Part shown: in pieces, positions 1 through 33,575 of the stretch
Position numbering within the stretch: the stretch's first letter is position 1
Layout of the letters: the number at the start of each line of letters is the position of its first letter
Assembly: GCA_030452225.1 (NCBI GenBank)
Contig: JAKDMP010000006.1
Coordinates: 1 to 33,575 of the forward strand
Direction of reading: 5' to 3'
Source of the DNA: Gammaproteobacteria bacterium
GTDB taxonomy: Bacteria; Pseudomonadota; Gammaproteobacteria; JAKDMP01
Length of the DNA: 33,575 nucleotides
Notes under the pieces: model-generated
The model's input: the letters and a program-made list of their open reading frames with translations, nothing else
Told to the model about the DNA's origin: nothing
The model's database searches: none
Made by a program: the position numbers and the translations under genes

Positions 1-210
1 ATGATCCTTGACTTCCGGCACCGGCTCGGGAAGGGGGGCGGGCGCGGATTGGGCGGCCGGGGCCTGCGCCGTGGCCGGCGCCGGCGGGCATGCGGGTACA
101 TTCTCCGGACGCGGCGTGGTCGGGCGCGTCTCCGGTGCCGTGCCGGCACAGGCTGCGAGCGCAACGGTAGCCGCCAGCAGCAGCGGCAAACAGAAGGGTT
201 TGGGCGACAT
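1..210 (-). CDS. Partial lipoprotein, N-terminal part only
   Basis: An open frame on the minus strand starts with ATG at 210-208 and runs off the left edge of the window (70 codons, no stop). The start is supported by an AAAGGAG Shine-Dalgarno sequence at 224-218, 7 bases upstream. The first 22 residues form a lipoprotein signal peptide: MSPK, a hydrophobic stretch rich in Leu and Ala, then the lipobox LAAC with the Cys at residue 21. The mature part seen here is Pro/Ala/Thr-rich and has no recognisable domain, typical of a linker after the lipid anchor. It is divergent to def. In many relatives a LysM-domain protein sits divergently beside def, but no LysM repeat is visible in this fragment, so that identity is only a guess. 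Confidence 0.6.
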   Translation of the reverse strand, partial: MSPKPFCLPLLLAATVALAACAGTAPETRPTTPRPENVPACPPAPATAQAPAAQSAPAPLPEPVPEVKDH

Positions 211-217
211 GACTCAG

Positions 218-224
218 CTCCTTT
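218..224 (-). promoter_or_regulatory. Ribosome binding site of the partial lipoprotein gene
   Basis: AAAGGAG on the minus strand, 7 bases before the ATG at 210. It decides the start of a gene that is otherwise cut by the window edge. Confidence 0.6.
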
Positions 225-261
225 ACCGTCCGGTGAAACCGGGCATTAGTAGTGGCTCCGA

Positions 262-267
262 TATAAT
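262..267 (+). promoter_or_regulatory. Candidate -10 box for def
   Basis: A perfect TATAAT lies 44 bases before the def start codon in the short divergent intergenic region. No convincing -35 hexamer is seen 16-18 bases upstream (the sequence there is GC-rich), so this is a -10 match only. Confidence 0.4.
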
Positions 268-311
268 CATGCGTAACTTTATCAGCAATTCTGCCGATAT
301 ACCAGATTTTT

Positions 312-833
312 ATGGCTTTACTTCCGATTTTGCATTTCCCCGACCCGCACTTGCGTACGCCCGCCAGGCCGGTGGAATCCGTGGACAATGCGCTCAGCAA
401 AACGCTCGAAGACATGTTCGAGACCATGTATGCAGCGCCCGGAATCGGCCTGGCAGCGACCCAGGTCGGGATCGACCGGCGGTTTGCCGTGATCGACGTC
501 TCCGAGGAGAAGAATGAGCGGCGGGTATTCATCAACCCGGAAATTCTCGAGCGCCGCGGCAGCTGCGACAGCGACGAGGGCTGCCTGTCGGTGCCGGAAT
601 ATTTCGACACCGTAAAGCGGGCCGAATGGCTGCGCGTGCGTGCGCTGGATGCCGAGGGGGAGTCTTTCGAGCTCGAGGCGGAGGGGTTGCTGGCAATCTG
701 CATCCAGCATGAGATCGATCACCTCGACGGCAAACTGTTCATCGACTATCTTTCCGATCTCAAGCGCCGCCGCGTTCGCAAGCAACTCGAGAAGGCCCGC
801 CGCGAGGCCCGCGCCGAAGCCAGGTCATACTAA
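312..833 (+). CDS. def: Peptide deformylase
   Basis: Removes the formyl group from the N-terminal methionine of nascent proteins, working at the ribosome exit with methionine aminopeptidase. All three metal-site motifs of the family are present: [10 protein letters not shown] at residues 44-53, EGCLSVP at 89-95 with metal ligand Cys91, and QHEIDHLDG at 132-140 with ligands His133 and His137 and catalytic Glu134. The length of 173 residues is normal for a bacterial deformylase, and the tail is basic and charged ([15 protein letters not shown]), as in many type I enzymes. The Shine-Dalgarno sequence before the ATG is weak. def is usually followed directly by fmt; here fmt is about 1.6 kb away, behind a mobile-element remnant, an OmpA fragment and an opposite-strand gene. 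The TAA stop codon is also part of the target duplication of the element that follows. Confidence 0.97.
830..833. repeat. Left copy of CTAA target-site duplication
   Basis: CTAA directly before the MITE-like element; its TAA is the def stop codon. The matching copy is at 944-947. Confidence 0.55.
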
Positions 834-943
834 GGAACCTCTGATTAATTCGTCATTCCCGCGAAAGCGGGAATCTATCTTTTTGATTTGGCTGGATTCC
901 CGCCTACGCGGGAATGACGGAAAATGAATTGTTCAGAGGTTCC
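834..943. mobile_element. MITE-like inverted-repeat element with CTAA target duplication
   Basis: A 110-bp non-coding element with terminal inverted repeats: it begins GGAACCTCTGA and ends TCAGAGGTTCC. The repeats extend inward to a shared AATTC (18 bp with two mismatches). Inside each arm lies a palindrome of the form ATTCCC-N8-GGGAAT: ATTCCCGCGAAAGCGGGAAT in the left arm and ATTCCCGCCTACGCGGGAAT in the right arm. That pattern matches the dRS3 repeat known from Neisseria and similar palindromes common in proteobacteria. The bases CTAA flank the element on both sides (830-833 and 944-947). This fits the YTAR target of IS5-type transposases, but no transposase is present in the window. The element probably also folds as a transcript end for def. 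Confidence 0.7.
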
Positions 944-947
944 CTAA
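944..947. repeat. Right copy of CTAA target-site duplication
   Basis: CTAA directly after the right terminal repeat of the MITE-like element, matching 830-833. Confidence 0.55.
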
Positions 948-1023
948 GCCGAACGCTGGCAAGACGACGTTCAGCGGGTCTGAGCCGGGTCGGGTGCAAG
1001 GCGCGCTGGCCACGTTGGATGAT

Positions 1024-1034
1024 CCCCTTTCAAG
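1024..1034 (+). repeat. 11-bp direct repeat, copy 1
   Basis: CCCCTTTCAAG, repeated exactly at 1350-1360; the pair brackets the OmpA remnant. It may be chance or a footprint of an insertion or deletion event. Confidence 0.4.
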
Positions 1035-1081
1035 ACCGCGCAACGCCGCAGGCGGCCCTTGGTAATGGGCATCCCTCGGGT

Positions 1082-1300
1082 TCATCTTTCACAGTGCAGC
1101 TTTTTCAACTCTACGCGGCGATTCCTGGCGCGACTGGCGGGGTTGTCCTTGCCGTCGATCGTATTCGGCGCCAGCGGCTCCGATTCGCCATAGCCACGCG
1201 TCGTGAGCTGCGAAGCAGCGACGCCGTGCGCGACCAACCACGCCGCTACCGCATCCGTATGAACACCGCCGGTTGCATCGCCACAACCAGGGCCTGGAGT
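1082..1300 (-). pseudogene. OmpA C-terminal domain remnant
   Basis: Read on the minus strand, this stretch encodes the end of an OmpA/Pal-type peptidoglycan-binding domain. Visible parts are a GVHTDAVAAWLVAHGVAAS segment, then LTTRGYGESEPLAPN, a short linker and NRRVELKKL followed by a TGA stop at 1084-1082. These correspond to the family's repeated pattern of an RA.AV..yL..G helix, a GyGe..P..N strand and the NRRVE signature. The frame is closed upstream by a TAG at 1303-1301, there is no usable start codon, and the front half of the domain and any signal peptide are missing. It is therefore a decayed fragment. The direct repeats CCCCTTTCAAG at 1024-1034 and 1350-1360 flank it. The rest of the 834-1370 gap, outside this fragment and the MITE, shows nothing I can name. 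Confidence 0.65.
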
Positions 1301-1349
1301 CTACGCCAAGCCCGGACTCCTGCCGCCAAAGGGTACAGCCGGCTCGCAG

Positions 1350-1360
1350 CCCCTTTCAAG
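1350..1360 (+). repeat. 11-bp direct repeat, copy 2
   Basis: Second exact copy of CCCCTTTCAAG (see 1024-1034), just beyond the stop codon of the ChaN-like gene. Confidence 0.4.
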
Positions 1361-1370
1361 CCGATCACGG

Positions 1371-2363
1371 TCAAATGGAGTCGGACTCAATATCGATCCG
1401 TAGTTCCACGCAGGGGTCCTTGCGTCCGGCGGCGGGCGTGAACAGCACATAGTCGAAAGGCAGCCGCCGGGCGTTGAAACCGGCCGCGTAGTCGGAAGGT
1501 TCGAGCCGGCCCGGTTTCACCTCGATCATCGCCACGCTCAGCACGCTTGACCCGGGGGCTTGGTTGCGTAGATTGAGCGGAACGCCGTAATCCGTGCGGG
1601 CGTGGCCCGCGCCGGTTATCAGGACGGCGCCTGCGGGACCGGAGGTCTCCACCAGCCGCCATGCCATGACGGCGTTGCGGGTGCGCTGGGCATGAATCAT
1701 GCCGGTGAGCGCCGCTTTCGGCACCAGCTTGCAGTGGCTTATGTAGAGTTCTTCGCGCATTGTTTTGCGCTGTGACTTGGGGAGCGGTTTTTCCAGGCCG
1801 AGTTCGGTGACGCGCGCGGGATCGAGCGCCTGGAAACCTTTGAACGCGACTTCTCTGACTTCCTTCGCCGGGAGGTCCGCCGCGACGATCTCGAGATTGT
1901 TCGAGAGCGCAACCTGTGCAATCGGTTCGTAGTAGGACCAGGCCGGCCAGCCGCTCTCGGCCCAGTCCACCGCCCGTGCGAGCGCGTTCGCATCGGTGGA
2001 ATCGCCGCGCAGAAAATCCGTCAGCGCCGGCTGCTGGTTCAACTCGAGCATTTCGAATGCCAGCACCGGGCGGCGGCCGGCCTCAACCATTGCCTCGAGG
2101 AGCTGCGCCTGCAGCCGGTGATGGTCGGGGTTGTCGTGGGTCTCGCCCAGCAGCACGAATCGCGCTTTGGCGACGGCCGCGCGAAGTTGCCCAGGGGATG
2201 CCCAGGACTGTGCCTGCGGGCGCCAGATATGGCCGATCAGCGGGTTGTCCTGGTACTTTTGGGCGTGCCAGTCGATCGGCCATGTGGCCGATCCGACGGT
2301 GGGGGAGCAGCCGCCTGCGAGCAACCATGCCAGGCAGGCAGGAAGAAGAAGAAATTTGCGCAT
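1371..2363 (-). CDS. ChaN-family (haem-binding uptake) lipoprotein
   Basis: A 330-residue predicted outer-membrane or periplasmic lipoprotein of the ChaN/DUF399 family, which belongs to the Tiki/erythromycin-esterase-like superfamily. The first 19 residues are a lipoprotein signal peptide ending LLAGGC, with Cys19 as the lipidated residue. Family signatures are VLLGETHDNPDHH around residues 70-82, an FEML segment about 20 residues later, and GAGHAR near the C terminus. Campylobacter ChaN binds haem and is thought to act in iron uptake; that role is carried over here by family only. No TonB receptor or iron-regulated neighbour is visible. It lies on the opposite strand between def and fmt, two genes that are normally adjacent, so it looks like a later arrival at this spot. 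Confidence 0.85.
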   Translation of the reverse strand: MRKFLLLPACLAWLLAGGCSPTVGSATWPIDWHAQKYQDNPLIGHIWRPQAQSWASPGQLRAAVAKARFVLLGETHDNPDHHRLQAQLLEAMVEAGRRPVLAFEMLELNQQPALTDFLRGDSTDANALARAVDWAESGWPAWSYYEPIAQVALSNNLEIVAADLPAKEVREVAFKGFQALDPARVTELGLEKPLPKSQRKTMREELYISHCKLVPKAALTGMIHAQRTRNAVMAWRLVETSGPAGAVLITGAGHARTDYGVPLNLRNQAPGSSVLSVAMIEVKPGRLEPSDYAAGFNARRLPFDYVLFTPAAGRKDPCVELRIDIESDSI

Positions 2364-2491
2364 GCCTTCTTTGGTCAGCCGGACAAACCCAAGCCGATTC
2401 TACCTGCCATCCACCGATTGATGCCGCCAACAAGGACAATTGGAAGCGACGCCATTGATAATATGCCCGGACTTCCCGAAGAAGGCGTCCC

Positions 2492-3415
2492 ATGAAAGTG
2501 GTTTTTGCCGGCACGTCGGAATTTGCGGTGCCGGCCTTCCATGCGCTGATGGATTCGGATCATGAGCTGGCGCTCACGCTGACGCAACCCGCGCGCCCGG
2601 CGGGACGCGGGCGCCGATTGCGCCACACGCCCTTGCACGATGCCGCCATGGAATGCGGGATCGAGCCGCTCATGCCGAAGAACCTGAATGACCCCTCGCT
2701 GCTCGAGCGGCTGAAGGGGGCCGGGCCCGATGCCTTGATCGTCGTCGCCTACGGCCGCCTCATTCCGCCGGCGATGCTGGAGCTGCCCCGTTTCGGCGGC
2801 ATCAATCTGCATCCTTCGCTGCTGCCGCGCTGGCGGGGCGCCGCGCCGGTGGAGCGCGCAATGCTGGCGGGCGATCGCGAGACCGGAGTAGCCGTCATGC
2901 GCATGGTGGAAACGCTCGATTCCGGGGAGGTCTACGGCCTGGACACCGTCGCAATCAAGGAGCGTGAAACGGCCGGCGAGTTGTCGGCGCGGCTGGCCGG
3001 ACGCGGTGCCGCCTTGCTGCTGGAAACGCTGGACGCGCTTGAATCCGGCAAGGCCGATGCGCGCGCGCAGCAGGGGGAAGCCACTTATGCCCGTCGACTG
3101 GAAGTCGGCGAAGCGCGGCTGGATTTCACCCAACCGGCACGTTTGCTGGCCCGCCGCGTCATGGCCTTCAATCCGCGCCCGGTCGCCTGGTGCGAGATGG
3201 ACGGCGAACGTCTGCGGATCCTGCGAGCGATGGCGCTGGACGAACCTGCCGGCGGCGCGATCGGGACGGTGGTGACGGCCGGCAAGTCCGGGCTCGACAT
3301 CGCCACTGGGCAAGGGCGTTTGCGTGTCACCGAATTGCAGCGCGCAGGCCGCAAAGTGCAGGGTGCCGATACATTGTCCCGCTCCGGAGACTGGGCGGGC
3401 CGACGTCTTGGCTGA
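2492..3415 (+). CDS. fmt: Methionyl-tRNA formyltransferase
   Basis: Transfers a formyl group from 10-formyltetrahydrofolate to initiator Met-tRNA, the step that def later reverses on the protein. The 307-residue length is standard. The N-terminal domain opens with MKVVFAGTSEFAVP. The catalytic triad of the formyltransferase fold is seen as Asn105 and His107 in INLHPSLLPRWRGAAP and Asp143 in the following LDSGEVY segment. The C-terminal OB-like tRNA-binding domain (about 205-307) is present. A GAAGAAGG-type Shine-Dalgarno sequence precedes the ATG. Relatives often have rsmB (16S rRNA methyltransferase) directly after fmt; it is missing here and only 76 bases separate fmt from the DUF4390 gene. 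Confidence 0.97.
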   Translation: MKVVFAGTSEFAVPAFHALMDSDHELALTLTQPARPAGRGRRLRHTPLHDAAMECGIEPLMPKNLNDPSLLERLKGAGPDALIVVAYGRLIPPAMLELPRFGGINLHPSLLPRWRGAAPVERAMLAGDRETGVAVMRMVETLDSGEVYGLDTVAIKERETAGELSARLAGRGAALLLETLDALESGKADARAQQGEATYARRLEVGEARLDFTQPARLLARRVMAFNPRPVAWCEMDGERLRILRAMALDEPAGGAIGTVVTAGKSGLDIATGQGRLRVTELQRAGRKVQGADTLSRSGDWAGRRLG

Positions 3416-3491
3416 GAATGCCCGATGCGCAACAGTGCATTCGTCCGCAAATTCTTGTCTGCCGCCGCGCCCTACGCATTACACTACGAAT

Positions 3492-4094
3492 ATGAATGAA
3501 ACGCGTGACCGGATCGATCTGCCCGGACGTACCGCATGGTGCATGGCTTGGGCGTTGCTTCTGTTTGCGGCATCGATTGGCATGGCGCCTGGCGCACACG
3601 CGGACCCCGCCTTTGCCATCGAAAGGATTTCGACCGAGCTCGAACAGGGCGTCTATTACGTCAATGCGGATTTTCGGATCGAACTCAACCAGCGCGCCGA
3701 CGAAGCGCTCGACAACGGGGTGGCACTGACATTCGTCATCCAGATCCACATCCAGCACCATCGTTTATGGCTCTGGAACTCGGTGGATGCCAATCTCACG
3801 GAGCGTTACAGGCTGCGCTATTATCCGCTCACCGAACGCTACCGGGTGGCCAACCTCAACAGCAGTGCCCAGCAAAGTTATGCCACGCTTTCCAAAGCCT
3901 TGTCGGCGATCAGCCGGGTACGCCACCTTCCCGTGATCGATGCTACGTTGCTGGACGCGGATACCGCGTACTACGTGGCCATGCGCATGGTGCTCGACAC
4001 CAAGCAGTTGCCCGGCCCGCTCAAGATCATGGCCAGAATCGTGCCGGGCTGGCAGTTGTCCAGCAATTGGCGTGAAGTACGGTTGAAGCCATGA
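3492..4094 (+). CDS. DUF4390 exported protein
   Basis: A 200-residue protein of unknown function with an N-terminal signal peptide (hydrophobic WALLLFAASIGMA, then a likely cleavage after AHA). The body (about 40-200) is beta-rich and matches the DUF4390 family that regularly precedes ntrY in beta- and gammaproteobacteria. The ATG at 3492 was chosen over a longer frame from 3324 because the upstream residues overlap fmt and lack any signal-peptide character. No strong ribosome binding site precedes it, and an ATG at 3543 could also serve. Its stop overlaps the ntrY start as ATGA, so the two are translationally coupled. The position suggests it supports or is sensed by the kinase, but this is inference from context only. 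Confidence 0.75.
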   Translation: MNETRDRIDLPGRTAWCMAWALLLFAASIGMAPGAHADPAFAIERISTELEQGVYYVNADFRIELNQRADEALDNGVALTFVIQIHIQHHRLWLWNSVDANLTERYRLRYYPLTERYRVANLNSSAQQSYATLSKALSAISRVRHLPVIDATLLDADTAYYVAMRMVLDTKQLPGPLKIMARIVPGWQLSSNWREVRLKP

Positions 4095-6253
4095 ACAAGG
4101 CGTCCACCGTGTTGCTGCTGGTCGCACTCGCGATCGTGGGGGCGGCGCTGTATCTCCTCAGTTTGAGTACCGCCCATTCCGAGACCTTCGGGCAGTGGCA
4201 TCTGTGGCTGATTGCCGCCAATATCGTGGTGGCACTGGGATTGATCACGGTGATCGCGCTGAACATCTGGCGTTTGGTGCATGCGCTCAGGCGATCGCGA
4301 ACCGGCGCAAGGCTTACCGTGCGATTGGTCGTGTTGTTTACCGCGCTGGCCATGTTGCCGGTTGGGGCGGTGTTTTATTTTTCCGTGCAGTTTATCAACC
4401 GCAGCATCGACAGCTGGTTCACGCTCAATGTCGGCTCGGCGTTGAATGACGCCTTGGTGCTGTCCCGTGAGGCTTTGGCCGGCGAGACAGGCCCTTACGC
4501 CGGTGCCAGCGCGCAAGCGGCACGCATGCTTGCCAACCGCGGTCCCGAACCCCTCGGCACGGCCCTGAACAGGTTGCGTCGCCAGTTGGGGGCCGATGCG
4601 CTCGGCGTCTATGCCAGTGATGGGCGGCCCGTCGAGGCAAGCATGGCGGGTACGTCAGCCGTGCCATTGGCCGTGCCGGCGTCCGGCATGGCCGCAAAAC
4701 TGGTCCAACACGGCTCCCAGGTCGAGTTGTTCTCGCATGGCGGGGATGGGTTGTACGTGCGTGTTTTTGCTCCGATGCGCACGGTTGGGGGACGTTACCG
4801 GGTTCTCGAGGCGCAATACAAGGTAGCCGGGCAGTCGAGTGTTTTGGCGCGTCGCGTGGAAGCGGCCTACAGCCGTTACCAGGAATTGCAGTACATGCGC
4901 CAACCGTTGAAGACGAGTTTCACGCTGACGCTGTCCCTGGTTCTGCTGCTATCGCTCCTTGCCGCAATCTGGGCCGCTTTCTTTGCTGCCCGCCGCGTGG
5001 CCGAGCCCGTGCGGGAGTTGGCGCGTGCCGCGCAGGCAGTCGGGCACGGCGATTTCAAGGTGCGCGTACCTGAAAAAAACCGGGACGAGATCGGTTTTCT
5101 GGCGCAGGCGTTCAATGACATGACCGAGCATCTGGCGCGCACAAGGGCAGCGGCCGATCGCGGTCAGCGCGCGCTGGAAGCGGAGCGGACCTGGCTGGCC
5201 ACGGTGCTCGGCGCCTTGTCGGCAGGGGTGGTTACACGCGACGCGCAGGGCAACCTCAGGAGCATCAATGCCGCGGCTACCCGCATGCTGGGCCTTGAGC
5301 CGGGGCGTTGGGTCGGCAGATCGTTGGATCAATTGCTGCAGGCGCATCCCGAGTTTGCCGCCTTGCTTCGCAGTGAGAGTCCGCAATCGGGCAGTCTTTA
5401 CGATGTACGCGTTCTTTTGCCGGCGGGAGATCGAACCCTGCGCGCGGGCTACACGGAATTGGGGGCCGGCACCTCGACGCCATCGGCCGGCTGCGTGTGG
5501 ATTTTCGAGGACGTCACGGAATTCGTGATGGCCCAGCGCAAAGCCGCTTGGGGCGAAGTGGCACGTCGTCTGGCGCACGAGATCAAGAATCCGTTGACGC
5601 CGATCCAGCTTGCGGCGGAGCGCTTGCGCAGGAGGTGTCTCGGAGCGCTCAAGGGGCGCGAAGCGGAGATTCTCGATCGCGGCACGGCCACGATCGTCAG
5701 CCAGGTGCAGGCGATGTTGGCCATGGTGGACGCATTCTCGGCCTACGCGAAAAGCCCGCCGCTGGCTTTCTCGGAGGTTGACCTGTCTGCCCTGTTGCGC
5801 GAGGTGGCCGACCTGTATCGAGGCCGAGCGGATCTCCAGCTCGAGGTGACGACGTCTCCTCGATTGGAGCCGATAACGGCGGACTCCGCGCGCTTGCGGC
5901 AAATTCTCCACAACTTGATCAAGAATGCCATCGAGGCGCAGGAAGACAGGCCGGGCCCGATTCGCGTCTTGCTTGTTGCCGGGCCGGCCGGGGAAGACCC
6001 GCAGACCGTCGCGTTATGCGTGCAGGACGAGGGGCCGGGATTTGCGCCGCAGTTGCTGGCTCATGCTTTCGAACCCTACGTCAGCGGCAAGGCCCGAGGG
6101 ACGGGCCTGGGGCTGGCGCTGGTGCGCAAGCTTGCCGAAGAACATGGCGGAACGGTCAGTCTGCACAACCTTTCCAGGGGAGGCGCGGAGGTGCGCGTAA
6201 CGCTGCCGCGCCGGCGGCCATCGCTTAAACTTTTGCAGGGAGGTGTTTCATGA
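4091..6253 (+). CDS. ntrY: NtrY-type membrane sensor histidine kinase
   Basis: A 720-residue sensor kinase in the inner membrane. The N-terminal 105 residues hold about three hydrophobic segments. After an extracytoplasmic stretch comes a further membrane helix at about 276-300, then a HAMP domain (about 298-352), a PAS domain (about 367-480) and the catalytic core. The H box RLAHEIKNPLTPIQLAAERL has the phosphorylated His496. The N box has Asn612 in HNLIKNAIEA. The G2 box is GTGLGLALVRKL from about residue 670. The motifs are intact, so the kinase looks active. It overlaps the DUF4390 gene upstream and the regulator gene downstream by 4 bases each, making one transcription unit. NtrY/NtrX pairs act in nitrogen, redox or envelope responses in different bacteria; the signal here is unknown. 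Confidence 0.9.
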   Translation: MNKASTVLLLVALAIVGAALYLLSLSTAHSETFGQWHLWLIAANIVVALGLITVIALNIWRLVHALRRSRTGARLTVRLVVLFTALAMLPVGAVFYFSVQFINRSIDSWFTLNVGSALNDALVLSREALAGETGPYAGASAQAARMLANRGPEPLGTALNRLRRQLGADALGVYASDGRPVEASMAGTSAVPLAVPASGMAAKLVQHGSQVELFSHGGDGLYVRVFAPMRTVGGRYRVLEAQYKVAGQSSVLARRVEAAYSRYQELQYMRQPLKTSFTLTLSLVLLLSLLAAIWAAFFAARRVAEPVRELARAAQAVGHGDFKVRVPEKNRDEIGFLAQAFNDMTEHLARTRAAADRGQRALEAERTWLATVLGALSAGVVTRDAQGNLRSINAAATRMLGLEPGRWVGRSLDQLLQAHPEFAALLRSESPQSGSLYDVRVLLPAGDRTLRAGYTELGAGTSTPSAGCVWIFEDVTEFVMAQRKAAWGEVARRLAHEIKNPLTPIQLAAERLRRRCLGALKGREAEILDRGTATIVSQVQAMLAMVDAFSAYAKSPPLAFSEVDLSALLREVADLYRGRADLQLEVTTSPRLEPITADSARLRQILHNLIKNAIEAQEDRPGPIRVLLVAGPAGEDPQTVALCVQDEGPGFAPQLLAHAFEPYVSGKARGTGLGLALVRKLAEEHGGTVSLHNLSRGGAEVRVTLPRRRPSLKLLQGGVS

Positions 6254-7545
6254 CCAGAGAGCAGACACCGCGCGTTCTAGTCGTGGATGACGAACCGCAG
6301 ATCCGCTCGGCCATCGGCGAAATACTTACGGACGAAGGCTACAACGTGGCGTTGGCGGCGGGCGCCGCCGAGGCGCGTCACGAATATGCGCAGGCGCGGC
6401 CCGACCTCATTCTGCTGGATGTCTGGATGGAAGGCGAAGACGGCATCTCTCTCTTGAAGGCCTGGTCCAAGTCGATGGCCAGTCTTCCGCCGGTTTTGAT
6501 GATGTCGGGTCATGGAACCGTGGATACGGCCATCGAGGCAACGCGCCTGGGGGCCCTGGACTTTGTCGAAAAACCGCTGTCCCTGGCGAAACTCCTGCAT
6601 ACGGTCGAGCAGGCCCTCAAGACCGCACCGCGCCAGCGCGAACCGTTGGGCGCCGCCCCATTGCTCGATCTGATCGCCGCCCATCCGGAAATTGCTCGGC
6701 TCAAGCGCGAAATGGCGGCGGTGCTCGGCCATGCGGAGCCCATCTTGTTCATCGGCGAAAGCGGGAGTGGCCGGGAAACTCTTGCGCGGCGCCTGGCCCG
6801 GGAAGGGAACCGGGCATTTCTGCGGTTGCCGCTTGCAGGAGCCGCGCCAATGGATATTCGCACCCGCATTGAAGATTTGGACAAGCCGACACTGGTTTTC
6901 CTGGGTGGCGTGGACGATGCCGAGGTAGACGTGCAAGAGGCTTTGATCAGGATGATCTCGCGCGAGAGCGGCCGCCTGGCGCGTTTTATTGCATCGGCGC
7001 GGCCCGCGGCGGGCAACAGCAATATTCCGGCCGGCCTGCAACGCGACCTGTACGATCGTGTTGCGGTGTTCAGGATCGAGGTGCCCTCCTTGCGCGAATA
7101 CCGCGATTACCTGCCGGAAATCATCCGTTATTACGTGGATGAGTTGGCCGATCTGCGCGGCTACGCATTTCGGCGATTCGACGCGGCCGCCCTCAACCGC
7201 TTGCGCCGCCACGACTGGCCGGGCAACCTGCGCGAACTCATCAATGTTCTGAAACGACTGCTTGCCGGCGGTTCGACCGACACGGTTTCCCTGCACGAAG
7301 CGGATGGGGCGTTGATGACGTCTGCATCTTCGGCGCCGCGTGTGGGGGAGGACATGTTGTCTTTGCCGTTCCGCGAGGCGCGGGACCGATTCGAACGGGC
7401 CTATCTCGAAGCGCAGTTGGATCTGGTCGACGGCAAGGTAGCAGCGTTGGCCGAGCGCGTGGGCTTGGAGCGCACGCACCTGTATCGCAAGCTCAAGGCG
7501 CTCGGGATCGATCTGTCCGACGACCGCATCGCCCGCGAAAGTTGA
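6250..7545 (+). CDS. ntrX: NtrX-like response regulator with degenerate AAA+ domain
   Basis: A 431-residue partner of the upstream kinase, coupled to it by an ATGA overlap. The receiver domain (1-125) is complete: Asp13/Asp14, phospho-acceptor Asp57, Ser86 and Lys108. The middle domain resembles the sigma-54 activator AAA+ module but is reduced. The Walker A site reads GESGSGRE (169-176) with Arg175 where Lys is expected. The GAFTGA loop that contacts sigma-54 is absent. The Walker B region reads TLVFLGGVDD rather than a LDEIGD-type motif. WPGNLREL begins at Trp323, only about 154 residues after Walker A, roughly 40 fewer than in NtrC. The C-terminal Fis-type helix-turn-helix is intact (KVAALAERVGLERTHLYRKL). 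I infer a DNA-binding regulator that does not activate sigma-54 promoters by ATP hydrolysis. Confidence 0.85.
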   Translation: MTREQTPRVLVVDDEPQIRSAIGEILTDEGYNVALAAGAAEARHEYAQARPDLILLDVWMEGEDGISLLKAWSKSMASLPPVLMMSGHGTVDTAIEATRLGALDFVEKPLSLAKLLHTVEQALKTAPRQREPLGAAPLLDLIAAHPEIARLKREMAAVLGHAEPILFIGESGSGRETLARRLAREGNRAFLRLPLAGAAPMDIRTRIEDLDKPTLVFLGGVDDAEVDVQEALIRMISRESGRLARFIASARPAAGNSNIPAGLQRDLYDRVAVFRIEVPSLREYRDYLPEIIRYYVDELADLRGYAFRRFDAAALNRLRRHDWPGNLRELINVLKRLLAGGSTDTVSLHEADGALMTSASSAPRVGEDMLSLPFREARDRFERAYLEAQLDLVDGKVAALAERVGLERTHLYRKLKALGIDLSDDRIARES

Positions 7546-7558
7546 GAAGACGGCGATT

Positions 7559-7933
7559 GTGACGCTGGCGGTTGCAGGAAGTATCGTCGCCTGGCTGGCC
7601 GCGCTGGGCGGGTTGACGCTGGCCGTTTACGTTGTGTCGCGCAGGCCCGCGCCGCGCTGGCTGGTGTGGCTGCACCCTGCCGCAGGCACGACGGCGCTGG
7701 TCTTGCTGTGGGTTGCCTTCACGCTTTGGCCGGGACCGCGCGATCTGCCGCTGGATGCCGGCATCATCGCGCTGACACTGGCCTTCGTTGCCGGGAGCTT
7801 CATGTTTTCGCTGCGCGCGACGTGCCTGCCGGTACCCGTATTCGCGATCGCCCTCCACGCCCTGGCCGCACTCAGCGCCTGCGCGCTCCTGATCGTCGGG
7901 CTGTTGCACGCTTCTTTGCAGGCGGCGGGGTGA
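7559..7933 (+). CDS. Small membrane protein of unknown function
   Basis: A 124-residue protein with four predicted membrane helices (roughly residues 4-26, 36-56, 67-86 and 93-117) and almost no soluble part. The start codon is GTG at 7559, 13 bases after ntrX. I do not recognise the family. The tight spacing suggests it is the last gene of the DUF4390-ntrY-ntrX unit, although trkA or other genes take this place in some relatives. Its last 62 bases overlap the 3' end of the putP-like gene on the opposite strand, so the two transcripts would be complementary there. Hydrophobic codon pattern and GC content look like the neighbours, which argues that it is real. Confidence 0.6.
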   Translation: MTLAVAGSIVAWLAALGGLTLAVYVVSRRPAPRWLVWLHPAAGTTALVLLWVAFTLWPGPRDLPLDAGIIALTLAFVAGSFMFSLRATCLPVPVFAIALHALAALSACALLIVGLLHASLQAAG

Positions 7934-9389
7934 TCAGCGAGAAAACAACGATGGAGATGGTCGAAAACACGACGCCGGGTACCATGGCATAGAGCGTGAA
8001 GATATCGCCCCACGGGGTCATGTAGTGCCAGCCGAGTTCGGCGTGATAGTGCCAGAGGATCGTCGTCCCGCCGCCGACAATGACGCCGGCGAGCGCGCCC
8101 CACCAGTTCATGCGGCGCCAGTAGAGCGAGAGCACGATTACCGGCCCGAAGGCGGCGCCGAAGCCCGCCCAGGCGTAGGCCACCAGGCCCAGAATCAGGG
8201 TCGATGGATTGAGCCCGACGATGAAGCCGAGCACGCCGATTGCGAGCAGCGCCAGGCGGGCGATCCACAACAGTTCACGCTGCCCCGCGCGCCGCCGGAA
8301 GAAGGCGCGGTAAATGTCCTCCGAAAAGGCGGAAGCAGCAACCAGAAGCTGCGCCGAGACGGTGGACATGATGGCGGCGAGAATGCCGGCCAGCGCGATG
8401 CCGGCGAGAATCGTGGGCAGAAGCTGGAGCGCGGCGAAGATGAAGACCTTCTCGCGCGCATCGCCCGTGAGCCGGTGATCGATGACGCCCCAGCCGATCA
8501 GTCCCACGATTACGGCAGCCGCGAGGACGATCACCACCCACGCGACGGCGAAACGCCGCGCCGCGGGAATGCCCCTGGGGCTGTCGATCGCCATGAAGCG
8601 CGCGAGGATATGCGGCTGGCCGAAGTAGCCGAGCCCCCAAGCGAGAAGCGAGACGATGGCGATCCAGCCGAAGGGTTGGTTGTGGAGGACGTCGTAGAAC
8701 GGATCGAGAAGATCCGTGTTGAGCGCATTGAGCGACTGGGCGAGACCGTCGAACCCCCCCACGTACCAGAGGCCCAGGGCCGCGACCACCACGAGCGCCA
8801 GGAACATCATCGTGCCCTGGAGGACGTCGTTCCAGGCGACGGCGAGAAAACCGCCGATGAAGGTGTAGGACATCACCACGGCCGCGCCGGCGGCCAGCGC
8901 CCAGAAGTAGGACACGTCGAACAGGCTGGTGAACAGTTTGGCGCCGGCCACGAAGCCCGAACTGGCATAGAAAACGAAGAATACGAGGATGAACAGCGCG
9001 GTAATTGCGCGCAGGATGTGCGAGCGATCCTCGAAGCGCCCGGCGAAATAATCGGGCAGGGTGAGTGCATCGCCGTAATGCTCCGTTTGCTCGCGCAGCC
9101 GGCGCGCGACCACCAGCCAGTTGAGGTAGGTGCCGACGGCCAGTCCGATGGCCATCCACATGGCCCCCAGGCCGGCGGCGTAGGCCAGGCCGGGAAGCGC
9201 AAGGAGCAGCCACTGCGACATATCCGAGGCTTCGGCCGAGAGCGCGGTAACGAAGCTGCCGAGGCCGCGGCCGGCCAGCAGGTAATCCTTGAGGTTCTTG
9301 TTGCGCCGCCAGGCAACGAAGGATATGAACAGAACCACGACCATGTAGGCCACGAATACATAAAGGATGATGGTGCCGACTTCGTCCAC
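7872..9389 (-). CDS. putP: Sodium/proline symporter, PutP family
   Basis: A 505-residue member of the sodium:solute symporter family (LeuT fold) with about 12-13 membrane helices, in the inner membrane. Signatures near the N terminus are LSAEASDMSQWLLLALPG, which covers the sodium and substrate-binding second helix of PutP, and further on AAIMSTVSAQLLVAASAFSE, the eighth-helix sodium site with its Ser residues. The predicted role is sodium-coupled proline uptake. Proline as substrate is inferred from close motif agreement with PutP and is not proven. The C terminus is basic (KKRATARRSGARRR). It lies 74 bases downstream of uvrD in the same direction and may share its transcript, and it overlaps the small membrane protein gene tail to tail by 62 bases. 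Confidence 0.85.
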   Translation of the reverse strand: MDEVGTIILYVFVAYMVVVLFISFVAWRRNKNLKDYLLAGRGLGSFVTALSAEASDMSQWLLLALPGLAYAAGLGAMWMAIGLAVGTYLNWLVVARRLREQTEHYGDALTLPDYFAGRFEDRSHILRAITALFILVFFVFYASSGFVAGAKLFTSLFDVSYFWALAAGAAVVMSYTFIGGFLAVAWNDVLQGTMMFLALVVVAALGLWYVGGFDGLAQSLNALNTDLLDPFYDVLHNQPFGWIAIVSLLAWGLGYFGQPHILARFMAIDSPRGIPAARRFAVAWVVIVLAAAVIVGLIGWGVIDHRLTGDAREKVFIFAALQLLPTILAGIALAGILAAIMSTVSAQLLVAASAFSEDIYRAFFRRRAGQRELLWIARLALLAIGVLGFIVGLNPSTLILGLVAYAWAGFGAAFGPVIVLSLYWRRMNWWGALAGVIVGGGTTILWHYHAELGWHYMTPWGDIFTLYAMVPGVVFSTISIVVFSLITPPPAKKRATARRSGARRR

Positions 9390-9463
9390 CCCCGTTCCCT
9401 ACCCGGACACGAAGGCGCCATTCTGACAGACTGGCGCCGATGAAGCCAGTCTTTCGGATTTCC

Positions 9464-11599
9464 TCAGGGCAGCATCTCCAGGCGGGCGTAGTGCGCCACC
9501 AGCCATTTCACGCCCGCATCGGCAAAGGCGATTTTAAGGCGCATCCGCGCGCCGTCGCCTTCCTGCTCGAGGATCACACCCTCTCCGAAGGAGGCGTGGC
9601 GCACGCGCCTGCCAAGCCTGGCGGCGTCCGACGTGCCGTTCTCGCGAGGTTGCCGCATGCCTCGGCGCGGACCGATTTCCTCGATGTTTTCCTCGGGCAG
9701 TTCGGCAAGGAAGCGCGACGGCCTGGAGTAATGCAGTTGGCCGTGCAGACGGCGGCGCTCGGCATGGGTAAGCAATAACTGCTCGCGCGCGCGCGTCATG
9801 CCGACGTAGAACAGGCGCCGTTCTTCCTCCAACCCTTTCGGGGCTTCGATGCTTTTGGCATGCGGGAAGAGGCCTTCTTCGAGCCCGGCGATGGCGACCA
9901 GCGGAAACTCCAGACCCTTGGCCGAGTGCAGCGTCATGAGCTTGGCGGCGTTGGCCCATTCCGCGGCCTGGTTGTCGCCGGCCTCGAGCGCGGCACGGGC
10001 GAGGAAGGATTCGAGCGGCTCGAGGTCGTCATCGGGCGAGAAATCCCTGGCGGCATTGACGAGCTCGGCGAGGTTCTCGAGGCGGCCCTGGGCAATTTCA
10101 CCGCCTTCGGCGCCGTGGTGCTTGTCGAGCCCGCTTGCGCCGATCGCGTATTCCACCGCTTCGCCGAGGTCGCGCCTGGCGACTTCCTCGCTCATGCGGC
10201 CGGCGAGCTGGATGAAGTTTGCCAGCGCATTGCGCGCGCGTCCGGACAGTTCGCTCGTCTCCCGCGCCAATTCACCGGCGGCCTCCCACAGGGAGGTGCG
10301 CGCGCGGCGCGCATGCGTGCGCAGCGTTTCCATGCTGCGTTGTCCGATGCCGCGCGCGGGAACGTTCACGATGCGTTCGAAGGCGACATCATCGCCGCGA
10401 TGTATGGCCAGCCGCAGGTAGGCGAGCGCGTCCTTGATCTCGGCCCGCTCGAAAAAGCGCAGCCCGCCGTACACGCGGTAGGGAATGCCGCGCGCAATCA
10501 GCGTCTCCTCGAACATGCGCGACTGCGCATTCGAGCGGTACAAGACGGCGGCATCGCCCGCCGTGCCCCCGTCGGCGATCCAGCGCTCAATGCGCGCCAC
10601 GATATGCGAGGCTTCGTCGCGTTCGTCGCTCGCGGCATACAGGGCGATCGGCGGTCCGTCGACACCCTCGGTCCAGAGGTTTTTTCCCATGCGTCGGCTG
10701 TTTTTGGCGATCACGGCGTTGGCGGCGGAAAGAATGTGCCCGGTGGAGCGGTAGTTTTGCTCCAGGCGCACGACCTTGACCGGGCCGTAGTCGTGCTGGA
10801 AGCGCTGCAGGTTTTCCACCTGCGCCCCCCGCCACCCGTATATGGACTGATCGTCGTCCCCCACGATGAACGGCTTGATGGCTTGGCCGGCGAGCGCACG
10901 CACCCACAGGTACTGCACCGTGTTGGTGTCCTGGAATTCGTCCACCAGGATGTGGCGAAAACGCGCGGCGTAACGCTCGGCGATGTCCGGATTGTCGGTG
11001 AGCATTCGCGTGGCGCGCAGGAGCAGTTCGGCGAAATCCACAAGCCCGGCGCGTTCGCAGGCTTCGTCGTAGGCGGCCAGTATTTTCGCCAGCGTGCGTT
11101 CGCGCGGATCGTTCCCGCTTTGTACTTCCAGGAGCCGCCGGCCCTCGTCCTTGGTGCGACCGATGATGCCGGCGATGCGGCGCGGGGGCCACTCCTTGTC
11201 GCTGAGTTGGATGGACTTCAGAAGTCGTCTGATGAGCCGCTGCTGATCGCCGCTGTCGAGAATCTGGAAACCCTGCGGCAACCCGGCCGCCTCGTGATGG
11301 CGTCGCAACATACGGTGCGCGAGCCCGTGAAAGGTGCCGATCCAGAGATCCGCGGCCGGGCGCTCGAGCAGCCTTTCGACGCGCCCGCGCATCTCGCTGG
11401 CAGCCTTGTTGGTGAAGGTGACGGCGAGCACCTCTTCGGGCGCCACGCCCTCGGTCGCAATCAGCCAGGCGATGCGGCGGGTGAGTACACGAGTTTTGCC
11501 GCTGCCCGCGCCGGCAAGTACCAATACCGCGCCGGGCGGGGCAGTGACGGCTTCACGCTGGGCATCGTTGAGCCCGTCGAGGATCAGCTCGGGATTCAT
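9464..11599 (-). CDS. uvrD: DNA helicase II
   Basis: A 711-residue SF1A 3'-5' helicase acting in nucleotide excision repair and mismatch repair. Motifs appear in order: Q motif in LNDAQREAV, Walker A AGAGSGKT (29-36), VDEFQDTN, GDDDQSIYGWRGA, LEQNYRST, LMTLHSAKGLEF and VGMTRARE. The C-terminal 45 residues (RHASFGEGVILEQEG onward) form the Tudor-like domain that links UvrD to RNA polymerase, which separates it from Rep and PcrA-like proteins lacking it. I place the start at the ATG at 11599 (MNPELILDGLN). A frame extending back to 11836 would add 79 residues without helicase character and would run through the divergent gene. It is divergent to the TPR gene with under 50 bases between the starts. 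Confidence 0.95.
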   Translation of the reverse strand: MNPELILDGLNDAQREAVTAPPGAVLVLAGAGSGKTRVLTRRIAWLIATEGVAPEEVLAVTFTNKAASEMRGRVERLLERPAADLWIGTFHGLAHRMLRRHHEAAGLPQGFQILDSGDQQRLIRRLLKSIQLSDKEWPPRRIAGIIGRTKDEGRRLLEVQSGNDPRERTLAKILAAYDEACERAGLVDFAELLLRATRMLTDNPDIAERYAARFRHILVDEFQDTNTVQYLWVRALAGQAIKPFIVGDDDQSIYGWRGAQVENLQRFQHDYGPVKVVRLEQNYRSTGHILSAANAVIAKNSRRMGKNLWTEGVDGPPIALYAASDERDEASHIVARIERWIADGGTAGDAAVLYRSNAQSRMFEETLIARGIPYRVYGGLRFFERAEIKDALAYLRLAIHRGDDVAFERIVNVPARGIGQRSMETLRTHARRARTSLWEAAGELARETSELSGRARNALANFIQLAGRMSEEVARRDLGEAVEYAIGASGLDKHHGAEGGEIAQGRLENLAELVNAARDFSPDDDLEPLESFLARAALEAGDNQAAEWANAAKLMTLHSAKGLEFPLVAIAGLEEGLFPHAKSIEAPKGLEEERRLFYVGMTRAREQLLLTHAERRRLHGQLHYSRPSRFLAELPEENIEEIGPRRGMRQPRENGTSDAARLGRRVRHASFGEGVILEQEGDGARMRLKIAFADAGVKWLVAHYARLEMLP

Positions 11600-11644
11600 G
11601 GTGCTATTGTATCGGCCATGGTTGGACTCGCCGGAAGTAACTTC

Positions 11645-12961
11645 ATGATGCATACCGACTCCCAGGGCCTCGCCGTGACCGGAGCCAAGCCCGAAGTCAT
11701 TGCTGGTCTTGACGGTTTTGTCGCCGAATTGCTTGGCATGGGCACCGCTGTACTTGATATTCAGACGCTGGCCGAACAGCATCGCGAATGTCCGTTGGCG
11801 CAAGCCTATGCGGCGAGTCTTTGCGTTTTTGCGCAATCACCACGGCAATCCGCAGATGGCAGAGTGTGGTTGCAGCGTGCGCATGCCGCTGCCGATTCAG
11901 CCAGCGAGCACGAACAGATATTCATTGCAGCGGTGGAGGCCGGCATCTCCGGCGACCTGGATAAGGCTATCAGTGCGCACGAAACAATCGCCGCACGTTG
12001 GCCACAACTGAGATTGTCTGCAAAACTCGCCGAATTTCATTTGTTCGAAACCGGCGAATGCGCTCGCCAGCGCAAGCTCATGGCGGCGTTTTCGGCGGCA
12101 AATGCGGACGACGCCGAACTGCTCGCTATGTACGCTTTTTCGCAGGAACTCAATGACGCCCCGGAGGAAGCGGAACGGCTTGCGCGCAGGGCGCTCGAAC
12201 TCCAACCCGGTACGCCGTGGGCAGAACATTGTCTTGCTCATGTGTACGCGCGTCGCGGCGAGATCGCAAACGGCATTGCCGCGCTCACGGATTGGGCGCC
12301 GCATTGGCAGGCGAAGAATCAGTACATTCGTTCGCACAATTCATTTCATCTTGCCACCTTGCATCTTGCGGAATGCGAGTTCGGACGCGCGCGAGAGCTT
12401 TACCGTAATGCAATCTGGGGTTTCCAACCCCAGACCGTGGTTGAGCACACGGATGCGATTCTGCTGCTCTGGTATCTGGAGCTTGCCGGCGCCGGTGCCA
12501 ACGCTGCCGGGTCGTGGCACGAGATTGTGCCGCATATCCTGGCGAGCAGTCGCGAACTGGTATTCCCATTCCTGAGCATTCTTTATCTTTTCACGCTGGT
12601 GCGCGCCGGCGCGAACAGGCAAGCCGCGGAGTTGCTGACCGATTTCGAGCGTCACGCCGAAAGCCGCAACGATCGCGAGCACGAAGCTTGGCAGGTTGTG
12701 GGCCAGGGTCTTGCGCGGGCAACGCTTGCCTATGCGCGCGGACAATGGGCGCAAGCTGCGGAAGGCTTTGCGCCGCTGCTTGCCTGTTCGGGAAAAGGTG
12801 GCGGCAGCGATGAACAGCGGGGCGTATTCGACGAATCCTGCCTGGTAAGCCTGATGCAAGCTGGCGAGCTTGATGTGGCGAGGACGCAACTGGAGTCGCG
12901 CATCGGTGGGCGCGAACCAACGCCGCTGGAAAAACAATGGCTCGCAAGAGTGAAGGCCTGA
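11645..12961 (+). CDS. TPR protein, TTC38-like family
   Basis: A 438-residue soluble protein made of helical tetratricopeptide-type repeats, resembling the bacterial tetratricopeptide repeat protein 38 family. That family's usual opening is seen as HTDSQGLAVTGAKPEVIAGL, followed by repeats such as AEEAERLARRALELQPGTPWAEHCLAHVYARRGE and the conserved HNSFHLATLHL segment. It has no signal peptide, so it is cytoplasmic. The start at 11645 is preceded by GGAAG with good spacing; ATGs at 11618 and 11648 are alternatives. The function of the family is not known to me beyond protein-protein contacts. It overlaps the following glycosylase gene by 25 bases, which implies coupled expression, and it starts almost back to back with uvrD, another DNA-repair gene. 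Confidence 0.75.
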   Translation: MMHTDSQGLAVTGAKPEVIAGLDGFVAELLGMGTAVLDIQTLAEQHRECPLAQAYAASLCVFAQSPRQSADGRVWLQRAHAAADSASEHEQIFIAAVEAGISGDLDKAISAHETIAARWPQLRLSAKLAEFHLFETGECARQRKLMAAFSAANADDAELLAMYAFSQELNDAPEEAERLARRALELQPGTPWAEHCLAHVYARRGEIANGIAALTDWAPHWQAKNQYIRSHNSFHLATLHLAECEFGRARELYRNAIWGFQPQTVVEHTDAILLLWYLELAGAGANAAGSWHEIVPHILASSRELVFPFLSILYLFTLVRAGANRQAAELLTDFERHAESRNDREHEAWQVVGQGLARATLAYARGQWAQAAEGFAPLLACSGKGGGSDEQRGVFDESCLVSLMQAGELDVARTQLESRIGGREPTPLEKQWLARVKA

Positions 12962-13677
12962 GGTCTGTGGCACATGAATCCGCTTCGATCATTGCCAGGA
13001 CCCAACGTCTTGCCCGTGAAGTAGCGCGGCTGGAGTTCTCGAAGCCCAGCCATGTTTACAACCCGCTGCAATATGCCTGGTCGGGTCAACAGGCCTACCT
13101 TGAACGCTACGGCGCGGCAAGCGGACGGGTCATTCTGCTTGGCATGAACCCCGGACCCTGGGGTATGGCGCAAACAGGCGTACCCTTCGGCGATGTCACC
13201 ATGGTGCGCAATTGGTTTGGTATTGAAACGCAGCTCGCTCGCAGGCTCCCGGAGCAACATCCCAAATACCCGATCCTCGGTATGGCCTGCCGTCGTTCCG
13301 AAGGCAGCGGCGCGAGATTGTGGGGCTGGGCGCGCGAGCGCTTCGGCGCACCCGAGCATTTCTTTGCACGCTTCTTCGTGTGGAATTATTGCCCGCTGCT
13401 GTTTCTCGCCGATGGGCGCAACATGATTCCCGAGAAACTGACGCGCGCCGCAGCCGAGGCACTGACAAAGGCCTGCGATCGCGCACTCTCGGATGTGGTG
13501 GATGCATTGGAACCCGCCGCCATAGTCGGAATAGGGCGCTACGCCGAGGGGCGTGCCCGCGACCTCTTTGCCGACACCCACGACATCGGTTATCTGCTCC
13601 ACCCCAGCCCCGCCAGTCCGCTTGCCAACCGCGAGTGGCCGGAACACGCCGAACGCGTGCTCAGCCCCTGGCTATAG
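12937..13677 (+). CDS. SMUG1-type uracil-DNA glycosylase
   Basis: A 246-residue protein with both active-site motifs of the SMUG1 branch of the uracil-DNA glycosylase superfamily. Motif 1 is GMNPGPWGMAQTGVPFG (69-85), with Asn71 in the position of the catalytic Asn of human SMUG1. Motif 2 is HPSPASP with His222. Enzymes of this branch excise uracil and oxidised uracil such as 5-hydroxymethyluracil from DNA at the start of base excision repair; the product here is inferred from these motifs. The ATG at 12937 overlaps the TPR gene by 25 bases; a GTG at 12967 is possible but its purine-rich site is only three bases away. SMUG1 is common in animals and scattered in bacteria, so its presence here is less ordinary than that of ung. 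No ung gene is in the window. Confidence 0.85.
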   Translation: MARKSEGLRSVAHESASIIARTQRLAREVARLEFSKPSHVYNPLQYAWSGQQAYLERYGAASGRVILLGMNPGPWGMAQTGVPFGDVTMVRNWFGIETQLARRLPEQHPKYPILGMACRRSEGSGARLWGWARERFGAPEHFFARFFVWNYCPLLFLADGRNMIPEKLTRAAAEALTKACDRALSDVVDALEPAAIVGIGRYAEGRARDLFADTHDIGYLLHPSPASPLANREWPEHAERVLSPWL

Positions 13678-13690
13678 ACAATTCTTGCTC

Positions 13691-13791
13691 CGTCATACCG
13701 GCGCAGGCCGGTGTCCGGTGTGAAAATAAATTCCGGCATATGCCGTGAGACCTGTTTAAAAACCGGAACTTCGGCTTTCGCCGGCGTGACG
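13691..13791. repeat. Pair of inverted palindromes between convergent genes
   Basis: Two related GC-rich palindromic units in opposite orientation fill the gap between the glycosylase gene and the EamA gene. The left unit (13691-13716) begins CGTCATACCGGCG and the right unit (13765-13791) ends CGCCGGCGTGACG. The design of two inverted CGTCA-headed hairpins resembles the inner part of the 834-943 element, though its ends and a target duplication are not seen. It probably acts as a terminator for both convergent genes. Confidence 0.55.
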
Positions 13792-13792
13792 A

Positions 13793-14701
13793 TCAAGGGG
13801 GTTTCGCCCGACGTTTGTTCATGATCTGGCGGGAGAAGTTGAGCGAGAGGAGCGCAATGGCAATCAGGACGATGCCGGCCGTTTCCGCCCCCGACGGCCG
13901 TTCGCCGAGCAGCCCCCAGGCGAACAGCACGGCCGCGACCGGCACCGCGAGCGCCATGAGCCCCGAAACCCGGGTGGGCAGGCGCTGCACGATGAGCGCC
14001 CAGGCGAGCCAGCACACGCCGGAGGAAATCAGGCCGTTGTAGAGGAGAGCGAAGAGGTATTCGGGCGCCCAGACGACGCTGCGCTCCGGAATCACGAACG
14101 CGAGCGCCACCAGCACGATCGTGCCGAAGAGCATCTGCCAGGCCGTCAGCTGCAGGACAGTGACGGAAGGATGGCGTTGGAAGACGTGTTTCGAGAGTAC
14201 GACCGAAATCGCCCAGGCCAGCCCGCCGCCGATCGCGAGCACGATGCTCTCGGGCTTGCCGACGCCGTCCCAGGGTGCGATCACGAAGACGAGACCGAGC
14301 GCGGCGAGCGCGATGCAGCCCCAGTGCACGAGGCCCGGTTTCTCGTTGAGCCACCACCAGGCAAGCGGCACGACCCAGAACGGCATCGTGTAGATGAACA
14401 GGGCGACCTTGCCGGCGCCGCCCGTCATCAGCGCCCATTGCATCAAGGCCTGGAATCCGGTGGTCTGGAAGAGGCCGATGAGAATGGTCAGGACCCATGG
14501 CGGCGATTTGAGATCCCGGCGCCGCAAAGCGAGGAGCGCGAACAGGACGAGCGTTCCGATCACGTAGCGTTGCGCGCTGAAGGTGAACGGGCCGCTGTAA
14601 TTCGTCGCGACCTTCATCACGGTAAAGTTGAAGCCCCAGACGACGACGAGTACGAACAAGGCGAGCCATACGATGTTTTGGCTGGACTTGGATGCGGTCA
14701 T
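13793..14701 (-). CDS. EamA-family (DMT superfamily) transporter
   Basis: A 302-residue inner-membrane protein with ten predicted helices made of two EamA repeats, about residues 12-142 and 152-288. Recognisable features are VVWGFNFTVMKVA in helix 1, a GLFQTTGFQALMQWAL segment, and a second repeat beginning GGGLAWAISVVLSKHVFQRH. Family members export metabolites such as amino acids or purine derivatives; the substrate here cannot be told from sequence. The C terminus is basic and cytoplasmic (NKRRAKPP). It follows the hotdog protein gene in the same direction with 35 bases between them, so the two may be co-transcribed. Confidence 0.85.
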   Translation of the reverse strand: MTASKSSQNIVWLALFVLVVVWGFNFTVMKVATNYSGPFTFSAQRYVIGTLVLFALLALRRRDLKSPPWVLTILIGLFQTTGFQALMQWALMTGGAGKVALFIYTMPFWVVPLAWWWLNEKPGLVHWGCIALAALGLVFVIAPWDGVGKPESIVLAIGGGLAWAISVVLSKHVFQRHPSVTVLQLTAWQMLFGTIVLVALAFVIPERSVVWAPEYLFALLYNGLISSGVCWLAWALIVQRLPTRVSGLMALAVPVAAVLFAWGLLGERPSGAETAGIVLIAIALLSLNFSRQIMNKRRAKPP

Positions 14702-14736
14702 GCCTGAACGAGTGCCCGCTTTGTTCGGATCGGCGA

Positions 14737-15237
14737 TCAGTTTGCTCGTGACGTTTGACGCTTGGCGACGAAACGTCCGCAGAAACAGGCGGCCTCGGCG
14801 TGGGTTGCATCGCCGATCTTCGCTTCGAGATCAATGCGGGCGCGCCCGTGTTTGGCGAAGAGCTCGGTAAAGTGTTGCCAGATGGATGCATCCGGAGCTT
14901 GCACTTCAGCCCGTAGCGCGTCTTCTATGGGCGTATTGAAGTCCACCTCGGAACTCTGGATGACGATCAGCGCGGCGGGTTCCTCGAGCGTCAGCCACAC
15001 AAGGCCCCAGCAGGCCAGCGTGCCGATGCATTCGATCGCCCCGCCGAAGGCGAAGCCTTCGTGGTTGAGGTTGGGAGCGAGCGGTGCTTCCAGCGCCAGC
15101 CGTTCCCCCGGTTCGTAATCGGCAACATGAATCCGCATCGCAGCGGCAAGCGGGATGTGTGCGAATACATCCCGCTCAAGCCGTTTCACTGCATCTGCCG
15201 GCGCTGTTGCTCTGTTCTCTTTTGCAGGTTCAGTCAT
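14737..15237 (-). CDS. YiiD C-terminal-type hotdog thioesterase domain protein
   Basis: A 166-residue single-domain protein matching the C-terminal domain of E. coli YiiD, a putative thioesterase of the hotdog fold. The diagnostic part is APLAPNLNHEGFAFGGAIEC followed by a hydrophobic helix containing LACWGLVWL, which is the hotdog helix, and then strands such as SSEVDFNTPI. In YiiD this domain is fused to an acetyltransferase; here it stands alone, as in many proteobacteria. The substrate is unknown. The N-terminal 20 residues are charged and probably disordered. It lies 57 bases downstream of prmC in the same direction. Confidence 0.75.
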   Translation of the reverse strand: MTEPAKENRATAPADAVKRLERDVFAHIPLAAAMRIHVADYEPGERLALEAPLAPNLNHEGFAFGGAIECIGTLACWGLVWLTLEEPAALIVIQSSEVDFNTPIEDALRAEVQAPDASIWQHFTELFAKHGRARIDLEAKIGDATHAEAACFCGRFVAKRQTSRAN

Positions 15238-15294
15238 TTGTCGGAGGGCATTTGCGTGGAAAGAATGGTGGGTGGATGAGTGGAATAGCCCCGA

Positions 15295-16152
15295 TTATGC
15301 CATCGCACCGGAGCTATTGCAGGTAACGGCGCGCGGGAGGCCGGCGAGGTCGCGGTGGGTTTCGATGCCGATGTAGCCGTGTTCGGCGAGCAGGGCGCAT
15401 ACGGCAGGTTGCTGGTCGGCGCCGTGTTCGAGCATGAGGGAGCCGCCCGGTTTCAGACAGCGCCTCGCGTCTGCGGCGATGCGGCGAATGGCATCCAGGC
15501 CATCCGGGCCGGACGCGAGCGCTTCGGACGGCTCGAAGCGCAGGTCGCCCTGCTCGAGGTAGGGATCCCCGGCGGCGACGTAGGGCGGATTGGAAACGAC
15601 AAGGTCAAAGCTCGCGGCTGCAAAGGGCGCGAGCCAGTTGGATTGCAGAAAACAAACGTTGTCAATTCCGAGCCGACGGGCATTTCTGCCGGCGACGGAC
15701 AGGGCGGCTTTTGATTGGTCCGTAGCCGTAACGCTCGCATCCGGGCGTTCACGGGCGAGGGCGAGCGCGATGGCGCCGCTGCCCGTGCCGAGATCGGCAA
15801 CAGTGGGCGAAGAGATTTCTTTCAGCCTTCCCAGCGCCAGTTCGACGAGAAGTTCGGTTTCCGGGCGCGGGATCAAGACTGCCGGGCCGACTTCGAGCGC
15901 CAGGCCGTGGAATTCGCGCCTGCCGGCGAGGTAGGCGACGGGTTGGCCGGCTGCACGGGCGGTTACCAGCGCCAGAGCCTGTTCGCGGTCCGCGGAGGTA
16001 ACGGGCTGCTCCGGATGCGCGTAGAGCGCCTCGCGTGAAAGCCCCAGCGCATGCGCGACGAGCAGCACGGCTTCGCGCGGATCGGGGAGCTCGGCGCGCG
16101 CGGTGGCGAGCAACTCGGCGACAGTGCGTGATGAAGGAGGAGCGCGGTTCAT
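15295..16152 (-). CDS. prmC: Release factor glutamine methyltransferase
   Basis: Methylates the Gln of the GGQ motif in release factors RF1 and RF2, using S-adenosylmethionine, which raises termination efficiency. The N-terminal helical domain (1-90) that grips the release factor is present. It is followed by REFHGLALEVGPAVLIPRPETE, the SAM site DLGTGSGAIALALA, and the catalytic NPPY motif at 188-191. The length of 285 residues is normal. In many proteobacteria prmC directly follows prfA; here it lies some 6 kb from prfA and is divergent to the cystathionine beta-synthase gene, with only 41 bases between the two starts. Confidence 0.95.
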   Translation of the reverse strand: MNRAPPSSRTVAELLATARAELPDPREAVLLVAHALGLSREALYAHPEQPVTSADREQALALVTARAAGQPVAYLAGRREFHGLALEVGPAVLIPRPETELLVELALGRLKEISSPTVADLGTGSGAIALALARERPDASVTATDQSKAALSVAGRNARRLGIDNVCFLQSNWLAPFAAASFDLVVSNPPYVAAGDPYLEQGDLRFEPSEALASGPDGLDAIRRIAADARRCLKPGGSLMLEHGADQQPAVCALLAEHGYIGIETHRDLAGLPRAVTCNSSGAMA

Positions 16153-16193
16153 ACTGGTAGAATGGCTGAATTTAGGCGCTTTTGGGGGTGGTC

Positions 16194-17564
16194 ATGCAAG
16201 TTGCGTCCAGCGTACTCGATCTGATCGGGCGCACGCCGATGGTCGAGGCCTCCCGGCTCGATACCGGGCCCTGCAAGCTTTACATCAAGCTCGAAGCGCT
16301 CAATCCCGGCGGATCGATCAAGGACCGGATCGGCCTTTCCATGATCGATGCGGCCGAGAAGCGCGGGGCGATCAAGCCGGGCGACCTGCTGGTGGAAGCC
16401 ACCGCCGGCAACACCGGCCTGGGCCTCGCGCTGGTGGCCGCCATCCGCGGCTACCGGCTGCTCATCGTCATGCCGGACAAGATGAGCCGCGAGAAGGTCT
16501 TCAATGTGCAGGCGATGGGCGCCGAAGTCATGATGACGCGCTCGGACGTGCAAAAGGGCCACCCGGAGTATTACCAGGACATGGCCCAGCGGCTCGCCGG
16601 GGAGCGCGGCGGCTACTACATCAACCAGTTCGGCAACGAGGACAATGCCGCCGCGCACGAAAAGACGACGGGCCCGGAAATTCTCGAGCAGCTCGACGGC
16701 AAGGTGGATGCGGTCGTGCTCGGCGTCGGCACCAGCGGCACGTTCACCGGCGTGTCGCGCTATTTTCGCAAGCACTCGCCGGACACCGAGTTCGTGCTTG
16801 CCGATCCCGAGGGCTCGGTGCTGGCGGAGTACATCAAGACCGGCAAGCTGGGCGAGGCCCGCCGCTGGATGGTCGAGGGGATCGGCGAGGATTACATTCC
16901 GACGATCGCCGATCTGTCGGCGGCGAAGCGCGCCTACACGATTCCCGACGCCGAATCCTTTGCCGTCGCCCGCGAGGTGCTGCGCAAGGAAGGGCTCCTC
17001 CTGGGTTCTTCTTCGGGAACGCTGATCGCCGCGGCGCTGCGCTATTGCCGCGAGCAGACGGAGCCCAAAAACGTGGTGACGCTGGGTTGCGACACCGGCG
17101 CCAAGTATCTGTCCAAGGTGTACAACGACTTCTGGCTCGCCGAGCACGGTTTCGTCGCGACCGAACCAACCGGCACGCTGGCCGACCTGGTCACCCGGCC
17201 CCAGGACAAGAACGCCACCGTGACGGTATTGCCGGAAGACACGCTCGCCATCGCGCACGACCGCTTGCGCGACGGCGGTTACTCGCAGTTGCCCGTGGTG
17301 CACAGGAATCACTTGGTCGGCGGCATCACCGAAGGCGATCTCTTGCGCGCCGCGATCGACAGCGACCTGCCTCTCGATGCGCCCGTCGAACGCGTGATGA
17401 ATACGGGCTTCCCGCGCATGGATGTGACCGCTTCGTACGATCTTCTGGCGGAACGGCTGTCCATTGAACCCGCGGTGGCGATCGAGGACGGCGACGAATT
17501 CCTCGGCATTGTCACGCGTGCCGACTACCTGACCTGGATTCGAAACAAAGGAGCAAAGGCTTGA
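16194..17564 (+). CDS. cbs: Cystathionine beta-synthase with CBS domains
   Basis: A 456-residue PLP enzyme that joins homocysteine and serine to cystathionine, the first step of reverse transsulfuration. The catalytic domain (1-320) carries the PLP lysine Lys43 in NPGGSIKDRIG, the substrate loop TAGNTG and the phosphate-binding GTSGT. Residues about 335-456 form a pair of CBS domains, absent from ordinary cysteine synthases; this and the next gene favour cystathionine beta-synthase over CysK/CysM. I chose the ATG at 16194, with GGGGG 5 bases upstream; a TTG at 16182 in the same frame sits inside that purine run. Its stop overlaps the start of the next gene as TTGA. CBS pairs often bind adenosyl ligands, so regulation by energy state or SAM is possible but not shown. 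Confidence 0.9.
   Translation: MQVASSVLDLIGRTPMVEASRLDTGPCKLYIKLEALNPGGSIKDRIGLSMIDAAEKRGAIKPGDLLVEATAGNTGLGLALVAAIRGYRLLIVMPDKMSREKVFNVQAMGAEVMMTRSDVQKGHPEYYQDMAQRLAGERGGYYINQFGNEDNAAAHEKTTGPEILEQLDGKVDAVVLGVGTSGTFTGVSRYFRKHSPDTEFVLADPEGSVLAEYIKTGKLGEARRWMVEGIGEDYIPTIADLSAAKRAYTIPDAESFAVAREVLRKEGLLLGSSSGTLIAAALRYCREQTEPKNVVTLGCDTGAKYLSKVYNDFWLAEHGFVATEPTGTLADLVTRPQDKNATVTVLPEDTLAIAHDRLRDGGYSQLPVVHRNHLVGGITEGDLLRAAIDSDLPLDAPVERVMNTGFPRMDVTASYDLLAERLSIEPAVAIEDGDEFLGIVTRADYLTWIRNKGAKA
17547..17553 (+). promoter_or_regulatory. Ribosome binding site for a TTG start
   Basis: AAAGGAG lies inside the 3' end of the cystathionine beta-synthase gene, 7 bases before the TTG at 17561. It is a near-perfect Shine-Dalgarno sequence and supports the rare TTG start of the next gene. 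Confidence 0.7.
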
Positions 17565-18739
17565 ACAAGGACGAGAGCAAATTCGATTTTTCCACGCTTT
17601 GCATTCACGGCGGGCAATCGCCCGAGCCGGTGACGGGGGCGGTCATGCCGCCGATTTCCCAGGCCTCGACCTACGCGCAGCAGAGTCCGGGCAAGCCCAA
17701 TCACGGCTACGAATATTCGCGCACGCACAACCCGACCCGCGAGGCCTGGCAACGCGCCGTCGCCTCGATCGAAGGCGGCGCGGGCACCTCCGCATTCGCC
17801 TTCGCTTCCGGGTTGGCGGCGGCATCGGTCGCCGTCGAACTGATTCCCGCCGGCAGCCACGTCGTCGTCATGGACGACCTCTACTGGGGCATCCACCGCA
17901 TCTTCCGGCTGGTACGCACCGAGAGCGCGGGCCTCCGGGTCGTGTCGGCCGATCTCTCCGACCCGAAAAACCTGGAAGAAGCGATCACGCCCGAGACGAA
18001 GATGGTGTGGGTGGAAACGCCGACCAACCCGATGATGAAGCTCGCCGACCTTTCGGCGCTCGCGAAGATCGCACAGGGCGTTGGCGCGCTCACGGTGGTG
18101 GACAACACCTTTGCTTCGCCCTGGTGCCAGCAACCCTTCGACCACGGCTTCGACATCGTGCTGCACTCGGCGACCAAGTACCTCAACGGGCACTCCGACA
18201 TGGTGGGCGGCGTGCTGCTCACGCAAAAGCCGGAGCTGGCCGAGCGGCTGACCTTCCTGCAGAATGCCGTCGGTTCGGTGGCCGGCCCCTTCGATTCCTA
18301 CCTCGCATTGCGCGGTTTGAAAACCCTTGCCCTGCGCATGGAGCGGCATTGCGCCAGCGCCATGAAAATCGCCCGCTGGCTGGAAGCCCATCCCAAGGTG
18401 CGCGCGGTGCATTACCCCGGGCTCGAGAGCCATCCGCAACACGAGTTGGCCAAACGCCAGATGACGAATGGCTTCGGCGGCATGCTGAGCGTCACGATCG
18501 ACACGGACATCGAAGGCGCGCGCCGCTTCCTCGAAAGCCTGGAGATCTTCACGCTGGCCGAAAGCCTCGGCGGCGTGGAGAGCCTGATCGAGCATCCCGC
18601 CCTGATGACGCACGGCGCCATGGCGGCGGAAGAGCGCGGCGGGCTCGGCATCAGTGACGGACTCGCCCGCATCTCCGTCGGCATTGAAAGCGCGGACGAT
18701 CTCATCGCCGACCTCGACCAGGCCCTCGGCCGGGTTTGA
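17561..18739 (+). CDS. Cystathionine gamma-lyase/gamma-synthase family enzyme
   Basis: A 392-residue PLP enzyme of the Cys/Met metabolism family. Features are YEYSRTHNPTREAWQRAVASIEGG, the VETPTNPMMKLADL segment, DNTFASPWCQQP, the PLP-binding Lys206 in HSATKYLNGHSDMVGG, and SLGGVESLIEHPALMTH near the C terminus. Gamma-lyase and gamma-synthase cannot be separated reliably by eye. Pairing with cystathionine beta-synthase favours the lyase, which splits cystathionine into cysteine, 2-oxobutyrate and ammonia, so the two genes would turn homocysteine into cysteine. The start is TTG with a strong ribosome binding site at 17547-17553 and a TTGA overlap with the upstream stop. No regulator gene is adjacent. 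Confidence 0.88.
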   Translation: MNKDESKFDFSTLCIHGGQSPEPVTGAVMPPISQASTYAQQSPGKPNHGYEYSRTHNPTREAWQRAVASIEGGAGTSAFAFASGLAAASVAVELIPAGSHVVVMDDLYWGIHRIFRLVRTESAGLRVVSADLSDPKNLEEAITPETKMVWVETPTNPMMKLADLSALAKIAQGVGALTVVDNTFASPWCQQPFDHGFDIVLHSATKYLNGHSDMVGGVLLTQKPELAERLTFLQNAVGSVAGPFDSYLALRGLKTLALRMERHCASAMKIARWLEAHPKVRAVHYPGLESHPQHELAKRQMTNGFGGMLSVTIDTDIEGARRFLESLEIFTLAESLGGVESLIEHPALMTHGAMAAEERGGLGISDGLARISVGIESADDLIADLDQALGRV

Positions 18740-18852
18740 GGCCTGATGACTTTCAAAAGCTCTTATGAGCCGGGTTCAGGCGAAGGCACGCGGGCGTAAC
18801 CATCTGCATTCGCTGTAGAGCCTCAGTTCAACCCAGGCTCCAGCAAAAGCGA

Positions 18853-18932
18853 GTAGGGTGGACAAGCCTGCGCAGCAGGCGCATCCACCGAATGCATATC
18901 GGCGGGTACGCTGCGCTTATCCGCCCTGGTGT
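18853..18932. repeat. GTAGGGTGG-type palindromic repeat
   Basis: A palindromic unit begins GTAGGGTGGACAAGCCTGCG and closes with CGCATCCACC at about 18880-18889. A diverged second arm follows (GGCGGGTACGCTGCGCTTATCCGCC at 18901-18925 in outline). Similar repeats are widespread in gammaproteobacterial intergenic DNA. It sits in the 387-bp gap after the transsulfuration operon, where no gene is seen. Confidence 0.5.
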
Positions 18933-18999
18933 AGGAGCGGCCCATGGCCGCGACAAGAGATTGACTCCATGTATGCGGCGCGCATGGCGCGCTCCTGCA
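18930..18999. repeat. REPIN-like pair of inverted REP sequences
   Basis: Two REP-type units face each other: the left begins TGTAGGAGCGGCCCATGGCC and the right ends GCATGGCGCGCTCCTGCA. The outer ends TGTAGGAGCG and CGCTCCTGCA are inverted copies with one mismatch, and each unit has its own inner GC-rich palindrome. This is the layout of a REPIN, a doublet mobilised in trans by RAYT transposases. No RAYT gene is in the window. Confidence 0.55.
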
Positions 19000-19086
19000 A
19001 TTGCGAATGAGTACGGCTGCCTCTCGCAAGCAGGTTACGCTGCAGATTGAGGTGGATTGGGCGCTCGTTGCGAGTCGCTGATCGCT

Positions 19087-19092
19087 TATAAT
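19087..19092 (+). promoter_or_regulatory. Candidate -10 box for the SseB-domain gene
   Basis: A perfect TATAAT lies 34 bases before the start at 19127. No good -35 box at standard spacing was found; TTGCGA at 19068 is only 13 bases away. Confidence 0.4.
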
Positions 19093-19126
19093 TTTCCATT
19101 GAATTTGGTGAAGAAAACGGTTTGAT

Positions 19127-19672
19127 ATGAGTGAAGAGCAGCCGAAAAGCGAACCGCAGCCGATGTTCGACCCGAACGCCGAGATGGAATATCTTCTCGC
19201 CGGCGCGAAGGAGGGCAAGGTGTCGGTGATCAGCGTGTACCAGGCCTTGTTGCGCGCACCGTTGTACGCGATGTTTGATCGCGAGATGACGCCGGAGAAC
19301 CTCGATCCGCAGGGAAACGCACTGCTGTTCGAGACCGTCGACATGGGCAGCCTGATGGTGCTGTTCACGGCACCGGAACTGTCCGACAAGATCAGGAATG
19401 ACCTGGGCGAGTTTGCCCATCCGGCGCAGTTGTCGGGGGAGTACGTCGTGAGCGTGCTGGCCGAGGATACCGGCATCATCCTCAATCCCGGGCATGATTA
19501 CGGCATGAAGCTGTCCGCCGACGGCCTCAAGCGGCTGAAGGGCGACTTCGGCACGAAGGGCGGGCCGCAAGGCGAAAATGGCGGCACGCAGTCGCCGTCG
19601 CCCGGGGGGCCGATGGGTGGTCCGGGCTCGGGCGGCACGCCGCCGGGATCGCCATTTCCAACGATCAATTGA
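19127..19672 (+). CDS. SseB-domain protein with Pro/Gly-rich tail
   Basis: A 181-residue cytoplasmic protein. Residues about 15-135 resemble the SseB N-terminal domain (named after the E. coli enhanced serine sensitivity protein): an N-terminal helix NAEMEYLLAGAKEGKVSVISVYQALLRAPLY, strands around LLFETVDMGSLMVLFTAPEL, and a closing segment IILNPGHDYGMKLSADGLKRLK. In that family a conserved NPG near the end of the domain is common and is present here. The last 35-40 residues are low-complexity Gly/Pro/Ser (GGPMGGPGSGGTPPG) and probably disordered. Family function is poorly known. It has its own candidate promoter and is followed by a strong terminator hairpin, so it is likely a single-gene unit. 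Confidence 0.7.
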   Translation: MSEEQPKSEPQPMFDPNAEMEYLLAGAKEGKVSVISVYQALLRAPLYAMFDREMTPENLDPQGNALLFETVDMGSLMVLFTAPELSDKIRNDLGEFAHPAQLSGEYVVSVLAEDTGIILNPGHDYGMKLSADGLKRLKGDFGTKGGPQGENGGTQSPSPGGPMGGPGSGGTPPGSPFPTIN

Positions 19673-19693
19673 TGCGCTGAACCCGCGCAGGCC

Positions 19694-19719
19694 GGCCCCA
19701 CCCGCGAGCGGGCAGGGCC
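19694..19719. terminator. Bidirectional terminator hairpin
   Basis: Perfect nested inverted repeat GGCCC-CA-CCCGC, loop GA, GCGGG-CA-GGGCC between the convergent SseB-domain and lipoprotein genes. The plus side is followed by GCGCGTTTCTG, a short T-rich stretch, so the hairpin could end both transcripts. Confidence 0.6.
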
Positions 19720-19745
19720 GCGCGTTTCTGTCCAGCCGCTTTCCT

Positions 19746-20549
19746 TTACGTCGAAGGCGCGGGCAGACTCTGCGGCACGGCGGTAATCTCGCCACAGGCG
19801 ATCGGTATCGTGATGTACGCCGGGGCGCCGGGCAGACTGCTCACCGAAGCGGGCAGCTGTGTGGTTTCCGGTACACCGTGCACGTAGATCACGCGGTTGG
19901 CCAGGTTGAGCTTGTCGCCATCGAACTTCGCGCCGAAGGCTTCCTGCAACGCGTCCAGCGATACCGTTTGTTGGTACATGTAGGAGCCCTCGGCCGAAGC
20001 GGTGGGATAGGTATGCGTGGCTACCTTCATGGCCGTAGGATCGTCGTTCAGCGGCACCATGGTGATGCCGGATGCGGCATGCGTTTCGATCAGGTCAATG
20101 ATGCCGTCGCCGTTGATGTCCGCCAGGCTTTGGGGGCACTGCGCGTCTTCGCCGCTGACAAAGCCGTGAATGTGTTGCCAGTGCTCGATGTCGGGCGGGC
20201 TGCCGACGACGTTGACCCGGATGGTCAGCTTGTCACCGTCGATCGCGAACTGCGCCTTGCCGGCCGTGCTGTGGCCCGTCACGCTGCTGTTCAGCGGGTA
20301 CAGCAATGCCATGTAGGCCAGATGCGGCAAGTTGGCCGTGGCAGCCGCTTCGGGACTGGCCACGGTACCGGCTCTACCCCCGCCCACGAGCGTGGAAGCG
20401 GGCGGTGTCTGCGCTTTCTTTGCCTTGATGACGCTGAGCTGGGCAGGGGTCATGTTGCGATTCTGGAGAGTTTCTTGCCTGGAGCAGCCAGCGAGGGCAA
20501 GCAGGCCGCCGATGAGGGTTATTGTCACGAATATCAAGGACTTGTTCAA
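19746..20549 (-). CDS. Lipoprotein with an EF-hand-like calcium loop
   Basis: A 267-residue predicted lipoprotein: signal peptide MNKSLIFVTITLIGGLLALAGC with lipidated Cys22, then a Thr/Pro/Ala-rich linker to about residue 70. The mature part contains HWQHIHGFV followed within 20 residues by DINGDGIIDLIE. That stretch fits the canonical 12-residue EF-hand loop, with D-N-D ligands at positions 1, 3 and 5, Gly at 6 and Glu at 12. Two Cys residues (one in DAQCPQS, one in IACGE near the end) could form a disulfide. I do not recognise a named family. The His-rich segment next to the calcium loop hints at metal binding or an extracellular enzyme, but no function is assigned. It is divergent to the antiporter gene. 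Confidence 0.7.
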   Translation of the reverse strand: MNKSLIFVTITLIGGLLALAGCSRQETLQNRNMTPAQLSVIKAKKAQTPPASTLVGGGRAGTVASPEAAATANLPHLAYMALLYPLNSSVTGHSTAGKAQFAIDGDKLTIRVNVVGSPPDIEHWQHIHGFVSGEDAQCPQSLADINGDGIIDLIETHAASGITMVPLNDDPTAMKVATHTYPTASAEGSYMYQQTVSLDALQEAFGAKFDGDKLNLANRVIYVHGVPETTQLPASVSSLPGAPAYITIPIACGEITAVPQSLPAPST

Positions 20550-20722
20550 GGGGTTGTCCTCCTGAATTACACCGGATCTCTACTCTAACGCGCCGCTTGC
20601 GTCCGGTGCAACAGGGGCCGAGCCCCGCGCCGCCCCATCGTTCTATACTTGGCGGAAGTACCGCACCCACGGCCGTCGATGAAGCACCGCAACGAATCGG
20701 CATCGGACTGCCGACGGCGAAG

Positions 20723-22372
20723 ATGAGTGCCGTCACTTTGGTGTTGCTACTGTTGCTTGCGGTGGCAGTCAGCCGGATTCTGGTGCGGTTGTCGCCGTTC
20801 AAGCTGCCTCTGCCGCTGTTGCAGATTGCCATGGGGGCCGGCTTGGCTTTCATCGGCTTCGACACCAGGCTCGATCCGCATGTTTTCTTTCTGATTTTCA
20901 TTCCGCCGCTGCTTTTCCTCGATGGTTGGCGCATTCCCAAGGATGCCCTGCGCGACAACTGGCGGTCGATCCTGACTCTGGCTCTCGGCCTTGTGTTGTT
21001 TACCGTCGCGGGCCTTGGGTATCTCATCCATGCGATGATCCCTTCCCTGTCGCTGGCGATGGCCTTCGCCGTGGCGGCGATCATCTCGCCGACCGACCCG
21101 GTTGCCGTGTCGGCGATCACCTCGGGTCAGCCGGTACCCTCGCGCTTGCTGCATATTCTCGAAGGCGAGTCGTTGTTCAATGACGCCTCGGGGCTCGTGT
21201 GCTTCAATTTCGCCGTGATGGCCGTAATTACGGGCCATTTCTCCATCGCTTCGGCTTCGCTCAGTTTCCTGAAGATGGCGGCCGGCGGCATTGTCATCGG
21301 CGTGGCGATTGCATGGGGAGCAAGCGCCGTCTACGGCTGGTTGGCGCGCTGGGTCGGCGAGGAGCCGGGCACGCCGGTTCTTGTCAGCATCCTCATTCCG
21401 TTCGCCGCCTATCTTGCGGCGGAAGAATTGGGAATGTCCGGGATCCTCGCGGCGGTAGCCGCAGGCATCGCCGTGCATTATGCGAACCTTGTTCGCTACA
21501 GTTCGGCGGTGGCGCGCATGCGCCGCAGTTCGATCTGGGAGATGCTGGAAGTGACCCTGAACGGCACCATTTTCGTGCTGTTGGGCCAGCAACTGCCGGG
21601 CGTGATCGCGAGCGTTCCCGACCTTTCGAATGAAATGCATGCCGAAGGTCCACTGGAGCTGGCCGTGTATGTGGTTGTCATCACCGCCGCACTGGCCGTG
21701 CTGCGCTTCGTCTGGTCCTGGTTTTCCCTGCAAGGGACGAACCTGCTTTCCAGGCTGCGGGGCAAACCGACCGAGCCCGTTTCCACCCGGGCCGTGATTT
21801 TTGCTTCGCTTGCCGGTGTGAAGGGTGCGATTACTCTGGCCGGCGTACTTACCTTGCCCGTCCTGTTGGCAGACGGCAGCAACTTCCTGGACCGGGATTT
21901 TGCCATTTTCGTTGCCATGGGGGTGATCATATTGTCGCTGGCGGTGGCAAGCGCCACGCTTCCCATCGTTGCGAGAGGCTTTGATACAAGTGAAAGCGCA
22001 GGCGCCGCCGATCATGAAAAAGCAGCGCGCCAGGCCGCTGGCGAAGCAGGGCTTCATCATCTGGAGACTGCACTTCGGCAAGCACTCGACGAAGATAGCC
22101 GGGGCGAAGTACAGGCCGTCAACCGGGTTATCGAGCAATACCGTGGGCGGCTTGTGTCGGACGATAGGCCGGATCATGAAGCCAGGAGCGAGGCCCGGGT
22201 GCTCAATGAGGAGCGACGGTTCAAGCTTTCGGCGCTGGCCGCCGAACGCGAAGAGTTGTATCGGTTGCGCCGGGCCGGCAAGATCGAAGATACGCTGCAT
22301 CGCCGATTGGTGCACGAAATCGATCTGGCGGAAACCGCGTTGTCTTCCGTGTCGACCAACAGGTTGATGTGA
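20723..22372 (+). CDS. Sodium/proton antiporter, CPA1 family
   Basis: A 549-residue inner-membrane antiporter exchanging sodium (or potassium) for protons, used in pH and salt balance. About 12 membrane helices span residues 1-420. The CPA1 core is seen as AAIISPTDPVAVSAI with SPTDP at 122-126, and EGESLFNDASGLV from Glu147, carrying the ND ion-binding pair. Residues 425-549 form a charged cytoplasmic tail of helices (rich in Glu, Arg and Ala) like that of E. coli YjcE-type proteins. I placed the start at the ATG at 20723 (MSAVTLVLLLLLAVA), which begins the first membrane helix; the frame extends back to 20522 without membrane character and overlaps the divergent lipoprotein gene. The gene converges on prfA with 19 bases between stops. 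Confidence 0.88.
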   Translation: MSAVTLVLLLLLAVAVSRILVRLSPFKLPLPLLQIAMGAGLAFIGFDTRLDPHVFFLIFIPPLLFLDGWRIPKDALRDNWRSILTLALGLVLFTVAGLGYLIHAMIPSLSLAMAFAVAAIISPTDPVAVSAITSGQPVPSRLLHILEGESLFNDASGLVCFNFAVMAVITGHFSIASASLSFLKMAAGGIVIGVAIAWGASAVYGWLARWVGEEPGTPVLVSILIPFAAYLAAEELGMSGILAAVAAGIAVHYANLVRYSSAVARMRRSSIWEMLEVTLNGTIFVLLGQQLPGVIASVPDLSNEMHAEGPLELAVYVVVITAALAVLRFVWSWFSLQGTNLLSRLRGKPTEPVSTRAVIFASLAGVKGAITLAGVLTLPVLLADGSNFLDRDFAIFVAMGVIILSLAVASATLPIVARGFDTSESAGAADHEKAARQAAGEAGLHHLETALRQALDEDSRGEVQAVNRVIEQYRGRLVSDDRPDHEARSEARVLNEERRFKLSALAAEREELYRLRRAGKIEDTLHRRLVHEIDLAETALSSVSTNRLM

Positions 22373-22391
22373 CGCGCGGCCCGCGTTCGAT

Positions 22392-23480
22392 TCAAGTCTG
22401 GCCAGCGAGTTCTGCCAGCGCGTCTTCGCGGGCGGCGGCGGCCAAGGGTTCCAGCACCAGATCGAGCGAGCCGTCGAGCACCTGTTCGAGCTGGTACAGG
22501 GTGAGGCCGACGCGGTGGTCGGTCACGCGTCCCTGGGGGAAGTTGTAGGTGCGGATGCGCTCGGAGCGATCGCCACTGCCGACCTGCAGGCGCCGGCTCG
22601 AGGCCCGTTCGGCCGTCTGGCGATCGCGTTCCGCGGCAAGCAGGCGCGATTGCAGCAGCGACATGGCGCGCGCGCGGTTCTGATGCTGGGAGCGTTCGTC
22701 CTGGCATTCGACCACCAGCCCGGTCGGTAGATGCGTGATGCGCACGGCCGAATCGGTACGGTTTACATGCTGGCCGCCGGCGCCGCTGGCACGGTAGGTA
22801 TCCACGCGCAGGTCGACGGGATGGATTTCCACCTCGTCGGCGGTCTCGACCTCGGGCAGTACCGCGATGGTGCAGGCGGAGGTGTGAATCCGCCCCTGCG
22901 ATTCGGTGCGCGGCACGCGCTGCACCCGGTGCGTGCCGGACTCGAACTTCAATTTGCTCCAGGCGCCGTCGCCGGCCACGCGCGCAATGACTTCCTTGAA
23001 GCCGCCGACTTCCCCTTCACTCGCGGAGACGATTTCCAGCCGCCAGGCCCGGGCTTCGGCGTAGCGGGCGTACATGCGCAAGAGATCGCCGGCAAACAGG
23101 GCCGCTTCGTCGCCGCCGGTGCCGGCGCGAATCTCCAGGAAAAGGCTGCGGTGTTCGTCTTCGTCGGCGGGCAGGAGTGCTTCGATCAGTTCGTCTTCCA
23201 GTGCCTGGCGGCGCGCCTGGATGCGCCGGCGCTCCTCGGTGGCGAGGCGTACCAACTCGGGATCGCCGTCATCGTCCAGTTGTTCGGTTTCGGCAAACTC
23301 GGCGCCCAGACGTTCGTATTCCTCGAGTGCCCGCGTCGCGGGTTCGAGCCGGTTGTATTCACGCGACAATCGGGTCAGGCGATTGCTGTCGTTGGCCGTT
23401 TCCGGCTCACTCAGTTCGCGCGCGACTTCCCGTGCCCGATCGGCGAGCTGGCGGACTCGTTCCAGCAGTCGAGCTTCCAT
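22392..23480 (-). CDS. prfA: Peptide chain release factor 1
   Basis: Recognises UAA and UAG stop codons and triggers peptide release. The 362-residue length is standard. The GGQ motif that reaches the peptidyl transferase centre is at 235-237 in [14 protein letters not shown], the site methylated by PrmC, whose gene is also in this window. The stop-codon recognition tripeptide PxT is read as Pro190-Arg191-Thr192 in [18 protein letters not shown] or PVT is more usual. The segment [16 protein letters not shown] in domain 3 is typical. It lies 53 bases downstream of hemA in the same direction, the common hemA-prfA arrangement. Confidence 0.96.
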
Positions 23481-23533
23481 GAAGATTCAGTTCGCAAGTG
23501 GCTCGACAGGAGAGGCAGGAACGGTTCCGGGCC

Positions 23534-24811
23534 TCATGCCGCGGCGTCGTCGGAATGCTGACCCTGTTTGTCCTTCTCGCCGAGGTCGAACAGGTCCCGG
23601 GCCGCGGCAATCAATGCCTCGTCCTTCTGGACGGCCGCTTCGCGCAAGCGCACGGTCGGGGCGTGAATCAGCCGGTTGGTGAGCGTCGATGCCAGGTATT
23701 CGAGCGCCGTTTCGATGCCTCGGGTGGCGGCGATTTGTCGAGCCGCGGTCAGGGTCTCGCGCCGCGCCTGCGTTGCTTCGGCCCGCAGGGCGCAAATGGT
23801 GGGCACGGCGGTACGGATACGGCGCTCCTTGCGCCAGGCCGCGAGGGCCGGCTCGATGGCGCGGCTGGCCTGGCTGAGCGCCGAATCGTGCATCTCCCTG
23901 CTGCCGGCAATGACCTCGGCGAGATCATCCACGCTGATCAGCCTGATGCCCGGCAACGCCCCCACCCGATGGTCCACATCACGCGGCACGGCCAAATCCA
24001 GTACCAGGAGCGGCTTGTCGATCTGGCGAAGCGCAAAACTTCCTGCATTCAGCAAGGTGGATTCGCTGTTGGTGGCGCTGGCCAGGATATCGGCTTCGAC
24101 GATGGCGGCAGGGATGTCGTCCAGTCCGAGTGCCGTGCCGTCAAACTCGTTGGCCAATTCCCTGGCTGCTTCCGCCGAGCGGTTGGCGATCCGCAAACGG
24201 CCAATACCTTGTTGGCGCAAGTGAAACGCGAGTGCCCTGACGGTGTTTCCCGCGCCGACGAGGAGGGCGGTTTTCCCGCCAAGGCTGCCAAACTCCTTGC
24301 GCGCAAGCCGAATGGCCGCATAGGGAATCGAATGAGGCGCGTCCAGCGAGGTCTCGGTACGAATGCCTTTTGCGGCGTTCAGGGCATGCTGAAACAATTG
24401 ATGCAGCTCGGGTCCTACGGCGGCCGCGGCGTGATGGGCATCCTGATAAGCAGTCTTGACCTGGCCCTGGATCTGGGTCTCGCCGGGCGCCATGCTTTCC
24501 AGCCCCGCGGCCACCCTGAACAGGTGTCGCGCCGCGGCCTCGCCTTCGTGGGCATAGTAGTAGTCGTTCCAGCCGGGCTCGGGCGCTCCGCCCAGCCGAC
24601 TCAGCCAATCGATCAGCAGTCGCTTGTCCTGCGGCCGGGCCCAGGCATAAATTTCATTGCGATTGCAGGTTGTGAGCAATACGGCTTCTTCCACGCCCTC
24701 TTTTTCCAGCAGGGAGTCCAGCACCTCCGCTACGCGCTCGGGGGCGACGGCGAGTCGCTCGCGTACGGCAAGCGGTGCGGTTTTGTGGCTGACACCAATG
24801 ACGAAGAGCAT
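23534..24811 (-). CDS. hemA: Glutamyl-tRNA reductase
   Basis: Reduces Glu-tRNA(Glu) to glutamate-1-semialdehyde with NADPH, the first committed step of the C5 route to haem and other tetrapyrroles. The 425-residue protein starts MLFVIGVSHKTAPLAVRERLA. The catalytic Cys49 is in LLTTCNRNEIY, and the NADPH domain holds LLVGAGNTVRALAFHL. The C-terminal dimerisation helix bundle is present. One odd spot is GLESMAPGETQIQGQVK, where most homologues have Leu or Val and Pro in a GE(P/S)QI(L/F)GQVK context. I chose the ATG at 24811 because a longer start at 24847 adds twelve residues not found in the family. The tail is acidic and polar. It precedes prfA and is divergent to the TPR lipoprotein gene. 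Confidence 0.95.
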   Translation of the reverse strand: MLFVIGVSHKTAPLAVRERLAVAPERVAEVLDSLLEKEGVEEAVLLTTCNRNEIYAWARPQDKRLLIDWLSRLGGAPEPGWNDYYYAHEGEAAARHLFRVAAGLESMAPGETQIQGQVKTAYQDAHHAAAAVGPELHQLFQHALNAAKGIRTETSLDAPHSIPYAAIRLARKEFGSLGGKTALLVGAGNTVRALAFHLRQQGIGRLRIANRSAEAARELANEFDGTALGLDDIPAAIVEADILASATNSESTLLNAGSFALRQIDKPLLVLDLAVPRDVDHRVGALPGIRLISVDDLAEVIAGSREMHDSALSQASRAIEPALAAWRKERRIRTAVPTICALRAEATQARRETLTAARQIAATRGIETALEYLASTLTNRLIHAPTVRLREAAVQKDEALIAAARDLFDLGEKDKQGQHSDDAAA

Positions 24812-24935
24812 CGGACAGAAAGACAATTCGGTTCGGAACCCCGCCATTTTACCGTAGATGCCTCGAATCGGGCCCGGTTGGCGCGATGGGATGCGCCATG
24901 GCCCTCATCCATCCACGCCGCGTCGCGCCGCTCGT

Positions 24936-24960
24936 GTAGGATGGACGCATAAACCATCCT
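24936..24960. repeat. Short palindrome in the hemA upstream region
   Basis: GGATGG (24939-24944) and CCATCC (24954-24959) form an inverted repeat with a 9-base spacer, headed by GTGTA. It resembles the GTAGG-type repeats at 18853-18999 and may be a diverged single unit or an operator. It lies in the divergent region between hemA and the TPR lipoprotein gene. Confidence 0.4.
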
Positions 24961-24985
24961 TCAGTTGGGTGATCGGACCTGTCCT

Positions 24986-26707
24986 ATGAGCAATATCCTC
25001 TTTTGGGCGCGCCGCGCGGCCGCGACCGCGGATAGCCGTTACGCATTGGTTGCCGTCGCCCTGGCGGCGGTGCTGGCCGTCGTCGCCGGCTGTGCCGCCC
25101 AACCTGCCGCGCATGCCCGGCAGCCCGCGGCCGAGGAGTCGCCGCAGGCCGTTTTCGAGCAATACCAGGCCATGGCCAGGAAGCTCAAGTCACCCCGGTT
25201 GGTGGCCCGCATGCTCCTCGAGGAGGCCAGGAAGAAACAGGGGTCGGGGCGCGCGATCATGGCAGGACTGCTGGCGCTGCGTGCCGGCGATTACCGCACG
25301 GCAACGGATGCGGCTGCGTTGCTGCGCCAGTTGCAACCGCACCAGCCCGAGACCTGGTCGGTGTCGCTGCGCGTCGCCCTGACGCTCGGCAACCTGGATT
25401 TGGCCCGCGAGGCGGCCGGCAAGGCTTATGAAACAGGTGGAGCGAAGGCGGTGGGAATGGGTCTTGACGGCGCCATCGATCCGTGGTTTGTGTATTCGCT
25501 GGTGGAAGATCTGGCCCGGGCTCACCCGCAAGACGAGGCGCTGCGCCTGCTGCTTGCCCGCAGTGCCCTGGGTGCCGGGAATCCGAACGCAGCGCTGACC
25601 GCGGCGCGTGAATCCTCCAGCTTCGGGCCGGGCGCGCGTGCCGCAAAATTCATTGCCATCCAGGCGTTGTGGGGCCTTGGCCGTCATGAGCAGGCGCTCG
25701 AGGAAGCCGCCGAAACGCTGGCCGATCACGCGCACGATCCGGGTCTGCGCGTGTTTTACGCCAACATGCTGGCACGGGAGGGAAAGCGTTACCGTGCCTA
25801 CGAAGTACTCGACGATGCCCGGGCGTTGGCGCCGCAAGAGGATCCCCAGGTTGTCTTCGGCTACGCAGTCGTGGCAGCCGCATTGGGCGAGGCGGACAAG
25901 GCACGCGGCAAACTGACCGCCCTGCTCGAACGCGGGGACGACAGCGAGGGAGCCTACAGCCTGCTTGCCCAACTTGCCGAACAAGATGGGCAATGGGGGG
26001 AGGCCTTTGGCTGGTACCAGCAGATCCAGTCGCCGTCGAGCCTTGCCGGCTCGCGCGTCGCGTCCCTGTTTGCCCTGAACAGATGGAAAGGCAACAAGGT
26101 GGCGCTGGACTACCTCACCCAGCTGGAGGGCAATTTCCCCGGCCTCGCGCCGACTTGGGCGGGGGTCCGCGCGAGCCTTCTCGGCCTTGACGGGCGCAAC
26201 GAGGCGGCCTGGAAGTCGCTTGGTCAGGCGCTGGAGCGCTTTTCCGACGTTCAGCCATTGCGCTATCAGCGCGCGTTGCTCGCCGACACCCTGGGCAAGG
26301 CCGACAAAGCACTTGCCGCACTCGATCGTCTGGTCAAGGCGGCACCGCACAATCCGCTGTATCTCAATGCCTACGGGTACACGCTGACCGAACACACCGA
26401 TCGCTACCGGGAAGCGTATGGGTACATCAAGAGCGCCCTGGCAATCATGCCCAACGACAGTGCGATTCTCGACAGCATGGGCTGGGTGCTCTACCGGCTC
26501 GAGCAGCCCGGCAAGGCGCTGGACTACCTGCGCCGCGCCTGGCACGAGACCCATGACATCGCCATTGCCCGCCATCTGGTGCAGGTGTACCTGGCGCTGA
26601 ATCGCGGCGATGAAGCACGTAAGGTCTTGAATAGCGCCTTGGGGCAGGCTCCCACGGACCCGCAACTTCTGCAGCTCAAACGGCAACTGCAACTGGCGCA
26701 ACGATGA
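24986..26707 (+). CDS. TPR-repeat lipoprotein upstream of lolB
   Basis: A 573-residue tetratricopeptide protein with an N-terminal lipoprotein signal: a hydrophobic stretch ending AVVAGC with Cys36. About ten helical repeats follow. The clearest are near the C terminus, for example DKALAALDRLVKAAPHNPLY, YLNAYGYTLTEHTDRYREAY and AILDSMGWVLYRLEQPGKAL, which is the most conserved stretch of this family. It is the TPR protein usually found before lolB in beta- and gammaproteobacteria and is predicted to sit at the envelope, but its role is not established. The ATG at 24986 is preferred to a TTG at 24965. Its stop overlaps the lolB start as ATGA, suggesting coupled translation with outer-membrane lipoprotein targeting. 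Confidence 0.85.
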   Translation: MSNILFWARRAAATADSRYALVAVALAAVLAVVAGCAAQPAAHARQPAAEESPQAVFEQYQAMARKLKSPRLVARMLLEEARKKQGSGRAIMAGLLALRAGDYRTATDAAALLRQLQPHQPETWSVSLRVALTLGNLDLAREAAGKAYETGGAKAVGMGLDGAIDPWFVYSLVEDLARAHPQDEALRLLLARSALGAGNPNAALTAARESSSFGPGARAAKFIAIQALWGLGRHEQALEEAAETLADHAHDPGLRVFYANMLAREGKRYRAYEVLDDARALAPQEDPQVVFGYAVVAAALGEADKARGKLTALLERGDDSEGAYSLLAQLAEQDGQWGEAFGWYQQIQSPSSLAGSRVASLFALNRWKGNKVALDYLTQLEGNFPGLAPTWAGVRASLLGLDGRNEAAWKSLGQALERFSDVQPLRYQRALLADTLGKADKALAALDRLVKAAPHNPLYLNAYGYTLTEHTDRYREAYGYIKSALAIMPNDSAILDSMGWVLYRLEQPGKALDYLRRAWHETHDIAIARHLVQVYLALNRGDEARKVLNSALGQAPTDPQLLQLKRQLQLAQR

Positions 26708-27312
26708 GATTGGCTCGGGTGCCGACCGCGGCGCTGGCGGCGCTGCTTCTCGGCGGCTGTACGACCTTGGTGATGCCGCAGGGCGCTGCCAATCGGGCCG
26801 CGTGGCAGGATCGCCAGGCGCGCCTCGAGCTGCTGCGCTGCTGGCATCTCGAAGGCCGGATCGGGGTGGTGACGCCGGACAAGGGCGGTTCGGCGAGTTT
26901 CGATTGGCGCGAGCAGGGAGGGCGCATGACCTTGCAGTTTTCCGGGCCATTCGGCATCGGCGCAGTGAAGCTCACCGGTAACGCCGAGCGCTTCGTAATC
27001 CGGAACTCCAAGGGCGAGGAGTGGGTTACCTACACGCCGTCGCAAGCGCTGGCCCGCACGCTGGGTTGGCCGGTGCCGGTGGCGAGCCTGCGATACTGGG
27101 TAACCGGGCGTCCGGCTCCGGGCGAGCCCTATGAACTGCATCTGGATGCGCGGGGCCTGGTGACGAGCCTCGAACAACAGGGCTGGACGGTTCGCTATTC
27201 GGCCTACATGCCCGTGGCCGGTCTGCTGCTCCCGGCGCGTCTTGTGGCAAGCCGCCCGAACGGCCATATCAAACTGATCGTCAGCGAATGGAATCTTGGA
27301 GAACGACCCTGA
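26704..27312 (+). CDS. lolB: Outer membrane lipoprotein receptor LolB
   Basis: Accepts lipoproteins from the periplasmic carrier LolA and inserts them in the outer membrane; LolB is itself a lipoprotein. The 202-residue protein has a signal ending LLLGGC with Cys19. The mature part shows the LolB pattern: ELLRCWHLEGRIGVVTP, strand FDWREQGGRMTLQFSGPFG, LGWPVPVASLRYWVTG, and a C-terminal LPARLVASRPNGHIKLIVSEW. It is coupled to the upstream TPR gene by an ATGA overlap and overlaps ispE by 25 bases, so the three likely form one operon. Confidence 0.93.
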   Translation: MRLARVPTAALAALLLGGCTTLVMPQGAANRAAWQDRQARLELLRCWHLEGRIGVVTPDKGGSASFDWREQGGRMTLQFSGPFGIGAVKLTGNAERFVIRNSKGEEWVTYTPSQALARTLGWPVPVASLRYWVTGRPAPGEPYELHLDARGLVTSLEQQGWTVRYSAYMPVAGLLLPARLVASRPNGHIKLIVSEWNLGERP

Positions 27313-28172
27313 CCTCCTCTGCGAAGGGCTGGCCGGCTCCGGCCAAGCTGAACCTTTACTTGCGTGTTGTCGGGCGGCGTGACGATGGGTATCATCTCCT
27401 TTCAACCGCTTTCCAGTTCCTCGATTTTGGCGATCGCCTGCACTTTGCGCCGCGCACGGACTCGAAGATCGCCCTTTTGACACCCACCCCGGGGGTCAGC
27501 CCCGGCGAGGATCTGATCGTGCGCGCCGCACGCGCGCTCAATGCCGCGACAGGCACACGCCACGGTGTGGATGTACGCTGCGAGAAGCGCATCCCGCCGG
27601 GGGGCGGGCTGGGTGGCGGCTCCTCCGATGCCGCCACGACCCTGGTTGCCCTCAACCGCTTGTGGGGCATCGGTCTTTCGACGGATCGGCTGGCGACCAT
27701 TGCGCTGGAATTGGGCGCGGATGTACCGGTTTTCGTGCGCGGGCGAGCGGCGCATGCCGCCGGCGTTGGCGAACAACTCGAGCCGATGGATTTTCCCGAA
27801 CCCCTTTATGTGGTGATTCATCCCGGAGTGCAAGTGGATACGGGGGCGATTTTTGCCGCGCCGGAATTGACACGGGACAGCCGGCCCGCGACAATATCCA
27901 ACTCTCCGCTGCGCGGAGCGCGCAATGACTGCGAATCGGTGGTAAGGGCACGCTCGCCGGAAGTGTCGCGGGCGCTGAGTTGGCTGCGCGCCAGAGGACC
28001 CGGCCTTTTGACCGGCACCGGCAGTTGCGTGTTCAGTTGGCGCGACAGCCAGGCCGAAGCCGGGGCGCTGGCTGAGCAAGTGGCTGCACCATGGCGCGCC
28101 GTGGTTGCACGAGGGTGCAATCGGTCGCCACTTTGTACCCGGCTTGACGAGGATATGGAAATTGGGGCGTAG
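27288..28172 (+). CDS. ispE: 4-diphosphocytidyl-2-C-methyl-D-erythritol kinase
   Basis: GHMP kinase that phosphorylates CDP-methylerythritol in the MEP route to isoprenoid precursors. The 294-residue protein shows the substrate Lys in APAKLNLYLRV (Lys20), the ATP loop PPGGGLGGGSSDAATTL (about 103-119), LGADVPVFVRG with the catalytic Asp, and GTGSCVFSW in the third GHMP motif. The family usually ends soon after a VARGxNxSPL motif; here about 18 residues follow it. The stop codon TAG (28170-28172) lies inside tRNA-Gln, at tRNA positions 8-10, so the last 10 bases of ispE are also tRNA sequence. The start overlaps lolB by 25 bases, and no better start is seen. Confidence 0.94.
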   Translation: MESWRTTLTSSAKGWPAPAKLNLYLRVVGRRDDGYHLLSTAFQFLDFGDRLHFAPRTDSKIALLTPTPGVSPGEDLIVRAARALNAATGTRHGVDVRCEKRIPPGGGLGGGSSDAATTLVALNRLWGIGLSTDRLATIALELGADVPVFVRGRAAHAAGVGEQLEPMDFPEPLYVVIHPGVQVDTGAIFAAPELTRDSRPATISNSPLRGARNDCESVVRARSPEVSRALSWLRARGPGLLTGTGSCVFSWRDSQAEAGALAEQVAAPWRAVVARGCNRSPLCTRLDEDMEIGA

Positions 28173-28236
28173 CCAAGTGGTAAGGCACGGGGTTTTGGTC
28201 CCCGCATCCCAGGTTCGAACCCTGGCGCCCCAGCCA
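28163..28236 (+). tRNA. tRNA-Gln (TTG anticodon)
   Basis: A 74-nt tRNA with encoded CCA. The acceptor stem TGGGGCG pairs fully with CGCCCCA, including the U1-A72 pair typical of glutamine tRNAs. The D arm is GCC-AAGTGGTAA-GGC. The anticodon stem CGGGG/CCCCG closes the loop TTTTGGT, whose anticodon is TTG, reading CAA and CAG. The T arm is CCAGG-TTCGAAC-CCTGG. Its first 10 nt overlap the end of ispE. It sits in its usual place between ispE and prs and has no obvious promoter of its own, so it is probably cut out of the ispE transcript. Confidence 0.97.
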
Positions 28237-28316
28237 TTGGGCCGCGCCGCGGCAAGCGGCGTGGCAAGCTGGAAAGGCGGACTGCACGATGAGCGTGGGT
28301 TGCGAGATTTGAAACC

Positions 28317-29279
28317 ATGAAAATGCCGATTTCGAGCAGCCTGATGGTGTTCGCGGGCAACGCGAACCCGCGTCTTGCCAGTGAAATTGCCGATCATCTG
28401 AACATTCCGCTCGGCCGGGCCAACGTCGGCCGGTTCAGCGACGGCGAAGTGATGGTCGAAATTCTCGAGAATGTGCGCGGCCGCGACGTTTTCGTCGTGC
28501 AGCCCACCTCGCCGCCCACCAACGATTCGCTGATGGAGCTGTTGGTGATCGCCGATGCGCTGAGGCGCTCGTCGGCCGGGCGGATTACCGCAGTCATCCC
28601 CTATTTCGGTTATGCGCGCCAGGATCGGCGGCCGCGCTCGTTGCGGGTGGCCATTACGGCCAAGCTGGCGGCCAACCTGATTGCCCACTCGGGCGTCGAT
28701 CGCGTGCTTACCGTGGATATTCACGCGGACCAGATCCAGGGGTTTTTCGACATCCCGTTCGACAACGTGCACGCCTCGCCGATTCTGCTCTCGGACTTGT
28801 GGAAGTGCGACTATCCGGATCTCATCGTGGTATCGCCCGACGTGGGCGGCGTGGCCCGTGCCCGCGCCTTGGCGAAACGGATGGACGATGCGGACTTGGC
28901 CATCATCGACAAGCGCCGCCCCCAGGCAAACGAATCGAAGGTGATGAACATTATCGGCGACGTCAAGGGGCGCACTTGCGTCATCGTGGACGATATCGTG
29001 GATACGGCCGGCACGCTTTGCCACGCGGCCGAGGCCCTCAAAGACGAGGGCGCCGAACGGGTGGTCGCCTACATTACCCATCCGGTTCTCTCCGGGCCGG
29101 CGGTCGAGCGCATCGACCATTCGGTGCTCGATGAACTCGTCGTCACCGATACGATCGCGCTGGGCGAGGATGCAGTGGCTTCCCGAAAGATCAGGCAACT
29201 TTCGATCGCGGAAATCATGGCAGAGACCATGCGCCGGGTGAGCGGCGAGGAATCGGTCTCCTCCCTCTACGTCGACTGA
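28317..29279 (+). CDS. prs: Ribose-phosphate pyrophosphokinase
   Basis: Makes PRPP from ribose 5-phosphate and ATP for nucleotide, histidine, tryptophan and NAD synthesis. The 320-residue protein keeps the class I pattern: [29 protein letters not shown], the catalytic flexible-loop region [35 protein letters not shown], and the PRPP-binding loop [20 protein letters not shown]. The C terminus ([11 protein letters not shown]) is typical. It follows tRNA-Gln by 80 bases. The ATG at 28317 is used; a second ATG two codons later is possible. A stable hairpin follows the gene. Confidence 0.96.
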
Positions 29280-29292
29280 CGGTTCCCTCGTC

Positions 29293-29326
29293 CTCCCCCT
29301 TGCCGCCATCAGGCGGGAAGGGGGAG
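29293..29326 (+). terminator. Hairpin after prs
   Basis: CTCCCCCTT and AAGGGGGAG form the outer stem, with an inner CCGCC/GGCGG stem and loop ATCA. The sequence after it is T- and G-rich (GTTGGTGGGGGTTTCTTG) rather than a clean T run. It resembles the palindrome at 32233-32256. The rest of the 29280-29573 gap shows only a GC-rich second palindrome near 29363-29385 and no gene. Confidence 0.45.
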
Positions 29327-29573
29327 TTGGTGGGGGTTTCTTGTTTGCGTACGCGGCCGGGAATTCCCCGGCGGCCCTTCCCCTCGCCGGGCGAGCAAGG
29401 AGGAGAGCAGGCTTGCTGCTGAGCAAGGCAGAGGAACGCAAAACCCTGTAAAATAAAGCGGCTCAACGAGATACAGCCGTTTCTCCGCCATCGGGGCGGA
29501 GCAACGCATGCTTGCCGGGCTGGTCGCGGCCCGGCCGAGTCAATCGCAAACTGTTCGATGGAGACAGATCAAC

Positions 29574-30293
29574 ATGGCTATGGAATTCATGCTCAATGCG
29601 GAGCGCCGGGAAGACGCGGGGAAAGGTGCGAGCCGCCGCCTGCGTGCGCAGGGCAAGCTGCCCGCCATCCTGTACGGCGGCAGCGGCAAGCCGGTCGCGC
29701 TCACGCTCGATCACAACGAACTCATGCAGCATCTCAAGCACGAGTCCTTTCATTCGCAGATTCTGACCGTCAAGGTCGGCAACAAGAAGCAGCAAGCCAT
29801 CCTCAAGGACATCCAGCGGCACGCCTTCAAGAACGAGGTGCTGCACCTGGACCTGCAGCGCATCAAGGCCGCCGACAAGCTGCGCATGACCGTGCCGCTG
29901 CATTTCCTGGGCGCGGCAGAGTCGCCCGGCATCAAGGAAGGCGGCGTGTTCTCGCGCAACATCGTGGAAGTGGAGATCGAATGCCTGCCCAAGGATTTGC
30001 CGGAATACCTGGAATTGGATGTGTCCGCGCTCAATATCGGCGATTCCGTTCACCTGTCCGACATTCCGCTTCCCGAAGATGTCGCGTTGGTTGCGCTCGC
30101 ACACGACGATGCCCACGAACATGATTTTTTGGTGGCCGCGGTGCATCAGCCGCGCGTGACCGAAGAAGAAGAGGCGGAAGAGACCGAGGCGGCGGCGGAA
30201 GAAGGTGCCGAGGCCGAAGCCGCGTCCGGCGAGGAGCAGGCCGACGAGGACGAGAGCGCGGACGAAAAGAAGCACGACGAATCCGGCGAGTGA
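29574..30293 (+). CDS. rplY: Ribosomal protein bL25, CTC/TL5 form
   Basis: Binds 5S rRNA in the large ribosomal subunit. The 239-residue protein is the long form: the N-terminal L25 domain (1-95, starting MAMEFMLNAERREDAGKGAS with RLRAQGKLPAILYGG) plus the beta-rich TL5/CTC C-terminal domain (about 100-190, KLRMTVPLHFLGAAESPGIK). It ends in an acidic tail of some 45 residues rich in Glu, Ala and Asp, which is variable and probably disordered. The ATG at 29574 has GGAG about ten bases upstream; an in-frame upstream start at 29508 would add 22 residues unlike the family. It stands between prs and pth as in many proteobacteria. Confidence 0.95.
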   Translation: MAMEFMLNAERREDAGKGASRRLRAQGKLPAILYGGSGKPVALTLDHNELMQHLKHESFHSQILTVKVGNKKQQAILKDIQRHAFKNEVLHLDLQRIKAADKLRMTVPLHFLGAAESPGIKEGGVFSRNIVEVEIECLPKDLPEYLELDVSALNIGDSVHLSDIPLPEDVALVALAHDDAHEHDFLVAAVHQPRVTEEEEAEETEAAAEEGAEAEAASGEEQADEDESADEKKHDESGE

Positions 30294-30364
30294 TTCGTTG
30301 CGATTTCCGTCCTGCCACCGGGGAGCAGTAGCGGCGAAAAGAGTCATGGCGGTTGCGGCTTGCT

Positions 30365-30382
30365 CGTCATTCCCGCGAAAGC
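30365..30382. repeat. Truncated dRS3-like repeat
   Basis: CGTCATTCCCGCGAAAGC matches the left half of the palindrome inside the 834-943 element but lacks the closing GGGAAT. It is a broken copy in the rplY-pth gap. Confidence 0.5.
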
Positions 30383-30421
30383 TCACTGCTGTCCGGAGAA
30401 AAGTTGCAGAGGCCCTCTTCT

Positions 30422-30449
30422 CGTCATTCCGGCGAAAACCGGAATCCAG
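30422..30449. repeat. dRS3-like palindromic repeat
   Basis: Contains ATTCCGGCGAAAACCGGAAT (30426-30445), headed by CGTC, in the same orientation as the truncated unit 57 bases upstream. It is a variant of the palindrome found at 834-943. It sits about 85 bases before the pth start, so it could form an mRNA hairpin in the leader. Confidence 0.55.
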
Positions 30450-30532
30450 TTTCTTCCCAACGCTGGTACGGCAGAATGGCGTATACACAGCCGTCCTTGC
30501 CACGATTCGGCATTGCGCGCCGAGCGCTGGCC

Positions 30533-31129
30533 ATGGCCTCTGATCCGTTGCGTCTGATAGCCGGGTTGGGCAACCCGGGCCCGGAGTATGCCTCTACGCG
30601 GCATAACCTGGGCTTTCGGTTCCTGGACGCCCTGGCGGCAGAATCCGGTGAAGCCTTCCGCGCCAACAATCGCGCGCATGGTGAACTTGCCCGTATCGCG
30701 TTCGAGGGGCAGCCGCTCCTGCTGCTCAAGCCGGACACCTTCGTCAATCGCAGCGGCTTGGCAGTGCGCGCGACGCTCGATTACTTCAAGCATTCGATTG
30801 ACGAACTCCTCGTCGTGCATGACGATCTCGACCTGCCGCCGGGCATCGTGCGCGCCAAGCGCGGCGGCGGGCACGGCGGGCACAACGGCTTGCGCGATCT
30901 TGTCCGGCATATCGGCCCGGATTTCGCCCGTTTGCGATTCGGGATAGGCCATCCCGGTGAGCGTGCGTCGGTCATCGACTATGTGCTTTCGCCGCCGACT
31001 GCGAGTGAGGAATCGACCATTGCCGACGCGCTGGCCGCCGCCCGCGCAGAGCTTGGGCACATCGTTTCCGGCGATTTCGAGGCCGCCATGCGCGTGCTGC
31101 ACAAGCGCAACGGGGAGGAGAAAGAGTGA
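30533..31129 (+). CDS. pth: Peptidyl-tRNA hydrolase
   Basis: Frees tRNA from peptidyl-tRNA dropped by ribosomes. The 198-residue protein has the substrate residue Asn14 and the catalytic His24 in [22 protein letters not shown]. It also has the [10 protein letters not shown] motif, the catalytic Asp in [11 protein letters not shown], and [13 protein letters not shown]. The start is the ATG at 30533; a longer frame from 30353 would translate the repeat sequences upstream and is unlikely. The ribosome binding site is weak. It is coupled to ychF by a GTGA overlap, the usual pth-ychF arrangement. Confidence 0.96.
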
Positions 31130-32220
31130 GCCTGAAAATCGGCATTGTCGGCTTGCCGAATGTCGGGAAATCCACGCTGTTCAACGCGCTGACCCGGGCC
31201 GGGATTGACGCGCAGAATTATCCCTTTTGCACCATCGATCCCAACGTCGGCGTCGTCGCCGTGCCCGATCCGCGCCTCGATGCGCTGGCCGAAATCGCTC
31301 ATCCCGAAAAGATTCTGCCGACCACCATCGAGTTCGTGGACATTGCCGGTCTCGTGGCCGGGGCGGCGCAAGGCGAAGGGCTCGGCAACCAGTTCCTCGC
31401 GCACATTCGCGAGACCCATGCCATCGCCCAGGTGGTGCGCTGTTTCGAAAGCGAGGACGTCGTCCACGTGGCCGGGCGCGTCGATCCTGTCGCCGATATC
31501 GAAACCATCGCGACCGAACTGGCGCTGGCCGACCTCGACACGGTGGAGCGAAACATCCACCGGAGCGAAAAGGTGGCCAAGTCCGGCGACAAGGAAGCGC
31601 GGGTGCGTCTTGCCGCGCTGGAGAAGGTCCGGGCCGAACTCGATGCGGGGCGGCCGGCGCGCGCGGCGGGGCTCGATGACGAACAAAAGCGCCTGCTCCG
31701 CGACTTGAATCTCCTGACCGTCAAGCCCGCACTCTATATCGCCAACGTGGACGAAAATGCGTCCGGCGGCGAGTCGGAACTGGTGCGGCAGGTGCGCGAG
31801 CATGCTTGGGAGGAGGGGGCCGAAGTCGTCGCCGTGTGCGCACAGATGGAGGCGGAGATCGCCGAGCTCGAGGACGAGGAAAAGCAGGAATTCCTGCAGG
31901 ATCTGGGGATCGAGGAGCCCGGCTTGAATCGGGTCATCCGCGCCGCCTACAAGCTGCTCGATCTCGAAACCTACTTCACCGCGGGGCCGAAGGAAGTGCG
32001 GGCCTGGACCGTTCGCCGCGGCTCCAGGGCGCCGCAGGCGGCGGGTGTCATCCACACCGATTTCGAGCACGGTTTCATCCGCGCCGAAGTCGTTGCCTAC
32101 GACGATTACATCGGGCACCGAGGGGAGGCGGGGGCCCGCGAAGCGGGAAAGTGGCGCCTCGAGGGCAAGGATTACGTCGTCGCCGAAGGCGATGTCATGC
32201 ACTTTCGCTTCAACGTCTAG
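31126..32220 (+). CDS. ychF: Ribosome-associated ATPase YchF/OLA1
   Basis: An Obg-related P-loop protein that prefers ATP over GTP and binds ribosomes; it is linked to translation and oxidative-stress control. The 364-residue protein shows G1 GLPNVGKST (9-17), [13 protein letters not shown]3 [20 protein letters not shown], and the altered specificity motif NVDE in place of NKxD. A coiled-coil insert (about 130-190) and the C-terminal TGS domain (about 280-364, starting [14 protein letters not shown]) follow. The start is GTG at 31126, preceded by GGGGAGGAGAAA and overlapping the pth stop as GTGA. Confidence 0.96.
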
Positions 32221-32232
32221 GGAAAATGCGCC

Positions 32233-32256
32233 TCCCCCTTCGCTTGCGAAGGGGGA
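32233..32256 (+). terminator. Hairpin after ychF
   Basis: TCCCCCTTCG, loop CTTG, CGAAGGGGGA: a perfect 10-bp stem starting 12 bases after the ychF stop. No T run follows, so termination is plausible but not certain. The same TCCCCCTT/AAGGGGGA ends occur in the hairpin after prs. Confidence 0.5.
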
Positions 32257-32279
32257 TCGAGGGGGATGCGCTCTTCCAT

Positions 32280-32309
32280 TTGACGCCAACCCGCCGCATC
32301 GACGAAAAT
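32280..32309 (+). promoter_or_regulatory. Candidate promoter for tRNA-Met
   Basis: TTGACG at 32280-32285 and GAAAAT at 32304-32309 are 18 bases apart. A GC-rich stretch (GCGGCCCGCG) lies between this -10 and the tRNA at 32323. A strong -35, a modest -10 and a GC-rich discriminator are typical of growth-rate-controlled stable RNA promoters. Confidence 0.5.
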
Positions 32310-32322
32310 ATGCGGCCCGCGT

Positions 32323-32399
32323 GGCTATGTAGCTCAGTCGGTTAGAGCACGGCATTCATAATGCCGGTGTCGGTGGTTCGAGTCCACCCATAGCCACCA
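32323..32399 (+). tRNA. tRNA-Met (CAT anticodon, elongator type)
   Basis: A 77-nt tRNA with encoded CCA. The acceptor stem GGCTATG pairs with CATAGCC. The D arm is GCTC-AGTCGGTTA-GAGC. The anticodon stem CGGCA/TGCCG closes the loop TTCATAA with anticodon CAT. The variable loop is GTGTC and the T arm is GGTGG-TTCGAGT-CCACC. It is not the initiator, because position 1 pairs with 72 and the anticodon stem lacks the three G-C pairs of tRNA-fMet. Close likeness to the E. coli elongator tRNA-Met makes that more likely than the lysidine-modified Ile tRNA, which shares the CAT anticodon. Confidence 0.93.
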
Positions 32400-32426
32400 T
32401 CTTCCTTCCGGAAAGCGAGAACATCG

Positions 32427-33382
<956 letters not shown>

Positions 33383-33386
<4 letters not shown>

Positions 33387-33575
33387 ACCTGCAGGCCGTC
33401 TGGGGCATCTACAAGTACGAAATGACGCGCATGCGGCGTACGCTCGTCCAGAGCGTCGTCGCGCCGGTCATTGCCACCACGCTTTATTTCGTCGTCTTCG
33501 GCGCCGCGATCGGCTCGCGCATCACGCACATGGACGGGATTCCCTACGGCGCCTTCATCGTGCCCGGCCTGATCA
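33383..33575 (+). CDS. ABC-2 type permease, partial (window end)
   Basis: The frame starts with ATG at 33383, overlaps the ATPase stop as ATGA, and stays open for 64 codons to the window edge. The translation begins [20 protein letters not shown], then enters a membrane helix ([20 protein letters not shown]) and a loop ending [14 protein letters not shown]. This matches the start of YadH-type ABC-2 permeases, whose first loop leads to a YxxFIVPGL motif. It forms the membrane half of the exporter with the upstream ATPase; most of the gene lies outside the window. Confidence 0.85.

Follow-up and report, generated by a model that had tools for sequence, protein, structure and literature searches.

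An NtrX response regulator with a shortened AAA+ domain, lacking both pore loops and the Walker B acidic pair, in a gammaproteobacterial plrP-ntrY-ntrX locus

Gene organisation of the ntrX locus

The window, i.e., the whole analysed stretch of 33,575 nucleotides, belongs to a gammaproteobacterial metagenome-assembled genome (MAG). It includes a gene for a response regulator of the NtrX type, preceded by a sensor kinase gene and a plrP-like gene. The following features were located:

2492..3415, + strand: fmt, directly upstream of plrP (NCBIfam)
3492..4094, + strand: plrP-like gene, DUF4390 (PF14334, E 2e-49; start codon chosen by eye)
4091..6253, + strand: ntrY, membrane sensor kinase with HAMP, PAS, HisKA and HATPase domains (Pfam)
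6250..7545, + strand: ntrX, response regulator of 431 aa (ORF call, Pfam, NCBIfam, PDB match)
6271..6615, + strand: NtrX receiver domain, residues 8-122, phospho-site D57 intact (Pfam)
6754..6777, + strand: Walker A GESGSGRE, residues 169-176, Lys replaced by Arg175 (sequence)
6868..6888, + strand: site of the absent L1 (GAFTGA) loop, a short turn between helix 200-208 and strand 214-219 (model, alignment)
6889..6918, + strand: Walker B position, TLVFLGGVDD, Asp-Glu replaced by Gly219-Gly220 (alignment)
6964..6981, + strand: site of the absent L2 (pre-sensor-I hairpin), 10 residues against 20 in most orthologues (model)
7216..7236, + strand: sensor II segment WPGNLRE, intact (alignment)
7369..7512, + strand: NtrX Fis-type HTH domain, residues 374-421 (Pfam HTH_8)

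The kinase NtrY was intact, with all four domains, and its gene overlapped ntrX by four bases (ATGA), in line with the coupling of the pair noted in an earlier sequence-only reading. An ATGA overlap was likewise present between plrP and ntrY. Downstream of ntrX, genes for a sodium-solute symporter and uvrD were located on the opposite strand. CAAN2-5TTG is an NtrX-type site known from Brucella and Sinorhizobium. It occurred 27 times in the window versus 15 times in mononucleotide shuffles, which are a weak control for so loose a motif. One copy was located at 3448 in the gap between fmt and plrP, but the motif is too loose for it to count as evidence.

DUF4390 (PlrP) and NtrX co-occurred in 29 of 56 genomes and were both absent in 27, using score thresholds and setting aside matches to proteins other than NtrX. 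This co-occurrence agrees with the PlrP-NtrY-NtrX unit of Bordetella, where the DUF4390 protein was reported as the third component of an NtrYX-type system, PlrPSR (PMC13001219). The Bordetella plrP-plrS-plrR genes resemble the window locus in gene order, in the four-base overlap of plrP and plrS and in the DUF4390 partner. The window locus differs in that its NtrX still has a shortened AAA+ domain and in that rsmB is missing upstream of plrP. The absence of rsmB between fmt and plrP (gap 3415-3492) was shared with G001, the sister genome from the same family, and a PF01189 protein was found nowhere in either genome. Several further genomes of the class have rsmB adjoining plrP. The alphaproteobacterial ntrYX neighbourhood is linked to ntrBC, unlike that of the window (PMC13001219).

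Domain structure and family identity of NtrX

The order of domains was receiver, AAA+-type centre and Fis-type HTH, as in NtrX. The receiver was matched at residues 9-119 and the HTH at residues 379-417. The centre matched Sigma54_activ_2 at residues 143-281 and an AAA lid at residues 282-361, and the match to PF00158 was confined to residues 142-189 (Pfam). NtrX was the top NCBIfam match (NF051870) with 262 bits, which did not reach the curated cut-off of 600 bits. Six other NtrX orthologues tested scored 261-485 bits and also remained below this value, so the cut-off excludes the tested Gammaproteobacteria and Betaproteobacteria and not the window protein alone. The best PDB matches by sequence and structure were 5m7n, 5m7o and 5m7p, representing Brucella NtrX with ATP, ADP or no ligand. 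These Brucella abortus structures, including the ATP and ADP complexes, were reportedly obtained by Fernandez et al. 2017. The window protein is an NtrX orthologue, the usual partner of the sensor kinase NtrY.

All of the receiver residues D13, D14, D57, S86 and K108 were present. They are near-invariant across the family, with D13, D14, D57 and K108 found in 109 of 109 orthologues that cover the receiver. The Pfam matches and intact key residues confirmed the earlier description of a complete receiver combined with a Fis-type DNA-binding domain.

Reduction of the AAA+ core

A GAFTGA motif was sought in window NtrX and not found. The Walker A motif GESGSGRE carries Arg for Lys, and FLGGVDD takes the place of the usual Walker B; all three features had been read correctly from the sequence alone. 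The shortening had been overestimated at about 40 residues. The span from Walker A to sensor II measured 158 residues in window NtrX versus 187-190 (mostly 189) in 26 same-group bEBPs and 184 in most gammaproteobacterial NtrX. The core is therefore 31 residues below sigma-54 activators and 26 below most gammaproteobacterial NtrX.

Window NtrX was modelled with AlphaFold2 from 81 aligned sequences, giving a mean pLDDT of 90.3. The AAA+ domain folded in the model, with short turns where L1 and L2 would be; at the L2 site, the turn links helix 226-239 to strand 244-250. Neither the alignment nor the model contained a functional loop in altered sequence. The whole-chain rmsd between the model and Brucella NtrX was approximately 15-16 Å, presumably due to a differing domain arrangement. 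Structural matches restricted to the AAA+ domain, e.g., FleQ, aligned over 209-214 residues at 2.3-2.6 Å. Brucella abortus NtrX resembles window NtrX in combining a receiver, an AAA+ domain without GAFTGA and a Fis-type HTH. It has kept the Walker A Lys (GPSGAGKE) and the Walker B motif YLDEVAD, both of which are lost in window NtrX, and according to the sequence alignment it retains the L2-bearing segment that window NtrX lacks.

Distribution of the losses among NtrX orthologues

The survey comprised 110 NtrX orthologues: 29 full sequences from the class of the window genome, its own among them, the partial sequence C61, and 80 from organism-titled records. These 80 were the ones that best matched an NtrX alignment headed by the window protein, so that they lean towards it. 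A GAFTGA-like motif was present in 0 of the 110 aligned sequences. Position 175 was Lys in 59, Arg in 39 and Phe, Leu, Ile, Thr, Ala or Val in 12, i.e., the Walker A Lys was absent in 51 of 110. Among the 30 sequences not picked by similarity (the 29 and C61), 21 had Lys, eight Arg and one Leu. The Walker B Asp-Glu pair was kept in 27 and absent in 83 of the 110. On independent tree pairs, which were very few, no link was seen between the loss of the Walker A Lys and the loss of Walker B. Same-group bEBP controls, chosen by a strong Pfam score that favours canonical proteins, showed a GAFTGA-type loop together with the Walker A Lys whenever they could be parsed, with the exception of one that was itself an NtrX; Asp-Glu was present in every case where the Walker B pattern matched, with three controls unparsed and three more giving no Walker B match.

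To judge from the alignment, L1 has been lost throughout the NtrX family, and gammaproteobacterial NtrX often lacks the Walker A Lys. The suggestion of a rewired NtrY-NtrX pair was not upheld, since L1 is missing family-wide, including Brucella 5m7n and Caulobacter NtrX, and the Lys is frequently lost. What is particular to window NtrX is the loss of L2, at the level of the bacterial family, and of the Walker B pair, at the level of the species; the loss of L1 and of the Lys is not.

Two organism titles in the sample may be mislabelled. The NtrX of L084, titled as a Klebsiella pneumoniae MAG, grouped with Steroidobacteraceae-like sequences, and that of L107, titled as a Bordetella parapertussis MAG, grouped with Nitrosospira/Thiobacillus-like sequences.

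Fixation of arginine at position 175

A maximum-likelihood tree of NtrX was made without the Walker columns, so position 175 was not used. It contained a clade of 22 sequences (SH-aLRT 99) with Arg175 throughout, which comprised window NtrX, its family sister G001, C61 and Steroidobacteraceae- and Woeseiaceae-named relatives. A second Arg-only group of 11 was composed largely of Chromatiaceae and symbionts. An AU test did not reject one clade for both Arg groups (p 0.18). Within the clade of 22, only 21 of the approximately 220 columns that make up the AAA+ domain and lid were invariant, among them Arg175, G169, E170 and G172. The Walker B positions 219 and 220 were conserved at 32% and 50%, respectively, and the sensor II Arg was present in 59% of the clade. 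As to whether the reduced form is a clade trait, L1 was lost family-wide in the alignment with related NtrX, and Arg175 was invariant in this clade.

Of 33 sequences, 32 used a CGN codon for Arg175, which marks the Arg as old and not as the product of a recent single-step change from Lys. Its fixation looks like selection for a phosphate-contacting residue and not like random loss. Changes from Lys to Arg in the P-loop can spare nucleotide binding yet stop hydrolysis, as in RecA K72R. The Walker B sequence in the relatives of window NtrX was FLDEVDD in C61 and YLGELDE in G001; the Gly-Gly form is thus known from the window species only.

Loss of the second loop L2

The L2 segment had 10-11 residues in the window family versus 20 in 88 of 110 NtrX. 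Among the 11 NtrX with the shortest L1 (<=13 residues), L2 was <=11 residues in all 11, compared with one of the 99 others. These 11 were three members of the window family, seven of a Thiobacillus/Nitrosospira grouping, and G003. L1 and L2 measured 13 and 10 residues in window NtrX and 12 and 10 in Thiobacillus/Nitrosospira NtrX (L102, L111, L113 and others), in which both loops are lost as in window NtrX. These proteins have Phe, Ala, Val or similar at position 175, where window NtrX has Arg. In the trees of both NtrX and NtrY, the window family joined the Arg clade (SH-aLRT 99), apart from the betaproteobacterial group. AU tests did not reject the window family and the betaproteobacterial group as a single clade (NtrX p 0.51; NtrY p 0.23), so no claim of convergent loss of L1 and L2 is made. 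A keyword search of open-licence papers for the AAA+ domain of betaproteobacterial NtrX had no match.

A shortened AAA+ domain was still present in the NtrX proteins of Thiobacillus and Nitrosospira and in those next to them in the tree (L113, L116, L102, L106, L107, L111 and L114), contrary to PMC13001219, where betaproteobacterial NtrX was reported to lack the AAA+ domain.

Sigma-54 in the genome and selection on ntrX

The gene rpoN, whose presence had been proposed as a check, was found in the window genome (96.9% complete, 231 contigs), along with two normal bEBPs carrying the loops GSFTGA and GAFTDA. The loop loss in NtrX consequently does not follow from a loss of sigma-54, and the change concerns NtrX specifically. 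Elsewhere in the genome, sigma-54 activation presumably goes on, with NtrX as the exception.

A second, partial ntrX followed by the same downstream genes was located on C61 (L037), a contig of the same MAG. As C61 has the same genes after ntrX as the window, a paralogue was rejected in favour of a co-binned sister species as its most likely source. The two copies of ntrX were 71% identical with a pN/pS of 0.27, a rough value as synonymous differences were near saturation. By domain, pN/pS rose from 0.09 in the HTH, the most conserved of the domains compared, through 0.20 in the lid to 0.34 in the AAA+ core; all values were well below 1. There was no sign of a frameshift in ntrX. The pLDDT of 90.3 and the pN/pS of 0.27 indicate that the gene encodes a genuine protein on which purifying selection acts.

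Discussion

Window NtrX is very probably a phosphorylation-switched DNA-binding regulator, encoded in a plrP-ntrY-ntrX operon, that acts independently of sigma-54 and uses its AAA+ remnant as a scaffold. The intact kinase, intact receiver and gene overlap suggest that NtrY would phosphorylate D57, and this would control the dimer or oligomer state and promoter binding by the Fis-type domain. Action is predicted at ordinary (sigma-70-type) promoters, either as repressor or as activator. With L1, L2 and the acidic pair of Walker B gone, the AAA+ domain would no longer remodel the sigma-54 holoenzyme. The remnant folds in the model and would link the receiver with the DNA-binding domain, and the conservation of the P-loop Arg suggests that contact with nucleotide phosphate may persist without hydrolysis. 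The sigma-54-independent route anticipated by the sequence-only reading is well supported, as neither pore loop is found in the sequence or in the model.

The sigma-70-type route has a precedent in NtrC proteins without GAFTGA. NtrC of Rhodobacter capsulatus and of Caulobacter lacks the motif and acts at sigma-70 promoters (PMC10274813). These regulators are NtrC, not NtrX, and L1 is lost in them as in window NtrX; Caulobacter NtrX was also reported without GAFTGA (PMC10274813). Caulobacter NtrC was reported to require ATP binding and hydrolysis (PMC10274813). Hydrolysis of this kind is unlikely in window NtrX, as Walker B is absent from its sequence.

Alternatively, the AAA+ remnant could be a pure scaffold that binds no nucleotide, with Arg175 propping the P-loop and the protein working like the AAA+-free betaproteobacterial NtrX/PlrR (PMC13001219). 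The loss of Walker B in window NtrX, the fact that no more than 59% of the clade of 22 have the sensor II Arg and the six other residues, from Phe to Val, at position 175 in 12 of 110 orthologues are consistent with such a role, as is the reported existence of the AAA+-free form itself. The invariance of Arg175, G169, E170 and G172 amid varying neighbours in the clade of 22 argues against it, as does the age of the Arg indicated by the CGN codons in 32 of 33 sequences; on balance, a nucleotide-free scaffold is quite conceivable but falls somewhat short of probable. Activation of sigma-54 through a changed contact loop and ATP site would fit the retained sensor II, the general AAA+ fold and the presence of rpoN. 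No residues are left for L1 or L2, which are short turns in the model, and Walker B has become Gly-Gly, making this reading extremely improbable.

Decay of ntrX into a non-functional gene would agree with the AAA+ alpha/beta domain being the fastest-evolving part in the nearest pair (pN/pS 0.34 vs 0.09 for the HTH). It is nevertheless very unlikely: three lineages of the family have an open frame, pN/pS is below 1 in each domain even if these values are rough and near saturation, the overlap with ntrY is conserved, and the key residues of receiver and HTH are intact. An assembly error or frameshift that shortened the AAA+ domain might be suspected in a fragmented MAG of 231 contigs; with the same two deletions recurring in G001 and in the co-binned contig C61, it was ruled out.

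Across the NtrX family, the AAA+ motor may have been dismantled stepwise to a module that does not hydrolyse ATP and is either nucleotide-sensing or purely structural, in which the fixed Arg would mark an ATP-binding switch without hydrolysis. This broader interpretation is tentative and rather less than probable. In such a series, L1 would have gone at the family's base and Walker B relaxed, after which some large clades would have fixed Arg in place of Lys, followed by loss of L2 and finally the AAA+-free betaproteobacterial form. The absence of GAFTGA in NtrX is already published for Caulobacter, and the modest new part is the graded loss together with the fixed Arg. In the open-licence papers covered, no account was found of losses graded across Gammaproteobacteria, of the fixed Arg or of L1 and L2 being lost jointly, and parts may be published.

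The finding is an evolutionary case and no new system; the bacterial family of the window is only further along than most NtrX. It offers a natural series from a sigma-54 activator to a plain DNA-binding response regulator, in which one can ask which parts of a motor outlive its job. It also serves as a warning, as many NtrX annotated as 'sigma-54-dependent' are unlikely to be such activators.
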